NCBI RefSeq assembly: GCF_001586215.1
Contig: NZ_CP014634.1
Coordinates: 372,001-436,000, forward strand
DNA length: 64,000 nucleotides
Direction of reading: 5' to 3'
Source: Corynebacterium simulans
GTDB taxonomy: Bacteria > Actinomycetota > Actinomycetes > Mycobacteriales > Mycobacteriaceae
Shown here: piece after piece, positions 1-64,000 of the stretch
How positions within the stretch are numbered: the first letter of the stretch is position 1
Layout: every line of letters starts with the position of its first letter
Position numbers and translations under genes: made by a program
The notes under the pieces: model-generated
The model's input: the letters and a program-made list of their open reading frames with translations, nothing else
Told to the model about the DNA's origin: nothing
The model's database searches: none

Positions 1-1110
1 CTGACGCTGGTAGAGAAACTTGCCAAAGCTCGCCTCGTCCGAGTTCGTCCCCACCAACAGCGGTACATCGACTTGTTTGCCTTGGGCGAAAGCCTCCAAC
101 GGATGCAAAGGAATCAGATCGTCATCCACCGTGGGCGCGTAGCAGGAATTCAAGTGGAAAAGCTCGCCCGCACGCCACATCATCGATTGGCCCGCGCGCA
201 CTATGTCGCCGAACTCAGCCTCGCGCAAATCATCCACGCTGGCTGCGCGCGGCAAGGCCATACGGTTGACCAACTCGCGCGCCCAGAACGTTGACTGCGC
301 CCGCGAATGCAGCATGCCAATCGGCGGCGACTGCGCAATCGCACGGTGAAACAGCCCGTGCGCACGCGGCACCGTCATCAGTGTCAACACCGCTGCGCCA
401 CCGGCAGATTCACCCATCAAGGTGATGTTGCCATCATCCCCGCCAAAAGCGGCGATGCTTTCCTTAACCCACTGCAAGGCCAGGAGCTGATCCGATACCG
501 CTGGATTGGCCGAGCACTCGCCGCCCAGGCTGCGCAGATCCAAATAGCCCAGCGCACCCAAACGGAAGTTGATGGAAACGTAGACCACATTCATCTGCGC
601 AGCCAGTTCGAATCCGCGCAGCATAAGCATGTGCGAGGAGCCAACGATGAAACTGCCGCCATGGATGTAGACCACCACCGGCAGCTTTTCGTCGTTGTCT
701 GGGCGAACGACGTCGAGATGCAAGCAATCCTCTCCGCCCGCGACGCGATCCTGCCAAGAATAGATAGGCTGCGGGGCTACTGGGCCAAAGTCATAGCACT
801 CGCGCACGCCTTCCCAACTGGGAGCTTTCTCGGCAGCACGAAAACGCTGGGCGCCGCTGGTATCGGCGCCGAATGGAATGCCCCTCCAAGAGCGCACGGG
901 CGCGGAAATTGGGCGATCTGTACGGAGATCTTCTTCCCTCGTGCCACGTACCCAGCCAGATGAAGTCCGTACCGTCAGCTCGTCTTCCCACACGTTGGCT
1001 GCGGCCTCCGCCGCAGCACGCGCACGACGATGCGCATCCGCTGCATGCATGCGGGCAGCGGCGGAACTAGTTTCACGGGGTACATCCCCGAAGCTCCCCT
1101 CAGCTTTCAT
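1..1110 (-). CDS. Type B carboxylesterase (C-terminus cut by window edge)
   Basis: This is an alpha/beta-hydrolase esterase of the carboxylesterase type B family, expected to hydrolyse carboxylic esters. The reading frame is open from an ATG at 1110 to the window edge (370 codons seen), so the C-terminus with the catalytic His is missing. The nucleophile elbow GESAGG lies at about residues 233-238 and the oxyanion-hole motif HGGSF at about 150. An Ala/Arg-rich extension of about 45 residues precedes the first conserved strand, so an internal ATG at 1050 is a possible alternative start. It is transcribed away from the gene at 1299. The substrate cannot be told from sequence. Confidence 0.88.
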   Translation of the reverse strand, partial: MKAEGSFGDVPRETSSAAARMHAADAHRRARAAAEAAANVWEDELTVRTSSGWVRGTREEDLRTDRPISAPVRSWRGIPFGADTSGAQRFRAAEKAPSWEGVRECYDFGPVAPQPIYSWQDRVAGGEDCLHLDVVRPDNDEKLPVVVYIHGGSFIVGSSHMLMLRGFELAAQMNVVYVSINFRLGALGYLDLRSLGGECSANPAVSDQLLALQWVKESIAAFGGDDGNITLMGESAGGAAVLTLMTVPRAHGLFHRAIAQSPPIGMLHSRAQSTFWARELVNRMALPRAASVDDLREAEFGDIVRAGQSMMWRAGELFHLNSCYAPTVDDDLIPLHPLEAFAQGKQVDVPLLVGTNSDEASFGKFLYQRQ

Positions 1111-1298
1111 ACTTCTAAGACTAGAAAAGTTTCTCTCATTTAGACGAGTTTGGATACTTAAAAAAAGTCCTCGACCAACGCTATCGCTAAATCCACAGCA
1201 AGCGCTCAGGAAGAAGCAGAGACACTTCGCTACGGTGGTTTTACAACAGGCAACCAAATACCGGTTGTCATAAACAGTTTTTAGAGGTGATTTAGAAG

Positions 1299-2066
1299 AT
1301 GAGCATTTTAGATAAGGCAAAAGGCGCAATTGAAAAGAGGGTTTCTAACAACGCGACGGGCCCGGCAAATCCCACCAACTCCGACGATGTTTATGAGATC
1401 AACCCGGAGGAAGCCAACCGCGTCACCAACGCGCTTTTAGATGGCCTAGACAAAGCAGTCGCAGCGCAGTCTGGTGTTATCAAGAAATACGTTGATGGCC
1501 TTCGCAAGCGCAATCCGGAGTCAAGCCCAGCACAAATCCAAGCAATCCTCGATAAGCACTTGCTCAACCTAGTCTCTGGCACTGGTGCTGCTGCTGGTGC
1601 TTCCGCCGCAGTTCCTGGTGTGGGCACCATCGCCGGCATCGCTGCTATCGCGGCAGAATCCGTGGTTTTCCTGGAAGCCGCCTCCTGGTACGTCTTGTCT
1701 TCTGCTTACCTGCGCGGTGACAACATCGGAGACGAAGAACGGCGCCGTGCCCTGGTTCTGCTGGTGCTGACCGGTTCTAAGGGCAGCGCCTTGGTTGACA
1801 CCTTGGTCGGCGACATGGGCACCGTCAAGGGCGTTACTTCCGCCGCCACCCTGTCGCGTTTTACCGGCCCAACCCTAAGCGGCCTCAATGGCCGTCTCAC
1901 CAAGCTTTTTGCCAAGCAGGTAACCAAGCGCCTGAAGTGGGCATGGGTCTCCAAGCTGATGCCAATGGGCATCGGTGCAGTGCTCGGCACTTCTGCCAAC
2001 CGGAAACTTGCCAAGAAGGTAATTGAGCATGCTGGCGAGCAACTTTCGCCTTTGCCCACCTCATAA
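1299..2066 (+). CDS. Hypothetical protein with central hydrophobic Ala/Gly-rich segment
   Basis: This 255-residue protein is not recognised with confidence. It has a charged N-terminal third, then an Ala/Gly-rich hydrophobic stretch at about residues 95-140 containing VPGVGTIAGIAAIAAES, and a basic C-terminal part. The GVGTIAG pattern and overall layout recall EcsC-type membrane-associated proteins, but this is only a resemblance. No signal peptide is visible. The AGAGG-like sequence upstream of the ATG fits a ribosome binding site. It precedes odhA on the same strand with a 154-bp gap, so it is probably a separate transcript. Confidence 0.75.
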   Translation: MSILDKAKGAIEKRVSNNATGPANPTNSDDVYEINPEEANRVTNALLDGLDKAVAAQSGVIKKYVDGLRKRNPESSPAQIQAILDKHLLNLVSGTGAAAGASAAVPGVGTIAGIAAIAAESVVFLEAASWYVLSSAYLRGDNIGDEERRRALVLLVLTGSKGSALVDTLVGDMGTVKGVTSAATLSRFTGPTLSGLNGRLTKLFAKQVTKRLKWAWVSKLMPMGIGAVLGTSANRKLAKKVIEHAGEQLSPLPTS

Positions 2067-2220
2067 GGGGCGCTTTCACCCCTGACCTAGTGAGCAAAAC
2101 AACTCGGAACGTATCATGGTTGAAGACACTTTTCGGGGTGCTGTGTGCACCCGCGCAAAGGCCCTACTAAAGTCCCATTAATGAACCGTAATTAACAAGG
2201 AAATGAGGCGAATTCCTGCC

Positions 2221-5200
2221 GTGAGCAACTCGAGCATTTTCGGCCCCAATGCGTGGCTGATTGACGAACAGTTCCAGCAGTACTCAAAGGATCCCAACTC
2301 CGTAGATAAGGAGTGGCGCGATTACTTTGAGGCCAACGGAGCACCGAAGAACGCGGCTTCTGCCCCAGCAGCCGCTGCACAATCCTCCGCGAAGAAGTCC
2401 ACTCCGGCAAAGCCAGCTGCAGATTCTGCTACCCCGAACGGTGCACCAGCTGCAAAACCAGCGAAGGTAGCAGAGAAGCCAGGCAAGGATTCTGACTCCA
2501 AGAAGAAGTACCCAGATTCCCCGCTCGATCGCATCGGCGAGGCTCCGGAGGCTGGCGAGCGTCAGCTAAAGGGCATGTTCAAGGCAATCGCTAAGAACAT
2601 GGACGAGTCCCTCGAGATTCCAACCGCGACCACCGTGCGCGACGTTCCAGTCAAGCTGATGTGGGAAAACCGCGCGATGATCAACGATCACCTCAAGCGC
2701 ACCCGCGGTGGCAAGATTTCCTTTACCCACATCTTGGGCTACGCCTTGGTCAAGGCGACCCAGATCCACCCGGACATGAACGTCCGTTACGAGGTCAAGG
2801 ACGGCAAGCCGACTGTCGTACAGCCAGAGCACGTCAACCTGGGCCTCGCTATCGACCTCCCACAGAAGGATGGCTCCCGCGCACTCGTTGTGGCAGCGGT
2901 CAAGGAAGCGGAGAAGATGTCCTTCTCCGAGTTCGTTGACGCATACCAAGACATCGTCAACCGCTCCCGCCAAAACAAGCTCACGATGGATGACTTCTCC
3001 GGCGTCACCATCAACCTCACCAACCCGGGCGGCATCGGCACCCGCCACTCCATCGCCCGCCTGACCAAGGGCTCCGGCGCCATCATCGGCGTCGGCTCCA
3101 TGGATTACCCGGCTGAGTTCGCCGGCACCTCCGAGGACCGTCTGGCTGACATGGGTGTAGGCCGTCTGGTCACCCTGACCTCCACCTACGATCACCGCGT
3201 CATCCAGGGCGCGGAGTCCGGCGAGTTCCTGCGCACCTTGGGCCAGCTGATCACCGATGATCGCTTCTGGGACGAGCTGTTTGAGTCCATGGGCGTTCCT
3301 TACCAGCCATTCCGCTGGGCACAGGATGTCCCGAACACCGGCGTGGACAAGAACACCCGCGTCATGCAGTACATCGAGTCTTACCGCTCCCGCGGCCACC
3401 TCCTCGCCAACGTCAACCCACTTGGCTGGCGTCAGCCGGGCCTGCCTTGGCCGGATCACCGCGACCTTGACCTTAAGACCCACGGCCTGTCCATCTGGGA
3501 TCTGGACCGCACCTTCAACGTCGGCGGCTTCGGCGGCCAGGAGACCATGAAGCTGCGCGACGTCGTCAAGCGTCTGCGTGATGCTTACACGCTGAAGGTC
3601 GGCTCCGAGTACGCCCACATCTTGGACCGCGATGAGCGCAGCTGGCTGCAGGATCGCCTCGAGGCTGGCATGCCGAAGCCAACCAACGCTGAGCAGAAGT
3701 ACATCCTGCAGAAGGTCAACGCTGCTGAGGCATTCGAAAACTTCCTGCACACCAAGTACGTCGGCCAGAAGCGCTTCTCCCTCGAGGGCGCTGAGTCCCT
3801 CATCCCGCTGATGGATGCCATCGTGGACACTGCTGCAGGCCAGGGCCTCGACGAGGTCGTCATCGGCATGCCGCACCGTGGCCGCCTGAATGTCTTGTTC
3901 AACATTGTTGGCAAGCCACTGGCTGACCTCTTCGGCGAGTTCGACGGCAACTACAAGGGTGGCCAGCTCGGTGGCTCCGGTGACGTTAAGTACCACTTGG
4001 GTTCCCAGGGTCACCACATCCAGATGTTCGGTGACGGCGAAATCGACGTCAGCCTGGCTGCTAACCCGTCTCACCTCGAGGCCGTTGACCCAGTCCTGGA
4101 GGGCATCGCCCGCGCCAAGCAGGACCTGCTAGACAAGGGCCAGGACGGCTTCTCCGTTGTCCCAGTTATGCTGCACGGTGACTCCTCCTTCAACGGCCTG
4201 GGCATTGTTCAGGAGACCATCAACCTGTCCCAGCTGCGTGGTTACACCACCGGCGGTACCGTCCACATCGTGGTCAACAACCAGGTGGGCTTCACCACTA
4301 CCCCGGATTCCGCACGTTCTACCCACTACGCCACCGACCTGGCAAAGGGCTTCGATTGCCCGGTATTCCACGTCAACGGCGACGACCCAGAGGCAGTTGT
4401 CTGGGTTGGCCAGCTGGCTACCGAGTACCGCCGCAAGTTCGGCAAGGACGTCTTCATCGATCTCATCTGCTACCGTCTGCGCGGACACAACGAGGCAGAT
4501 GATCCTTCGATGACCCAGCCGGAGCTGTACTCCATCATCGATGACCACAAGTCTGTCCGTGAGATCTACACCGAAGAGCTCATCGGCCGTGGTGACCTGT
4601 CCGAAGCAGACGCTGAGGCTGCAGCACGTGACTTCCACGACCAGATGGAATCCGTCTTCACCGAGGTCAAGGAATCCGAGGCCGGTGCCCCTGGCGAGCA
4701 GCACGGTATCACCTCTGCGCAGAAGCTCACCCACGGTCTGGATACCTCCATCACCGCCGAGGAGATCGAGGAAATCGGCCAGGCCTACGCCAATGGCCCA
4801 GAGGGCTTCGAATACCACAAGCGTGTTGCCCGCGTTGCCAAGGAACGCCTGAAGACCTCCACCGAGGGCGGCATCGACTGGGGCTGGGGCGAGCTTATCG
4901 CCTTCGGCTCCCTGGCTAACCAGGGCAAGCTGGTCCGCCTGGCCGGTGAGGATTCCCGCCGCGGTACCTTCACCCAGCGCCACGCTATCCCAGTTGATCC
5001 GCGCGATGGCTCCGAGTACAACCCGCTGAACTACCTGGCTCAGGCCAAGGGCAACGGCGGTCGCTTCCTGATTTACAACTCCGCGCTGACCGAGTACGCA
5101 GGCATGGGCTTCGAGTACGGCTACTCCGTGGGTAACCAGGACGCACTCGTTGCATGGGAGGCTCAATTCGGTGACTTCGCAAACGGTGCACAGACCATCA

Positions 5201-5937
5201 TCGACGAGTACCTGTCCTCCGGTGAAGCGAAGTGGGGCCAGCTCTCCAGCCTGGTTCTGCTGCTGCCGCACGGCTACGAGGGCCAGGGCCCGGACCACTC
5301 CTCTGCCCGCATCGAGCGTTACCTGCAGCTGTGCGCTGAGGGCTCCATGACGGTGGCTCAGCCTTCTACCCCGGCCAACCACTTCCACCTGCTGCGTCGC
5401 CAGGCGCTGGGCTCCATGAAGCGTCCGCTGGTCATCTTTACTCCGAAGTCCATGCTGCGTAACAAGGCATCCGCTTCTGCTATCTCCGAGTTCACCGAAA
5501 TCAAGCACTTCCAGTCCGTCATCAATGACCCGAGCTTCGTTGACCACGAGGGCAAGGTTGTAGGCGACGCCGAGAAGGTCAAGACCATCATGCTGGTCTC
5601 CGGCAAGCTCTACTGGGAGCTGGCTAAGAAGAAGGAAGCAGACGGCCGCGATGACGTTGCAATCGTCCGCCTCGAGATGCTGCATCCGATTCCGTTCAAC
5701 CGTCTCGCAGAGGCATTCAAGGCCTTCCCGAATGCCACCCAGGTTCGCTTCGTCCAAGACGAGCCAGCAAACCAGGGCCCCTGGCCTTTCTACAACGAGC
5801 ACCTGCGTGAGCTCATTCCGGATATGCCGGAAATGGTCCGCGTATCTCGCCGTGCGCAGTCCTCGACTGCAACCGGTATCGCCAAGGTCCACCAGATCGA
5901 GCAGAAGAAGCTGCTTGAAGCGGCCTTCGATGTCTAG
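2221..5937 (+). CDS. odhA: 2-oxoglutarate dehydrogenase E1 fused to E2-type acyltransferase domain (OdhA/Kgd)
   Basis: OdhA decarboxylates 2-oxoglutarate with thiamine diphosphate in the TCA cycle. The N-terminus (FGPNAWLIDEQF) is the family E1 start, followed by an Ala/Lys/Pro linker. Next is an E2 succinyltransferase catalytic domain at about residues 115-345, with the catalytic motif DHR near residue 325. The full E1 part follows (MPHRGRLNVL, then VNNQVGFTT). There is no lipoyl domain, as in other Corynebacteriales, where OdhA works inside a mixed complex using AceF lipoyl domains and is inhibited by the FHA protein OdhI (family knowledge). The GTG at 2221 is preferred to the ATG at 2203 because it matches known N-termini and GAGG lies about 11 nt upstream. 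It gives 1238 residues. Confidence 0.97.
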   Translation: MSNSSIFGPNAWLIDEQFQQYSKDPNSVDKEWRDYFEANGAPKNAASAPAAAAQSSAKKSTPAKPAADSATPNGAPAAKPAKVAEKPGKDSDSKKKYPDSPLDRIGEAPEAGERQLKGMFKAIAKNMDESLEIPTATTVRDVPVKLMWENRAMINDHLKRTRGGKISFTHILGYALVKATQIHPDMNVRYEVKDGKPTVVQPEHVNLGLAIDLPQKDGSRALVVAAVKEAEKMSFSEFVDAYQDIVNRSRQNKLTMDDFSGVTINLTNPGGIGTRHSIARLTKGSGAIIGVGSMDYPAEFAGTSEDRLADMGVGRLVTLTSTYDHRVIQGAESGEFLRTLGQLITDDRFWDELFESMGVPYQPFRWAQDVPNTGVDKNTRVMQYIESYRSRGHLLANVNPLGWRQPGLPWPDHRDLDLKTHGLSIWDLDRTFNVGGFGGQETMKLRDVVKRLRDAYTLKVGSEYAHILDRDERSWLQDRLEAGMPKPTNAEQKYILQKVNAAEAFENFLHTKYVGQKRFSLEGAESLIPLMDAIVDTAAGQGLDEVVIGMPHRGRLNVLFNIVGKPLADLFGEFDGNYKGGQLGGSGDVKYHLGSQGHHIQMFGDGEIDVSLAANPSHLEAVDPVLEGIARAKQDLLDKGQDGFSVVPVMLHGDSSFNGLGIVQETINLSQLRGYTTGGTVHIVVNNQVGFTTTPDSARSTHYATDLAKGFDCPVFHVNGDDPEAVVWVGQLATEYRRKFGKDVFIDLICYRLRGHNEADDPSMTQPELYSIIDDHKSVREIYTEELIGRGDLSEADAEAAARDFHDQMESVFTEVKESEAGAPGEQHGITSAQKLTHGLDTSITAEEIEEIGQAYANGPEGFEYHKRVARVAKERLKTSTEGGIDWGWGELIAFGSLANQGKLVRLAGEDSRRGTFTQRHAIPVDPRDGSEYNPLNYLAQAKGNGGRFLIYNSALTEYAGMGFEYGYSVGNQDALVAWEAQFGDFANGAQTIIDEYLSSGEAKWGQLSSLVLLLPHGYEGQGPDHSSARIERYLQLCAEGSMTVAQPSTPANHFHLLRRQALGSMKRPLVIFTPKSMLRNKASASAISEFTEIKHFQSVINDPSFVDHEGKVVGDAEKVKTIMLVSGKLYWELAKKKEADGRDDVAIVRLEMLHPIPFNRLAEAFKAFPNATQVRFVQDEPANQGPWPFYNEHLRELIPDMPEMVRVSRRAQSSTATGIAKVHQIEQKKLLEAAFDV

Positions 5938-5961
5938 GGCTTCAAAAGCCATATAGAACGG

Positions 5962-6008
5962 CTAAAGCGCCCTTGCCGCCTCGAATAGAGGTAGCAAGGG
6001 CGCTTTAG
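5962..6008. terminator. Bidirectional terminator between convergent odhA and lipoprotein gene
   Basis: Perfect 15-bp inverted repeat (CTAAAGCGCCCTTGC and its complement) around a 17-nt loop. It sits between the odhA stop and the stop of the minus-strand lipoprotein gene, where both transcripts would end. Confidence 0.85.
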
Positions 6009-6055
6009 TATATTTTCGAAAAGCAAGCTCTACGGGAAGCTGCCCAGCAGCCAAG

Positions 6056-6841
6056 CTAGGACTTCGGCTTGCTCGAATTGTCCTTTTTCTCATCGCCGGA
6101 GGTCAGATCGGATCCTCCAGAAGAGTTGGAATCGCCGCCGGTATCCATGACGGTGCCCGCATTGGATTGCGAGATCCAATCGCTTACGGTTTGCTCCACA
6201 GAACCAGACTCGTCGGTCTTTTCCAGCAACTCACGGATTTCCTCATCGGTCAAAAACTTGGTCAGGGAAGACACTGCGAGGCGTTCCTCACGGTCAAAAA
6301 GACCCTTGTAATAGACCACGACGTAGTTCTGCGGCAGATCCGGCTCCGCGTCCTTGCACCCCTGCGCGCTGGAAGGCTCTACCACCGCGAGGTCCGGCGG
6401 TAGCGCATTCATCAGCGCCACGTGGGTAGTAGCCAAGAAATCCTCGCCCGAGGGGTCCTTTTGGTCTTCCTCGTAGCGCTTCGAAATCTCGCGTGCGGCA
6501 TCAGGGTTGAAGGCATCGAGCAATTCACCGGTGCAACCGATGTAGAAGTTCGTAGCGCCGTCGTCGCCCTCAATAAGCGGGAGGTTCTGCTCGCTAGCAG
6601 AGGTGGCCTCCAGTTCCTCATCACCGGCCACATTTGCGGCTCTGCCCTGGGACTCCAAAGTCTGCTTATACAACTCAGCGAGCAACAGATGCCGCTTGGA
6701 CTTTGGGTTGACGGAAATGGTTACCGCTTGGTGCAAGCCAGGTTTTTCATCCGCCGAAGGATCGAATTTGGTGCAGGAGCTCAATGCAGCCAATGCCAGT
6801 CCGGCAGTCGCTAGCGTCGCTACAAGGCGGCGGGATCGCAT
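6056..6841 (-). CDS. Putative secreted lipoprotein, substrate-binding-protein-like
   Basis: The N-terminus MRSRRLVATLATAGLALAAL leads to the lipobox LSSC, so the mature protein should be lipid-anchored outside the membrane. The following region (VTISVNPKSKRHLLLAELYK) resembles the first strand and helix of glycine-betaine/choline-type (OpuAC) binding proteins, but no transporter genes are adjacent and the ligand is unknown. The C-terminus is Ser/Asp/Lys-rich and disordered. The ATG at 6841 lies 10 nt after an AAGGAG ribosome binding site. A GTG at 6847, 4 nt after it, is an alternative that adds two residues. A similar secreted protein is found near odhA in C. glutamicum (memory). Confidence 0.8.
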   Translation of the reverse strand: MRSRRLVATLATAGLALAALSSCTKFDPSADEKPGLHQAVTISVNPKSKRHLLLAELYKQTLESQGRAANVAGDEELEATSASEQNLPLIEGDDGATNFYIGCTGELLDAFNPDAAREISKRYEEDQKDPSGEDFLATTHVALMNALPPDLAVVEPSSAQGCKDAEPDLPQNYVVVYYKGLFDREERLAVSSLTKFLTDEEIRELLEKTDESGSVEQTVSDWISQSNAGTVMDTGGDSNSSGGSDLTSGDEKKDNSSKPKS

Positions 6842-6974
6842 CGGCACAGTTCTCCTTAAAGTTATGGTTCTTCCTAAATATTCCTAAAATTCTACACGGC
6901 ACTGCTGGGCTTTCCGACGCCGCCTTATCCCAGCGTTTTCCTGTATTTAATAAGGGGCTAAGATGGGTTGAGTT

Positions 6975-8111
6975 ATGACTAGCGCTATTACTGAATCCGC
7001 CGTTCGGGAGGCCCTTAGCCGGGTTGAAGACCCAGAAATCGGCCGCCCTATCACCGAGCTCGACATGGTGAAATCCGTCGCCATCGACGGTAATGACATC
7101 AGCGTCGAAATCTATCTGACCATTGCCGGCTGCCCGATGAAAAGCACCATCGAAGCCAACACTCGCGCCGTCCTCGAGGACATCGAGGGCGTTGGCAATG
7201 TCAGCGTGACCATGGACGCCATGAGCGATGAACAGCGTCGCGCTTTAAAGCAGAAGCTGCGCGGCGGCCAGGCTGAGCCGGAGATTCCTTTCGCCAAGCC
7301 AGAATCCACCACGCGCGTGTTCGCGGTGGCCTCTGGTAAGGGCGGCGTCGGCAAGAGCTCCACCACCGTCAACCTCGCGGCCGCGCTTTCGGCCAAGGGC
7401 TTGAAGGTTGGCATTGTCGACGCCGATATCTACGGTCACTCCGTACCGGGCCTGCTGGGTTCGACCGCCGGCCCCACCGTCATTGATGATGAAATGCTGC
7501 TGCCGCCAATTTCCCACGGCATCAAGCACATCTCCATTGGCCAATTCGTCGAGGGCAACGCCCCGGTGGTCTGGCGCGGTCCGATGCTGCACCGCGCGCT
7601 GCAGCAATTCCTGGCTGACGTCTTCTGGGGCGATCTGGACGTTCTACTGCTCGATCTCCCACCCGGCACTGGCGACGTCGCGCTTTCCGTGGCTCAGCTC
7701 ATCCCGAACGCCGAGCTGCTCATCGTCACTACCCCGCAGGCAGCAGCCGCGGAGGTGGCAGAGCGTGCAGGCTCCATCTCGCAGCAGACTCGCCAGCGCG
7801 TAGCCGGCGTCATCGAGAACATGGGCGCCATGGTGCTGCCCGACGGGTCCACGATGGATATCTTCGGTACTGGCGGCGGCAAGGTTGTAGCAGAGCGCCT
7901 TAGCACTATCCTGGGCTACGAGGTGCCAGTCTTGGCTGAGGTCCCGCTCGATCCGGCTCTGCGCACCGGCGGCGATGCCGGCGAGCCAATCATCACCGCC
8001 GCCCCGGATTCTCCTTCTGCAAAAGCAATCAAGCAGCTGGCGGATAAGCTCGCCATCCGCAACGACTCTCTGGTGGGCAAGACCTTAGGTCTGGGCGTTA
8101 CCCGCCACTAA
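6975..8111 (+). CDS. mrp: Mrp/ApbC-type iron-sulfur cluster carrier ATPase
   Basis: This P-loop ATPase of the Mrp/NBP35 family is thought to bind and transfer Fe-S clusters in the cytoplasm. An N-terminal MIP18/DUF59 domain (residues about 5-90, with GCPMKS) is followed by the deviant Walker A motif GKGGVGKSS at about 121. LLDLPPGTGD is the switch/Walker B region. The CxxC cluster motif found near the C-terminus of many family members is absent: the region reads IENMGAMVLPDGSTM. Actinobacterial Mrp proteins often look like this. Length (378 residues) is normal. The ATG is the family start. It stands alone, convergent with tatB. Confidence 0.93.
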   Translation: MTSAITESAVREALSRVEDPEIGRPITELDMVKSVAIDGNDISVEIYLTIAGCPMKSTIEANTRAVLEDIEGVGNVSVTMDAMSDEQRRALKQKLRGGQAEPEIPFAKPESTTRVFAVASGKGGVGKSSTTVNLAAALSAKGLKVGIVDADIYGHSVPGLLGSTAGPTVIDDEMLLPPISHGIKHISIGQFVEGNAPVVWRGPMLHRALQQFLADVFWGDLDVLLLDLPPGTGDVALSVAQLIPNAELLIVTTPQAAAAEVAERAGSISQQTRQRVAGVIENMGAMVLPDGSTMDIFGTGGGKVVAERLSTILGYEVPVLAEVPLDPALRTGGDAGEPIITAAPDSPSAKAIKQLADKLAIRNDSLVGKTLGLGVTRH

Positions 8112-8142
8112 TAATTAGGCAGACACTTAAAGCAGTAACTGC

Positions 8143-8748
8143 TTAGGTAACATCCGCCCAAGAAAAGCCGGTTCCTTCTGCGTTGTCATTTGCCGCAGTT
8201 GGCGTCGGCTTTGGCGTAGGTGCCTGCGGCTGTTGAGCCGAGCTCTGCTGCGGTTGTGCCGGTGCCGCGTAAATCTGGGAGTAGTCGAAGGTCGGGCGCT
8301 GCTGGCCCTGCTGACCTGAATTCGCCTGCTGACTGCGCTGGCCATGTTGGACACGTGGCCCGGAAGCACCGCGCTGCGCTGCGGAGTGCGCTTGCTCATC
8401 GCCCGCGCTTAGATGCGGTTTGCCCATTCCCTCGGTTAGCTTACGCGGGTCGAAATCATCCCAAGCGGAATCGTCTCCATCGAAAAGAGCCTTGGTGATA
8501 GCACCACGTGGGCCCAAGCGCGTCCATTCGGCGGCCTGGCTGATGGGACCACGCAGAGTTTCAAATTCCTCGCTCAAGCCGCCCATTTCACCTTGTAGTT
8601 CGGCCTTGGCATTGTTGATTGCCTTGCGCGCAGCATAGATTGCCGCACGGACATCCATGATTACGCCGGGGAGCCTCTCTGGACCGATGATCACGATGCC
8701 AAGAAGCACGATGACGGCAATCTCTGTCCAACCGATTGAAGAAAACAC
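8143..8748 (-). CDS. tatB: Sec-independent protein translocase subunit TatB
   Basis: TatB works with TatC in recognising twin-arginine signal peptides at the membrane. The N-terminal hydrophobic helix (MFSSIGWTEIAVIVLLGIVI, residues 1-20) is followed by the hinge GPERLPGV and an amphipathic helix (AARKAINNAKAEL), the standard TatB layout. The C-terminal half is Gln/Ala/Pro-rich, low in complexity and probably disordered. At 201 residues it is within the actinobacterial range. It lies downstream of the anti-sigma and sigE genes in the same orientation, an order also seen in mycobacteria and C. glutamicum. Confidence 0.94.
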   Translation of the reverse strand: MFSSIGWTEIAVIVLLGIVIIGPERLPGVIMDVRAAIYAARKAINNAKAELQGEMGGLSEEFETLRGPISQAAEWTRLGPRGAITKALFDGDDSAWDDFDPRKLTEGMGKPHLSAGDEQAHSAAQRGASGPRVQHGQRSQQANSGQQGQQRPTFDYSQIYAAPAQPQQSSAQQPQAPTPKPTPTAANDNAEGTGFSWADVT

Positions 8749-8852
8749 GATGTTATCTTAGCCCTCCACCAGCGCCTGCGCTTTATGTGAAACGGGCACC
8801 AACCTCATTCGCCTTGACTCCGCTGCTAATAGCGCCACTTAGCGCCACTGCA

Positions 8853-9350
8853 TTAACGCCTCTGATTGTGCTTGATGGCGCGAATGACCATCTCGACCTT
8901 GTCAAGGATATCGCGCTCGCCGACGCCACTGGTACCGCCGTGTGCGCTGAAATTGTTTCGCCCTTTTTCAGGTGTGGCGGCGTCCTCGTCAGCTGCTTCA
9001 GCTGCGATTCCGGCCAGCTTGGCCATCAAATCCTTCGGTGCACGCACTTGGTGGTCAACGTTGCAGTTGCGCACCCACTGGGAAGCACGGCGCTGTTCGC
9101 GGACGTCGGCGCGACATTCAGCGCAGTGCACCAGGTGAACATGCACACGATGAGTGGCTTTGGGATCCATCTCGCCATCGACGAAGGCTGCCACAGCTTC
9201 GGGGCCTAAGTGCCCAATGGAATCAGCCCGCCGAGCCCTTGCTTTGGCCTTATCACGGGCCTTGGCAAGAGTCTTGTCAAAGGTGGTGGTGGCGCCTTCT
9301 ACTCCACGCATATGAAACGAGGCGCGGTGCTGATGTGCAGAATCCTCCAC
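8853..9350 (-). CDS. Zinc-finger anti-sigma factor for SigE (RseA/CseE-like)
   Basis: This is a soluble anti-sigma factor of the ZAS type, expected to bind and inhibit the SigE sigma factor encoded just upstream. The motif HxxxCxxC appears in HLVHCAECRADV, preceded by the family signature EAVAAFVDGEMD at about residue 52. No membrane segment is present, so it is cytoplasmic. The C-terminal third is acidic and Gly-rich. The first possible start is a GTG at 9350 with GGTGG 10 nt upstream. The conserved part begins only near residue 45, so a shorter protein is possible. In relatives, SigE release follows proteolysis under cell-envelope stress (family knowledge). Confidence 0.88.
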   Translation of the reverse strand: MEDSAHQHRASFHMRGVEGATTTFDKTLAKARDKAKARARRADSIGHLGPEAVAAFVDGEMDPKATHRVHVHLVHCAECRADVREQRRASQWVRNCNVDHQVRAPKDLMAKLAGIAAEAADEDAATPEKGRNNFSAHGGTSGVGERDILDKVEMVIRAIKHNQRR

Positions 9351-9438
9351 GGGAGTTTTGCCACCTACCTTTCTATCGAACGTTGGGTTCGTTAATTAGT
9401 CTCCACAATAGACCTCATTGCACTTTGGCGTGGGCGGC

Positions 9439-10104
9439 CTAGCGGCTACGGAGCAAAACTCGGGCTTCGTCGTTGGTCTGCGCGGCGGTTTCGAGAGCCG
9501 CGCGCAGCTGTGCACGGCCGCGGTGGATGCGCGAACGAACGGTACCCATCTTCACGCCCAGGGTCTCTGCGATTTCGTCGTAGCTCATTCCCACGACGTC
9601 ACACAGAACAACTGCTACACGGAAGTCAGGGGCCAGCTCGTCGAGCGCCTTTTGCAAGATCGGGTCCAAGTTGGCCACGGTATAAGCTTGCTCCGGGGTC
9701 ATATCGGTGCCGGGCACGCGCTCATAATCTTCCGGCAGGGCCTCCATCCGTATCTTGGCACGATGGCGGACCATATCTAAGAAGAGGTTGGTGGTAATCC
9801 GGTGCAACCAGCCGCGGAAAGTACCGGGCTGATACTTATCAAGCGAGCGGAACACACGCATGAAGGTCTCTTGGGTCAAGTCCTCTGCATCATGCTGGTT
9901 ACCGGACAAGCGGTATGCCAGGCGGTAAACGGAGTCTGCATGCTCGGCCACGAGCTCCGACCACGAAGGCATCGCAGCCTGGCCGGCGTCGAACGCGGCT
10001 GTGCCGCTGAGTTCTTCGGAAGCAGCGACGTGAGGCTCCGTTGGGCTAGTGGCCACACCAGTTTCCTGGCGCAAAGACGAATCGACGCGATGCTTCCTTT
10101 TCAT
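9439..10104 (-). CDS. sigE: ECF RNA polymerase sigma factor SigE
   Basis: This is an extracytoplasmic-function sigma factor. Region 2 spans about residues 50-120 ([20 protein letters not shown] for core binding, then [17 protein letters not shown]). Region 4 at about 150-205 ([20 protein letters not shown]) is the -35-recognition helix-turn-helix. The first 45 residues are a Ser/Thr/Ala-rich extension. The ATG at 10104 follows GGAAG at a normal distance. It is transcribed with the anti-sigma gene and divergent from the methyltransferase gene. This sigE/rseA/tatB/mrp order matches M. tuberculosis Rv1221-Rv1229c from memory and supports assignment as SigE, the envelope-stress sigma factor. Confidence 0.94.
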
Positions 10105-10255
10105 GCTTTCATCTTCCTATACCGAGCTTCAAAACGCCAGACAGTACCCTGCGAAGTGACTGTGAGCGTCACCGAAAACAAAAACTTCTACCTCATCAGT
10201 AACAATCCTGGCGTCTTGACACCGCATACACAGAAAATTACCTATGGTTTAGGTT

Positions 10256-10900
10256 GTGACTAATACGGCATACGACGCACTGCGTTCTTACATCGAATCC
10301 ACCAGCGAAGTTTCTACGGCACTCGCCGGGGCCCGTTCCCATGCCGAGGAATTTGGCTTGTCCGTACCGGACGAAGCAACCGGGCAGCTTCTTTCCTCCC
10401 TTTCCGCAGCCAGCTCTGGCACTGATCGCCCCCAGGCCATCGCTATTACTCCGGCTGCTGCTGTAGCCGGAATCTACCTCCTGCAGGGCCTGCCTAACAA
10501 TGGAATCGTCACCTGCATCGATCCGGAGGCAGAGCATCAGGCCATGGCGAAGACCACCTTCCGTGAGGCTGGCTTTGCCACCACCCGCGCGCGCTTTTTG
10601 CCCTCCCATCCTCTGGAGGTCATGGGACGTCTCGCCACCGCTTCTTATCAATTGATCTTCGCAGACGTTCCCGCGCTGGATATGCCGGCTCTTATCAACG
10701 CCGCTTTCCCACTGCTGCGTAAGAACGGCACGCTGGTTCTCGCGAACTCTTTGTTGGATGGCACCCTCGCCGACACCACCCGCAGCGACCGCGACACTGC
10801 CGCTGCCCGAGAAGCAGACGAGCTCGCCCGCTCACTCGAAGACGCCGTAGTAACCCGTCTACCACTGGGTTCCGGCCTAACGCTTATCACCAAGCGCTAA
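10256..10900 (+). CDS. O-methyltransferase family protein
   Basis: This is a class I SAM-dependent methyltransferase of the O-methyltransferase family 3 type, 214 residues. The fold is recognisable from AAVAGIYLLQGLPNNGIVTC followed by the acidic residue IDPEAEHQ (ribose binding), and from ADVPALDMPALINAAFPLLR. Motif I is weakly conserved (ITPAAAVAG instead of GxGxG), so catalysis is likely but unproven. The GTG start at 10256 is the first codon in frame and gives the expected N-terminus. The gene is divergent from sigE across 151 bp, the same pairing as Rv1220c/sigE in M. tuberculosis. The substrate is unknown. Confidence 0.85.
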   Translation: MTNTAYDALRSYIESTSEVSTALAGARSHAEEFGLSVPDEATGQLLSSLSAASSGTDRPQAIAITPAAAVAGIYLLQGLPNNGIVTCIDPEAEHQAMAKTTFREAGFATTRARFLPSHPLEVMGRLATASYQLIFADVPALDMPALINAAFPLLRKNGTLVLANSLLDGTLADTTRSDRDTAAAREADELARSLEDAVVTRLPLGSGLTLITKR

Positions 10901-10906
10901 GAAAGT

Positions 10907-10960
10907 AGAAACCTCACACGAGATACAGGCGGCTGCCCCTTCATCTCGTGTGAGGCTTCT
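10907..10960. terminator. Bidirectional terminator between methyltransferase gene and glgC
   Basis: Inverted repeat with an 18-nt arm (AGAAACCTCACACGAGAT) and one mismatch, around an 18-nt loop, followed by TGTGTTTTCTC on the plus strand. It lies between two convergent stops. Confidence 0.8.
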
Positions 10961-10984
10961 GTGTTTTCTCCCCGCCGCGGTGCG

Positions 10985-12202
10985 CTAGACGGTTTCGTTC
11001 TTGCCCACGACGACAACGCCGCCGTCAGAGACCTTAAAGCGGGACTCGTCGCGCTCGCGGTCGCAGCCGATGATGGCACCTTCGGAAACCACCACGTTCT
11101 TATCCAAAATGGCATGGCGGACAACCGCGCCCTTGCCCACGCGCACGCCTGGCAGCAGCACCGAGCCTTCTACTGAAGCTCCGTCGGCCACATGCACGTC
11201 CGAGGACAGCACAGAGTTGCGCACGGTGCCGCCGGAGATGATGCAGCCGGGGGCCACCATGGAAGACTGCGCGATGCCGTTTTGGACGAACTTCGCTGGC
11301 GGAAGGTTGGACTCATCCGTGGAGTGGATGGGCCAATGATTGTTATAAAGATTGAAAATCGGGTGCACCGAAATTAAGTCCATGTGGGCTTCGTAGAAAG
11401 AATCGATGGTGCCCACATCGCGCCAATAACCATGATCGCGCTCAGTAGAACCTGGCACGTCATTGGCCATGAAGTCATAGACATGCGCCTGCCCGCGCTC
11501 CACGAAGTACGGAATGATGTCGCCGCCCATGTCGTGGTCGGAGTTTTCATTCTCCTCGTCCTTTAGCAGGGCCTCAATCAGAGCATCAGCCGTAAAGACG
11601 TAGTTACCCATGGACGCATAGGTCATGTTCGGATCATCCGGGGTCGAAGGCGGATTATCCGGCTTTTCCAAAAACTCGGTGATGGTTCCCATACCATCTG
11701 CCTGAATGCAGCCAAATGCGGTGGCCTCGCTACGCGGCACGCGAATGCCCGCCACGGAGCAGTCGAGCCCGGTAGCGATGTGTTCCTGAACCATCTGCTG
11801 CGGGTCCATGCGATAGACGTGGTCTGCGCCGAAGACGATGACATAGTCCGGCTTTTCGTCATAAATCAAGTTAAGCGACTGGACAATAGCGTCGGCGGAA
11901 CCGTTGTACCAGCGCTTGCCGCGACGCTGCTGTGCGGGCACGGAGGCGATGTACTGGGAAGTCGGGCCAGACAGATTCCAAGCCTGCGAGATGTGACGGT
12001 CTAGGGAATGGGATTTGTATTGAGTGAGCACCGCAATCTTGAGGTAGCCCGCGTTGACGAGGTTAGACAGGACGAAGTCGATGAGGCGGTAGGAGCCGCC
12101 GAAAGGGACGGCGGGCTTTGCGCGATCTTCCGTGAGGGGGAATAGGCGCTTGCCTTCACCGCCGGCGAGGACAATGGCGAGAACATTAGGCTGGGATTTC
12201 AC
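10985..12202 (-). CDS. glgC: Glucose-1-phosphate adenylyltransferase
   Basis: GlgC makes ADP-glucose from ATP and glucose-1-phosphate for glycogen and maltosyl-phosphate synthesis. The nucleotide-binding loop [13 protein letters not shown] is at about residue 12, followed by [27 protein letters not shown] marks the catalytic centre, and a left-handed beta-helix with hexapeptide-like repeats forms the C-terminus. The GTG at 12202 is chosen because [17 protein letters not shown] matches the family N-terminus. The open frame runs 44 codons further upstream but overlaps the promoter region. The protein has 405 residues, the normal length. It is divergent from glgA across 109 bp, so both promoters share this gap. 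Confidence 0.95.
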
Positions 12203-12311
12203 ATGTTCCAACCTATTCAGTTTTAGGCCGCTTCGCAGAGGAAATAGGTCAAAAACTACCCCCACGAAAGTTTTCTGCACGGTATGGGTTTTCTCCGTAT
12301 TCTGGGAGGAT

Positions 12312-13466
12312 ATGAGAGCCGGAATTTTTTCCAAGGAATACCCACCTGAAATTTATGGTGGCGCTGGCGTGCACGTCGCCGAGCTAACCCGCTTCATGCG
12401 GGAGTTAATCGATGTTTCCGTTCACTGTATGGGCGGCCCACGTGAGGAAAAGGACGTCTTCAACCACGGCGTCGATCCAGAACTTTCCGCAGCCAACCCC
12501 GCTATCCAGACTCTTTCCACGGGGCTGCGCATGGCAAATGCAGCTTCCGATATTGATATCGCGCATTCCCACACCTGGTACTCCGGCCTCGGTGGCCATC
12601 TTGCCGCCCGCCTTTACGACATCCCACATGTGGTCACCGCCCACTCTTTAGAGCCACACCGCCCATGGAAGCGTGAGCAGCTCGCTGGCGGCTACGAGAT
12701 TTCCTCGTGGTCCGAGAAAAACGCCATGGAATACGCCGACGGCGTCATCGCGGTTTCCGCTGGCATGAAAGCCTCCATTCTGGATGCTTATCCCCGCATC
12801 GATGAGTCCAAGGTGCATGTTGTGCTCAATGGCATCGATACCGAGCTGTGGCAGCCGCGCGAGGCAGACTACCTGGACAAACTCGGCGTCGACAAGCAGC
12901 GCCCCATCGTTGCCTTCGTCGGCCGCATCACCCGCCAAAAGGGCGTGAAGCACCTGCTGAAGGCCGCGGCCCAGTTTGATTCAGACGTCCAGCTGGTGCT
13001 GTGCGCAGGCGCTCCCGATACTCCAGAAATCGCCGCGGAAACCGCAGCTTTGGTCGAAGACCTGCAGGCCAACCGCGACGGCGTGTTCTGGGTGCAGGAA
13101 ATGCTCTCTCGCAGCCTCATCCAAGAGGTGTACTCTGGCGCCGACGTCTTCGTATGTCCTTCTATCTACGAGCCTTTGGGAATCGTTAACTTGGAGGCCA
13201 TGGCGTGCGGGACTGCAGTAGTTGCATCTGACGTCGGAGGAATCCCCGAGGTTGTCGTCGACGGTGAGACCGGAATCCTCGTCCACTACGACGAAAATGC
13301 GGTCGCTGACTTCGAGGCTAACCTCGCCACTGCAGTCAACCAGGTCGCCGCCGACAAGGAGCGCGCAACCGCATTCGGCCAAGCCGGCCGCATGCGAGCT
13401 GTGGAGAAGTTCTCGTGGGCCACCATCGCCTCCCAGACCGTAGATATTTACCGCGCACTGATTTAA
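12312..13466 (+). CDS. glgA: Glycogen synthase / maltose-1-phosphate synthase (GT4 family)
   Basis: This ADP-glucose-dependent glycosyltransferase has 384 residues. The N-terminus [21 protein letters not shown] contains the donor-binding loop. [10 protein letters not shown] marks the linker, and the GT4 C-terminal E-x7-E motif is in [14 protein letters not shown]. The closest relatives, including Rv1212c of M. tuberculosis, are called GlgA but some have been shown to act as GlgM, making alpha-maltose-1-phosphate (family knowledge). Sequence alone does not decide between them. The ATG at 12312 has GGGAGG only 2-3 nt upstream, an unusually short spacing, but the N-terminus is conserved. It is divergent from glgC. 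Confidence 0.92.
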
Positions 13467-13492
13467 ATCGAAATTCTTTAGAAAGGTACTTT

Positions 13493-14935
13493 GTGACAAC
13501 CCATCGTCCTGAACTGCACTTCACGCCTGAGTCTGGAGTCCTCGAGGCTCCGGCCGGCGTGCTGCTAGACGGCAATACGTGGCACCTGTTTTTCCAGTAC
13601 CGCCACGAACTTTCCGCCCCGGCGCGCTGGGGACACAACTATTCTGAAGAATTTCCATTCGATTGGTTAGAGTGCGACGACGCACTTGCCCCTGTCGGCG
13701 GTGAGCTTTCCTTGCGCGCCGGTTCTGTAGCCGCGGGCGAGGATGCCATCAACCTCTACTTCACATCCGTGACTTCCACCGGCACCTCGGTGCGCTTGGC
13801 GCGCTACACCGATTTCAACGATGTCTGCGAAATTTCGGATGACTCCAACGCACTAGACCCGAACGTCGTGCGCTATGGCGAGGTAGCCGCCAACGTCACC
13901 AATTACTCCCGCTTCCGCTCGCCTTCCGTGGTTCCAGACTGGGTCGCGGTCGACCGCGATGAAGGCCACGAGGGCTGGCTCATGCTCGCACTAACCGGCC
14001 ACTCCGACGCACCGTTGCCCGTTATCCTGCGCTCGGCCGACGGCTTGACCTGGAATGTGGAAGGCCCGCTCGAGTTCGATGGCGATCCTGGTTTCAACGA
14101 GGGCGAGGTCCCGGCAAACTCGCCGATTCCACCGGTTGTCTCTCCACGCCTGGTCCGCTTGCGTGACGAGGTAGATGAGCGCATTTACGACGTCCTCCTG
14201 GTTACCCTTGAGCGCGATAACCGCGATGTCTCCGGTTACCTCGTCGGCCGCTTGGAGGGCACCACCTTCACCGTCGCCTCCGGTTTCCAGCGCATCGACT
14301 TCGGCCATGATTTCTCCCGCCCGCGCAACACCAACACCACCGAGGGCACCATCCTGCAGGAGACCCGCTACGACGAAGCGGTTGTCCTGGGTCTTCTCAA
14401 CGGCAATGGCCGCGGCGACGATCCTGCAGCGCATCCTTCCTTTGAGGAGGAAGGATGGGCCAATACCCTCGCACTGCCGCGACGCATCACCCTGCAGGGC
14501 GGCAAGCTCTTCCAGACTCCTCCGCGCGGCCTGCCGGATGCCATCCGCCAGTCAGAGCGCGCCCGCTCCTGGGTCGGCGTAATGGATGTCCCGGAAGGCT
14601 CCTCCGTCACCGTCACCTTGCTCGACGGCAACGGCAAGCCCTCGGCAGTCATCACCCATGCTGGCAGCACACTGACCTTGGATCGTTCCATGGGCACTGC
14701 TTTCGATTCCTATTTCAAGGACTCGGCTCCTGCCGTGGCGCATTTGGCTGAGGGCGATTCCGATTCCCTCACCGTCGTGGTCGACGGTGCCACCGTAGAG
14801 GTCTACGCCGACGGCGGCCAGGTAGCCATGGGCTCCCGCGTCTACTTCGACGGCGGTTGCTCTGATATCCAGGTCGAGACCGCCGGTGAGGCCGTCATCG
14901 AGCAATCCTGGCAGCGCAAAGGCTCGCAGCTCTAA
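13493..14935 (+). CDS. GH32-fold protein (levanase/invertase-like) lacking catalytic motifs
   Basis: The 480-residue product has the outline of glycoside hydrolase family 32: a beta-propeller start (LHFTPESG, then WHLFFQYRH), the motif FGHDFSRPRNT (family GxDFYAPQ), and a C-terminal beta-sandwich. The catalytic positions differ. The nucleophile motif NDPNG reads EAPAG, the RDP motif reads FRSPSV, and the acid/base ECP motif is not found where expected (EVPANSPIPP). Hydrolysis of fructosides is therefore doubtful, and it may bind sugars without cleaving them. The GTG start has AAAGG 6-7 nt upstream. It follows glgA by 26 bp and is probably cotranscribed, which suggests a role in glucan metabolism (inference). 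Confidence 0.8.
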   Translation: MTTHRPELHFTPESGVLEAPAGVLLDGNTWHLFFQYRHELSAPARWGHNYSEEFPFDWLECDDALAPVGGELSLRAGSVAAGEDAINLYFTSVTSTGTSVRLARYTDFNDVCEISDDSNALDPNVVRYGEVAANVTNYSRFRSPSVVPDWVAVDRDEGHEGWLMLALTGHSDAPLPVILRSADGLTWNVEGPLEFDGDPGFNEGEVPANSPIPPVVSPRLVRLRDEVDERIYDVLLVTLERDNRDVSGYLVGRLEGTTFTVASGFQRIDFGHDFSRPRNTNTTEGTILQETRYDEAVVLGLLNGNGRGDDPAAHPSFEEEGWANTLALPRRITLQGGKLFQTPPRGLPDAIRQSERARSWVGVMDVPEGSSVTVTLLDGNGKPSAVITHAGSTLTLDRSMGTAFDSYFKDSAPAVAHLAEGDSDSLTVVVDGATVEVYADGGQVAMGSRVYFDGGCSDIQVETAGEAVIEQSWQRKGSQL

Positions 14936-14963
14936 GCGCGGCGTGTTTTAACACTCAAAACGG

Positions 14964-15007
14964 CAAGAAGGAAAGGCAGAGCATCTGTGCTCTGCCTTTC
15001 CTTCTTG
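14964..15007. terminator. Strong bidirectional terminator after the glgA operon
   Basis: Perfect 19-bp inverted repeat (CAAGAAGGAAAGGCAGAGC and its complement) with a 6-nt loop ATCTGT, followed by TTT. It sits between the convergent GH32-like and rlmA-like genes. Confidence 0.92.
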
Positions 15008-15049
15008 TTTATGCAACCGGCCAAGCGTTTGGGCCTTGCACACCGCCTT

Positions 15050-15916
15050 TTAGACTGCGCGCAGACGGTCCAGGCGGGCATGAGCGGTGACCTGCATGGT
15101 CTCTGGTAATTTTGCCATGCGCTCAGCAAGCTCTTCCTTTTCAAGGTGGCGGGCAGACGGGCTCATGCCAACCTGCGCGGCAATAGAGGCGCGATCCAGG
15201 GTCATCGGATAAGAGATATCAACCGGATCTGCTGCCTGCTCCAGGTAGCCGGCGGCCTGCTCGTACATGCGCTCGATCTTGCCTTCTTCCACGCCCAAGA
15301 TTCCCAGCGGCTCGCGCAGTTCATCCAGATGGCCGAGGTCCGGAGTCAAGACAATGACCTCGCCGCCTGGACGCAAGATGCGCTGGAACTCCGCTGGGTT
15401 GCGCGGGGCAAAGACCACCGATACCGCATCGATGGAATCATCCTGCAGCGGCAACCGCTCCCACACATCCGCCACCACGGCGCCAACGCGCGGATGGCAC
15501 TTTGCCAGATGCTTGGCAGCATGTGGGGAAATATCCAAACCAACGCCACGGGCCTCAGCGATGGAATCCAAGGTATGTGCTAGGTAATAGCCGGTGCCGG
15601 CACCGACTTCAAGCAGCATAGGCTCGGCAGTCTCAGGCAACTCGTTGGCATCAAGTGCGTCCTGCACTGCGCCAGTGACAGCCTCCACAAATGGGGCGAA
15701 GTGGCCCAAAGACAAGAAGGTCTCACGCGCGGAAACCATCTCACTGGAATCGCCCTTATGCTTTAGCCCTGCCCCGGGGGCAAGGGTGACATAGCCTTGT
15801 TTGGCCACATCAAAAGAGTGCCCAGACTCAGAGACGAGACGAGCAAAATCGTCGGCGCCGCTTAGCGCGGTGCCATCGTTTGGGTCGGCCAGAACATCGA
15901 TGACGTGTGAAAGCAT
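15050..15916 (-). CDS. RlmA-like 23S rRNA (guanine-N1)-methyltransferase
   Basis: This 288-residue SAM-dependent methyltransferase resembles RlmA/TlrB, which methylates G745 or G748 of 23S rRNA. The SAM-binding motif is LEVGAGTGYYLAHTLD (about residues 102-117), and VVFAPRNPAEFQRILRPGGE matches the family. The N-terminal part ending GHSFDVAKQGYVTL aligns with the RlmA zinc-finger region, but the Cys residues that normally bind zinc are replaced (DVLADPNDGTAL and LVSESGHSFD). The protein therefore appears to lack the metal site. It is monocistronic, convergent with the GH32-like gene and 10 bp from the DUF3117 gene. Confidence 0.85.
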   Translation of the reverse strand: MLSHVIDVLADPNDGTALSGADDFARLVSESGHSFDVAKQGYVTLAPGAGLKHKGDSSEMVSARETFLSLGHFAPFVEAVTGAVQDALDANELPETAEPMLLEVGAGTGYYLAHTLDSIAEARGVGLDISPHAAKHLAKCHPRVGAVVADVWERLPLQDDSIDAVSVVFAPRNPAEFQRILRPGGEVIVLTPDLGHLDELREPLGILGVEEGKIERMYEQAAGYLEQAADPVDISYPMTLDRASIAAQVGMSPSARHLEKEELAERMAKLPETMQVTAHARLDRLRAV

Positions 15917-15926
15917 GCCTTAAAGA

Positions 15927-16094
15927 CTAGCTGGAAACTTCGGTCAGCAATGAACCAAGTTCCGCAGCCTCCTCTTTTGTGAGCTCCACAACAATACGGC
16001 CACCACCATCGGAGGGGATTCGCATGACAATTTTGCGGGACTCCTCAACCGCTTCCATTGGCCCACCTGTCGTGCGTGGCTTCATAGCTGCCAT
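15927..16094 (-). CDS. DUF3117 small conserved protein
   Basis: This 55-residue protein begins MAAMKPRTTGGPMEAVEESR and continues KIVMRIPSDGGGRIVVELT, the hallmark of the actinobacterial DUF3117 family (Rv1211 in M. tuberculosis). Its function is unknown. A good ribosome binding site (AAAGGAG) lies about 11 nt before the ATG at 16094. The neighbours gpgS, folP2 and a DivIVA-like gene are the same as in mycobacteria, so the assignment is supported by both sequence and position. Confidence 0.93.
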   Translation of the reverse strand: MAAMKPRTTGGPMEAVEESRKIVMRIPSDGGGRIVVELTKEEAAELGSLLTEVSS

Positions 16095-16173
16095 AGCTGT
16101 ACCGCTCCTTTGGGATGTAAAATTTTTGGGTTACCCAAACCACTCTACGCCTTTATTGCTAGTCAAGGGGCGG

Positions 16174-16455
16174 TTACGAAATTGGTCTAGCCGTTTCGCC
16201 CTCGCTTCGGTAGCGCTTTTCTACCTCCGCCAGCAAGGCATCCACCTGGGATTGGCGGTATCCATGGGAAACGACGTCGAACTTGATGTCATCAAAGTTG
16301 CCATCTTGAAGCGCTCGCTGATTGTTTGCCAACACATCGCGTTTTTCATCAAGATCGTCTAGCACTTCCCCCCGCCCAAAAATCGAGCCCCACGCCCATG
16401 TTCCTAAAACCACCAACGCGAGCAGAACGACGATAAGCAAAATCCACGACAGCAT
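16174..16455 (-). CDS. DivIVA-domain membrane protein (Rv1209-like)
   Basis: This 93-residue protein has one N-terminal transmembrane helix (MLSWILLIVVLLALVVLGTW) and a cytoplasmic part. The segment FDVVSHGYRQSQVDALLAEV is the DivIVA-type repeat seen in small actinobacterial membrane proteins. Its role is unknown, though DivIVA-like proteins often link to cell-wall growth sites. It lies 3 bp downstream of gpgS on the same strand and is probably translated from the gpgS transcript. Confidence 0.85.
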   Translation of the reverse strand: MLSWILLIVVLLALVVLGTWAWGSIFGRGEVLDDLDEKRDVLANNQRALQDGNFDDIKFDVVSHGYRQSQVDALLAEVEKRYRSEGETARPIS

Positions 16456-16458
16456 GGG

Positions 16459-17193
16459 CTAAAGCTTACCGCCGGATGGTTCACGTTGAGCAACAGGACC
16501 TATTACTCCGTCGCGTGACAAAATCGTGCGCGCGACCACCTCAGCCATGGGCGCAAGCTCATGCAGCGGCCGGTTGCGGTGGATGCGCTCGCCAAGGTCT
16601 ACTTCGGCGATGGAAGAAACACCGCAGCGCTTAGCGACGTCGATAAGCAGCCCGGCTTCCACCCCGTAGCCATCAACAAATGGCAATGCCCGAGCCAGCG
16701 ACGTGCGCAGCGCATATTCGCCACCCAAGGGCTGTGCGATATCTCCGAGCTCCGGGAAGAAGGTGCGCAGCAAAGGCTTAGCGGTCAACTCCGTGACCCG
16801 CCCGCCGCCGCTTGGGGCACCGTTGAAGGTACGACGATAAGTAGCTTTGACCATCTGGATCTCTGGATCCGCAAACGGCGCAGCCAACTGCGCGACCATC
16901 CCTGGACACGCAGACTCCAAGTCGGCATCAACGAAGACCACGATGTCACCTTGCGCTGCGGCGACCCCGCGCCAGAGGGATTCACCCTTGCCCGGCCGCG
17001 GCGCAATCTCCGGCAGGATTTCGCGCCAGTTGTATACCTTTGCTCCGGCAGCGGCAGCGCGCTGCGCGGTGTGATCCGTGGAGTCAGCATCGACAACGAT
17101 GACCTCCATTGGGTCATCTGCCAAACAGGCTCGTACCACGTTCGCGACGGTTGCTTCCTCGTTGAGCGCTGGGATGATGACAGAAACGCTCAT
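16459..17193 (-). CDS. gpgS: Glucosyl-3-phosphoglycerate synthase
   Basis: GpgS is a GT81 glycosyltransferase that joins glucose from a nucleotide sugar to 3-phosphoglycerate, the first step of glucosylglycerate and methylglucose lipopolysaccharide synthesis. The GT-A fold start is MSVSVIIPALNEEATVANVV, followed by VDADSTD and the metal-binding FVDADLES. GEYALRTSLARALPFVDGYG is the acceptor region. The ATG at 17193 overlaps the folP2 stop by 4 bp (ATGA), indicating translational coupling. The open frame extends 42 codons upstream, but that part is folP2 sequence in another frame. 244 residues is slightly short, since the mycobacterial enzyme carries an extra N-terminal region. Confidence 0.92.
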   Translation of the reverse strand: MSVSVIIPALNEEATVANVVRACLADDPMEVIVVDADSTDHTAQRAAAAGAKVYNWREILPEIAPRPGKGESLWRGVAAAQGDIVVFVDADLESACPGMVAQLAAPFADPEIQMVKATYRRTFNGAPSGGGRVTELTAKPLLRTFFPELGDIAQPLGGEYALRTSLARALPFVDGYGVEAGLLIDVAKRCGVSSIAEVDLGERIHRNRPLHELAPMAEVVARTILSRDGVIGPVAQREPSGGKL

Positions 17194-18041
17194 GCGAGCC
17201 CACGGGTGGTGTTCAGCGGGGCCATCGTGCCTTCGATAGCTGCGGTCATACGAATGACGTCGAGGGTCTCCGCGACCTCGTGGACGCGGAAAGCGGCCAC
17301 ACCATGCGCCGCCGACCACGCGGTTGCGGCCAATGTCCCTGCCACGCGCTTGCCGACGCCGCGGTCCAAAGTCTCGCCTACGAAGTCCTTGTTAGACAAC
17401 GCCATCAGTACCGGCCAGCCCGTGGCAACAACCTCGTCGATGCGGCGCAGCAACTCCAGCCCGTGAAAGGTGTTCTTGCCAAAGTCGTGGGTTGGGTCGA
17501 TAAAGACCAGCTCCTCCGGGCACCCCAGGCTCGCCGCCTTTTCTGCCAGAGCAGTCGTCTCCGCGATGACATCCGCTACGACGTCGTCAAAGTGCACGCG
17601 GTGTGGGCGCGTGCGTGGGGTGACGCCGCCCGTATGCGAGCAGACATAGCCGACCTTATGTTCTCCGGCGACTTCGATGAGCTCAGGGTCCCAGCCCGCC
17701 CATGTGTCATTGATGAGCGTCGCCCCGGCTGTGATGGCGGCTTCGGCAACGCTTGCGCGCCATGTATCTACTGAGATGGTGACATCCGGGTAGCGCTCGT
17801 GCGCCGCGGCAATCGTGGGAACCACGCGCTCGATCTCTTCCTGCGCGTCCACGGCTTCGCCAGGCCCTGCCTTCACGCCACCGATGTCGACGATGCTGGC
17901 ACCCTGCTCGATCACCTCGGCACAGCGGCGAAGGGCCTCAGCTTCGGCGAAGGTTGCGCCCTTGTCATAGAACGAATCCGGCGTGCGATTGACAATTGCC
18001 ATCACCTGCGCCAACTTGGCGCTACGCGGATTAGCGCTCAT
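17190..18041 (-). CDS. folP2: Dihydropteroate synthase homologue FolP2
   Basis: This is a TIM-barrel pterin-binding protein of the dihydropteroate synthase family. Motifs are VMAIVNRTPDSFYDKGATF near residue 13, GASIVDIGGVKAGPGEAV, ISVDTWR, INDTWAGWDPE, and FIDPTHDFGKNTFHGLELLR. The normal signature Gly-Glu-Ser-Thr-Arg-Pro is changed to GGVKAGPG, as in FolP2 paralogues of mycobacteria, which were reported to lack clear synthase activity (family knowledge). It overlaps gpgS by 4 bp and the LOG-family gene by 11 bp, so the three form one operon. An in-frame GTG at 18044 is an alternative start. Confidence 0.9.
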   Translation of the reverse strand: MSANPRSAKLAQVMAIVNRTPDSFYDKGATFAEAEALRRCAEVIEQGASIVDIGGVKAGPGEAVDAQEEIERVVPTIAAAHERYPDVTISVDTWRASVAEAAITAGATLINDTWAGWDPELIEVAGEHKVGYVCSHTGGVTPRTRPHRVHFDDVVADVIAETTALAEKAASLGCPEELVFIDPTHDFGKNTFHGLELLRRIDEVVATGWPVLMALSNKDFVGETLDRGVGKRVAGTLAATAWSAAHGVAAFRVHEVAETLDVIRMTAAIEGTMAPLNTTRGLA

Positions 18042-18795
18042 CACGAATCCGCTTATCGCTCATCACCTTGTGCGAGTTCACGATGTGTGCGACCGCTTCG
18101 TCGACGTCATCAGTAAGCAGGAACAAGTCCATGTCTGATGCGCTGATAAGGCCGCGTGCTGCCATGGTGGACTTCATCCACTCTAGGAGTCCGGACCAGT
18201 ACTCGGTGCCCATCAGGACGATTGGATAATTGGTGACCTTTCCGGTTTGCACCATGCAGGCCACCTCAAAGAACTCGTCCATGGTGCCCATGCCACCAGG
18301 CAGACAGATAAAAGCCTGGGAATACTTCAAGAACATCGTCTTGCGGGCAAAGAAGTAACGGAAGTTCAATCCCAGATCGACGTATTCGTTAAGTCCCTGT
18401 TCATGCGGAAGCTCGATGCCAAGGCCTACCGAAAGGCCTTTTTCCTCATAAGCACCACGATTCGCAGCCTCCATTAGTCCTGGGCCGCCACCGGTGATGA
18501 CCGCGTACTGGGCATTGGTTAGCGCTTTGCCCACGCGAACGCCCAAGTCATATTCCGGCGTGCCCTCGCCCAGACGTGCGGAGCCGAAGACGGTGACAGC
18601 CTTCGGCAGCTTTGCCAAAGCATCAAAACCCGAGACGAATTCCCCCTGGATGCGCAGAACCCGCCACGGGTCCGCGTGCTGCCATTCGTGGTCGGCCCCG
18701 GATTCCAGCAGGCGCTGGTCATAGGTTGAGGTCTGCTCGCCCTCGGTGCGCAGCAATAATGGTCCGCGCAGGGTGCGATTACGTTCTGGCGACAT
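18031..18795 (-). CDS. LOG/TIGR00730 family Rossmann-fold protein
   Basis: The family signature PGGMGTMDEFFEV is at about residue 166, with GGGPGLMEAANRGA at about 100. This places the 254-residue product in the LOG family. Members act as nucleoside 5'-monophosphate phosphoribohydrolases, and Rv1205 of M. tuberculosis makes cytokinins this way. An N-terminal extension of about 60 residues (with DPWRVLRIQGEFVSGFDAL) marks the longer actinobacterial subgroup. It is 5 bp from dapE and overlaps folP2. The exact substrate here is not established. Confidence 0.88.
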   Translation of the reverse strand: MSPERNRTLRGPLLLRTEGEQTSTYDQRLLESGADHEWQHADPWRVLRIQGEFVSGFDALAKLPKAVTVFGSARLGEGTPEYDLGVRVGKALTNAQYAVITGGGPGLMEAANRGAYEEKGLSVGLGIELPHEQGLNEYVDLGLNFRYFFARKTMFLKYSQAFICLPGGMGTMDEFFEVACMVQTGKVTNYPIVLMGTEYWSGLLEWMKSTMAARGLISASDMDLFLLTDDVDEAVAHIVNSHKVMSDKRIRDER

Positions 18796-18800
18796 ATTGG

Positions 18801-19901
18801 TTAGGCCTCCTTGGCGTTTGCGCCGCTTAAATACTCAATCAAAGCATCGGACACGGAAGTAATTTGCGCAATTGGAACCTGCTCGTCTTTCTTATGCGCA
18901 AACCCCGGATCACCCGGGCCAAAATTCACGGCCGGAGTGCCCATCTCGGAAAAACGAGCAACGTCAGTCCAGCCGTATTTCGCACGGAAGTTACCGCCGA
19001 CGGCGTCGACAAGCGCGCGAGCGGCGGGCTGGCCCAGGCCTGGAAGGGCTGCGGAGGATTCGTCATCAACCTCAATGGTGACGTTTTCATGCTCTCCGAT
19101 AACCTCACGCATATGCGCCATGGCCTCGCGCAAGCTCCGGTCTGGCGCGAAGCGGAAGTTCACAAACATCCATGCCTCATCTGGAATGGTGTTGGTTGCT
19201 ACTCCGGATTCCAGATGCACGATGTTGAGACCTTCCTTATAGGTACAACCATCAATGGTGACCTCGCGCGGAGCGTAGTTCGCCACGTTGACCATGATCG
19301 GTGCCAGTTTATGAGCAGCATTAGACCCCAGCCAGGCACGCGCGGAATGAGCGCGGGTTCCGTGCGCCGTGATGCGGAGACGGATGGTACCCTGGCAGCC
19401 GGCCTCGATCATGGCGCCGGAAGGCTCTCCCAAAAGAGCTAGATCGCCGTGCAGCCACTCGGGGTGGTCTTTTTGCAGATGTCCCAGCCCATTAAATTCC
19501 GAGGAGACTTCCTCCCCCTCGTAAGCAATGACTGTTAAGTCATGGGCGAGGTCGGGGGCGTCGTAAAGCGCAGCAAAAGCGTGCAGGTACACGGCCATGC
19601 CAGACTTCATATCGACGGTGCCACAGCCCCACATGACATCGCCTTCCATGTGGTGGGGAACGTTATCCGCCAGCGGGACGGTATCGATGTGGCCAGCCAG
19701 AATCACGCGGGATTCGAGCCCGCGATTGGTGCGGGCGCAGACGGTGTTTGCGTATCGCACCACTTCGATCTTGTCATTATCAAGGCCCCGTAGGGCTGCC
19801 TCTATTGCATCAGCGATCTCCTCCTCATGATGAGAGGGGCTCGGGATGTCTACGAGCGCTTTGGTCAATTCGATTGGGGAGGCAAAGAGATCTAAAGTCA
19901 C
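18801..19901 (-). CDS. dapE: Succinyl-diaminopimelate desuccinylase
   Basis: DapE hydrolyses N-succinyl-LL-diaminopimelate to LL-diaminopimelate in lysine and peptidoglycan precursor synthesis. Motifs of the M20 metallopeptidase family are LAGHIDTVPLADN (metal His and Asp), WGCGTVDMKSGMAVYLHA, and YEGEEVSSEFNGLGHL with the catalytic and metal Glu. The GTG at 19901 (VTLDLFASPIELTKALVDIP) fits the family N-terminus. The frame extends 35 codons upstream into the intergenic region. The protein has 366 residues, the usual size. It heads the minus-strand cluster dapE-LOG-folP2-gpgS and is divergent from a permease gene next to dapD. Confidence 0.94.
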   Translation of the reverse strand: MTLDLFASPIELTKALVDIPSPSHHEEEIADAIEAALRGLDNDKIEVVRYANTVCARTNRGLESRVILAGHIDTVPLADNVPHHMEGDVMWGCGTVDMKSGMAVYLHAFAALYDAPDLAHDLTVIAYEGEEVSSEFNGLGHLQKDHPEWLHGDLALLGEPSGAMIEAGCQGTIRLRITAHGTRAHSARAWLGSNAAHKLAPIMVNVANYAPREVTIDGCTYKEGLNIVHLESGVATNTIPDEAWMFVNFRFAPDRSLREAMAHMREVIGEHENVTIEVDDESSAALPGLGQPAARALVDAVGGNFRAKYGWTDVARFSEMGTPAVNFGPGDPGFAHKKDEQVPIAQITSVSDALIEYLSGANAKEA

Positions 19902-19990
19902 AAAGCGCCATCGTAGCGACCTTGCACGATGGCTGCATTGTGTAATATACCTCTCAATACTTTGTTCTAAATCACAAAAGGTGCATTGAT

Positions 19991-21352
19991 ATGGCAGAAA
20001 CCTCACAGCAGCTCAAGACACGCCACCTCACGATGATGGGGCTCGGGTCTGCGGTTGGCGCAGGCCTCTTTCTAGGCGTTGGCCTGGGAATCCAAATGTC
20101 CGGTACCTCGGTTCTGCTTTCCTATGCAGTCGCCGGCCTCTTGGTCGGCGCCATCATGTGGATGCTCGGCGAGATGGCAGCAGCCCGCCCCTCGCTAGGA
20201 TCCTTTTCCACCTATGCCGGCCAAGCTTTTGGCAATTGGGCACGCTTTACCCTGGGCTGGTTGTTTTGGTTCATGCTAGTGATGGTGATGGGAGCCGAGA
20301 TTACGGGCGCTGCCGCAATCATCGCCTCCTGGTTTAACATCGCAGCGTGGATTCCCGCCCTTATCGCAGTCTCCTTCTTCGCGGTGGTCAACTTTGCAGC
20401 CGTTCGTGGATTCGGCGAGTTCGAATTCTGGTTCGCCATCATCAAGGTGGCCGTCATCCTAGCCTTCCTGGCAGTGGGCGTACTGATGCTGATTGGCGTG
20501 CTGCCAGGCTTCAACGGCGACCTCGCAACCACCAACTTCACGGAGAACTTCCTTCCGAATGGCATGCCGGGCTTTGCTTCCGGATTGCTCGCCGTTGCAT
20601 TCGCCTTCGGCGGTATTGAGATGGTAACCATCGCCGCCGCCGAGTCGGAGGATCCTGCACGCAACGTCGCGACCGCCGTGCGTGCGGTTATCTTCCGCAT
20701 CATGGTCTTCTACATTGGCGCCATCGTGGTCATCACCATGGTTTTGCCATTTAAATACATCCAAGATGCCGATGCAGCCGCCGATTCCCCATTCACCCTG
20801 GTGCTAGAGGCCGCGCAGATCCCATTCGCCGCGGGCTTTATGGAAGTCATCATCGCTTTGGCCCTGCTTTCTGCATTCAACGCGCAGATCTACTCCACCT
20901 CCCGCGTAATTTTCGACATGGCTAAGGACGGCTCGGCACCGGCTATCTTTAAAAAGCAGAACCCATCGGGCTCCCCAGTCTTCGCTGTCATCTTGTCCAT
21001 GCTTTTCGCATTCGGCTCCGTGCTGCTGCAGTTCTGGAATCCGCCAGGACTTCTGTCCTTCCTCTTCAATGCAGTCGGCGGCTGCCTGCTAGTGATCTGG
21101 ACCTTCGTGGTTTTGTCCTACTTGAAGCTGCACCCAATCATGAAGAAGAACGGTGAGCTTTCCGCCGTCGAGGTCATCGCCTACCCGGTTCTGCCATGGG
21201 CCACCCTGCTGGCGATTGCCGCATTGGTTGTTCTCATGCTCTTCGACCCATCCGCACGCAACCAGGTCCTTGCAGTGAGTGCGCTGACCGTCGTGCTCAT
21301 CGTTGCGTCCCGCCTCACAAAACCTCGCCAAGTAAACACGGTGTCGAAGTAG
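19991..21352 (+). CDS. APC-family amino acid permease (copy 1)
   Basis: This 453-residue integral membrane protein has about 12 predicted helices and belongs to the amino acid/polyamine/cation (APC) superfamily, AAT group. The opening [19 protein letters not shown] is the TM1 substrate-binding signature, and [20 protein letters not shown] is the TM6 motif. It should import an amino acid by proton symport, but the specificity cannot be read. AAAAGG lies about 9 nt before the ATG. It precedes dapD and is clearly paralogous to the permease at 22455 just after dapD. Confidence 0.92.
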
Positions 21353-21434
21353 CTGTGTATGCTCTAGCGGTGAAAGAAATGGCCTAGTTTTCGCTAGGCT
21401 CTACCCCGCATTTGTGAAGGTTTTTCCTAAAGCT

Positions 21435-22412
21435 ATGACTTCTGCATCCGCACGCGGCCTTGCCACCCTTACCCACGATGGGACCGTTCTCGACGTGTGG
21501 TTCCCCGCCGTTCATATCGGCGATGACGCCCCGGTAACCGAGTCCGGCACCACTCGCTTGGAAGAGACCCCTCAGCAGTTCGCCGCCTTGGCGGGCCCGG
21601 ATGAGGAGCGCGGCGTCGCCCGCGTGGCGGTTGAGACCGCCATTAAGGACTTGGATGATGCGCCGCTGGACGCATATGACGCATACCTGCGCCTACACCT
21701 GCTCTCGCACCGTGCCGTCAAGCCGCACGGTCTGAACATGGACGGCATCTTCGGACTTCTGGCCAACGTTGTGTGGACCAACTACGGCCCATGCGCTGTG
21801 GCTGACTTCCAGATGATCCGCGGCCGCCTGTCCTCCCGCGGCCCGGTCACCGTCTACTCCGTAGACAAGTTCCCGCGCATGGTGGACTACGTTGTGCCAA
21901 CCGGCGTGCGCATCGGCGATGCTGACCGCGTCCGCTTGGGCGCTCACCTGGCTGAGGGCACCACCGTCATGCACGAAGGCTTCGTCAACTTCAATGCTGG
22001 CACCCTGGGCGCCTCCATGGTCGAAGGCCGCATCTCTGCAGGAGTTGTTGTCGGTGACGGCTCCGATATCGGCGGCGGCGCCTCCATCATGGGCACGCTT
22101 TCCGGTGGCGGCAAGGAAGTCATCTCCATCGGTGAGCGCTGCCTGCTCGGCGCTAACTCCGGTATCGGCATCTCGCTTGGCAACGACGCAGTTGTCGAAG
22201 CCGGCCTCTACGTCACCGCCGGCACGAAGGTAAGCGTCTTCGGAAAGGTTGCCGAGGCACTGGGCGTGGAGGAAGGCTCCACCGTCAAGGGCTCCCAGCT
22301 CTCCGGCGCATCGGGCTTCCTGCTGCGCCGCAACTCCGTTTCCGGCGCCGTTGAGGCCACTGAATGGAAGTCTGATGCAATCGCTCTCAACGAGGATCTG
22401 CACAAGAACTAA
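21435..22412 (+). CDS. dapD: Tetrahydrodipicolinate N-succinyltransferase
   Basis: DapD transfers succinyl from succinyl-CoA to tetrahydrodipicolinate, starting the succinylase branch of lysine/meso-DAP synthesis. The actinobacterial form has an N-terminal alpha/beta domain ([16 protein letters not shown]) and a left-handed beta-helix with hexapeptide repeats. [20 protein letters not shown] and [11 protein letters not shown] are typical. The ATG at 21435 ([12 protein letters not shown]) matches C. glutamicum DapD. A GTG seven codons earlier (21414) lacks a ribosome binding site. The protein has 325 residues. It lies on the strand opposite to dapE, with permease genes on both sides. Confidence 0.95.
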
Positions 22413-22454
22413 GCCCGCCGACTCGTGGATTTAGTCATGGCTTAAACTATTCGG

Positions 22455-23864
22455 GTGACCGATAGCAATAAATCCACGCAAAATCTTGGCAAAGGCCTCA
22501 AGGTCCGCCATCTGACCATGATGGGCCTGGGCTCCACCATCGGCGCCGGTCTCTTCCTCGGAACCGGCGTCGGCATCTCGGCTGCAGGCCCTGCCGTCCT
22601 CCTCGCCTATTGCATCGCAGGCTTATTAGCCATCTTGGTAATGCAAATGCTCGGCGAGATGGGTACCGTCATCCCCGCCTCCGGCTCCTTTTCCGAATAT
22701 GCCGAACACGGCATCGGCCGCTGGGCAGGCTTTACACAAGGCTGGATTTATTGGCTAGCCACCGTGGCCGTGCTGGGCGCTGAGATCACCGGCGCCGCCG
22801 GCTTCATCGGTTCTTGGTTCGGTGTTTCCCCATGGATTCCCGCGGCTATTTGCGTGGCGTTCTTTGGAATCGTGAACCTGCTGCGCGTTCGACTCTTCGG
22901 CGAGTTTGAGTACTGGTTCGCCGCCATCAAGATCCTCGTCATCGTGGCCTTTTTGATTGTCGGCTTCCTGCTTATTTTTGGTCTTCTGCCTGGGCATGAA
23001 GCAATTGGCACCAAGGTCTTTTTGGATGACGGCTTCATGCCGAATGGCTTGGGCGGCGTCGCCGCTGGCCTGCTCGCCGTGGCATTCGCTTTCGGCGGCA
23101 TTGAGGTCGTCGCCATCGCGGCGGCTGAGTCTGAAGATCCGGAAAAGTCCTTGGTCAACGCCGTTCGCACGACCATCCTGCGCATCTCGGTGTTCTACTT
23201 GGGCTCCGTTTTGGTAATTACCTTTCTGCTTCCCTACTCCTCGCTGGGTAACGCTGATACCGCGGCGCAATCGCCATTCACTCAGGTTCTCGACCATGCA
23301 GGAATTAAGGGCGCTGCGGGATTCATGGAAGTCATCATCGTGTTGGCACTGTTTTCCGCATTCAATGCTCAGATCTACGCTTCCTCCCGCATGATGCACT
23401 CGCTGGCCTCTCGCCACGAAGCACCGAAGATCTTCACGAAGACCAATGCACAGGGTGTTCCGACGCACGCGATTGCGCTTTCGGTCATTCTCTCGGTCAT
23501 CATGGTCGTGCTCAACTATGCCGACACCGGCTGGTTGTTGTCCTTCATGCTCAATGCGGCGGGCGCCTCCCTGCTCATCGTGTGGGTCTTCATCGCGGTC
23601 AGCCAGCTGCGCCTGCGCCGCCAGCTTGAGGCCATTCACCCGCTGCCCATCCGCATGTGGGCTTTCCCGTACCTGACGTGGTTTGCATTGGCCGTCTTCG
23701 CAGCGATTGCGGTACTCATGCTGACTGACGCCTCCGCTCGCGTCCAGCTACTGTCCGCCGGTGCGATGTTCGTCGTCCTTGCGTTTGCGGGCGTACTCAA
23801 CGCCAAGGCGCGCGGCATTTCGCCTACTTCGACGCTGCCGCTGCCGGACGTCGCCAAGCCCTAG
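22455..23864 (+). CDS. APC-family amino acid permease (copy 2)
   Basis: This 469-residue APC permease is strongly similar to the one at 19991 along its length. Shared segments include [10 protein letters not shown] (TM1) and AFAFGGIE followed by AAAESED (TM6). The C-terminus is longer and hydrophilic. The GTG at 22455 lies 43 bp after the dapD stop, so cotranscription with dapD is likely. Substrate is unknown. Placement beside dapD fits lysine or related amino acid transport, but that is inference. Confidence 0.92.
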   Translation: MTDSNKSTQNLGKGLKVRHLTMMGLGSTIGAGLFLGTGVGISAAGPAVLLAYCIAGLLAILVMQMLGEMGTVIPASGSFSEYAEHGIGRWAGFTQGWIYWLATVAVLGAEITGAAGFIGSWFGVSPWIPAAICVAFFGIVNLLRVRLFGEFEYWFAAIKILVIVAFLIVGFLLIFGLLPGHEAIGTKVFLDDGFMPNGLGGVAAGLLAVAFAFGGIEVVAIAAAESEDPEKSLVNAVRTTILRISVFYLGSVLVITFLLPYSSLGNADTAAQSPFTQVLDHAGIKGAAGFMEVIIVLALFSAFNAQIYASSRMMHSLASRHEAPKIFTKTNAQGVPTHAIALSVILSVIMVVLNYADTGWLLSFMLNAAGASLLIVWVFIAVSQLRLRRQLEAIHPLPIRMWAFPYLTWFALAVFAAIAVLMLTDASARVQLLSAGAMFVVLAFAGVLNAKARGISPTSTLPLPDVAKP

Positions 23865-23880
23865 CGATTCGCCTCGAATA

Positions 23881-23923
23881 ATCCCCGGGCCAGCTGTTTC
23901 CTTCCAAACGCTGACCCGGGGAT
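23881..23923 (+). terminator. Terminator after permease copy 2
   Basis: Inverted repeat ATCCCCGGGCCAGC / GCTGACCCGGGGAT, one mismatch in 14 bp, 15-nt loop, followed by a TTTG run, 17 bp after the permease stop. Confidence 0.8.
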
Positions 23924-23945
23924 TTGACGTTTTGCGGCACCACTC

Positions 23946-23986
23946 TTGACATGATGACAATGATCCTTTACATTTAGGGATGTAAG
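23946..23986 (+). promoter_or_regulatory. Candidate promoter with overlapping operator for the HTH gene
   Basis: TTGACA at 23946-23951 and TACATT at 23969-23974 are spaced by 17 bp and resemble -35 and -10 boxes. An inverted repeat TTTACAT-TTAGGG-ATGTAA (23967-23985) overlaps the -10 box, and a second TTTACAT occurs at about 24009 just before the start codon. This arrangement suggests autorepression by the encoded HTH protein. Confidence 0.5.
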
Positions 23987-24016
23987 CACGACATAGAAAC
24001 TTGAAAGCTTTACATC

Positions 24017-24241
24017 ATGCCCGAACACTCCAATATGGTTCGCAAGTGGCGTCGATGGCTGGAAATGACCCAGGCAGACCTCGCCGCTGAGGTAGGCGTT
24101 TCCCGGCAGACCATCGCGAACATCGAAAAAGGTAACTACTCGCCTTCCGTGTACTTGGCACTAGACATCTGCAAGGTGCTCGGCAAGTCCGTGGAAGAAG
24201 TCTTCAACAACAACCCAGAAAGCGTGAACGATAATGGCTAA
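24017..24241 (+). CDS. Small Cro/CI (XRE) family HTH regulator
   Basis: This 74-residue protein is almost entirely a helix-turn-helix. MTQADLAAEVGVSRQTIAN is the DNA-binding unit and IEKGNYSPSVYLALDICKVL completes the five-helix fold, as in small YozG-type regulators. It should bind DNA as a dimer. It overlaps the following membrane-protein gene by 8 bp, a pairing common for small XRE regulators that control a neighbouring membrane protein. The TTTACAT repeats upstream are candidate operators. Confidence 0.9.
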   Translation: MPEHSNMVRKWRRWLEMTQADLAAEVGVSRQTIANIEKGNYSPSVYLALDICKVLGKSVEEVFNNNPESVNDNG

Positions 24242-24722
24242 TAACAACGATGGCTTCTTTGCCAACCTGACCTTCAAAGAGATTGCAAGCTACTCGCTCG
24301 ATGAGTTCGAAGAGGAAACCTACTTCAAGACCTATGCCATTGGCTACACCACTGCCTTGTTTACCGTCTACTGCGTGTCCGCGCTATTAGCGTGGGTCCT
24401 GCCGGGCCGACTTTCCTTGTGGAGCCTCTCGCCCATCGTCGCGCTCGCGATTGCAGAATTTGTCTCGGCGCATTGGATGAAAAAGCGTGTTCCGCGTCCG
24501 AACAAGATGCGTTCTTGGACAGGCATAATCTTGATGCTGGTCCCCACCATTGCGCTTTTCGCTGGACTCGCTATGAAACTCAGCATCGACAGCGATTTCG
24601 ACAACGGTCTCGTAATCGGCGCATTCACAGGTATAGCTGCGGTACTCATCCTCGGTCCCATTTTCCTAAAGTGGCAAAATGGCCGCGACCAGCAGCGCTT
24701 GGACAGCCAGCTAGAGGGCTAA
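24234..24722 (+). CDS. Four-helix membrane protein of unknown function, paired with HTH regulator
   Basis: This 162-residue protein has a soluble acidic N-terminus (LDEFEEETYFKTYAI) and about four hydrophobic helices (for example TTALFTVYCVSALLAWVL and SWTGIILMLVPTIALFAGL). Its ATG lies inside the end of the HTH gene, implying translational coupling. The family is not recognised. Its association with a small XRE regulator suggests regulated membrane function, but nothing shows which. Confidence 0.82.
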   Translation: MANNNDGFFANLTFKEIASYSLDEFEEETYFKTYAIGYTTALFTVYCVSALLAWVLPGRLSLWSLSPIVALAIAEFVSAHWMKKRVPRPNKMRSWTGIILMLVPTIALFAGLAMKLSIDSDFDNGLVIGAFTGIAAVLILGPIFLKWQNGRDQQRLDSQLEG

Positions 24723-24775
24723 TCAAGAGGTTCCTCACCATCTGGCTTCCTAGTCCCCTCGTGTGACACTCCTCT

Positions 24776-24820
24776 TTTGGTCCTTTTGCTCGGCGCCCTT
24801 TGCCGGGGGAAAGGACCAAA
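24776..24820. terminator. Bidirectional terminator between membrane protein and gtrA-like genes
   Basis: 19-nt arms TTTGGTCCTTTTGCTCGGC and GCCGGGGGAAAGGACCAAA pair with a few mismatches around a 7-nt loop. It lies between convergent genes. Confidence 0.75.
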
Positions 24821-24869
24821 CAGCTCGTTTTCAGCGGCCGTCGAGAGAGCCCAACCTGGGCCAGCCAGC

Positions 24870-25436
24870 TTAAGCCGGCTCGGTGTGCTCGACCAAGACT
24901 GGGGCCTTCGGGCTAGAGCGGAAGGTCCACAGCTTATTAATGATGAAGTTAATCGGCATCGCAAGCAGGATGGATCCCGCAGTAGCCCAGTAAAACTTGG
25001 TGCGTAATCCAGTGGAATTATCGAAAATATCCGTGGGTAGACCAACCGGCGAATTCGGGTTCATAAACAAGGTCAAAAGCAAAAGGCTGACGACATACGC
25101 CCCCAGTCCCGCAACAAGAAACGCAACGTAGCCCCGAAGCCAGGAGACCTTTTCCACCGATTTGAAAGTCCACATGCGATTGAGCTGGTAGTTCCAGGTA
25201 TTCGCTACGAGGAAAGCGATGGTCTGAAACACGTGGTACCAACGAACATGGAACGCGGAACCGAAAAGATTCACAAAGGGGTCATCGGGCGTAATGCCAC
25301 TGGTGGCTAGTGCAATTTTGACTGCGATGTATGACACCGCCAGGTTGACCACCGTGCCCGATCCGCCGACCATGCCAAACTTGATAAATTGGCCCATATT
25401 GGACGCAAAACGCCCAGCGGCAACTGATGAGCTCAC
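24870..25436 (-). CDS. GtrA family membrane protein
   Basis: This 188-residue protein has four predicted transmembrane helices and the GtrA signature: FIKFGMVGGSGTVVNLAVSY in helix 1, and NTWNYQLNRMWTFKS between helices 2 and 3. Helix 4 ends with the related INFIINKLWTFRS. GtrA proteins are thought to take part in flipping polyprenyl-linked sugars for cell-surface polysaccharide synthesis (family knowledge). No glycosyltransferase gene is adjacent. It starts 28 bp from the stop of the pseudouridine synthase gene upstream, so the two may be cotranscribed. Confidence 0.9.
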   Translation of the reverse strand: MSSSVAAGRFASNMGQFIKFGMVGGSGTVVNLAVSYIAVKIALATSGITPDDPFVNLFGSAFHVRWYHVFQTIAFLVANTWNYQLNRMWTFKSVEKVSWLRGYVAFLVAGLGAYVVSLLLLTLFMNPNSPVGLPTDIFDNSTGLRTKFYWATAGSILLAMPINFIINKLWTFRSSPKAPVLVEHTEPA

Positions 25437-25463
25437 GCGTTCCTCTTTCCGGTTAATCGATAA

Positions 25464-26291
25464 CTAAATCAGGTTACCGCCCAATTGCCGCAAAGTGGAA
25501 AATTCGCGGCGTGTGCCGGATAACGGATCTGCAAACTCTAGGCGGTGCGCCACGAGTTGGAGAGGCGAGGAAAAGTCGTAGAGGTCGAGTCCGCGGTCTA
25601 CCGGGTAGGTGTCGTCGCCTTGGATGGGAGCGCCTAAGTAGTTACAGACCACCCGCAGCTGGTGGGTATGCCCCGTGTGCGGAATGAGCGAGGCCGTATA
25701 GCCGTGTGCCTCCACTTGGGTCAACGTGGGCGTACCGCCGAGCGAGACTTGGCGGCTACCTTTGACCTTGTGCATGGAAAGCTCAACCGTTCCGGAGTAT
25801 TCCAGGCAGGCAGAAAGGCGCGCATGGTAGGTCTTGGTTACTTTGCGCTCAGCAAAAAGCCTCTGATACCTCCCGCGTGTGCGAGGGTTGCGTGAGCACA
25901 CCACTACCCCGGCAGTCAGGCGGTCGAGGCGGTGCAGCGGCACAATGTCATCTTCACCGAAATCCACGCGCAGGCGTGTCTGTAGGGTCTCGCGCACCAA
26001 TCGCCCATTGCTGGTCGTGGGTAAAAAGTGTGGCTTGTCCACGACGATGAGGTCGCGGTCTTCATAAAGCACCGTGTAATCGAAGGGAATCGGCTTCTCT
26101 TCGGGCACATCAGGGTGATACCAGGCAGGGACCGGACGTGAAAGCGCCATTCCCGCAGGCAGAAGCTGCCCCGGTGAAAACGGCGAATCGCCCGCCGCGG
26201 CCGCGAAGTACTCGGTGTCCGCGGGCACGACTGCCTGCAGGACTACTTTGCGCGGAGAAATCCCCTCGCGGGCTGGCGGGCGATAGGTCAC
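25464..26291 (-). CDS. RluA-family pseudouridine synthase
   Basis: The catalytic motif HRLDRLTAGVVV at about residue 121 contains the conserved Asp. VLYEDRDLIVVDKPHFLPTT precedes it, and GHTHQLRVVCNYLGAPIQGD is the C-terminal signature. The protein converts uridine to pseudouridine in rRNA or tRNA. The exact target site is not predictable. 275 residues with no S4 domain is the common short actinobacterial form. It lies 3 bp from the dapC stop and is probably cotranscribed with it. Confidence 0.92.
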   Translation of the reverse strand: MTYRPPAREGISPRKVVLQAVVPADTEYFAAAAGDSPFSPGQLLPAGMALSRPVPAWYHPDVPEEKPIPFDYTVLYEDRDLIVVDKPHFLPTTSNGRLVRETLQTRLRVDFGEDDIVPLHRLDRLTAGVVVCSRNPRTRGRYQRLFAERKVTKTYHARLSACLEYSGTVELSMHKVKGSRQVSLGGTPTLTQVEAHGYTASLIPHTGHTHQLRVVCNYLGAPIQGDDTYPVDRGLDLYDFSSPLQLVAHRLEFADPLSGTRREFSTLRQLGGNLI

Positions 26292-26294
26292 GGG

Positions 26295-27398
26295 CTAGTT
26301 GTCAGCAGCAAGGCGGGCCACAGCGGCATCGATACGCTCATCAGTGCCGTTCAAGCCGATGCGCACGAACTTATCACCCGATGGGCCATAAAAGTCACCC
26401 GGGGCAACCAAGATTCCGCGCTCGGCCAGCCAATCTACGGTAATGCGGCACTGCTCATCGCGGGTCGCCCACAGGTACATGCTGGCCTCAGAGTGCTCGA
26501 TGCGAAAGCCGGCGCCAGTTAGTGCGCGCAGGAGCTTAGCGCGGCGGGCGGCATAGTGGCGCACCTGCAGCGTCGCAGAATCGTCGTCGTTTAGCGCTTC
26601 AACCATCGCAGCCTGAATCGGCCCTGGAACGATAAGGCCTGCGTGCTTGCGCAGCTCGAGAAGCTCCGCGATAAGCGCCTCATCACCCGCGAAAAAGCCC
26701 GTGCGATAAGAGGCCAGGTTATGGGACTTCGACAACGAGTGCATCGCGATAAGACCCGTGTTATCGCCGTCAGTCACGCGCGGATCCAAGATGGAAACCG
26801 GCTTCTTCTCGTCGTCCCATGCCAACGCCAAGTAGCACTCGTCAGAGGCCACAATGACGTTGTTCTCACGCGCCCATGCCACCACGGCACGCATCTCTTC
26901 CACGGTCTTTACTCGGCCGGTCGGGTTCGACGGCGAGTTGATAAAGGCCAGCTCTGCATCGCCAAAGTCGCGAGGATCGTCCGCGCGCTCTGGGTATGCG
27001 CCAGCAATCAGCGCGCCCACCTCGTAAGTCGGATAAGCCACGGAAGGGATGATGACGCGCTGGCCGCGCATGCCCAGCAGCGTCGGCAGCCAAGCGATAG
27101 ACTCCTTCAAGCCGATTACCGGCAGTACGCCGAAGGAGGAAGGTTGAGCGCCCGTGCGGCGCGCAACATTACCGCGGATGGCTTCCTGCAGCTGCGCAGT
27201 GCCCGCCGTGGTGGGATAGCCGGGAGCCTCCGCGTGCGAAGCCATCGCCAGCTGCACGCCCGGAGCTACTGGATCGACCGGGTTGCCCACGGAAAGATCC
27301 ACGATGCCATCTGGGTGCGACTGAGCCTTCTTCTTCGCCTCAGCAAGCGAGTTCCACGGAAAGTCCGGCAGGCTATTTCCAAGCGGTTGACGAGCCAT
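26295..27398 (-). CDS. dapC: Succinyldiaminopimelate aminotransferase
   Basis: DapC is a fold-type I PLP aminotransferase converting N-succinyl-2-amino-6-oxopimelate to N-succinyl-LL-DAP. Motifs are FINSPSNPTGRVKTVEEM and ASDECYLALAWDD (PLP-binding Asp and Tyr), and MHSLSKSHNLASYRTGFFAGD with the Schiff-base Lys. The N-terminus LPDFPWNSLAEAKKKAQSHP is typical of the actinobacterial DapC group. 367 residues is the usual length. Together with dapD and dapE this window encodes three steps of the succinylase route. The gene order with fdxA and mshB matches M. tuberculosis. Confidence 0.93.
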   Translation of the reverse strand: MARQPLGNSLPDFPWNSLAEAKKKAQSHPDGIVDLSVGNPVDPVAPGVQLAMASHAEAPGYPTTAGTAQLQEAIRGNVARRTGAQPSSFGVLPVIGLKESIAWLPTLLGMRGQRVIIPSVAYPTYEVGALIAGAYPERADDPRDFGDAELAFINSPSNPTGRVKTVEEMRAVVAWARENNVIVASDECYLALAWDDEKKPVSILDPRVTDGDNTGLIAMHSLSKSHNLASYRTGFFAGDEALIAELLELRKHAGLIVPGPIQAAMVEALNDDDSATLQVRHYAARRAKLLRALTGAGFRIEHSEASMYLWATRDEQCRITVDWLAERGILVAPGDFYGPSGDKFVRIGLNGTDERIDAAVARLAADN

Positions 27399-27447
27399 TC
27401 TTAGGTCAAGCTCCTTATTTACAAGGTAGGCAGCGGGAAAAGTTAAA

Positions 27448-27476
27448 GCCCGGACCCAAATGCGTGAGGTCCGGGC
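27448..27476 (-). terminator. Terminator between fdxA and dapC
   Basis: Perfect 9-bp stem GCCCGGACC / GGTCCGGGC with an 11-nt loop. On the minus strand it is followed by TTTAACTTTT, 9 bp after the fdxA stop. Confidence 0.75.
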
Positions 27477-27484
27477 AGCAGAAA

Positions 27485-27808
27485 TTAATCCTGGTTCTGC
27501 GGAGGCAGGGCCGCAATCATTGGAGCGTCGAAGTCCTGTGGACCAAGCGCTGCAGCACCACCCGGGGAGCCAAGATCATCAAAGAACGCAGCGTTAGCGT
27601 CGTTGTAATCAATCCACTCATCCGGAACGTCATCCTCGTAGAAGATTGCCTCAACTGGGCAAGCAGGCTCACAAGCGCCGCAGTCTACGCACTCGTCAGG
27701 ATGGATGTACAGGGAGCGCTTGCCTTCGTAGATGCAATCGACGGGGCACTCTTCAACGCAAGCGCGGTCCATCACATCGACGCATGGCTGCGCGATAGTG
27801 TAAGTCAT
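27485..27808 (-). CDS. fdxA: 7Fe ferredoxin (FdxA/FdxC type)
   Basis: This 107-residue ferredoxin has a 3Fe-4S site (Cys in [19 protein letters not shown]) and a 4Fe-4S site ([16 protein letters not shown]). The C-terminal third (acidic, [12 protein letters not shown]) is the usual actinobacterial extension. It acts as a cytoplasmic low-potential electron carrier, for example to cytochromes P450 or oxidoreductases. The ATG at 27808 is the first in-frame and conserved start. It stands between dapC and the small membrane protein gene, as in mycobacteria (Rv1177). Confidence 0.95.
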
Positions 27809-27858
27809 GAGGTGCTAAAACTCCTGTTTTCACGGGTTTTGGGATGTCTAACAGTATG

Positions 27859-28239
27859 TCACTTTTGGACAAAAAATGGGAAAATTCCGCCCCCGATTCC
27901 GGCGATTAACAGCAGGAGCGAAAGAATATTATTGGCCAGCCACATATCGCCGGTCACGACCACACCCAGCACGAATGCGAAGTATCCCAGCAGCCAAGCC
28001 GCCAAAGGAACAAGCCCGATGTAGGCATTATCACTCCAGAGCCTTGCTGTGCGCGTGAGCACTGTATTAAACCACCAGGCTAGAACGATCGTGATGGGAA
28101 AAGCCACGCTCGTCCCACCCGGCAGCGGCAACCTGGCGGTGAGGTAGACAACTTCTAGAACCAGGGAGGTCAGCGCGCCTAGGCACAGCCAGGCCAGGCC
28201 GGTTATCTGCTCGCCGCGTGAGTATTCATTCAAAATCAC
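27859..28239 (-). CDS. Small four-helix membrane protein next to mshB (Rv1171-like)
   Basis: This 126-residue protein has four predicted transmembrane helices and no recognised catalytic motif. It overlaps the end of mshB by 4 bp (ATGA), so the two are translationally coupled. A small membrane protein gene follows mshB in M. tuberculosis too (Rv1171, from memory). Function is unknown, and its constant place after mshB hints at a link to mycothiol or the lipoprotein upstream. Confidence 0.82.
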   Translation of the reverse strand: MILNEYSRGEQITGLAWLCLGALTSLVLEVVYLTARLPLPGGTSVAFPITIVLAWWFNTVLTRTARLWSDNAYIGLVPLAAWLLGYFAFVLGVVVTGDMWLANNILSLLLLIAGIGGGIFPFFVQK

Positions 28240-29105
28240 AGGCCCTCCAGCAGCGCATCTGCAGGCTCGCCCTGCCCCAGCTGGTAGTGCTCAGCACGCA
28301 ACAACGGCATAACAAGGAGGTTGGACAGGCCATATGCGCTTGGCGACGCCGCCGGGTCCCCAATGGCCGCCGCAGCCGCTACCGGGTTCGTCTGGGTCAC
28401 TGTGGAGTCAGCCACCCAAATCTGCGTGGCATGGGCGACCATGGCGCGACGCTTGGCGGCTAGCGCGGCATCGTCAAGCCGGTATTCCACGTCAGCGCCC
28501 TCGTTGGTGAAATTGTCGAGGTAACCCCGGTCCGGCTTTCGCCAGCCCTCCGGTGCGCCGATGGTTTCAAGCGCGCTGTAGTGCGCACCACGTTCGAAGA
28601 TTGCCCACCAGATGCGCTGGTCTGGTGCTGCGGCCGCGTGGACTGCCTGGTGCACGGCGATGTGGTCCGGGTGGCCATAGCCGCCGTCCGGTCCGTATGT
28701 CAGCACGATATGCGGGCGAAGCTGCGCAAAGTGCTCGCGCAACAAGTCTGCCGCCTCGTCAATGCGGCGCACCAAGGCACGCGGATTCTCGTGAGCCGGT
28801 GAGCCCTCCATGCCGGAATCGCGGAAGAAGCCAAAGCCGCCGAGTTGAATACCGTGGACGCCCAAGATATCGAGGGCGTCGGAAAGCTCACGTGCCCTGA
28901 AACCGCCTAGCTGGTCTGCATTGCACAGGCCTTGATAAGGCGTGCCAATGACCTCGCCTTCCTCGCCGAGCGTGGCCGTGATGACCGTGACCTCGGCGCC
29001 CCTTGCAGCCATGTCAGCGAGCGTTCCGCCGGTAAAAAGCACCTCGTCATCTGGGTGAGCATGTACGGCCACCACGCGGTAACCGCGCAAATCATTATTT
29101 TTCAT
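28236..29105 (-). CDS. mshB: 1D-myo-inositol 2-acetamido-2-deoxy-glucopyranoside deacetylase
   Basis: MshB is the zinc-dependent deacetylase of mycothiol synthesis, removing acetyl from GlcNAc-inositol. The metal motif HAHPDDEVLFTGG (about residues 14-26) and the second site YGHPDHIAVHQAVH are both intact. The ATG at 29105 is chosen because a GGAGGAAAG ribosome binding site precedes it and the N-terminus KNNDLRGYRVVAVHAHPDDE fits. It begins inside the last codons of the lipoprotein gene (11-bp overlap). The open frame extends 29 codons upstream but without support. 289 residues is normal. Confidence 0.93.
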   Translation of the reverse strand: MKNNDLRGYRVVAVHAHPDDEVLFTGGTLADMAARGAEVTVITATLGEEGEVIGTPYQGLCNADQLGGFRARELSDALDILGVHGIQLGGFGFFRDSGMEGSPAHENPRALVRRIDEAADLLREHFAQLRPHIVLTYGPDGGYGHPDHIAVHQAVHAAAAPDQRIWWAIFERGAHYSALETIGAPEGWRKPDRGYLDNFTNEGADVEYRLDDAALAAKRRAMVAHATQIWVADSTVTQTNPVAAAAAIGDPAASPSAYGLSNLLVMPLLRAEHYQLGQGEPADALLEGL

Positions 29106-30678
29106 CTTTCCTCCACATCGGTGCCGTAATAAGCCCTGCATCCCAATCTTCGATGCGTTGACCGGGCCCAAGGATACCCCTGCCCAAAGCATGGATACGC
29201 ACCTCGTCCATCAAAGGTACGTAGAGCACCTCGTCAGAATTGAGTTTGCGGACCTTTTCCAAGGCGGCATCAGGATTGATACGCCCAGACAAGATTTCGC
29301 CGCGCATGTCCTCTGCCTCGGCAGGGCAAAAGCCGGAGATATCGCCGGCGCGTACCTCGTCGTTTTCACACATATAGAGGCTCGCCAGACTCTCCGGAGA
29401 CACGTTTGCATTCTCCCAGGCCACCACGGCATCCACCTCTGCCTCCGGCAGCATCTCGCCGGCAATGGTTTGAGTGCGGTCAGAGACTACCTCTGCACTA
29501 ATTGCTTGCGCTTCGAGGACGTCGACGATGGTGCTGGCAGCCGCCATAGCTTCCGGATGCGTGGGATCAGCTGCAATGCGCAGCGGCTTGCGGCCCGCGC
29601 GCTCGCGAAGTGGCGTCAGGTCTACTTCTTCGTTGACCGGGTTTTGGCCCGGACGCAACTCCGAGGCACGGCCCGCCGCCAGGCGAGCGACCTGGTCGGT
29701 CTCAATGAGCGAGGCCAAAGCACGACGCTGGCGTTGCTCTGGCAACGCGCCTTCCCGGGCGGAAAGGTGCAGGCGCAGCTGGCGATTACGGGTCACGGTC
29801 CCGGCGTTGACGTTGCTCAGCAAACTGAGGCTCTCCAGCGAGGTTTGTTCCGGAGTAAAGTCCACGAATCCCACCTGGCCCGAGCGCAACATGTTGACCG
29901 CCTGACTGGTATCACGGACAGCACGCAGCTGGACGACGTCGACAAGCGCGGGCCCCGCACCCCAGAAGCGGTCGTTGCGATTCAGGGTAATAACTCCCCT
30001 GCCGCGATCGACGGCCTCGACGGCATAGCGCCCAGCGGATGCAGGGATGCCGTCGGCAAGAGCTGCCGTGAACTCGGCGTCCTGCAGCAGGTGCGAAGGA
30101 AGAAGGTGAGCGAAAAGGCGGTGCCAATCGGATACGCGCTGCTTAAAATCCACCACCACAACGCGCCCTGCCGAGGTCGTGCTGATGTCCTCGATGGCGA
30201 AGTAGCCCGCTGGGTCCACCACTCCGGGGGTGGAGGTCATTTGGGTCCACAGGTAGTGAAAGTCACTGCCGCTAATCGGAGTGCCATCGGACCATTGCGC
30301 CGGTGAGGCAATCTTGTACACCACGCGCTGGGCAACACCTTTCGGCGGCTCTACCTCCGCCGCGCTGGCCAGCACATCGGAATCCATGTGTTCGCCGTGG
30401 AAAGCAGAAGGAAGGACGAGCTCTGCAATCTGGCTGACCAGCTCGCTGTTGTTGGCTACCAGATGCGGATTGAGTCCGCCGCGGAGCGGATCGACGCCGA
30501 TGGCGACGGTCTCGCGCTCGACGCCGTCCTCTTTTTCCTTCTTCTCGGGCGTCGGCGTTTCGGTCTGGGTGCTCTCGGCAGCTGGCTTGTCCTCGACGGG
30601 CGGCGGGCCTGGATTGGCCATGCACGAGGTGAGCACGCTAAGTGATGAGGCAACCACTACCGCGCCAAACTTTCGCAC
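29095..30678 (-). CDS. lpqW: LpqW-like lipoprotein, substrate-binding-protein family 5 fold
   Basis: The signal peptide MRKFGAVVVASSLSVL ends at the lipobox LTSC, followed by a Pro/Glu/Lys-rich linker. The rest has the fold of solute-binding family 5 (ABC peptide-binding) proteins: GLNPHLVANNSELVSQIAEL and YKIASPAQWSDGTPISGSDF. No permease or ATPase genes are nearby. In mycobacteria LpqW (Rv1166) lies beside mshB and typA and helps control lipomannan/lipoarabinomannan synthesis rather than uptake. Position and length (527 residues) support that assignment here. Overlap with mshB suggests an operon. Confidence 0.87.
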   Translation of the reverse strand: MRKFGAVVVASSLSVLTSCMANPGPPPVEDKPAAESTQTETPTPEKKEKEDGVERETVAIGVDPLRGGLNPHLVANNSELVSQIAELVLPSAFHGEHMDSDVLASAAEVEPPKGVAQRVVYKIASPAQWSDGTPISGSDFHYLWTQMTSTPGVVDPAGYFAIEDISTTSAGRVVVVDFKQRVSDWHRLFAHLLPSHLLQDAEFTAALADGIPASAGRYAVEAVDRGRGVITLNRNDRFWGAGPALVDVVQLRAVRDTSQAVNMLRSGQVGFVDFTPEQTSLESLSLLSNVNAGTVTRNRQLRLHLSAREGALPEQRQRRALASLIETDQVARLAAGRASELRPGQNPVNEEVDLTPLRERAGRKPLRIAADPTHPEAMAAASTIVDVLEAQAISAEVVSDRTQTIAGEMLPEAEVDAVVAWENANVSPESLASLYMCENDEVRAGDISGFCPAEAEDMRGEILSGRINPDAALEKVRKLNSDEVLYVPLMDEVRIHALGRGILGPGQRIEDWDAGLITAPMWRKDEK

Positions 30679-30771
30679 TTTGATACCGCCCTTCTACCTA
30701 GATCTGGAACCACTTTAGTCGGCTGGCGGGCATTGCTTGGAATTTGACGCTGTGTTTACGGCGCTCTTCAG

Positions 30772-30837
30772 CTGCATTCGAACCATCGAGTGGCTCTCTT
30801 GGGTGCCTTTTGGCGCCCTTCGATGGTTCGAATGCAG
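30772..30837. repeat. Nested palindrome copy 1 (downstream of the nuclease-like gene)
   Basis: Outer arms CTGCATTCGAACCATCGA (30772-30789) and its exact complement (30820-30837). Inner stem GGGTGCC/GGCGCCC (30801-30807 and 30812-30818, one G-T pair) with loop TTTT. The same 66-bp unit, with only a few differences, occurs at 31764-31828. It starts 6 bp after the nuclease-like gene stop and may also act as its terminator. Confidence 0.9.
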
Positions 30838-30843
30838 GTTGTT

Positions 30844-31695
30844 TTAATACATGAAGAAATGTGGATTGAGAAGCCGCAAGACCGCCAGGTGCCACGTACC
30901 AGTTTGCTGATGAGGAGCACTGCCAAAATCCGGTTGGTCCGCAGTACGAACTTGCTCGATGATGGCTGGGAGATGATGCGCCACGCAATGCCCCGTGTAG
31001 CGCAAGGTGCGCCACCCGCGAAGCACGGCGTCATTGTTCTTCCAGTGATCCTTTATCCAGGTATCCAGTGCTGAGTGAAATTTCCGACCATTAATTTCGA
31101 TGGCAATTCGCTTGTCCTTTAATACGATGTCCCATGCATAAACACCGATGAAGTAATTGCACTCAACGTCCATTCCCGCATCTTGTAATCCGCGGGCCAC
31201 CTTAATTTCCGCCGAAGAATCGGTGAATAGGACTGCTTCTGACAACGCTTCCTGCGTTCTCGAGTCTAGGCGAGCAAGCTTTCTTCTATCTTCTTCAAGC
31301 CGCGTTCTGCTACGTCGTCCTCGGTAGACCGCTTCGAGCATTTCTACTGCTTGAGTGCGCTCTGCAAAAGCCGCGGCCGCGAGCGGATTGTGTACTTTAA
31401 GACCTTCATATTCAAAGTGGTCTCTGACTTGGCTGCGTTTATAGGTAAACAGTGCACCGCTTCGCATCTTGTGTGGGCCTGCCACGATGACTGGAAAACT
31501 AAGGTCTTGTTCACTCAGCAATTGAGCTGCTGTATTCCCCGTTGCGCAACATCCGTGCTTGGCTGTTAGCAACGTGAGGACATCCCGCGGGTTCGGTTTA
31601 CCCCACACATAAATCCCGCGAGCAATTTTTGTTATTTCCCCCGAGCGCACGCGGGCAGCTATTTTCGATCGACTAAGCCCCGATACTGGTTGCAT
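30844..31695 (-). CDS. AbiEi-like winged-helix and DUF559/Vsr-type nuclease-fold protein
   Basis: The 283-residue product has an N-terminal winged-helix part (LSRSKIAARVRSGEITKIAR then GIYVWG), as in AbiEi-type proteins. The C-terminal region resembles DUF559 or very-short-patch-repair endonucleases, with the PD-(D/E)XK-like core WDIVLKDKRIAIEINGRKFH: Asp, then Glu-x-Asn. The upstream Glu of AEIKVARGLQDAG completes the site. Catalysis is not proven. The ATG at 31695 follows a strong ribosome binding site (GGGGGAGGGG) 6 nt upstream, which decides the start. The gene sits between two copies of a long palindrome and interrupts the typA-lpqW neighbourhood. Confidence 0.82.
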   Translation of the reverse strand: MQPVSGLSRSKIAARVRSGEITKIARGIYVWGKPNPRDVLTLLTAKHGCCATGNTAAQLLSEQDLSFPVIVAGPHKMRSGALFTYKRSQVRDHFEYEGLKVHNPLAAAAFAERTQAVEMLEAVYRGRRSRTRLEEDRRKLARLDSRTQEALSEAVLFTDSSAEIKVARGLQDAGMDVECNYFIGVYAWDIVLKDKRIAIEINGRKFHSALDTWIKDHWKNNDAVLRGWRTLRYTGHCVAHHLPAIIEQVRTADQPDFGSAPHQQTGTWHLAVLRLLNPHFFMY

Positions 31696-31760
31696 GCTTG
31701 CCCCTCCCCCTTGCATTGGCATCATCCAGTTTCGATGCTCAAGCTAGCACGAGAGAAAGC

Positions 31761-31831
31761 AACCTGCATTCGAACCATCGAGTGGCTCTTTTGGGCGCCT
31801 TTGGCGCCCTTCGATGGTTCGAATGCAGGTT
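31761..31831. repeat. Nested palindrome copy 2 (between typA and the nuclease-like gene)
   Basis: Perfect 21-bp outer arms AACCTGCATTCGAACCATCGA (31761-31781) and complement (31811-31831). Inner perfect stem GGGCGCC/GGCGCCC (31793-31799 and 31803-31809) with loop TTT. Nearly identical to the copy at 30772, differing by two substitutions and one indel. It lies 56 bp after the typA stop and could terminate that transcript. Confidence 0.92.
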
Positions 31832-31886
31832 CTCTGGCAAAAGAAAAGCGCGACCCCAAAACGGCCGCACTTTAATCTCCTAAGCG

Positions 31887-33797
31887 TTACTTGTTGAGCT
31901 GCTTCGCACGGGAAGCTGCACGCTTACGGTCGGTAGCGGAAAGCTCGACCTTACGCACTCGCATGACGTTCGGAGCAACCTCGACGCACTCGTCGTTGCC
32001 ACAGAACTCAAGCGCCTCGTCCAGGGAAAGGGTACGCGCCTTTGCCAGGGTGACGGTTGCGTCTGCGGTGGCAGAACGCATGTTGGTCAGCTTCTTTTCC
32101 TTGGTGATGTTGATGTCCATATCCTCATCACGGTTGTTAGCGCCAACGACCATGCCCTCGTAAGCCTCCATGCCTGGCTCGACGAAGAACTCGCCACGGT
32201 CAGCCAGCTGCTGCAGTGCGTATGCGGTGATCTGGCCGGAGCGGTCAGCAACCAGGGAGCCAGTCGGACGGGACTTGATCTCGCCTGCCCAGACATCCAG
32301 GCCATCGGCGATGGAGTTAGCGATACCTGCACCGCGGGTCTCGGTCAGGAACTGGGTGCGGAAGCCGATGAGGCCACGCGCCGGAACGCGGAAGATCATG
32401 CGTACCCAGTCACCCTCGCGGACGTCCATGGACTGCATCTGGCCCTTGCGGGTAGCCAGTAGCTGGGTAACGGCGCCCTGGTACTCGGAAGGTGTATCGA
32501 TGGTGAGCATCTCGTATGGCTCCATGGTCTTGCCATCGACAACCTGGGTAACAACCTGTGGCTTACCCACGGTCATTTCGAAGCCCTCTCGGCGCATGTT
32601 CTCAATCAGAACGGACAGCGCCATTTCGCCGCGGCCCTGTACCTCCCAAGCGTCAGGACGCTCGGTCGGCAGAACCTTCAGGGACACGTTACCGATAAGC
32701 TCCTGTTCCAAACGAGCCTTGACCATACGTGCGGTCAGCTTGTCGCCACCGCCCTGGCCAGCCATTGGGGAGGTGTTAACGCCGATGGTCATAGAGATTG
32801 CCGGCTCATCAACGTGAATCTGTGGCAGAGCAACCGGGTTTTCAACGTCGGCGATGGTATCGCCAATCATGATCTCTGGGATACCAGAAATGGCGACGAT
32901 GTCGCCGGCAATAGCCTCGGTCTCTGGCTGGCGCTCAAAGCCGACGGTACGCAGCAGCTCGGCAACCTTAACGTTCTTAACTACCTCGTTGCCGTCCTCA
33001 TCCCAGGAGATCCAGGCAACCTGCTGCCCCTTCTTGATCTTGCCGGAGTAGATACGCAGCAAAGCGATACGGCCCAGGAAGTCAGAGGAGTCAAGGTTGG
33101 CCACATGCGCCTGCAACGGGCCGTCGACGGAAGCGGATGGCTCCGGCAGAACCTCGTAGATGACGTCGAAAAGCGCCTGCAGGTCCTCAGCCGCAGGAAC
33201 GTTGCCGTCTCCTGGGTTCTCGGTGGAAGCCTTGCCCTCACGGCCAGAAGCGTAGAGTACCGGCAGATCCAACAGTGTTTCTGCAGCAGCAGCTGCTTCC
33301 TCATCCTCTAGGCCGGAGGCGATTTCCAGCAGGAGGTCGTGGGACTCGTTGACAACCTCGTCGATACGAGCGTCTGGGCGGTCGGTCTTGTTAACGCAGA
33401 TGATGACCGGCAGCTTGGCTTCCAGAGCCTTGGTCAGAACGAAGCGGGTCTGTGGCAGCGGGCCTTCGGAGGCGTCGACAAGCAGCACGACGCCGTCAAC
33501 CATGGAGATACCGCGCTCGACCTCGCCACCGAAGTCGGCGTGGCCTGGGGTGTCGATGACGTTGATGATGAGGTCGCCGCCGTCCTTGCCCAGACCCTTG
33601 CGGTGAATAGCGGTGTTCTTCGCCAGAATGGTAATGCCGCGCTCGCGCTCCTGGTCATTGGAGTCCATGACGCGGTCCGTGTGCTCGCCGTGGTCACCGA
33701 AGGCGCCGGACTGCTCCAGCATGCCGTTGACGAGGGTGGTCTTACCGTGGTCAACGTGGGCGACGATGGCGACGTTACGGAACTCGGTATTAGTCAC
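31887..33797 (-). CDS. typA: Ribosome-associated GTPase TypA/BipA
   Basis: This translational GTPase related to EF-G has 636 residues. G1 is [16 protein letters not shown]2 lies in RERGITI, G3 is [12 protein letters not shown] and G4 is NKTD. Domains II, III, V and the C-terminal BipA-specific domain follow ([16 protein letters not shown] is typical). It binds ribosomes and supports 50S assembly, often under stress or cold (family knowledge). The GTG at 33797 gives the family N-terminus [16 protein letters not shown] and has AAGGAG 10 nt upstream. The frame extends 15 codons further without support. Confidence 0.95.
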
Positions 33798-34125
33798 TGG
33801 TGGGGTGCTCCTTAAAAGCAAAGTTGGAACGCTTAAGCGCAAGATTTTGAACGGGGTCTAAATATACTCTGCAAGTTTGCAATTTGCAGCATTGGAACAC
33901 CCCACTGAAGCGGGAAACCGCAGGAGCCAGCGTTTTGTAACAAATCTATAACCCCGGACGAAAGACGGGTTGAGACACACTTTCGCTTTAGAAACTGGCT
34001 TGACCGCAAGAAAAAAGTGAATATTGTTACCAGAGATACTATTGTGACCAATGTGCCGAGTGTTATCGTCAAACATCTCGCACCCATTTCCGTCTCCTAC
34101 ACCCAATTCAAGGAATCTGATAATC
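33798..34125. other. Divergent intergenic region between typA and secreted-protein gene
   Basis: The 328 bp between the typA and secreted-protein starts are AT-richer than the surroundings. They hold -10-like TATAAC at about 33949 and TACTAT at about 34036, and the typA ribosome binding site AAGGAG. No riboswitch, repeat or gene could be recognised. Confidence 0.4.
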
Positions 34126-34875
34126 GTGAGCACCTCGAGCACCGCACCTAGCTCCGAGCACAACAACGGACGCCGCCTCCGCGCGAGCTCCGGCATGATT
34201 GCTGCCGCTACCGCGGCGCTCATCGGTCTAGCCACTCCCCTTATCGCACCGGCCCAGGCAGACGCCCCGGACCTGGCCGCGCTGGAGGCACAGGCAATGT
34301 CGCACTCCCCGCTGGATTCGCTGGGACGTCCCAATGAGGCAACCCAGAATCGTATCCGCGAATTCGCCGCACAGCCATGGATTCCTAACGACATTCGCAG
34401 CGCCATCCTCTCCGGACTTGCTTTCAGCATGGGCCAGGGAGGCGATCCAGGCGTGGAATTGCCAGAGGGCCAAAGCCCGGCATTCCGCCAGTTCTACTGG
34501 CCTACCGTCTCCGCAAAATGCATCGGGGGCCAGGGCGATTCCATGGGTTCTGCCATCGCTGTCCCGGGCCCTACCAAGATACCAGCACCGGGTGCAGGTC
34601 CAGGTGAGACAGTCTTCCTCTTCACGGCACTGGGCACTTCCCCTGCAGCTAAGGAGCAGGGCAACATGAAGGTCCAGTGGTTCAACCTGGACACTTTCCA
34701 GTCCGGCGTTACCCCGCTTTTCAACAACGGCATCAACGCCGACGGCCCCACCACCGTCTCAGGCCGCGCCACCACGGGCAAGGGCACCGTCGTGGCCATC
34801 TTGTCCGGTTCCGTCAACACCCAAGATTCCGCGTGCGCATTCCCGCCAACTGCCGCCTTCCTTGAGGTTAATTAA
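34126..34875 (+). CDS. Secreted Ala/Pro-rich protein, Rv1157c-like
   Basis: The 249-residue product has an N-terminal basic stretch (NNGRRLRASS), a hydrophobic signal segment (GMIAAATAALIGLATPLIAP) and a likely cleavage after AQA. It is expected to be exported. The mature part contains two Cys (KCIGG and DSACAFP) that could form a disulfide, with no recognised enzymatic motif. A similar protein occurs near the typA region in mycobacteria (Rv1157c, memory only). The GTG at 34126 is preferred, with AAGGA about 11 nt upstream. The longer frame adds 25 residues lacking support. Confidence 0.75.
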   Translation: MSTSSTAPSSEHNNGRRLRASSGMIAAATAALIGLATPLIAPAQADAPDLAALEAQAMSHSPLDSLGRPNEATQNRIREFAAQPWIPNDIRSAILSGLAFSMGQGGDPGVELPEGQSPAFRQFYWPTVSAKCIGGQGDSMGSAIAVPGPTKIPAPGAGPGETVFLFTALGTSPAAKEQGNMKVQWFNLDTFQSGVTPLFNNGINADGPTTVSGRATTGKGTVVAILSGSVNTQDSACAFPPTAAFLEVN

Positions 34876-35411
34876 TGAACGTCGATCTACACCCTGTCAA
34901 GCAAGAAACCTTTAATACAGCGGAAAACATCAACGTCGATCCAAAGGGTTTCTTGCGCGAGGTCGACACCTACAAAGAAACCGAATTTGGTCTTTACATG
35001 GCCCGCGGTACTAATCATCCGCGCTTTGGTTACCTCGAATCTTGGTTGCTGCCTGAACTGGGCCTGCGTGCGAATATCTTCCACTTCCGGGAAGGGGTTG
35101 AGGCACACCAGGACTTCTACTTCGATATCGCTGACATCGATAACAAGGATGGCGTCTGGACTACCCGTGACCTTTACGTCGATCTGGTCTCCAACACAGG
35201 CGAGCCAATCGACGTTCTCGACATCGACGAACTGGCCGCAGCCACCTCCGCGGGTTTTATCTCGGCAGAAGAGGCAGAGCGCGCTATGGACCGTACCCTC
35301 ATCGCGGTCGAAGGCATTACCCGATACGGCGACGATTCCATGGCTTGGCTGCGCGCCCTCGGCATCGAGCTTTCTTGGGCTGACTCTGTCAATCTGACGC
35401 CTGCGGAGTAG
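34875..35411 (+). CDS. DUF402 family protein
   Basis: The 178-residue product belongs to the DUF402/FomD-like family: ESWLLPELGLRANIFHFREG, followed by DFYFDIADIDNKDGVWTTRD and LYVDLVSNTGEPIDVLDIDEL. Family members of known structure bind divalent metal, and some hydrolyse nucleotides or activated phosphates. The function here is unknown. The start overlaps the preceding stop by one base (TAATG), so it is coupled to the secreted-protein gene. Confidence 0.87.
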   Translation: MNVDLHPVKQETFNTAENINVDPKGFLREVDTYKETEFGLYMARGTNHPRFGYLESWLLPELGLRANIFHFREGVEAHQDFYFDIADIDNKDGVWTTRDLYVDLVSNTGEPIDVLDIDELAAATSAGFISAEEAERAMDRTLIAVEGITRYGDDSMAWLRALGIELSWADSVNLTPAE

Positions 35412-35466
35412 TTGCGTAAGATATCTAGGGTTACTTACCCCTTCATATTAAGGATGCTTATTCCCC

Positions 35467-36387
35467 ATGGCCGGTGGACTTTTTGCACTGCTTGACGACG
35501 TCGCGGTAATCGCTCGCGCGGCAGCCTCCAGCGCCGACGACGTCGCTGCCTTAGCTGGCAAGACCTCGGTAAAGGCGGCGGGCGTCGTGGTCGACGATGC
35601 CGCCGTTACCCCACAGTATGTCTCCGGCGTTACCCCAGCCCGCGAGCTGCCTATCATTTGGCGCATCACCAAGGGCTCGCTCATCAACAAGATCGTCATC
35701 ATCTTGCCGATCGCACTGCTGTTGTCTTGGATTGCGCCGTGGGCGCTGACCCCCATTCTCATGTGCGGCGGTACTTATCTGTGCTTTGAAGGCGCAGAGA
35801 AGATCTTCCACCACTTCGCAGCGCATGGCGCAGAAGAAGAAAAAGAAGAACAGGCGGACGCAAAGGATCCAGACGCCGAAGACAAGTTGGTTAAGTCTGC
35901 CGTTACCACGGACCTTATCTTGTCCGCTGAGATCATGGTGATCTCGCTCAACGAAGTCATTGACCAAAGCTTCTGGATGCGCCTAGGCGCGCTGCTCATC
36001 GTCGCCGTCGCTATCACTTTGGCGGTCTATGGCGCTGTCGGCGTGCTGATCAAGATGGACGACCTTGGCATTAAACTGCTGGAGCGCAACGAAGGAAAGT
36101 CGGCCGTCGGCAACGCCTTGGTCAAGGGCATGCCGGTAGTTCTCGACATCATCTCCGTCATCGGCACGGCGGCAATGCTGTGGGTAGGTGGCCACATCGT
36201 TATCAAGGGTCTGCACGAGTTCGGCATCAACCAGCCGCACGGTTTTATCCATCACCTAACCGAACCCATCTCCAACGGCGCGCTGGCCTGGACCGTAGAT
36301 ACCGTCTGTTCCATGGCCTTCGGCCTTGTCCTGGGCACCATCGTCGTGGGCATCGTCACAGGTGTCAAGAAGGCTCTCGGTAAGTAG
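35467..36387 (+). CDS. DUF808 (YedI-like) inner membrane protein
   Basis: This 306-residue multi-spanning membrane protein starts MAGGLFALLDDVAVIARAAA, the family hallmark. A short acidic/Lys-rich loop follows the second helix (AEEEKEEQADAKD), and there are about six to seven hydrophobic helices in all. The function of the DUF808/YedI family is unknown. It is 55 bp from the DUF402 gene on the same strand and may share its transcript. Confidence 0.9.
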   Translation: MAGGLFALLDDVAVIARAAASSADDVAALAGKTSVKAAGVVVDDAAVTPQYVSGVTPARELPIIWRITKGSLINKIVIILPIALLLSWIAPWALTPILMCGGTYLCFEGAEKIFHHFAAHGAEEEKEEQADAKDPDAEDKLVKSAVTTDLILSAEIMVISLNEVIDQSFWMRLGALLIVAVAITLAVYGAVGVLIKMDDLGIKLLERNEGKSAVGNALVKGMPVVLDIISVIGTAAMLWVGGHIVIKGLHEFGINQPHGFIHHLTEPISNGALAWTVDTVCSMAFGLVLGTIVVGIVTGVKKALGK

Positions 36388-36417
36388 TCGAGAACCCCTC
36401 CAGGTTTTCTCAGCTAC
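36384..36417. terminator. Imperfect hairpin at the convergent end of DUF808 and ZIP genes
   Basis: Arms GTAGTCGAGAACC and GGTTTTCTCAGCTAC pair with one mismatch and a two-base bulge around a 6-nt loop. It overlaps the DUF808 stop and lies 4 bp from the ZIP-gene stop. Confidence 0.45.
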
Positions 36418-36421
36418 TCGA

Positions 36422-37222
36422 TTACAGGAACATAAGCAGCGACAGCGCCATCACTGCCATTCCGGCAATCAGCCCGTAGATGGCGTGGTGGTGTTCACCA
36501 GTTTCCTCTGCGGTGGGCAAAAGCTCATCAAGCGAGATGAAGACCATAATGCCGGCGATGGCTGCAAAGCTAAAGCCCATCGTGGCAGACCCCATCAGCG
36601 GCAGCAGGAGAACGAAGCCCACCGCTGCCCCAACTGGCTCAGCGAGCCCCGAAACCGTAGCCCACCAGAAGGCTTTGGCTCTCGAGCCCGTGGCTTCCCG
36701 TAGTGGCACCGCGACTGCGATGCCTTCCGGAATATTGTGAATCGCAATCGCCACGGCTACCGGAATCGCGATACGTGGGTCTTCCAAACCGGCGAGGAAG
36801 GTGGCAAAACCTTCCGGAAAATTATGAAAGGCCAAGGCGCAGGCCGTAAACACGCCCGTCTTCATCAGCCGCTTGCGGCGTGCTTCTTCTTCCGTGGTGG
36901 CAGGCTCGTGCGGATTAATCTCTTCCGGAACGATTCGGTCAATAACCGCAATTATCGCGATGCCGGCGAAGAACGCGAGCACCACTGCCCAAGTTCCTGC
37001 CCTCTTTCCGCCAAAGGCCTCCGTCAATTGCTCGAGGCCCGTAGGCAGGATCTCCATGAAAGAGACATAAAGCATGACGCCAGCCGAAAGGCCTAACGCG
37101 GCAGCCATGAAAGCCGAACCAGCATGGCGTTTACTGACGGCGATGCCGGCGCCGATGGACGTCGATAAGCCGGCCAAGAGCGTAAGACCGAAAGCCACCG
37201 CCAAGGAAGACGCTGTATACAT
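36422..37222 (-). CDS. zupT: ZIP family zinc transporter (ZupT-like)
   Basis: This 266-residue protein has eight predicted helices. Helices 4 and 5 carry the metal-binding motifs HNFPEGFATF and HNIPEGIAVAVP that define ZIP/ZupT. A variable loop between helices 3 and 4 contains charged residues (PEEINPHEPATTEEEARRKR). It should import zinc and perhaps other divalent metals. No Zur box was found in the short upstream region, unlike the COG0523 gene at 59410. It is convergent with the DUF808 gene. Confidence 0.93.
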   Translation of the reverse strand: MYTASSLAVAFGLTLLAGLSTSIGAGIAVSKRHAGSAFMAAALGLSAGVMLYVSFMEILPTGLEQLTEAFGGKRAGTWAVVLAFFAGIAIIAVIDRIVPEEINPHEPATTEEEARRKRLMKTGVFTACALAFHNFPEGFATFLAGLEDPRIAIPVAVAIAIHNIPEGIAVAVPLREATGSRAKAFWWATVSGLAEPVGAAVGFVLLLPLMGSATMGFSFAAIAGIMVFISLDELLPTAEETGEHHHAIYGLIAGMAVMALSLLMFL

Positions 37223-37331
37223 AACTTAAGACTCTAGAACATTAGCGCGTCCCAGCCCCCACTCCGTGGTGCGTAGGCTTTAAATGCGTAGGCTAGAAGC
37301 CTATAAACCTTTAAAGATTTGGAGGCCCTCG

Positions 37332-38423
37332 TTGGACGTGAGCATGTACCCACTAGCTAAAAGCTACTTCGGCGTCACTCACGTCGCAGTTCTCGAGCAT
37401 GTAGTCCACTCGGTAGCGCTCAGCCTCCCGCTTTTGCACAAAGGGCCCCTTGCGCTGGCGGTCACGCTCGAGCCCGAGGCTTTCAGCGGCGGCTGGCGTG
37501 TGCGCAGTGAGTTTGGCATCTTAGGCTATCTTGACGCCGCGGAAACCGCGGAGTTTCCTGCCCTGCAGCGCGTGCGTGCATCAGGGTTTAGAGTCGCAAC
37601 TGACGCTACGGTTGAGCTCGTGCCTGAGGACGCGACTATCGACGTCGCGGTTAACCTCGGTCTTGCCCCGTGGATGGTGCCTGTCAATGAGCAACCCGCA
37701 GGCTCCGTACTGTTGCAGGGCGGCCTCGGCCTCCTTCTCGATACCGCAACCGGGCAGCTCAATGAATCTCAACTTTCGCGCTTAAATACCCAGCAGATCT
37801 TCGTCTCGCTGCATCTGGTTGAAGGCGATATTGTCGCCGCTGCCCCAGGCTCCGTCCTGGGCCGCGTGTGCACCACACAACAACAGCCCCACCTCGGTGC
37901 GATCCTGGAACGTAGCGCTGCACAAGACGCCGCTATCGCTGCCCGTGCTTACTGCGCCGACGGCCGCATCGCTGTCGACGTGCCCGAGGTGGGCGCCACC
38001 GAGTTCTTCTCCCCCGCCGTCCCCGCCCTGCGCGTGCCGCCCGAAGCGCCCGCCATCCCTCCTGCCGTCGAGCCCGTGGCCACGCAGGATTGGGAGACCG
38101 GCCTCGAGGCCGCAGACTTCCATGCCGACCTGCCGCGCGGAGCCAAGAAAATCGCGCGCCTGGTGACTCTAGCGGCACAGCCTGCCCCGGAAGCAGTAGG
38201 AAAACCGGAACCAGCGGACGAACCTGAACCGCTGTCAGAGCCTGCACCGTGTAGCGAGCTCTCAAGCCTCGTCAACCACGTCCCGGGCCAACAAGCATTA
38301 GCATGGCGGCAGCTTCCCGTCGCTGCGGCGCCGGGTCGCTTCTCCTCGGAGTCAGCGCGTGTGCGCGCACGACGCTCTGAACGTGCAGCCTCCCGGCAGC
38401 GCGGCGGGCACCACCGCAAGTAA
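37332..38423 (+). CDS. Corynebacterial protein of unknown function
   Basis: The 363-residue product is not recognised. It is soluble, with a mixed N-terminal two-thirds (YFGVTHVAVLEHVVHSVALS) and a low-complexity Pro/Glu/Ala-rich C-terminal third ending in an Arg-rich tail (RARRSERAASRQRGGHHRK). No signal peptide is present. A TTG at 37332 is the best start because GGAGG lies 6 nt upstream. An ATG four codons later and a more distant ATG at 37284 are alternatives. It precedes the lipoprotein gene by 32 bp and is probably cotranscribed. Confidence 0.65.
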   Translation: MDVSMYPLAKSYFGVTHVAVLEHVVHSVALSLPLLHKGPLALAVTLEPEAFSGGWRVRSEFGILGYLDAAETAEFPALQRVRASGFRVATDATVELVPEDATIDVAVNLGLAPWMVPVNEQPAGSVLLQGGLGLLLDTATGQLNESQLSRLNTQQIFVSLHLVEGDIVAAAPGSVLGRVCTTQQQPHLGAILERSAAQDAAIAARAYCADGRIAVDVPEVGATEFFSPAVPALRVPPEAPAIPPAVEPVATQDWETGLEAADFHADLPRGAKKIARLVTLAAQPAPEAVGKPEPADEPEPLSEPAPCSELSSLVNHVPGQQALAWRQLPVAAAPGRFSSESARVRARRSERAASRQRGGHHRK

Positions 38424-38455
38424 ACTTGCAGCTTTCCCACCGAAAGGACTTAACA

Positions 38456-39874
38456 ATGCTTTCCCACAACCGGCGCTTGCTGCGCATCGGCGCGACCGTG
38501 CTGGCTGGCAGCCTCTTTTTGGCTGCCTGCGGCGAGGGCGAGTCCGCCAACCCGCGCATCATCCAAGGCTTGCACCAGAAGAAGCCGAAAGAGCCGATTG
38601 CCCGCCCGATGTCGGAGATGGTTCCAGCAGAGGTCGCAGCAGGACTCGGCAGCGAAAAGTACGGACTGCCCACCGCCCACGGCGCATCCATCGCATCGGG
38701 AGCGATGGAGCAATGCCAGGACTTCAAAGGCGATACCTTCCAAGCTGTTGCCGATGCCAAGACTTTGGAGGACCACGAGATCGAGGTGGACTACGGCCTC
38801 GACGATGCAGACATGACATCCTGGGATGGCATGTGCGCACCCATCAAATTCGAAGGCGCCAATGCCTTTGCCACCGTGGCGACAGTGCCGTATAAGCAAG
38901 ACAAGAACGAAGTCACGGGCCCGATGCTCTACATCTTCAACGGCGGTAACGGCGCTCCCCTGGTCACCCAGCCTTTCGAGCTGCCGCACGAATTTGCCGG
39001 GAAGAAGATGAGTGATTTCGCCATCACCCAGGTGGGCGAAAAGCTGGTCTTTTCCCTAAACGATGTGCCGGAGGACAAAGCCCCACAAATCTTCACCCTC
39101 TCGCTTGCTGATGCCACCTCAAAAACCGTCAATCAGCCAGAGCCGCCGGCGAATACCTCGCAGCGCCGCCTAGAGGAATTCCGCATTCAGGATTCCTATG
39201 TTTATATCGCCGAACGCAACAGCGAGGCCGGATATCAGCTCGTTGCTGTCGATGCCCTAAGCGGCGAGGACACCGTCTTGGTGGATGCGGGTTCCCCGGG
39301 CTTCGACGATGTCGAGCTGCCGCCCGAGGCCAAAGGCTATACCTTGCTGCACAACAACGACTTCCTAGTGGGAATCTCCGACAACGCAGCGCGCCCGACC
39401 TTTGTCTACGACAAGCAGCAGGGCCCGCGCATGCTTGGCGATGCCTTCCCGCTCGACGACCCTGAGGATCCCGCCCACGTCTCCAGCCCTACGGGCACCA
39501 TCGTGCGCAATCATCTGACGCTGCTGGATAAAGATGCCGGCATCAAGGTCATCAATCTGGCTAGCGGCGAGCAGGTGGGGGAAGTCTCCAACGAGGAGAT
39601 GACTGAACCTTTCGAGACCGAGGACTACAAGGAGCAGGGCATCTCGGCTATTTCTGATGGCCAGGCACTGTACCTTTCTACCGGCAAGACCGAGGAATCC
39701 ACCGAGCGTTACAAGCTCAACCTGGAGACCTTGGAGGTCGAGGAAACGAACCCGAAGGCCGTGCCACTCTTCGATACCCAGAACCTCTTCTTTGCTGGCT
39801 CCACCCTATTCGCCAACTTCGGCGAGGCCGGCGAGACCATCCCGGCCACCGGCGTTTACGCCTACTACGACTAA
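38456..39874 (+). CDS. Secreted lipoprotein, beta-propeller-like, unknown function
   Basis: The 472-residue protein has a type II signal peptide: RRLLRIGATVLAGSLFLAAC, where the lipobox is LAAC. The mature part is acidic and contains repeated strands with turn motifs (VYIAERNSEAGYQLVAVDAL, YLSTGKTEESTERYKL) that look like a beta-propeller. No enzyme motif is apparent. AAAGGA lies 9 nt before the ATG at 38456. The end overlaps the selB stop on the opposite strand by 4 bp. Confidence 0.8.
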   Translation: MLSHNRRLLRIGATVLAGSLFLAACGEGESANPRIIQGLHQKKPKEPIARPMSEMVPAEVAAGLGSEKYGLPTAHGASIASGAMEQCQDFKGDTFQAVADAKTLEDHEIEVDYGLDDADMTSWDGMCAPIKFEGANAFATVATVPYKQDKNEVTGPMLYIFNGGNGAPLVTQPFELPHEFAGKKMSDFAITQVGEKLVFSLNDVPEDKAPQIFTLSLADATSKTVNQPEPPANTSQRRLEEFRIQDSYVYIAERNSEAGYQLVAVDALSGEDTVLVDAGSPGFDDVELPPEAKGYTLLHNNDFLVGISDNAARPTFVYDKQQGPRMLGDAFPLDDPEDPAHVSSPTGTIVRNHLTLLDKDAGIKVINLASGEQVGEVSNEEMTEPFETEDYKEQGISAISDGQALYLSTGKTEESTERYKLNLETLEVEETNPKAVPLFDTQNLFFAGSTLFANFGEAGETIPATGVYAYYD

Positions 39875-41655
39875 GCGAGCTCGCGCAGACTGCCATCGAG
39901 GCGTCGGGTAATCCCCTTCGCATCCAGTTGCTCTAGCAGCGGGATGGCAACCCGGCGCGTGGTGCAAAGCGCCTGACGCGCCTGCGAGGTGCTAAAGGGC
40001 TGCTCGATTCCTTGCAGGCGGGTTCTCGCCTCCGCGACTGCCGCGGGCAGCAACACCACGCCGTCCTTTAGGCGCAGCAGTCTCCCGGCGCGCTCAGCTG
40101 CGGCAAGCTCCTTGTTTCCCAGACCAAGCTCGCGTAGGTCCGCGGCCTCCGGCGCGGCGAAGGGCTCTCTCTTTAGCCGGCGTTCCAGCTCGGCAACGCT
40201 TGCTTCTGCCTCGCCCAAGTTAACCGCAGCGCCGGGCAGCCGAATAACGCCTTCGGCGGACTCCAGCTTCGCCGCGGCGACAGCTAGGTTGAGCAGGCTA
40301 TCTTCTTCGACACCCAATACATCACGGGCGGCACCGCGCGGCAGGCCGACAGACAGCGGCTTGGCCGCCATGTGTTCCTGTACCGCATCATTAAGCGCCT
40401 GCTTCCACTTTCCCACCTGGCCGGCGGTGATCCACCACTTGTTAAAGGCAATCACTCCGGCAGGCGGCGCGGAGGTCTCATAGCCATCCTGTTCTAACTC
40501 GCTGAGCAACGCGTAACCGCGGTGGCGCAGGCTTTGCGCCGGATTGCGGTAGTCTTCCAGCTGCGCGAGTTCTTCCGCGCGGCGGGCTGCAGCTCCCCGC
40601 CGGCGCAGCGCGGGCGGGACAAGGTCAACAATTTCCACGCCGGCCAACACGTGGCGAGCGCCGGGCCCGCGCAGCACAAAGCGATCCCCCAGCTGAAGAG
40701 CCAATGGGGCACTGAGTCGAATGCGCGCGAAGTCGCCGCTGAGAGGTCGCACGCGTGCTTCCACGCCCGCCGTGCCGGTATGGGCGATGAGCTCCTGGAC
40801 CACGTCACTTAGGCTTTCGCCAGAGACCCGACGCACGTCGAATTCTTGTGTGACCCGCCACGTGCTTGGGCTGAGCAGGCTATCGCCGCGGCTAATCGCC
40901 TCTGCCTCCACCCCGCGCAGGTTTACCGCAACGCGGGTGACTGGCTGGGCTGAGACAACCGCCGTATTTTCACTGTGCAGGCCGCGTACCTCGACTGGGA
41001 CCAGCTCCCCGCCGCTGAGCAGATCAAGTCGATCGCCCACGGCAATGCTGCCTGCCCCAAGTGTTCCGGTGACCACGGTGCCCGCGCCCTTCACGCTGAA
41101 GGAGCGATCTACCCACAGGCGAACGCGCTGCTCGGCATCTGGAGCAGGCGCGGCGGCCAGCACGGTGTCGAGCTCAGCGCGCAGCTTCTCGATGCCCTCC
41201 CCGGTCTTAGCGGAGACCTCGATGATGGCGGCGTCGGCAAGCGCGGTGCCCGCGAGCTGCCTGCCTACCTCCCCGCGCACCTCCTGGCGACGCTGATCAT
41301 CCGCACGGTCGGAGCGGGTCAGCGCCACGACGCCGTGGCTAATTCCCAGCGCGGCGATGGCATCGCGGTGATCGGTGGACTGAGCCTGCCAGCCTTCATC
41401 GGCGGCGACGACGAAAAGCACCACCGGTGCAGGCCCCAGGCCGGCCAGCATATTTCCCAAGAAACGCTCGTGGCCTGGGACATCAACAAAGGCAACATCG
41501 GCGCCCGAGGGCAGGTGCGTCCACACAAAACCCAAGTCGATGGTGAGCCCGCGGCGCTTTTCCTCTTCCCAGCGATCCGGATCCATACCTGTAAGCGTCC
41601 GCGCGAGCGTGGACTTTCCATGGTCCACGTGGCCGGCGGTGGCGACGACGTACAT
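39871..41655 (-). CDS. selB: Selenocysteine-specific elongation factor
   Basis: SelB delivers Sec-tRNA(Sec) to ribosomes at UGA codons marked by a SECIS hairpin. The EF-Tu-like domain begins MYVVATAGHVDHGKSTLART (G1), with DVPGHERFLGNMLAGLG (G3) and LTRSDRAD in place of the usual NKxD (G4). Beta-barrel domains II and III follow, then winged helices at the C-terminus (about residues 380-594) that bind SECIS RNA. 594 residues is normal. It lies 3 bp after the selA stop, so selA-selB is an operon. The presence of an actual UGA-containing gene at 48295 supports a functional role. Confidence 0.95.
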   Translation of the reverse strand: MYVVATAGHVDHGKSTLARTLTGMDPDRWEEEKRRGLTIDLGFVWTHLPSGADVAFVDVPGHERFLGNMLAGLGPAPVVLFVVAADEGWQAQSTDHRDAIAALGISHGVVALTRSDRADDQRRQEVRGEVGRQLAGTALADAAIIEVSAKTGEGIEKLRAELDTVLAAAPAPDAEQRVRLWVDRSFSVKGAGTVVTGTLGAGSIAVGDRLDLLSGGELVPVEVRGLHSENTAVVSAQPVTRVAVNLRGVEAEAISRGDSLLSPSTWRVTQEFDVRRVSGESLSDVVQELIAHTGTAGVEARVRPLSGDFARIRLSAPLALQLGDRFVLRGPGARHVLAGVEIVDLVPPALRRRGAAARRAEELAQLEDYRNPAQSLRHRGYALLSELEQDGYETSAPPAGVIAFNKWWITAGQVGKWKQALNDAVQEHMAAKPLSVGLPRGAARDVLGVEEDSLLNLAVAAAKLESAEGVIRLPGAAVNLGEAEASVAELERRLKREPFAAPEAADLRELGLGNKELAAAERAGRLLRLKDGVVLLPAAVAEARTRLQGIEQPFSTSQARQALCTTRRVAIPLLEQLDAKGITRRLDGSLRELA

Positions 41656-41658
41656 CTT

Positions 41659-43020
41659 TTACTCCTCAGGCTGTAGCTTTTGGGCTTTGCGGATGGCCGC
41701 GATGAGCGCGGCGTCTTGGGAGGCAGGGATGCAGCGGACATCGATAAGACACTGGCCCTGGTGGACGCGCGGCAGCACGGCCGACTGCCCAACGCGCAGA
41801 AGAGCGGCGAGCTCTTCCGGCAAAGCCACGGCAAAGCCTTCGAGCGGGTACTCAGGTGCCCCACCACCGCCAACACGTCCGGCGTGTGCAACCACCTCGC
41901 CGCCTACCGCCTGCGCCACCTCTTCGGTGCGGCGGCGGTACTCGGCGGAATCAATATGCAGGGCCTCCTCGACTGCATTCACCGGCGCATTCAGCGCTGC
42001 TTCCAGGGCGTTTAGCCGCAGCTTATCGATGCGCACCGCACGCGCGAGCGGGTGCTTCTTCAACAAAGCAATGGCCTTCTTGGTGCCCAAGATGATGCCG
42101 GCCTGCGGCCCGCCGAGCAGCTTGTCACCAGAGGCAATGACCACGTCCGCGCCGGCATCCAGCTGCTCGCTGAGGCTCGGCTCCTCGGGCAGGGTCGGGT
42201 CCGGCACCAGCAGCCCGGATCCCAGATCGACGATGAGGCTGACCTGCCCCGCGCCCTCTCCGCGAGACTTGTTGTGCTTCTTCAGTGCCCCACGCAGCTG
42301 CGGCACATCCACGGCGGTGGTAAAGCCCTCGATGCGAAAGTTGGAAGGATGTACCTTAAGCACCGCGCCGGTGTTATTACCCAGCGCAGCCTCGTAGTCA
42401 GCGAGGTGGGTGCGGTTGGTGGCGCCAATCTCTTTGAGGACTGTGCCGGAGGATTCGATGAGTTCCGGCAGCCGGAATCCGGCGCCGATCTCGATGAGTT
42501 CGCCGCGGGAGATGATGACTTCCTTTCCGGGGGCAAGAGCGGCGGTGGCCAGCAACAGCGCTGCAGCTCCGTTGTTGACCACGAGCGCATCTTCCGCGCC
42601 CGGGCAGGCTGCAAGCAACGCATTGATGGCGCCGCGGCCGCGGTCCTTAGAACGCACGCCGGCCGGAAGATCGAGTTCGACGTCGGTGTAGGCAGCGGCA
42701 TCGGCAAGCGCAGCGATGGCAACCTCCGGAAGCGGCGCGCGGCCCAAGTTCGTGTGCACGATAACCCCGGTGGCGTTGAGCACCGGGCGCAGGCTATACG
42801 GGCTTGCGTTGTTTAGAGCATCCCGGACCTTGGCGGTGACATCCGCTGGCGCGATGACTCCCCTTTGCGCCTGCTTGACGACGCCCCGGATAACAGCCCG
42901 CACTGCATGTTCCGCGAGCTTCTCGCGCGCGGCTTGGGCCTCCGGCAGCGCCAAAAGTTGATCGGTACGGGGGATGTTGCGGCGCTCGTCCTGCCGCTGC
43001 GAATCGCTCTTGCTTGTCAC
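41659..43020 (-). CDS. selA: L-seryl-tRNA(Sec) selenium transferase
   Basis: SelA is a PLP enzyme that converts Ser-tRNA(Sec) to Sec-tRNA(Sec) using selenophosphate. It is usually a homodecamer. The Schiff-base Lys lies in SGDKLLGGPQAGIILG (Lys300). LNATGVIVHTNLGRAPL (about residues 81-97) and VVNNGAAALLLATAALAPGK are standard. 453 residues is typical. The tRNA-Sec gene lies 50 bp upstream in the same direction and the two are probably cotranscribed. Confidence 0.96.
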   Translation of the reverse strand: MTSKSDSQRQDERRNIPRTDQLLALPEAQAAREKLAEHAVRAVIRGVVKQAQRGVIAPADVTAKVRDALNNASPYSLRPVLNATGVIVHTNLGRAPLPEVAIAALADAAAYTDVELDLPAGVRSKDRGRGAINALLAACPGAEDALVVNNGAAALLLATAALAPGKEVIISRGELIEIGAGFRLPELIESSGTVLKEIGATNRTHLADYEAALGNNTGAVLKVHPSNFRIEGFTTAVDVPQLRGALKKHNKSRGEGAGQVSLIVDLGSGLLVPDPTLPEEPSLSEQLDAGADVVIASGDKLLGGPQAGIILGTKKAIALLKKHPLARAVRIDKLRLNALEAALNAPVNAVEEALHIDSAEYRRRTEEVAQAVGGEVVAHAGRVGGGGAPEYPLEGFAVALPEELAALLRVGQSAVLPRVHQGQCLIDVRCIPASQDAALIAAIRKAQKLQPEE

Positions 43021-43070
43021 AAACGTTCCTTGGGTTGCGGGGAGATGCCACGGGTGCCAGATACGCTGGC

Positions 43071-43161
43071 GGAGACGGACAGGAATCGAACCTGCCAGAC
43101 CGAGCTACTCGGCCTCACCGGTTTTGAAGACCGGGGCGCCCACCAGGACACGTACGCCTCC
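43071..43161 (-). tRNA. selC: tRNA-Sec (anticodon TCA)
   Basis: The minus strand folds as a tRNA. The acceptor pairs GGAGGCG with CGTCTCC (one G-T pair). The anticodon stem-loop CCGGT-CTTCAAA-ACCGG contains TCA, matching UGA. The long variable arm has a 7-bp stem (GGCCGAG/CTCGGTC) with loop TAG, and the T arm is GCAGGTTCGATTCCTGT. About 91 nt and the extra arm are typical of tRNA-Sec. CCA is not encoded. It is located just upstream of selA. Confidence 0.95.
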
Positions 43162-43266
43162 ATTGCAAGAGTTTACACTTAGGCAAATTCAGCCAGCGCC
43201 CTGCCCAGCACCGCGCCGGCGCGAATCCACAAAGGCATCATTGTCCCAGCGTATTGCCAGCAGTTG

Positions 43267-43282
43267 TACACTCGGGATAATG
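43267..43282 (+). promoter_or_regulatory. Candidate -10 box of a leaderless selD transcript
   Basis: TACACT at 43267-43272 lies 7 bp before the ATG at 43280, and no ribosome binding site is present. Transcription would start at or next to the A of the ATG, as for the leaderless mRNAs common in Corynebacterium. The -35 region is weak. Confidence 0.35.
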
Positions 43283-44278
43283 AACGACATATTATTGACA
43301 TCTTTTGCAGCAGGCGGCGGATGCGCCTGCAAAATCCCGCCGGGCGAGTTGGAATCGGCCGTCGAAGGCCTCGTGGGCAAGGCCGATCCGAACGTCTTGG
43401 TGGGCCTCGATGACGGCGACGATGCCGCGGCTGTCAAGATTCAAGATGGCCTGGCGGTAATTTCCACCGCGGACTTTTTCACCCCGATGCTCAACGACCC
43501 TTATGACTGGGGCCGAGTGGCGGCAGCGAACGCGCTTTCTGACGTCTACGCCATGGGCGGCACCCCAGTCACCGCCATCAACTTGGTGGGTTGGCCGCGT
43601 GAGGTACTCCCCCTCGACGTTCTGCGCGAGGTCTTGCGCGGCGGAATGGATGTCGCGACGCAAGCTGGTATCTCCGTGACCGGTGGCCACTCAATTACCT
43701 CGCCAGAGCCAATCTACGGCATGGCGGCCACGGGCATCGTGGCGCCGGAGAAGCTGATGCGCAACGACACTGCGGAAGCGGGCCTTCCCATCACGCTGAC
43801 CAAACCCATCGGCGTGGGCATCTTGAACAACAAGCACAAGGCCACTGGTGAGGTTTCCCAAGCGGCCGTGGACTCAATGACCACGCTCAACCGCGAGGCC
43901 TCCCGTGCAGCAGTTGAGGCTGGCATTTCTGCAGCTACCGACGTCACCGGCTTTGGCTTGTTGGGTCACCTCTACAAGATGATGCGCGCCTCCGGGGTCG
44001 CTGCTGAGCTCGACTTCAGCGCTGTGCCTGCAGTCGAGGGTGCAAAGGAAGCGCTGGCCGAGGGCTTTATCCCCGGTGGCTCCCGCCGCAACCTGGACTG
44101 GGTCCGCCCACATCTAACCAACGAGGCTGGCCTGAGCGAAGAAGAGCTGGTCTTCCTCGCTGATGCACAGACTTCCGGCGGTCTGCTGCTCATCGGTGAG
44201 GTACCTGGCTACCCGGTCATCGGACGCACCGTGGCTCACGATGGTTCTGAGGACAGCACCTTCATCACCATCAAGTAA
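43280..44278 (+). CDS. selD: Selenophosphate synthetase (selenide, water dikinase)
   Basis: SelD makes selenophosphate from ATP and selenide, the Se donor for SelA. The active-site segment GGGCACKIPPGEL has Cys15 and Lys18 where E. coli SelD has Cys17 and Lys20, so this is the Cys form and not itself a selenoprotein. Other motifs are GLDDGDDAAAVKI, ISTADFFTPMLNDPYDWGR, ALSDVYAMGG, and DVTGFGLLGHL. The ATG at 43280 gives 332 residues. The open frame upstream overlaps the tRNA-Sec gene and is not coding. The gene is divergent from tRNA-Sec/selA. Confidence 0.95.
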   Translation: MNDILLTSFAAGGGCACKIPPGELESAVEGLVGKADPNVLVGLDDGDDAAAVKIQDGLAVISTADFFTPMLNDPYDWGRVAAANALSDVYAMGGTPVTAINLVGWPREVLPLDVLREVLRGGMDVATQAGISVTGGHSITSPEPIYGMAATGIVAPEKLMRNDTAEAGLPITLTKPIGVGILNNKHKATGEVSQAAVDSMTTLNREASRAAVEAGISAATDVTGFGLLGHLYKMMRASGVAAELDFSAVPAVEGAKEALAEGFIPGGSRRNLDWVRPHLTNEAGLSEEELVFLADAQTSGGLLLIGEVPGYPVIGRTVAHDGSEDSTFITIK

Positions 44279-44311
44279 GACTGCGGTTTCAGCCGTGGCC
44301 TGCTGGACCGT

Positions 44312-44617
44312 CTAGGCCTTCTTCTTAAACAGGCGTGATACCCACCCGGACTTTTCCGCGGTGGGGTGCGTGCCGAGGATCTTCTCGCCCCGTCGGAACA
44401 CGAACGTCATGCGCGCGCCCTCGCGGGTGGGCTCACCGATGAGCTCGTGGCCCGCTGCTGTGGCGTCATCCGGCACGTTGCGATAAGCCTGCGGGCAATC
44501 AGTGGTTACTTCCAGGATCTGCCCCGGCTTGAGGCCATGCAATGCCTCCAATGTGTGAATGACCGGGTACGGGCACGACTCGCCACACAAGTCGATTTCA
44601 AAATCAGGTGTGGTCAC
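44312..44617 (-). CDS. TusA/SirA-family protein, YedF-like, near sel genes
   Basis: The 101-residue protein has the TusA-family fold with catalytic-type Cys in CPYPVIHTLEALHGLKPG (Cys15, plus Cys11). FVFRRGEKILG completes the domain. TusA moves sulfur, while YedF/SirA relatives next to YedE are linked to selenium trafficking (family knowledge). A GTG start at 44617 follows AAGGACC. The YedE-type gene 49 bp upstream is in the same direction, and selD is convergent. A selenium-delivery role is inference from context. Confidence 0.85.
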   Translation of the reverse strand: MTTPDFEIDLCGESCPYPVIHTLEALHGLKPGQILEVTTDCPQAYRNVPDDATAAGHELIGEPTREGARMTFVFRRGEKILGTHPTAEKSGWVSRLFKKKA

Positions 44618-44666
44618 ACTAGGTCCTTACCTTTGCTAACAGAGCTCAGTTTTTGCAGTGTTTTCT

Positions 44667-45923
44667 TTACGCGCTACGGCTGTACTGGGATTCTAGACGC
44701 GCACGACGGTCGCCACGGCGCGGTGCTTGAAGTAGCCACCACCCCACGAGCAGAGCCAAGGTCAGTGCAAGTGCGGGCCATGGGCTAAAGGACTCATAGA
44801 AGTTGAGCTTCCAGGAGTTTGCCACCAAGGTGTCGTAAACGCCCCAATGATCCCAGCCATATGCCAGTACCGTTGCGCCGATGACGTTTCCGGCAAAGGC
44901 AACCCACGCAACCAGCTGGCCCTCCATTGCGCGGTACAACATGCCGGTCTCGCAAGCGCCAGCCATGATGATGCCCAGCCCGAAGAGGAAGCCGCCGATC
45001 ACGGTTCCCCATCCTGCCGGCTTCGTCAGCGGTTCCATTCCGGTTCCCAGTAAAACAAAGAAGGTCACGATGACGGCGGCGGCCAAGCCAATAATCAGCG
45101 AGTCTGCGAGCTTAGTCTTCTTGGTCACCCACAAGTCGCGGAAGGCCGCAGTAAAGCAGATCTGACCGCGCTGGATGAGGATTCCAAAAACCAAGCCAAA
45201 GACCACGGCTGCAGCCAACATGTTCTTGCCCGTCATGGAGTAGACGATGGTGACCACGACCATCACCGCGCACATCCCGATGGCAACAACGAGGTGGCGG
45301 ATACGGCGGCGTCTTAAAGCATCAGCGTCACCGGCGTCCTTAGCCTGGGCCGGGCGCGGGCGCGTGGGACCACGCCACCAGTGTTGCTTGATCACCTGCA
45401 CCCCGACCCAGGTACCTACCGCAGTCATCACGGTGAAAATCCACGCGTGCAGCGAGAACTGCGGAATGCCCGTGAACATCGCCGCGAGATTGCAACCGTA
45501 GGCCAAGCGCGCGCCAAATCCGGCGACGATGCCGCCCACCAAGGCTTGTGCCCACCGGCGCTTGAGCGGCGGAATGCGCCACCGGAAATCCCCTGCTGCC
45601 AGGGCCGCGATGAGCGAACCAAGCAGCATCGCAATGACGATCCAGCCATCAGTGCGCTCGAGTGGATTGCCCTGCATTTTGGTTACTTCTGCATAGTATT
45701 TCCAACCCTGAATATCAGCGCCGAAGGCCTCCACGACGTGGCCGCCAAGGCGCGTGAACTCGCCGGTGACTGCCCAAACAGTCCCGGTGATGAGGAAGTA
45801 CAAACCAGACAGGCTGCCCAACACGGCAAAGACTGGTCCTGGGGCGAGTCCCACGCGGGTGCGATAAAAAGCGTCATAAGACTTCTTGTCATACGAGCGC
45901 AGACTACGAGAAGGGGTGGACAT
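44667..45923 (-). CDS. YeeE/YedE-family membrane protein (YedE/FdhT-like), putative selenium or sulfur transport
   Basis: The 418-residue product has about ten to twelve transmembrane helices and the Cys-containing YeeE/YedE motifs: ARLAYGCNLAAMFTGI, RGQICFTAAFRDLW and AGACETGMLYRAMEGQ. YeeE proteins import thiosulfate, and the YedE/FdhT subgroup is linked to selenium metabolism beside Sec-dependent formate dehydrogenases. Here it is next to a TusA-like gene, selD and a Sec formate dehydrogenase, so a selenium compound is the likely cargo (inference). The ATG at 45923 (MSTPSRSLRS) is preferred over a TTG at 45947. It is separated from the fdh operon by a terminator. Confidence 0.85.
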   Translation of the reverse strand: MSTPSRSLRSYDKKSYDAFYRTRVGLAPGPVFAVLGSLSGLYFLITGTVWAVTGEFTRLGGHVVEAFGADIQGWKYYAEVTKMQGNPLERTDGWIVIAMLLGSLIAALAAGDFRWRIPPLKRRWAQALVGGIVAGFGARLAYGCNLAAMFTGIPQFSLHAWIFTVMTAVGTWVGVQVIKQHWWRGPTRPRPAQAKDAGDADALRRRRIRHLVVAIGMCAVMVVVTIVYSMTGKNMLAAAVVFGLVFGILIQRGQICFTAAFRDLWVTKKTKLADSLIIGLAAAVIVTFFVLLGTGMEPLTKPAGWGTVIGGFLFGLGIIMAGACETGMLYRAMEGQLVAWVAFAGNVIGATVLAYGWDHWGVYDTLVANSWKLNFYESFSPWPALALTLALLVGWWLLQAPRRGDRRARLESQYSRSA

Positions 45924-46023
45924 CCTTTTTCTTCTTTCACAATCCAAGGCGCGGCGTGTGTTTTACGTCTAGAAAGAGAATAGGCGGAGGCCACCGATTG
46001 AAAAGCATTAGGGTCCACGAGAA

Positions 46024-46069
46024 AAGCCCGCGCTTGCTAGAACTTCGTATTCTGGCAAGACGCGGGCTT
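46024..46069 (-). terminator. Terminator after the formate dehydrogenase operon
   Basis: Arms AAGCCCGCGCTTGC and GCAAGACGCGGGCTT pair with one bulged base around a 17-nt loop. On the minus strand it is followed by TTTTCTCG, 38 bp after the NrfD-like gene stop. Confidence 0.75.
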
Positions 46070-46107
46070 GAGGGTTTCCGCGCAAATGCGCGAGAAGCAA
46101 GTGCGGC

Positions 46108-47226
46108 TTAGTGCTTGGAGGTGACCACCGAGTGGGCCAGGCCTTCTTGCGCACGCTTGCGCGCGGCGCGACGCTTTTGTGGTTCGATGGTGGTCGCAGG
46201 ATCCTTGACCGCCTCGATACCCGCGTTGAGCACGCCGAAACGGGTGCAGGCAGAACCCGCCATGAGCGAAAGGCCCGAAAGCACGGAGAGGGTACGGGAC
46301 TTCGTGGCCGCTGCCACAGCGGTGCCCACGCCACCAGCGGCGATGAGGTACTCGCTGGCCTTCATCAACTTGCCTGGGGTGCCGTTGTGCAAAGGAGCCA
46401 CGGTCTCTGGTTCCATGTTTTCTTCCATGATCTTGGTCGCGGCCAAGTCACTAGCAGCGGCGGCCATGCCCAAGGCACGGGCTGGGCCGGCATGCTCGAC
46501 TGGGGTGAACACCATGGCGCAGCCAGACGCGGCTGCCGACGCCGAAGAAACAAAGACATAGGCCAAGTGCTTCTTGGCGTCGTTCCACGTAGGGTTCGAG
46601 GTGTTGCCCAATAGCACTGCGGTGTAGCCCGCCAAAGGACCGCCCAATACACCGGCAACCACACCAGCAGGACCAGCCGCAGCGCCCAGTGCTTTGCGGG
46701 CAAAGCGCGGCAACGGCAGCTTCTGCTTAGTGAGTTTGTCGGCTTCATACAATGCAGGCAACGACGCAGCGGTGGCGAAGGAGCCCAGAATCCACGAACC
46801 CACGCTCATCGGCGAGGTCACCTTGAATACGCGGAACATGTTGAGCAAACGCTCAGGGCGGCCAAGGTCAAGGACCAAGAATACTGAGCCACCAGCGGCG
46901 GCAGTAAATGCAGCAATGCGGGTGCTGCGCGCCAAGGGCTCATTCTTCGTGGCAGATGCGCCGGCGGCCAGCAAAGCGGAGCCGCCGGAAAGGCCGCCTA
47001 GGAACAGGTAAGCGCCAATCGGCCACTCCCATGGCGGAGCCTTGACCACGGGCTTGCCGTAGTAGGAGGAGAACTCGAAGTCCTCCGCCATGCGCTCTTC
47101 CTTGGAACCGTCCTGCGCACCGGCACCAGGACGCTTGCGCTTCTTCTTTGGCTTGGTGCCGTCGAACTTGCGGTAGCGGTTAGCGCGCGCTGGTTGCGGC
47201 GGGCGGTACTCGTCGAATTCGCTCAC
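46108..47226 (-). CDS. NrfD/PsrC-family membrane subunit of formate dehydrogenase
   Basis: The 372-residue product has a long basic N-terminal tail (KKKRKRPGAG) and about eight to nine transmembrane helices. Conserved segments are WPIGAYLFLGGLSGGSALLA and DLGRPERLLNMFRVFKVTSP, diagnostic of NrfD/PsrC quinone-interacting membrane subunits. It should anchor the FdhA-FdhB heterodimer and pass electrons to menaquinone. The start overlaps the fdhB stop by 4 bp (ATGA). This replaces the cytochrome b subunit of E. coli FDH-N. Confidence 0.88.
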   Translation of the reverse strand: MSEFDEYRPPQPARANRYRKFDGTKPKKKRKRPGAGAQDGSKEERMAEDFEFSSYYGKPVVKAPPWEWPIGAYLFLGGLSGGSALLAAGASATKNEPLARSTRIAAFTAAAGGSVFLVLDLGRPERLLNMFRVFKVTSPMSVGSWILGSFATAASLPALYEADKLTKQKLPLPRFARKALGAAAGPAGVVAGVLGGPLAGYTAVLLGNTSNPTWNDAKKHLAYVFVSSASAAASGCAMVFTPVEHAGPARALGMAAAASDLAATKIMEENMEPETVAPLHNGTPGKLMKASEYLIAAGGVGTAVAAATKSRTLSVLSGLSLMAGSACTRFGVLNAGIEAVKDPATTIEPQKRRAARKRAQEGLAHSVVTSKH

Positions 47227-48281
47227 TTGCGGCCTCCCATCACGAACGCACCGGCAACAGCCAAGGCCATGCCGCCGATAGCTTTAGCTGCGGTCTTGTA
47301 CATCTGCGGCAGGTCCGCAGTAGGAACCCGCGGGTCTGGCGGCAAACCGTAGACCTCCGGCGAGTCCAGGATAAGGAAGATAGAGCCGGTGCCACCGACG
47401 CCGTCCTCGCGGTTGGCGCCGTACAGGCGTGCCTCGGTCAGGCCCTGCTCGTGCAGAACTTTGACGCGCGCCTCGGCTGCGGCCAGCATCTCCTCGTACG
47501 GGCCGAACTGAATGGAGTCAGTCGGACATGTCTTGGCGCAGGCTGGCTGCTCGCCGATCTTAAGGCGGTCGTAACACATGGTGCACTTCTGAGCGACGCC
47601 GAGGTTCTTAATCGGCATCTTCTCACCCGGCGTGTGGTCCTCGCCTTGCGGCTTGAGCTGCGCGAGCTTCTTGAAGACGTTGATGCCCGCGTGATCATCG
47701 TGCTGGTAGTCCACGGTGGCGGTCTTATCGGTCTTCAGCGTCACGCCACCGTCGTCGCGGCGCTCGATAACGCCGAAAGGACAGCCGGCAACGCAGGTGC
47801 CGCAGCCATTGCAGACGTCATCCTGGACAACCACGGTGCCGAACTCAGAGCGGAACAGCGCGCCCGTTGGGCACACGTCCAAACAACCGGCGTTGGTGCA
47901 GTGCTTGCACACGTCGGAGGACATCAGCCAGCGGAAATCGCCGGTATCCGGCGGAGTGGTATCCACCGCGGCGGGCTGGGTGCCAACCCCCGGCATGCCG
48001 AGAGAAACCAGCTGACGGCCTTCCTCGCGCGCCTTTTCGATGCGGTCATTGTCCTGCTCGATAAAGGCCACGTGACGCCATGTATTCGCACCCAGCGAAC
48101 CGGTGTTGTCATAAGAGTCACCGGTGACCGCATATCCCTCAACCGGGTTGCGGTTCCATTCCTTACAGGCCACCTCACAGGCTTTGCAGCCAATACAGAT
48201 CGAGGTGTCCGTAAAGAAGGCCATGCGGTTATAGGACTCGTAGCCGTGTTGATCGGCTTTTTCAGTAAGCAAATTAGCCAT
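47223..48281 (-). CDS. fdhB: 4Fe-4S dicluster ferredoxin-type subunit of formate dehydrogenase
   Basis: The 352-residue protein carries four 4Fe-4S cluster motifs: CIGCKACEVACKEWN (about residues 32-46), CKHCTNAGCLDVCPTG, CNGCGTCVAGCPFGV and CTMCYDR...CAKTCPTDSIQFG. It transfers electrons from FdhA to the membrane subunit. The C-terminus has a hydrophobic segment (AAKAIGGMALAVAGAFVMGG) that may contact the membrane. It lies 13 bp from the fdhA stop and is 4-bp coupled to the NrfD-like gene. Confidence 0.93.
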   Translation of the reverse strand: MANLLTEKADQHGYESYNRMAFFTDTSICIGCKACEVACKEWNRNPVEGYAVTGDSYDNTGSLGANTWRHVAFIEQDNDRIEKAREEGRQLVSLGMPGVGTQPAAVDTTPPDTGDFRWLMSSDVCKHCTNAGCLDVCPTGALFRSEFGTVVVQDDVCNGCGTCVAGCPFGVIERRDDGGVTLKTDKTATVDYQHDDHAGINVFKKLAQLKPQGEDHTPGEKMPIKNLGVAQKCTMCYDRLKIGEQPACAKTCPTDSIQFGPYEEMLAAAEARVKVLHEQGLTEARLYGANREDGVGGTGSIFLILDSPEVYGLPPDPRVPTADLPQMYKTAAKAIGGMALAVAGAFVMGGRK

Positions 48282-48294
48282 GAGCTCTCCTCAC

Positions 48295-51200
48295 CTACCC
48301 TTCTTTGCCTTCATAGTCGGCTACGTTACCGGCGGTGTCATCAGCGCCGGTGTTTTCGTCCTTGGAATTAGCACCCTTGTCTTCGGGATTCAGCGTGAAA
48401 GCATCGTCGACGTCGACAAGCTGGTTACCGGACTCCAGGTCAAGGTGAGCCTTGTCCTGGTATTCCTTGAGCAACTCGATGCGGGCATGTCCGCGTGGGC
48501 GACGGCCCGGGCGGATATCGCAGGCACCAATCTTGGAGTTCTGAATCCACACGTTCGGCTCAAGCGTGAGACCAAGCAGGTCATTCGCGCCGTCACCAGC
48601 CACGTCCGTGGTTTCGGACTCGCCGTAGTGATACGGCAAACCGATCTGGTGGAAATCCTCGCCGTTAATCGTCAGCTTCTGCACGCGGCCGGTGACCAAG
48701 ACCTGTGCCTCGATCACACCACGCGGCGAAACGATGGTTGCCCATTCGCCATTTTCCAGCCCGCGCAGTTCTGCAAGCTCCTTCGAGACCTCACAGAACA
48801 GGCCCGGCTGCAGCTCCGCCAAGTAAGGCAGGCGGCGCGACATCGCACCCGAGGTATACATCTCGGTCAAACGGTAGGTGGAGAACACGAACGGGAAGAC
48901 CTCGGAGCCTGGCTCGCCCGGTTCTGGGCGCGACAGGTTATCTGGACGCTTAATGGTAAGACGCGTCGGCGATTGCTGCTGCTTGTAGAGCAGGTTGTGC
49001 GCTGGGGACTCATGCGGCTCATAGTGCGTTGGCAGCGGGCCATCCGATAGCCCCTTCGGGGCGAAGAGCCAGCCGACGCCGTCCGCCTGCATGATGAATG
49101 GATCGTCACCGTCGAGCGCGGCAGGGCCGACGGCGTCGATAGGCGCACGGTAATCCGGCGCCTTGTTGACTGGGAAGTCTGGGACGTCGTCGCCAACCCA
49201 TGCCTCCTTGGCAGCATCCCACCAGATGTACTTCTTGCGCTCAGACCATGGTTTTCCGTCTGGGCGTGCAGAAGCACGGTTATAAAGGATGCGGCGGTTA
49301 GCAGGCCAGACCCAGCCCCACTCGAGGGCGACCTCGTTTTGTTCAGATCCCGGTACCTTCTTGGCGGCATGGTTGATGCCATCCTTGAACACGCCGGTGT
49401 AAATCCAGCAGCCACCGGAGGTGGAGCCGTCGTTCTTCATCTCCACGAAGGTCGGCAGTAGCTCGCCCTTCTTAGGACCATCGAGGTAGTAGCCGTTGAT
49501 CTCCTTGAGGATCTCCTCGGAGTCTGGCTCACCTTCCTCGTTTTCGGTGTAATCCCAGGTGATCTTCTGAACCGGAAGATCGCGCGGATCGGTGGAGTCG
49601 GCCAAGCGCTCCTTGATCTTCTTACCCAGCTGGTAGAAGAACCACAGGTCACTGGTGGCCTCACCCGGCGGGGTGACCGCCTGGAAACGCCACTGCAGCA
49701 TGCGCTGGGTCTGGGTGAAGGTGCCGGCCTTTTCCACGTGGGTAGCTGCTGGCATGAGGAAGACCTCGGTACCGATTTCCTCGGTCTTCAACTCGCCGTT
49801 TTTAATCTCTGGCGAGTCCTTCCAGAAGCTGGCGGTCTCGATTTCTTGGAAGTCACGAACGACCAGCCACTTCAGCGCAGCCAGACCACGGCGCTGCATA
49901 CCGCCGTTGGACTGTGCCACCGCTGGGTTTTGACCGAAGACAATGTAGCCCTCAACCTCATGCTCGAGCATGGCCATCAAGGTCTCATACGTCGAGTGCG
50001 CACCAGAAATGCGCGGCATGAGGTTATAACCCCACTCGTTTTCCGCCGTAGCGGCATCGCCCCAATAAGACTTCATGAGCGATACGGCATAGTTCTCGCC
50101 TATCTGCCAGAAGCCCTTCTGATCTTCCTTGCGGAAGGTATTGACGTAATCCTTCCAGCTCTGCAGGTTAACGTGCGGCATCGGCAGGTAGCCCGGCAGC
50201 GAGTTAAACAGCGTCGGGATATCCGTGGAGCCTTGGATGGAAGCGTGGCCACGCAACGCCATGATGCCGGAGCCCGGGCGGCCGACGTTGCCCATCAGCA
50301 GTTGCAAGATAGCAGCGGTACGGATGAACTGAGCGCCCAGCGTGTGCTGGGTAAAGCCCAAGGCATAGGCAAAGCAGGTGGTGCGATCCGGCTTGGAGTT
50401 ATCCGCGATGGAATTAGCCAAGTAGTAGAAGTCTTCCTGCGAAATACCACAGGTCTCTTCCACCAGCTCCGGGGTGTAACGGGAGTAGTGCCGCTTGAGA
50501 ATCTGGAACACCGAATTCGGGTGCTGCAGAGTCTCGTCCTTCTCCACGTTCCACGAGGAGCCTTCCGGCTTACGGACGTACTGCCACGAGTCGGTAACGT
50601 ACTTGCCGGTCTCTGGGTCATAGCCAGAGAACAGGCCATCCAAGTCCTCGGTGTCCTGGTAATCAGGCGAAATGATCGAGGAAGCGTTGGTGTACGAGAC
50701 CACGTAGTCGTGGAAATAAAGCTCGTTGTCGAGCATGTACTTGATGATGGCGCCAAGCAGCACCACGTCAGTACCACCGCGAATGCCGATGTGGCGGTTC
50801 GCGAAAGCCGAAGTACGGGTATAGCGCGGATCCACGTGGATGATGCGCGCGCCGCGCTTCTTGGCCTCAACTACCCACTGGAAGCCCACTGGGTGGCATT
50901 CAGCCATGTTAGACCCCTCAATGACAATGCAGTCCGCATTTGCCATATCCTGCAGCGGTTGGGTTGCGCCGCCACGGCCAAACGAAGTTCCCAAACTGGG
51001 AACGGTGGCAGAGTGTCAAATACGAGCCTGATTTTCGACCTGTATCGCGCCGGTGGCGGTAAACAGCTTCTTAATCAGGTAGTTCTCTTCGTTGTCCAAG
51101 GTCGCACCGCCCAGACCGGCGATACCCATGGTGCGGTTGAGGGTTCGGCCCTCTTCGTCGGTGTCCTGCCAGTGCGCCTTGCGGGATGCCACAAAGCGAT

Positions 51201-51582
51201 CGGCAATCATGTCCATGGCGGTCTCGGTATCGAGGTACTCCCACTCGGTGGAGTAAGGCGCACGGTACTTGATCTTAGTCAGACGCGTAGCAGAATTAAT
51301 AAGCTGCTCGGAGGCAGAGCCCTTCGGGCAAAGGCGGCCGCGCGAGATCGGAGAATCTGGATCGCCTTCAACCTGAATGACTTTGTTGTCCTTGACATAA
51401 ACGCGCTGGGCACAGCCCACCGCACAATAAGGACAGACAGACTGCACGACGCGGTCCGCTTCAACGGTCCTGCCGTGGAGCTCTTTGCTCTTCTTCGACT
51501 GGGTGCTGAGATCCCTGCCGAAGGCGTCCTTGGAACGCACCTGGCGCACTACTGGCCAGTTGAGAGGACTAAATTTAGACAT
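48295..51582 (-). CDS. fdhA: Formate dehydrogenase alpha subunit, selenoprotein (in-frame UGA)
   Basis: This molybdopterin oxidoreductase oxidises formate to CO2. An N-terminal 4Fe-4S motif (VCPYCAVGC...LCPKG) is followed by the Mo-bis-MGD domain. The frame is interrupted by TGA at 51016-51018, at the place of the catalytic residue: QARI-U-HSATVPSLGTSFGRGG, where family members have Sec or Cys before His. The sequence continues in the same frame to 48295, giving 1095 residues with Sec189. A SECIS-like hairpin begins 12 nt after the UGA, and the window encodes SelA, SelB, SelD and tRNA-Sec, so readthrough is expected. No Tat signal is apparent. The ATG at 51582 is chosen, and 51606 is possible. 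Confidence 0.93.
50987..51003 (-). promoter_or_regulatory. SECIS-like hairpin after the fdhA UGA codon
   Basis: On the minus strand, GTTCCC-AGTTT-GGGAAC forms a 6-bp stem (7 bp if A-T in the loop pairs) starting 12 nt after TGA. In E. coli fdhF the SECIS apical stem starts about 11 nt after UGA and also has a GU-rich loop. The bulged U of E. coli is absent. SelB is expected to bind here. Confidence 0.75.
51016..51018 (-). other. Selenocysteine codon UGA in fdhA
   Basis: The TGA is flanked in frame by the conserved residues QARI and HSATVPSLG of formate dehydrogenases. The long open frame continues without another stop to 48295, which is strong evidence for recoding. Confidence 0.93.
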
Positions 51583-51686
51583 ACAGTCAAAAGTAGTGTG
51601 CCCCATTGCCTAAATCTAGAAAGGCGTGCCTAACTTAGGACCTTCAGTTCTGGAACAATCAGCCGCCCTACAACGTTGACCAAGAT

Positions 51687-52760
51687 ATGGCTAACCCAAC
51701 GCATTTCGAACTCAAAGTCCCAGGCGGCAAGCTCCTTGTCGTAGACATCGAGGTCACCGACGGCACTATCTCCTCCGCGCAGGTCTCGGGTGATTTCTTC
51801 CTTGAGCCGGAAGAGGCCTTCGAGGCTCTCGGCCCCACACTGGAGGGCTCCAAGGTTTCTGATTCCACGCAAGAGATCACCGCGCGGCTCGATGCAGCAC
51901 TCGCCAAGATTGAGGCGGAGCATCCTGTAGCCCTCCACGGCTTTTCCACCCACGATCTGGCCGTGGCCGTCAAACGCGCAACGTCGGGCGGCACCGACTT
52001 TACGGACCACCAATGGGAGATCCTCCAGCCCGGCGTGCTGCCTACCCCGGTGAACGTGGCGCTCGACGAGGTCATCCTCAACGAGGTAGCTGAGGGCAAA
52101 CGTGGTCCGACGCTGCGTTTCTGGGAGTGGGACGACAAAGCGGTCGTGTTCGGCTCCTACCAGTCCTATGCCAACGAGCTGGACCAGGAGGGCGTCGACA
52201 AGCATGGCATCACCCCGGTCCGCCGCATGTCCGGTGGTGGCGCGATGTTCATGGAAGGCGGCAACTGCATTACCTATTCCATCTATGCGCCTGAGTCCCT
52301 GGTAGCCGGTTACTCCTACGAGGCTTCTTATGCCTACCTCGACCAGTGGGTGCTTGCTGCACTGGCCAAGCATGGTGTGAACGCCTGGTACGTGCCGATC
52401 AACGACATCACCTCCGATGGAGGAAAGATCGGCGGTGCCGCACAGAAGCGTCGCGCGGGCGCGGTGCTCCACCACACCACGATGAGCTACAACATCGACG
52501 CGGACAAGATGATGAAAGTCCTTCGCATCGGCAAGGTGAAGGTCTCCTCGAAGGGGCTTTCCTCCGCCAAAAAGCGCGTGGACCCGCTGCGCCGCCAGAC
52601 CGGCGTGGCGCGCGAGGAGATCATCGAGACCATGGCCCGCGAGTTCGCCACTCGCTACGGCGCCAAGGACGCCGCGCTTTCCGACGCCACCCTTGCCGAG
52701 GCCGAGCGTCTCGTTTCCGAAAAGTACTCCACCGAGGAGTGGACGAAGCGAATTCCGTAA
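51687..52760 (+). CDS. lplA: Lipoate-protein ligase A family protein
   Basis: The 357-residue protein carries a BPL/LPL-type ligase core with RRMSGGGAMFMEGGNCITYS (lipoyl-adenylate binding) and ITSDGGKIGGAAQKRRAGAV with the catalytic Lys. An N-terminal domain of about 100 residues resembles the C-terminal accessory domain of LplA, suggesting a circular arrangement seen in some actinobacteria. It should attach lipoate or octanoate to E2 and GcvH proteins, which is relevant to OdhA partners. It is divergent from fdhA across about 100 bp. No strong ribosome binding site precedes the ATG at 51687. Confidence 0.87.
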   Translation: MANPTHFELKVPGGKLLVVDIEVTDGTISSAQVSGDFFLEPEEAFEALGPTLEGSKVSDSTQEITARLDAALAKIEAEHPVALHGFSTHDLAVAVKRATSGGTDFTDHQWEILQPGVLPTPVNVALDEVILNEVAEGKRGPTLRFWEWDDKAVVFGSYQSYANELDQEGVDKHGITPVRRMSGGGAMFMEGGNCITYSIYAPESLVAGYSYEASYAYLDQWVLAALAKHGVNAWYVPINDITSDGGKIGGAAQKRRAGAVLHHTTMSYNIDADKMMKVLRIGKVKVSSKGLSSAKKRVDPLRRQTGVAREEIIETMAREFATRYGAKDAALSDATLAEAERLVSEKYSTEEWTKRIP

Positions 52761-52777
52761 TTCTTTCGCTACTCAAC

Positions 52778-53959
52778 TCAGAGCTCTAGAGCAGCCCGGC
52801 GAAATCGCAGTTCCCGCTCAGCAGCATAGAGCGGGGAACCTGCGACCCCTAGAGCTGATAGATCGACCCGCTGGGCAGCCTCCAGCACTTTTCCATTGAG
52901 CCTATCTATCACCACAGAGTTAAGCCCCAGAAAAGCGGCAAAATTATCCCAATGCGTACGCTTAAGTCCCTTGGACTTCCCGTCCACGGCCAGCGCCATT
53001 GTCTTGTCGCCATAGAGTATCGTGCACGGCACGTCGTAAGCGGGGGCTACCACCCACTGACCAGAAGGCCGTTGCAATAGGGAAATATTTTTGGCGTGCA
53101 GATCTCCGTTTCCTGTAAGCCACGCATACAGAAACTGGATATAGATGGCGCGCGCTGCAGCAAGCGGCGACGACACTTTTTCGATGAGCGCTTCAGCCAC
53201 CTCTTCTGCCGAGATTCGATATTTATCTGCTGGAGGTATGCCAACGATCTGCGCTGCATCTTCCAGCGCTAAGCGCCGAACCTCCCCGGCACTATCCACG
53301 TAACGATCGAACCTTGTCACCCATAACCCCTGGGTACCTTTGCAATCGTAAACAATTGATGCTTGGGCAACCGGAATTTTCAGATTCCTCATGGCATCTA
53401 AATGCGCCCATTCGTTTTTTACGAGCCCTGGGTAAGCATCCGGATTCAGCTTCAAAAGCCCGCCACCTGTGGCGCTATTTAGTGGATTAGTAATCATTGC
53501 GTCAGATGCTTTGATTTGAACACCCGGAAGTGAATGCGGGTCTACGCGGTCAATAAGCTCATCGAAGTCCATCTCGTCAAAGTTCCGCACTTCGGCTTTT
53601 GTCGACGGCTCTAGTTTCTTTCCATGCGCTACTATCTGCACATCTCCCGGAGTATCAATACCTACAGCCAGTAAAAGTGTTAGTTCGTCATCGAGGGAGG
53701 TCTTTGCTGCTCTTTGCAACACGATCAATCGATGCCCCTCAGGTAACAAACCGGAAAAGAATGGCGGAAGCGCTCCGCTCCCTTCGCCCCTGACTTCCCC
53801 GCGATCCGGCAGCCCTAGCGAGACAGAAGGCCCAGCGTATTCATCGCGGTAGCGAAATTCGACGCCTCCGCCGGTACGTGAAAGCTGTCCTACAAGCACT
53901 CCGGACTTATAGACGTCAGCGCTAACAACATTCTTAAAGTCCTCCGCATTAGTCGTCAT
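52778..53959 (-). CDS. hipA: HipA-family serine/threonine kinase (toxin of HipBA-like module)
   Basis: The 393-residue product resembles HipA kinases. The N-terminal domain contains GVEFRYRDEYAGPSVSLGLP and PFFSGLLPEGHRL, typical of HipA N-lobes. In the kinase lobe, LKLNPDAYPGLVKNEWAHL includes the ATP-binding region, NGDLHAKNISLL carries the catalytic Asp, and PAYDVPCTIL is the DFG-like metal loop. HipA kinases phosphorylate targets such as GltX and cause dormancy. The start overlaps the hipB stop by 4 bp, as in an antitoxin-toxin operon. It is convergent with lplA. Confidence 0.9.
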   Translation of the reverse strand: MTTNAEDFKNVVSADVYKSGVLVGQLSRTGGGVEFRYRDEYAGPSVSLGLPDRGEVRGEGSGALPPFFSGLLPEGHRLIVLQRAAKTSLDDELTLLLAVGIDTPGDVQIVAHGKKLEPSTKAEVRNFDEMDFDELIDRVDPHSLPGVQIKASDAMITNPLNSATGGGLLKLNPDAYPGLVKNEWAHLDAMRNLKIPVAQASIVYDCKGTQGLWVTRFDRYVDSAGEVRRLALEDAAQIVGIPPADKYRISAEEVAEALIEKVSSPLAAARAIYIQFLYAWLTGNGDLHAKNISLLQRPSGQWVVAPAYDVPCTILYGDKTMALAVDGKSKGLKRTHWDNFAAFLGLNSVVIDRLNGKVLEAAQRVDLSALGVAGSPLYAAERELRFRRAALEL

Positions 53960-54171
53960 GCGTTCACAACCTCAACACGCAGCCCCACCGCGCTGAGCAG
54001 TTCTAACACGGTGGAAAAGCTTGCTTTTCCGGTCCCCAGCTCCACATCTCGGACCGTTCTGTCGCTCACTCCCACCAACTCGCCCAATTCTTCCTGAGTC
54101 AATTGATACGACTTTCGGTTTTCCCGCAGTGCGGTCCCGAGCTCAGTCAACCAGCCATCGATGCGATTCAT
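53956..54171 (-). CDS. hipB: HipB-like XRE antitoxin
   Basis: The 71-residue protein is an HTH domain of the Cro/CI type: YQLTQEELGELVGVSDRTVR, then DVELGTGKASFSTVLELLSAV and a short C-terminal strand (LRVEVVNA). It should bind HipA and repress the operon. The ATG at 54171 has AAGGA 9 nt upstream and is preferred to a TTG at 54204. It precedes and overlaps hipA by 4 bp. Confidence 0.9.
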   Translation of the reverse strand: MNRIDGWLTELGTALRENRKSYQLTQEELGELVGVSDRTVRDVELGTGKASFSTVLELLSAVGLRVEVVNA

Positions 54172-54547
54172 ATCGGAAATATCCTTCCCTTTTACGCTTT
54201 TCAAACTCTAGAATAGCCTCGAAATCACAAAACAGGAAGCATTTTTCCGATTTATCCATTTCCCCCGACACCCTCTTCATCCCGGCAAGTTTTCGGAAGG
54301 ATATTTCCCTTTCAAATAGCCCAAACCACCACGCGGCCCGAAGGCCGACGGAACGCCCTTGCGTACCCCGGGCGCCCCAACTATGAGTCCGGGCCCACAA
54401 TAGTTGCACGGGAATTTATAAACGTCGTACAGTGTTGATGTCATTAGTGAACCGATCAGTCCATAGTCGATGGACTAGACAGTTCAAATACATACAAAGT
54501 TGTCTACAACGCCGAACTCTCACGAGTTCGAAGTAAAAGGAATTTTC
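54172..54547. other. Divergent intergenic region hipB / dicarboxylate symporter
   Basis: The 376-bp gap contains no supported gene. An ORF opposite 54143-54409 has no recognisable protein features. It holds the inverted repeat AGTCCAT-AGTCG-ATGGACT at 54458-54476, listed separately, and AT-rich sequence before the symporter. Confidence 0.5.
54458..54476. promoter_or_regulatory. Operator-like palindrome upstream of the symporter gene
   Basis: Perfect 7-bp arms AGTCCAT / ATGGACT with a 5-nt spacer, about 70 bp before the symporter start. The symmetry and position suit a transcription-factor site, but it is not matched to a known regulator. Confidence 0.4.
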
Positions 54548-55915
54548 GTGTCTCAACCACAAACGCAATCACGGAAACTGCCCAGCTGGGTAACCGGCTT
54601 CGGCGCGCAGGTTATCGCGGGCCTTATCATCGGCCTGATCCTGGGATTTATCGCTTCCAAAATGGACGCTAGCCTGCCGGCCGACGATGAGAAGGGCTCC
54701 TGGCTCACCCAGACCCTCACCGGCGTGGGCAGCGCTTATGTCCAGCTGCTCAAGGTGATGGTCCCGCCGCTGATCTTCGCGGCCGTTGTTACCTCCGTGG
54801 CTAACCTGCGCAAGGTGGCCAACGCCGCATCGCTCGCGATTTCCACCTTGGTGTGGTTCGCAATTACCGCCTTCTTCTCCGTCATCAGCGGCATCGTCGT
54901 TGCCCTCGTGCTGCGCCCTGGCGTTGGCACCACTGTCGATGCAGCGAGCGCAGCGGAGCCGTCCCACGTCGGTTCGTGGACGGCCTTCCTGCAGCAGCTC
55001 ATCCCCTCGAACTTCATTGGTATGAAGGCTTCCTTCGACGAGGGCGAGGTTTCCCTGGGCTTCGGAGCCCTTCAGCTGCTGGTTATCTCCCTGGCGCTGG
55101 GCATTGCCGCCGTGAAGGCCGGCAAGGCAGCCGACCCATTCCTGCGCTTTACCGAGTCCTTCCTCAAGGTCATCCAGGTTGTCCTGTGGTGGATCATCCG
55201 CTTGGCGCCGGTTGGCACCGCAGCCCTCATCGGTAAGGCAGTGGCCACCTACGGCTGGGACGCACTGGGTTCCCTGGGCAAGTTCGTGCTCGCGATGCAC
55301 GTAGGCCTGGCAATCGTCATCGGCGTGGTTTACCCGGCAGTTCTTGCCTTCAACAAGATTCCGGTCATGGGCTTTTACAAGCGCGTCTGGCCAGTGTTCT
55401 CCTTGGGTTTTGTCACTCGTTCCTCCATGGGCGTGATGCCGGTGACCGAGCGCTACACTGAGCAGGCAATGGGCGTTCCGCGCGAATACGCTTCCTTCGC
55501 CATCCCGCTGGGCGCTACCACCAAGATGGACGGCTGCGCTTCGGTCTACCCTGCTATCGCCGCCATCTTCATCGCTCAGTTCTACAACATTGACTTGACG
55601 TTGACGCAGTACCTACTCATCATCTTCGTGTCCGTCATCGGCTCTGCTGCTACCGCGGGCACCACGGGCGCAACCGTCATGTTGACCCTGACCCTATCCA
55701 CCCTGGGCCTGCCTTTGGCCGGCGTTGGTCTGCTGCTGGCAATCGAGCCAATCATCGATATGGGTCGCACCGCCGTGAACGTTACCGGCCAGGCACTGTG
55801 CGCCACCATCGTCGCCAAGCGCGCCGGCATCCAGAACCAAGAGGTGTGGGACGCAGCCGAGCACGGCGTATCCGGCTTGATGGAGTCCGAAGAGCGCGAA
55901 TCCGGCAACGCCTAA
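54548..55915 (+). CDS. Dicarboxylate/amino acid:cation symporter (DAACS family)
   Basis: The 455-residue transporter has about eight helices and the two re-entrant hairpins of the GltP/DctA family. RSSMGVMPVTERYTEQAMG contains the serine-rich HP1-like region, and DGCASVYPAIAAIFIAQFY lies in TM7. EPIIDMGRTAVNVTGQALC matches TM8. It should import glutamate or C4-dicarboxylates with Na+ or H+. The exact substrate is not decided. The GTG at 54548 follows AAAGGA at 6 nt and gives the start SQPQTQSRKLPSW. The frame extends 16 codons upstream without a ribosome binding site. Confidence 0.9.
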   Translation: MSQPQTQSRKLPSWVTGFGAQVIAGLIIGLILGFIASKMDASLPADDEKGSWLTQTLTGVGSAYVQLLKVMVPPLIFAAVVTSVANLRKVANAASLAISTLVWFAITAFFSVISGIVVALVLRPGVGTTVDAASAAEPSHVGSWTAFLQQLIPSNFIGMKASFDEGEVSLGFGALQLLVISLALGIAAVKAGKAADPFLRFTESFLKVIQVVLWWIIRLAPVGTAALIGKAVATYGWDALGSLGKFVLAMHVGLAIVIGVVYPAVLAFNKIPVMGFYKRVWPVFSLGFVTRSSMGVMPVTERYTEQAMGVPREYASFAIPLGATTKMDGCASVYPAIAAIFIAQFYNIDLTLTQYLLIIFVSVIGSAATAGTTGATVMLTLTLSTLGLPLAGVGLLLAIEPIIDMGRTAVNVTGQALCATIVAKRAGIQNQEVWDAAEHGVSGLMESEERESGNA

Positions 55916-55936
55916 GAAACTTAAGTATTAACGCAG

Positions 55937-55965
55937 GAAGGCACCTCACTGAGTGGGGTGCCTTC
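55937..55965 (+). terminator. Terminator after the symporter gene
   Basis: GAAGGCACCTCAC / GTGGGGTGCCTTC pair over 13 bp (one T-G) with a TGA loop, followed by TTCGTTTT. It lies 21 bp after the stop. Confidence 0.85.
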
Positions 55966-56033
55966 TTCGTTTTGCTTCGGTTACTCTCGGTGCCGGTCGG
56001 ACTGGTCGGTGCCGGTCGGCGGTGGGCTGTGTG

Positions 56034-56675
56034 CTAGTCGACGATCGCCCCAAGAAAGGCCGCCATGGCAGGTGCCAGGTGGATAGCCTGTTCGTTAGTG
56101 AGTACCGCGCCTTTGAGGGAACCCACACCAGAGATAGCGTCGAAGTCGAGGCCGCGGAAGTCCACGTCTTTCATCCGCGCCGCATCCACCCGCAGGGTCC
56201 GCGCGCGGCAGCCCCGGAAGGCCACGCGTTGGGCCTGCACCTGGGACAAATCGACTTCGTCGAATACGCAGTCTTCAAAGAGGACATCCCGCAATGTTCC
56301 ACCAGAATGGTTAGTCCAGGCGAACTTGCACCCGCAGAACTTCACCGAAAAGAGGTCCGCTTCGGCGAAGTCTGCAGCGCCAAAGCGGGAATCAGCCACC
56401 TCGACGTCGCGAAGCACGGTGCGCGCCATCCTCCATCCCGGCGCATCGAGGCCGGTCAGCTCGCACTCGGTGAAAGTGGACGAGGAAAGGTCGATTCCGT
56501 CGAGTGAGGAATCAGCAACCATGCACCCAGTCAGTGACATCCCTTGAAGGTTGCGCTCAAACTCGCCGGAGAACCACTCGTTTTCAAACACTCCCCTCGC
56601 GTCCAGTCCCAGGCCTTCCCGCACTTCCAGGTGCAACGAAGATAGTTGGGGCGCTTGGACGATCCGGCGAGTCAC
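56034..56675 (-). CDS. Pentapeptide-repeat protein
   Basis: The 213-residue protein has tandem A(D/N)LxX-type repeats between about residues 40 and 180, for example LTGCMVADSSLDGIDLSSST, FGAADFAEADLFSVKFCGCK and FEDCVFDEVDLSQVQAQRV. These build a right-handed quadrilateral beta-helix. Some family members (MfpA, Qnr) mimic DNA and protect gyrase, but this one shows no clear Qnr signature, and function is unknown. It is soluble, without a signal peptide. It lies between the symporter terminator and a 173-bp gap. Confidence 0.88.
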   Translation of the reverse strand: MTRRIVQAPQLSSLHLEVREGLGLDARGVFENEWFSGEFERNLQGMSLTGCMVADSSLDGIDLSSSTFTECELTGLDAPGWRMARTVLRDVEVADSRFGAADFAEADLFSVKFCGCKFAWTNHSGGTLRDVLFEDCVFDEVDLSQVQAQRVAFRGCRARTLRVDAARMKDVDFRGLDFDAISGVGSLKGAVLTNEQAIHLAPAMAAFLGAIVD

Positions 56676-56848
56676 TGCTTACTTCCTTGTTGGTTGTGTT
56701 TTATTCATTTACGCGTTGTGTTCTATAGGCGCAAGCTTACGCAGCACCAACTCCGGCATCCACGAACGTGCCCCGATTGTCTGGGCAAGCATCCAGACAA
56801 GAACGAGAAGGGCTGCAACTGGCGCGAAGACAGCAGCGACGCGGAAGC

Positions 56849-57316
56849 TCACAAAGTCGCGGGATCGACTGGGACGCTGATCGATTGTGCAGGAAGATAA
56901 GGGCGCAACAAGGCGAGGAGGCCAAAGTGGCGCTTGTTGAGCAGTGGATTGAACAGGCTTCGTGCGCTGATCTGAAGGTCCGGCTCAGCAGTCAGCAACG
57001 CTTGGTACACCGGCCACTGCTCCTCATCCGACGCTAAAGAGTGAACCAAATGCACCCAGACGGTTTCGCCAAAGCGATTGACAGCGTTGGGATCGGCGCC
57101 TGCAGCGATGAGCTTTTCGATGACTAGGGCGTCCTGCGCGCAGAGCTCTGGGTTGTCCGCCAGCTCCGGCAGCAGCTTGGTTGGCGGTGCCCAACCGAAC
57201 TCAAGCATCGCCGTGAGAGCCTCAACTCTTTCGGCAGTATCACGGACACGCGATGCATCGAAAAATACGGCTTCCGGGTCATGGCTCGCCCAGTCGATAG
57301 TGTCAACGAAAGTCAT
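56849..57316 (-). CDS. Ankyrin-like small protein, second gene of a two-gene unit
   Basis: The 155-residue product contains one or two ankyrin-like units (LVIEKLIAAGADPNAVNRFG, ETVWVHLVHSL) and otherwise unremarkable helices, and is probably cytoplasmic. Its ATG overlaps the preceding stop by one base (TAATG), which decides the start at 57316. The 28-codon upstream extension is not supported. Not further recognised. The layout resembles immunity or chaperone-like partner proteins, but no toxin is visible. Confidence 0.7.
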   Translation of the reverse strand: MTFVDTIDWASHDPEAVFFDASRVRDTAERVEALTAMLEFGWAPPTKLLPELADNPELCAQDALVIEKLIAAGADPNAVNRFGETVWVHLVHSLASDEEQWPVYQALLTAEPDLQISARSLFNPLLNKRHFGLLALLRPYLPAQSISVPVDPATL

Positions 57317-57987
57317 TACTGTGCCTCCTGGAGTTGAATCACGAGCCAATCGGGAATCCATTCCGCGGTGCGCGGGAAAGTCTCTATGTCGGCCGCCCAC
57401 TGCTGCGGGCTAGGTTGTACCGACCATGCCGGGCGGTAAGCAAAGTTAGGTCTGAGGACAAAACCGTTAGGTCCTGGCTTACCGTGCAGCGAGAGCCACG
57501 CTCCACGGGGATCGTCTTTGCAATAGCGGGCATCCAAGAATTCGGCACGCTTGCCTGCTGGCAGTTCCCCACTGACCTCGTAGATTTCGCCGCATGCACG
57601 AAGTACGAACTCTGGCAGGTCGGCGTCGATGGTGCCGTAGTAAGGCTCCTCTTGGCTGTTAACAGGCGTGGCAGGAGCAACGCCGTATTTTTCTTCGGCC
57701 CACTGACGCGCGGATTCGAGTTGAGTGCGGGCCTGGAGACGCAGCTCATCCACCTCTTGCGCGGAAAGGCTCTTGCCATCGATGATGCCATGTTCGGCAG
57801 GAGCGAAGTCGATGAGCTCTCTCATCGTCATCTGCAACTGTGCTCCCCTGAAAGGCGCGATGTCTAGGGTATGCGCCTCCAGATGCGGTAGCTTTTTGCG
57901 GCTGCGAATCTTGAGCTGGAGCGGACGCGGCTTTGCTAGCGCCACTCCGACCAACGGGGCAAAATTGAAAGTATCGGGCTTTTTCAT
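57316..57987 (-). CDS. Conserved hypothetical protein, first gene of a two-gene unit
   Basis: The 223-residue protein is soluble, with no signal peptide or membrane segment and no recognised domain. Notable stretches are MTMRELIDFAPAEHGIIDGK and AQEVDELRLQARTQLESARQ. The latter is likely helical. It is translationally coupled to the ankyrin-like gene. AGGAGA-like sequence upstream of the ATG at 57987 fits a ribosome binding site. Confidence 0.7.
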   Translation of the reverse strand: MKKPDTFNFAPLVGVALAKPRPLQLKIRSRKKLPHLEAHTLDIAPFRGAQLQMTMRELIDFAPAEHGIIDGKSLSAQEVDELRLQARTQLESARQWAEEKYGVAPATPVNSQEEPYYGTIDADLPEFVLRACGEIYEVSGELPAGKRAEFLDARYCKDDPRGAWLSLHGKPGPNGFVLRPNFAYRPAWSVQPSPQQWAADIETFPRTAEWIPDWLVIQLQEAQ

Positions 57988-58145
57988 GGCAGTCTCCTGT
58001 CGCGTATAACTACAAAGCCGTTGACCATGTGCCGCCTAGTGTAAATAACTACTGTGACGTCCGCCTCAGGAGTTTCCGCACTGAAGTTTCACGCTGCGCA
58101 AAGCGCTAAGAAACGGCTGTGTTGCATCAGCCGCAGACCGAGGAG

Positions 58146-59342
58146 CTAAGCAGTGGCAGCCGTAACGTGCACTGTTTCGCCGTATGCGCGCCGACCATGC
58201 ACGAAGTAGTACAGCACCGTCGCCAAGGCCACGGTTGCGGCGAGCACCCAATACATAGCGGAGTAGCCCAGCGCAGAAATCAGCATGCCCAAGACCACGG
58301 GGCCAAAGCCGATTCCGATGTCGAGGAGTAAGAAGAGCGTCGAAATACCCGCGCCCATCTCGTGCGGAGCCACGAGGCGCACGGCCACCGCTTGCGCCGC
58401 CGGCATGATGGAGCCATAGCCCAAGCCAACCAAAGCACCCGCGATGACGACCTCCCAGTCAGCTACTGCGATAGCAAGCACCACGAGACCAATCATGAAC
58501 GAAGCGAGCGCACCGTAGAAGATGACGTTATCGCCGTGGCGGTCCTGGACACGGCCCAAGACAAAGCGCATCGCGAGGCTGACAATCGCATAAGCAATGA
58601 AGAAGAAGCTGGCGCCCGTCGCCAGGTCGGACGCGTCAGCATAAGCGTTGAGGTACGTGATGATGCCTGCATAAGCAACGCCGATGAGAAGCATGAAGAA
58701 GCCAAAGGGTGCGACCGCCGGGTGGACGATGTTGGCCAGGCTAAAGGTCACGCTGGGGCGCTCCTGCGTAGGAATCTTGAGTGCCAGTGCCAAAGCCACG
58801 GCACATACCGTGAGGCTGAGCACCACAACGAAGATGGTGTTGTAGCCACTCGCACCGACGATAGCCAGTCCTGCCGCCGGGCCAAAAGCGGTGGCAAGGG
58901 TAGTTCCCAAGGCAAAGTAGCCCGTACCCTCAGCACGGCGATGTTCAGGAATGACGGACTGCGCCACGGCCATGACGGCAGTCGACGCCACCGCATACCC
59001 CAGGCCATGAATGATGCGCACGACGATAAGCAGTGCCAACGAGTGCGCAACAAAATACGCGGCACATGCCACGGTCACGAGAACCAACGAGACCAAGAGG
59101 GACTTTTTACGTCCTGCCGCATCAACCAGATATCCCGAGAACAGTCGCGCAATGGTCGCACCGACCACGAAGGAGCTGGAGGCAAAGCCGCCCGCCGTGT
59201 CTGATGCACCAAACTGTTGCACCGCATACAAAGCCATGATCGTCACCAACAGGTAAAAGACCATGAATTGGGCAAAATTAACCAGCCATGCAAAGACGAA
59301 TGTTGGGGTGATGAGTTTCTGCTCAGCGGACGTAGGAAACAC
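58146..59342 (-). CDS. MFS transporter
   Basis: The 398-residue protein has 12 predicted helices and the MFS loop motif SGYLVDAAGRKKSLLVS (loop 2-3). Helix 5 and the central region look like drug or sugar exporters of the DHA1-like group, and substrate is unknown. The first in-frame start is a GTG at 59342, overlapping an AAGAAGG sequence, so the exact start is uncertain. It is 67 bp from the COG0523 gene on the same strand and might be cotranscribed with it. Confidence 0.85.
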   Translation of the reverse strand: MFPTSAEQKLITPTFVFAWLVNFAQFMVFYLLVTIMALYAVQQFGASDTAGGFASSSFVVGATIARLFSGYLVDAAGRKKSLLVSLVLVTVACAAYFVAHSLALLIVVRIIHGLGYAVASTAVMAVAQSVIPEHRRAEGTGYFALGTTLATAFGPAAGLAIVGASGYNTIFVVVLSLTVCAVALALALKIPTQERPSVTFSLANIVHPAVAPFGFFMLLIGVAYAGIITYLNAYADASDLATGASFFFIAYAIVSLAMRFVLGRVQDRHGDNVIFYGALASFMIGLVVLAIAVADWEVVIAGALVGLGYGSIMPAAQAVAVRLVAPHEMGAGISTLFLLLDIGIGFGPVVLGMLISALGYSAMYWVLAATVALATVLYYFVHGRRAYGETVHVTAATA

Positions 59343-59409
59343 CTTCTTGAAGCATATGGAGTTAAAATCAACCCTAAAACGGTATCAGACCCTTAATCGG
59401 CACATGGCA

Positions 59410-60483
59410 CTAGCTGGGCAGCAGAGCGGCTACCTCGGCGTCGGAAAGCACTGCGTCCTCGAAGTTGCGCAGCGTCTCCTCCGCATTGAACTCCACACCG
59501 ATGAGCACGACCTCAGAGCCCGGCGTCACTCCGTTGGAGGCCCACAGTGAGGCCGGCTGGATCTGGAGGTTGGGGCCTGCCTGCTGCCAAGCGTGGGCAA
59601 CGCGCAGATCCGTGTCGATCCAGCAATACCCCTTGGAGCGAACCAGCCCGGTACTCGCGCGCAGCGCCTTGAGCAGTCGCTCACGATTGAACGGCCTATC
59701 GGAGCGAAAGACCACGGAAGAAATCCCGTACTCCTCAGTCTCCGGTGTGTGCGGATTGGCCAGTTCCTCGGCATAGCCGTGATAGGTCGCGGCGGTAGCG
59801 GGGTTATAAAGGGCGGCATCGAGGATGAGCTCGGTGGCGATGACGCCGTTGGTCACCGGCACCACCTTGGCGCGGCGGTTCATAGCCTTGACGGTAGCGA
59901 TGACCCGCTCGGTCTCCTCCGCGTCGACGAGATCGGTCTTGGTAATCAAGATAAGGTCGGCGAACTCAACCTGGTCCACTAAAAGGTCCGCGATGGTCCG
60001 GTCATCTTCCGGAGTCGCTTCGATTCCCTGTGAGACAAGGCTGCGGCCCCGCCGGAGCTGGTCCATGAACGTGGAAGCATCGACCAAAGAAACCATGGTA
60101 TCAATGTTCGCGTAGTCCTGCAGCTTGAAGCCGTCTTCAAATTCCCACTCAAAAGTGGCGGCAACCGGCATCGGCTCGGAGATGCCGGTCGACTCAATGA
60201 TGATCTGGTCATATTTGCCTGACCTTGCAAGGCGCGCAACCGAGTCGATGAGGTCCTCACGCAGGGTGCAACAGATGCAGCCGTTGGACAGCTCCACGAA
60301 ACGGTCTTCGCCGCGTTCGAGGTGGCCCTCCCCTGCAACGAGCGCCGCGTCGATATTGACCTCGGAGAAGTCGTTGACGATGACGGCGAGCTTGCGGCCT
60401 TCACGGTTAGCCAGCAGGTGATTGAGCACGGTGGTCTTGCCGCTGCCCAGGAATCCAGAAAGAACAGTCACGGGTGTAGTCAT
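59410..60483 (-). CDS. COG0523/CobW-family GTP-binding metallochaperone, Zur-box preceded
   Basis: The 357-residue GTPase has G1 [16 protein letters not shown] (residues 10-25), the metal-binding CxCC motif in [11 protein letters not shown] (Cys69, 71, 72), SGISEP-like [12 protein letters not shown], and G4 TKTDLVD. The C-terminal CobW_C domain ends with WCWID-like [20 protein letters not shown]. Such proteins deliver zinc to targets when zinc is scarce. The ATG at 60483 gives the family start [15 protein letters not shown], and a TTG at 60507 would put codons inside the Zur-like box. The operator at 60492 sits directly upstream and supports zinc regulation. Confidence 0.9.
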
Positions 60484-60491
60484 TCCGCAAA

Positions 60492-60506
60492 TGATAATGG
60501 TTTTCA
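60492..60506. promoter_or_regulatory. Zur-box-like operator upstream of the COG0523 gene
   Basis: TGATAATGGTTTTCA on the plus strand (TGAAAACCATTATCA on the minus strand) is an imperfect palindrome close to the Zur consensus TGAAAATxATTTTCA of actinobacteria. It lies 9 bp from the start codon, a place that would block transcription. Zur sites occur before COG0523 genes in C. glutamicum (family knowledge). Confidence 0.55.
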
Positions 60507-60526
60507 ATTACGGAGACAACTACGCC

Positions 60527-60930
60527 CTAACCGAAGACCCTCCGCGTGTAATCAGAACCAAAGCGCCACTGCGGGTCCAGTTCCTCACGCAGGGCACAGA
60601 ACTCGTCGAAGCGCGGATACAGCGCGGAGAAGTCTGCCCGCGTCAAGGTGTTCATCTTGCCCCAGTGTGGGCGGCCGCCGGCAGCCTTCAGAATGGGTTC
60701 CACCTTTGGCATGTACTCGTATGGGTTTTGAAACGCGGGACGTGGAACGCGATGTACATCGACTCGCGGCCGTTGGCGGTAGACAGCGCAACGTCGTCAG
60801 GTGCCGTGGTGCGTAGCTCCAGCGGGAAAGCAATCTGTCAGCCCTGTGCATCAATTAAACGTCGGATTTCTCGCATCGCTTCAGGCCCGTCCGCCAGTGG
60901 TCGACTTCGCGGGAGTGCGGATGAGTGAGC
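60527..60930 (-). pseudogene. Remnant of D-arabinono-1,4-lactone oxidase-type FAD enzyme (C-terminal part, broken)
   Basis: The minus strand encodes the C-terminal third of an aldonolactone oxidase: IAFPLELRTTAPDDVALSTA, GRESMYIAFH, then after a one-base frameshift near 60730, GGRPHWGKMNTLTRADF and LYPRFDEFCALREELDP. A TGA at 60838-60840 replaces the family Trp just before QIAFPLEL. The FAD-binding N-terminal half is missing. The gene is dead, and its 5' end is fused to a remnant of a second gene. Confidence 0.8.
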
Positions 60931-61116
60931 GCCGCGGTCCGACTTTGACGCCACGCGGATGGGAAGCCCACCCGCACGCGTCACCATTTGTTCCGCGTTG
61001 AAGTCGAAAGCGGCAATGTCAATGACACCAAGAGGGGCAGCCGCCTCGCCGGCCCTGACGAGTGGCGCGATAGTTTCTCGGAGCTGCGGGCTCGGAATTT
61101 TTGAAAGCGTTGCCAT
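60931..61116 (-). pseudogene. Remnant N-terminus of an amino acid deaminase/alanine-racemase-like gene
   Basis: The first about 60 residues of the 92-codon frame at 60838-61116 resemble D-threonine aldolase/amino acid deaminase proteins (fold III PLP enzymes): LGVIDIAAFDFNAEQMVTRA, GGLPIRVASKSDR. The catalytic Lys is in VASKSD. The similarity stops after that, and the frame runs on into lactone-oxidase sequence. In many actinobacteria the two genes are neighbours, so an internal deletion likely joined them. Confidence 0.7.
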
Positions 61117-61188
61117 AAAGTCATGCTACTCACACCGGCACCATGATTGCGATACATATCACAATCAATTTCTGGCACTATAGACTCC

Positions 61189-62736
61189 ATGAAAACCTTC
61201 ACTAGTGCTCATCTCCCGCCGCGCGTCTCTGATTTCCTGGCCACCAACCCGGTAGGCGACGTGCGCGGTTCCGGCGCTCAACACACAGCACTCATGCCGT
61301 TTACAGGCGAAGAGCTTTTCTCCTTCCCCACGGCCACGCCCAAGGACGTCGCCGCTGCCGTTACCACCGCACGGGCCGGGGTAGGCCAGGGCAATCGCGG
61401 GCGCATACTGCTCAAGCTCCACGACCTAATCCGGAAACATGAAGAGCTCATCCTCGACCTCATTCAGGCTGAGAACGGCAAGTCCCGCTCGCACGCCTAC
61501 GACGAGGTGATGGATCTCTATAACTGCGCGCGCTTTTATGGCGTGAACATACGCAAGGCCTTTGGTCCGGAGCGACATCCCGGCGCGTTGCCGGTGCTCA
61601 CCAAGACGCGCACCCAGCACTACCCACTGGGCGTCGTGGAGCTCATCTCCCCGTGGAACTATCCGCTTTCCTTGGGCGTGGGCGACGTTCTGGCGGCGCT
61701 TTCTGCTGGCAACTCTGTGGTTCACAAGCCTGATTCCCAGACCACGCTGACGGCAATCTTGGTCCGCCGGCTGGCGATTGAAGCCGGCCTTCCGGAGGCT
61801 GCCTGGCAGCTAGTACCAGGCAACGGCGCGGAGGTGGGCGACGCCTTGATCCCCCTCGTCGACGGTCTTTCCTTTACCGGTTCCACCAAGGTGGGCAAGT
61901 CCATTGCTGCCCAGGCGGCCGGACGTCTCATCCCCACAATGTTGGAGCTCGGAGGTAAGAATCCAATGCTGGTGCTTGACGACGCCCCCCTTGAGCCCAC
62001 CGCTCGCGGCGCCGTGCGCACGGCCTTCTCGTCCTCGGGCCAACTGTGCATGTCCGCCGAACGTGCCTACGTGCACACGGACATTTATGAAGACTTCCTC
62101 GTTGCGCTTACGAAAGCCCTCGACGAACAGAGACTGGGCGCAGCGTTCTCCGATGCCGCAACTATCGGCTCCCTGACTTCGCAAAAGCAGCTCGACGCCG
62201 TCCAAGCCCATGTGCGCGACGCTGTGGACAAGGGCGCAACCATTGTCTACGGCGGAAAGCATCGCCCGGAACTCGGTCCGTTTTTCTTTGAGCCCACGGT
62301 GCTCACTGGGGTAACGCAGAAAATGGAGCTCTTCGCTAACGAGACCTTCGGCCCAGTGTTGGCGGTGTACGAGGTCGATTCTGATGCTGCTGCCATCCAC
62401 GCAGCAAATGACACGAACTACGGCCTATGCGCCTCAGTGTGGTCGGGCAGCTCCCGCCACGGCTGGGAGGTTGCTTCCCAGCTAGAAGCGGGCATGGTCA
62501 ATATCAACGAGGGCTTTGCCGCAGCATATGGTTCTATTGCCGCCCCGGGTGGCGGCGTAAAGGAGTCCGGCCTCAATCACCGCCACGGTATTACCGGCAT
62601 GCGTTTGTGGGCAAATGAGCGCACCGTAGCCGAGCAAAAGCTGCACCCGCTGGCGCCCTCGGAGCTACTGCCGCCGCAGCGCTTCCAGAAGCTCATCACC
62701 ACGGGCATGGCGGCCATGAAGGCGCTGCGCTTGTAG
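61189..62736 (+). CDS. gabD2: NAD(P)-dependent aldehyde dehydrogenase, succinate-semialdehyde dehydrogenase GabD2-like
   Basis: The 515-residue product has the aldehyde dehydrogenase motifs: NAD-binding SPWNYPLSLGVGDVLAALSA, FTGSTKVGKSIAAQAAG, catalytic Glu in LELGGKNPML and Cys in SSSGQLCMSAERAYV. FANETFGPVLAVYEV is also typical. Overall sequence resembles the GabD2 type (Rv1731 of M. tuberculosis). The substrate assignment is only by similarity. The ATG at 61189 lacks a ribosome binding site but has a TATAGA-like -10 box a few bases upstream, so a leaderless mRNA is possible. It is divergent from the deletion scar at 60527-61116. Confidence 0.88.
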   Translation: MKTFTSAHLPPRVSDFLATNPVGDVRGSGAQHTALMPFTGEELFSFPTATPKDVAAAVTTARAGVGQGNRGRILLKLHDLIRKHEELILDLIQAENGKSRSHAYDEVMDLYNCARFYGVNIRKAFGPERHPGALPVLTKTRTQHYPLGVVELISPWNYPLSLGVGDVLAALSAGNSVVHKPDSQTTLTAILVRRLAIEAGLPEAAWQLVPGNGAEVGDALIPLVDGLSFTGSTKVGKSIAAQAAGRLIPTMLELGGKNPMLVLDDAPLEPTARGAVRTAFSSSGQLCMSAERAYVHTDIYEDFLVALTKALDEQRLGAAFSDAATIGSLTSQKQLDAVQAHVRDAVDKGATIVYGGKHRPELGPFFFEPTVLTGVTQKMELFANETFGPVLAVYEVDSDAAAIHAANDTNYGLCASVWSGSSRHGWEVASQLEAGMVNINEGFAAAYGSIAAPGGGVKESGLNHRHGITGMRLWANERTVAEQKLHPLAPSELLPPQRFQKLITTGMAAMKALRL

Positions 62737-62769
62737 CAGCATAAAGAAAGTCCGAATAAAGTTTAAGCA

Positions 62770-63762
62770 ATGCTCCATCTAACGCTGCCTGAACTTCGCG
62801 CCCGCCGCCTCATCGCCCAGGGCCTGGCCCCTTCGGCGGCGCGCCCAGCCAACACTTCACCGCTGGCTGCGGCCGAACACCTCTTGGCAGTCCAAGGGCA
62901 GAACTATGCCGCGGGCGTGCGAGCGCTAGCCCTGCGCAGCACCCAAGGATCCGCAGCACCAGACGATGCCGCAGTGCTCGACGCCATCGATGAGTTCCAG
63001 GTCGTGCGCTGTTGGCCGCAGCGCGGCACGGTCCACTTCATGCCTGCTGCCGACGTGCGTTGGATCTCCCGCCTGCTCTATCCCCGTGTCGAACGCAGCC
63101 AGCAAGCCCGGCGCCCAGGGTTGGGCCTCGACGAAGACCTGTTTAACCGCGCACACGCCGCACTTCACGACGCCGCCCTTAAAAGCACGACGCCGACTCT
63201 AACCCGCGCCGAGGCCTACGAGATCTTCCGGTCAGTTGGCATCGCTCCGGATGGCGGCCGTGGATCGCACCTGCTGCGCGCATTCGGTGGCGCGGGCGAC
63301 CTCGTCCAAGGACCGAAGCACGGCAAGCAGGAAACGTTCATGCACGTCGATGTCCTCCCCGTCGAGCAACGTCAACCGGAGGAGCCGCTCCGCGAGCTAG
63401 CACTGCGCTACGTCAATGGACATGGTCCGGTGAGTGCCGCCGACCTAGCTTGGTGGACCATGCTCGCCAAAGGCCAAGCAGCCAAGGCCCTCGAAAACTC
63501 CGGATTGGTGCGGGCTGAGCACGAGGGCGAAACCTTCTGGCTCAGCCCATGGCAGCAGGACGTGACCGCAGAGGAAATCTCGGTCGCATTGGCGCTGCGG
63601 CTCGAGCTTCCCGCCTTCGACGAATACTTGTTGGGCTACGCCAACAAGGAGTGGATTCTGCCCGATGAATTACGCCCAGATATTCTCACCAAGAACGGGC
63701 TTAGCTGGCCGTGGGTGATGGAAAACGGTATGGCCGTGGCTAGCCTGCGTGAACCCGCTTAA
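62770..63762 (+). CDS. Winged-helix DNA-binding domain protein (YcaQ/AlkX-like), C-terminus short
   Basis: The 330-residue product belongs to the HTH_42 (DUF1006) family. SPLAAAEHLLAVQGQNYAAG (near residue 30) and ALRLELPAFDEYLLGYANK are typical. Some members are DNA glycosylases that unhook interstrand crosslinks. The end (ILTKNGLSWPWVMENGMAVA) corresponds to a point about 40 residues before the usual C-terminus, so it looks truncated. It follows gabD2 by 33 bp on the same strand. Function is uncertain. Confidence 0.78.
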   Translation: MLHLTLPELRARRLIAQGLAPSAARPANTSPLAAAEHLLAVQGQNYAAGVRALALRSTQGSAAPDDAAVLDAIDEFQVVRCWPQRGTVHFMPAADVRWISRLLYPRVERSQQARRPGLGLDEDLFNRAHAALHDAALKSTTPTLTRAEAYEIFRSVGIAPDGGRGSHLLRAFGGAGDLVQGPKHGKQETFMHVDVLPVEQRQPEEPLRELALRYVNGHGPVSAADLAWWTMLAKGQAAKALENSGLVRAEHEGETFWLSPWQQDVTAEEISVALALRLELPAFDEYLLGYANKEWILPDELRPDILTKNGLSWPWVMENGMAVASLREPA

Positions 63763-64000
63763 GGCATGCGCAAGATGCGGCGATGCACCGTGCCGGCGGG
63801 CTCGACGTGGATGAACACTTCGGCGCCTGGAAAAAGCTCGTCGATGTTGTCCTCGATGCGATCCGCGATGTCGTGGGCCGCAAGAACTGTCCACTCGCCA
63901 GGCACGTCCATGGTGAGATAGACCAAGCGCTGGCGGCCCGATGCGATGGTACGACGGGACGTGAACAACACGTCGAATTCATCCTCAAGCTCAGCAAGTC
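63759..64000 (-). CDS. Cation diffusion facilitator family transporter (partial, C-terminal 79 residues)
   Basis: The frame is open from the window edge to the stop at 63759. The visible C-terminal part, VYLTMDVPGEWTVLAAHDIA followed by DRIEDNIDELFPGAEVFIHV, matches the cytoplasmic dimerisation domain of cation efflux (CDF) proteins, which export Zn, Mn or Co. The transmembrane part and start lie beyond position 64000. It overlaps the winged-helix gene stop by 4 bp. Confidence 0.8.
   Translation of the reverse strand, partial: LAELEDEFDVLFTSRRTIASGRQRLVYLTMDVPGEWTVLAAHDIADRIEDNIDELFPGAEVFIHVEPAGTVHRRILRMP

Follow-up and report, generated by a model that had tools for sequence, protein, structure and literature searches.

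We propose that a nuclease-like gene in the window, the 64-kb stretch of Corynebacterium simulans DNA analyzed here, forms with its two flanking palindromes a selfish repeat system resembling REP/RAYT (REPIN) systems but served by an unrelated dimeric nuclease, for which the palindrome would be the cognate site; we consider this reading reasonably probable. Relatives of the gene are paired with palindromes, the palindrome arms co-vary with the protein and were exchanged together with a protein domain at one locus, further copies are dispersed in genomes, related genomes differ in the copies they hold, and the catalytic residues of the enzyme are conserved.

The gene (P0001; 30844–31695, minus strand) encodes 283 amino acids in a frame starting at 31695, within a longer open reading frame that reaches 31725. 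Its direct neighbors, both assigned by Pfam and on the minus strand, are typA/bipA upstream (31887–33842) and an lpqW-like family-5 solute-binding protein downstream (29095–30678), which we take to be lpqW. A re-scan confirmed that two near-identical palindromes (65 and 66 bp) bracket this one gene between typA and the lpqW-like gene. The downstream (3′) palindrome (30772–30837; 66 bp) has 18-bp arms and lies 6 bp from the stop codon, and the upstream (5′) palindrome (31761–31831; 71 bp) has 21-bp arms and a core of 65 bp with a nested GGGCGCC stem. They stand in direct orientation relative to each other, and their cores (66 and 65 bp) are two substitutions and one 1-bp indel apart, in agreement with the "about three" differences given in the earlier note. 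RNA folding gave z scores of −8.3 (30772–30837) and −12.1 (31761–31831), with 0 of 200 shuffles as good in each case; as a base rate, four other palindromes of equal strictness occur elsewhere in the window. A chance origin of the gene-flanking pair is unlikely, because shuffled 5′ flanks of relatives gave 0 of 710 such palindromes and palindromes are rare more than 300 bp from relatives' genes. A tRNA-like reading of GGTTCGAAT in the palindrome arm was ruled out: the palindromes hold no tRNA, and a search of 26000–36000 gave no Rfam match. Elsewhere in the window a selenocysteine tRNA lies at 43071–43161 (minus strand; Rfam RF01852, 76.8 bits; also found by ARAGORN).

The protein is an AbiEi-like half joined to a nuclease of the Vsr/I-Bth0305I type. 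Pfam returned MTES_1575/DUF559/AbiEi_4 and no transposase; the C-terminal fold is Vsr-like, and the N-terminal region gives a possible AbiEi-type fold match, with a winged-helix/AbiEi-like region at codons 1–88 (31432–31695, minus strand). Within the Vsr/EDxHD-type nuclease domain (codons 158–255; 30931–31224, minus strand), residues E163, D189, E200, H207, and D216 are conserved, and the catalytic residues are retained in 110–113 of 113 relatives. The family name EDxHD follows PMC3943268; the assignment of its letters to residues of this protein is our own. A PDB sequence search yielded no convincing relative, and PADLOC gave only weak matches, to AbiEi and homing endonucleases. Carriage on plasmids or phages was rejected as a reading, with nuclease-domain matches of 33–36% in 6 plasmids and none in phages.

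Relatives of the protein occur in at least 124 of the 242 genomes of the genus Corynebacterium. We scanned 116 gene loci, taken as the better matches among those listed, for palindromes under strict criteria (score of at least 13, length 45–90 bp, no more than 300 bp from the gene). Such a palindrome lies beside 66 of the 116 genes, and beside 41 of the 72 genes that remain after dereplication at 80% identity: 29 have only a 5′ palindrome, 8 have only a 3′ one, and 4 have both; the remaining 31 have none. Two copies thus bracket 4 of the 72 dereplicated genes and the arrangement is one-sided in 37, a count that leaves out palindrome copies overlapping the frame end. On the 5′ side, a strict palindrome was found at 33 of 71 genes versus 0 of 710 shuffles, and around the 116 genes there were 72 palindromes within 300 bp versus 3 at 301–1400 bp. 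Bracketing on both sides also occurs at the loci L029, L080, L032, L091, L120, and L168. At L029, in another family, palindromes of 48 and 50 bp stand at the two ends of a gene with a DUF559/MTES_1575 match, the downstream one overlapping the frame end. A paralog of the second subfamily in the window's own genome (L041/L228; C1:1821405–1822333) has one reported internal TAA and two adjoining palindromes.

The palindromes might be operators only, bound by an AbiEi-type repressor at its own promoter, with the nuclease acting elsewhere and the other copies being by-products. The prevalence of the 5′ side (57 of the 72 near palindromes) and the N-terminal fold match speak for this, and AbiEi and Rv2827c do bind pairs of inverted repeats within the promoters of their own genes (PMC7319586). 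We nevertheless regard the explanation as unlikely, since the other 15 of the 72 lie on the 3′ side, two-sided units exist, solo copies are dispersed behind genes and rRNA operons, and the catalytic residues are conserved.

Variation in the arms bears on the pairing of palindrome and enzyme. Arm sequences differ from gene to gene, and arm similarity follows protein similarity (Mantel rho 0.34, 0 of 2000 permutations, on 64 of the 66 genes after two near-identical ones were dropped); it is at chance level for pairs with less than about 40% protein identity and mostly high for those exceeding 60%. Among 553 pairs with nuclease identities of 45–95%, arm similarity follows the N-terminal and middle regions more closely than it follows the nuclease domain. 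The second subfamily offers a natural domain swap, which makes the recognition code directly testable. The gene of genome G073 and those of G012, G125, G127, G189, and G192 all lie behind one upstream gene, by eye presumably ppa, encoding inorganic pyrophosphatase, and their nuclease domains are 91–96% identical; the middle regions of the G073 protein and its five relatives are 81–87% identical and the first 50 residues 56–62%, and the arms of the G073 upstream palindrome are unlike those of the other five. G073 and G012 are 96% identical over 1265 bp upstream; the palindrome and the first ~88 codons then form a single divergent block, beyond which the two are again about 90% identical. Two upstream palindromes are present in G012 and one in G073. 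As read from these sequences, the swap links the N-terminal region to the palindrome arms, and codons 1–88 of the window gene would be the counterpart of the swapped stretch, the exchange boundaries being transferred by alignment.

Copies with window-type arms are also found away from the gene. The genome containing the window has seven such palindromes with outer spans of 63–64 bp: the pair flanking the gene, and five more that follow three 5S rRNA genes. A fourth 5S gene is followed by a degraded copy; the distance from the 5S gene to the nearest palindrome is about 160 bp at each of L037, L038, L191, and L192. IS3-like transposase ORFs were also read from the ORF lists at L038 and L191. A 30-base fixed-gap pattern of the window arms, allowing up to 3 mismatches, was matched in only two of the 242 genomes (control 0), the window's own (G000; 6 sites) and that of C. 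striatum ATCC 6940 (G238; 3 sites), which are the genomes with a same-place ortholog; a scan of genome contigs returned one locus. The C. striatum ortholog, likewise between typA and lpqW, has its own arms. In C. striatum ATCC 6940, three palindrome-like copies (L198, L199, and L200) lie, by eye, within repeats of one apparent protein-coding frame. Sites of a second arm family were found in 21 of the 242 genomes, with no genome holding more than 9 (control 0), and by hand count a gene among the matches listed adjoins a site in 17 of the 21; the rest (G073, G160, G186, and G248) have one copy each, with 1–2 mismatches. A Fisher test for this family presumes that every gene-bearing genome is among the matches listed.

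By eye, the 20 solo loci of the second family reduce to 7 distinct sites, of which 5 lie between convergent genes, 1 lies behind a tandem gene, and 1 is unclear. These positions favor ordinary bidirectional transcription terminators, spread by gene conversion and unrelated to the enzyme, as do two observations at site S7: among nine genomes, 3 of the 27 stem pairs have changed on both sides (two other pairs are broken in some), and G000 and C. striatum have other hairpins, of terminator type, in the palindrome's stead. Yet the arms match the resident gene, co-vary with the protein, and were swapped together with its N-terminal region; around the window gene, terminator-like matches are at chance level (2 versus a shuffle mean of 2.0), and typA has behind it a separate terminator-like hairpin (31845–31873, minus strand). 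We give the terminator explanation a very small chance of being right, and the palindrome, which the earlier note allowed might prove a widespread terminator without a link to this gene family, is tied to the family. Also at S7, the outer arm end recurs in tandem, with one extra copy in G160 and G012 and two in G159 (L295, L296, and L297).

At the orthologous sites S1–S4, differences affect 43 of 870 arm positions, 165 of 870 interior positions, and 1275 of 8539 flank positions (29 non-independent pairs in four groups); because matching arms were the basis for picking the sites, the value for the arms is biased downward. Between two genomes at S3, the interior differs at 14 of 30 positions and the flanks at 13 of 291; by eye, an inversion of the interior fits no better than direct alignment. 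S1 is present in 6 of 8 genomes and absent in 2. S3 is present in 5 genomes, absent in G160 and G186, and replaced in G073 by a palindrome whose specificity matches that genome's own gene. S4 is present in 4 genomes, was not found in G186, and in G160 (L325) is interrupted by a stretch of about 1.6 kb that we read as IS-like, which resembles the IS targeting of REPs mentioned in PMC3733652. Palindromes of G073 specificity persist in G160, G186, and G189, where no matching gene was seen, and G073 retains off-pattern copies of the other specificity, both of which count against the simple picture of arms matched to the resident enzyme. Candidate fresh insertions were rejected in each case: of the sites that had seemed confined to G125, S7 is common to nine genomes of the clade, and S5 has one palindrome in G125 versus two in the four other cleanly cut genomes (no region could be extracted from five genomes, and the region from two was overlong). 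For two solo sites in C. striatum, the counterparts in the window's own genome hold no palindrome, but the intergenic sequence is too diverged to define their ends. Among the sites compared, no fresh insertion with clean ends was found.

A palindrome-bounded transposon, in which the gene and both palindromes move as one cassette, would account for the two-sided bracketing in the window and at the six loci named above, and for the absence of the unit from the typA–lpqW junction in 9 parsed typA loci. These 9, of 18 parsed among 30, run by eye from typA to the start of an lpqW-like gene with neither gene nor palindrome, and the gene is thus not ancestral here in all relatives. We assign the transposon a small chance, as no second copy of the whole unit was found in the window's own genome, arms differ among family members, the palindrome is one-sided in 37 of 41 genes (copies overlapping the frame end uncounted), and no target-site duplication, as expected of a DDE-type IS element, was seen at the window locus. 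The last agrees with the earlier note; its suggestion of a minimal cassette or mobile unit holds for the REP-like layout and falls short on the missing second unit and target-site duplication and on the sole ortholog, in C. striatum, occupying the same place. In 107.5 kb of typA loci, the palindromes were the window's own pair and one in L168. At L168, in another genus of the order, an AbiEi_4-type gene with no nuclease family at E ≤ 0.01 lies behind typA, with palindromes sharing an arm on both flanks. L170, from another genome of the order, likewise has an AbiEi/DUF559-looking gene directly behind typA, without palindromes. The region behind typA is possibly an insertion hot spot, as L168 and L170 suggest.

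The nearest known kind is REP/RAYT with its REPINs. In PMC2817692, PMC3116915, and PMC3733652, REP/RAYT systems and REPINs, which are IS200/IS605-related, pair a palindrome-flanked gene with copies scattered at the 3′ ends of genes; two conserved ~16-bp ends enclose a variable spacer, and gene and repeat co-evolve. Layout, position, and co-evolution are shared by the system described here, whose gene is also flanked by palindromes recurring elsewhere in the genome. The earlier note's likening of the layout to REP-linked nuclease genes is supported; the layout recurs in many relatives, and dispersed solo palindromes exist. The defining enzyme is different, however: the window protein is AbiEi-like plus Vsr/EDxHD and lacks an HUH tyrosine (Transposase_17/Y1) transposase. 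Copies are few (6 window-type sites by pattern, at most 9 per genome in the second subfamily), whereas PMC2817692 gives REP copy numbers usually above 100; each palindrome is ~66 bp with ~20-bp arms, and the window's flanking pair is direct rather than inverted. The protein shares a Vsr-like nuclease fold and conserved acidic and histidine residues with the EDxHD homing endonuclease I-Bth0305I, but no intron or intein was seen at the window gene, the palindrome varies in its middle and is conserved in its arms, and, if the palindrome is the target, the site stands intact beside the gene and elsewhere and is not interrupted by it. Unlike the AbiEi antitoxins (S. agalactiae AbiEi and Rv2827c), the AbiEi-like half is fused to a nuclease and the sites are dispersed; unlike AbiE type IV toxin–antitoxin loci, no nucleotidyltransferase toxin gene lies directly beside the window gene, whose neighbors are typA and the solute-binding protein.

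In the proposed mechanism, the enzyme would be a dimeric, site-specific nuclease whose N-terminal AbiEi-like halves read the ~20-bp arms, with the C-terminal Vsr/EDxHD domains lying over the variable middle of the ~66-bp palindrome, its presumed cognate site. Beside the gene the palindrome would probably also be an operator; elsewhere, mostly at gene 3′ ends, it would form a small dispersed repeat family with arms kept matched to the resident enzyme. Direct binding of the palindrome by the protein is likely, and we infer dimerization and cutting. That cutting or repair spreads or conserves the palindromes is the best, if unproven, explanation. More tentatively, and with somewhat more doubt than confidence, we suggest a new class of bacterial selfish repeat, in which dispersed ~66-bp palindromes are driven by a Vsr/EDxHD nuclease whose AbiEi-like reading domain can be exchanged, new specificities arise by block exchange of domain and palindrome, and the scattered copies then follow the resident enzyme. 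We know of no enzyme of the AbiEi-like plus Vsr/EDxHD kind that runs selfish repeats. In a literature search outside subscription papers, none was found joining DUF559 with AbiEi, and the two joining DUF559 with palindromes appeared unrelated by title and the start of the abstract. A non-HUH nuclease matched to dispersed palindromes would, if true, be a second, independent route to such repeats, and would suggest a function for the AbiEi/DUF559-type genes present in at least 124 of 242 genomes of the genus.
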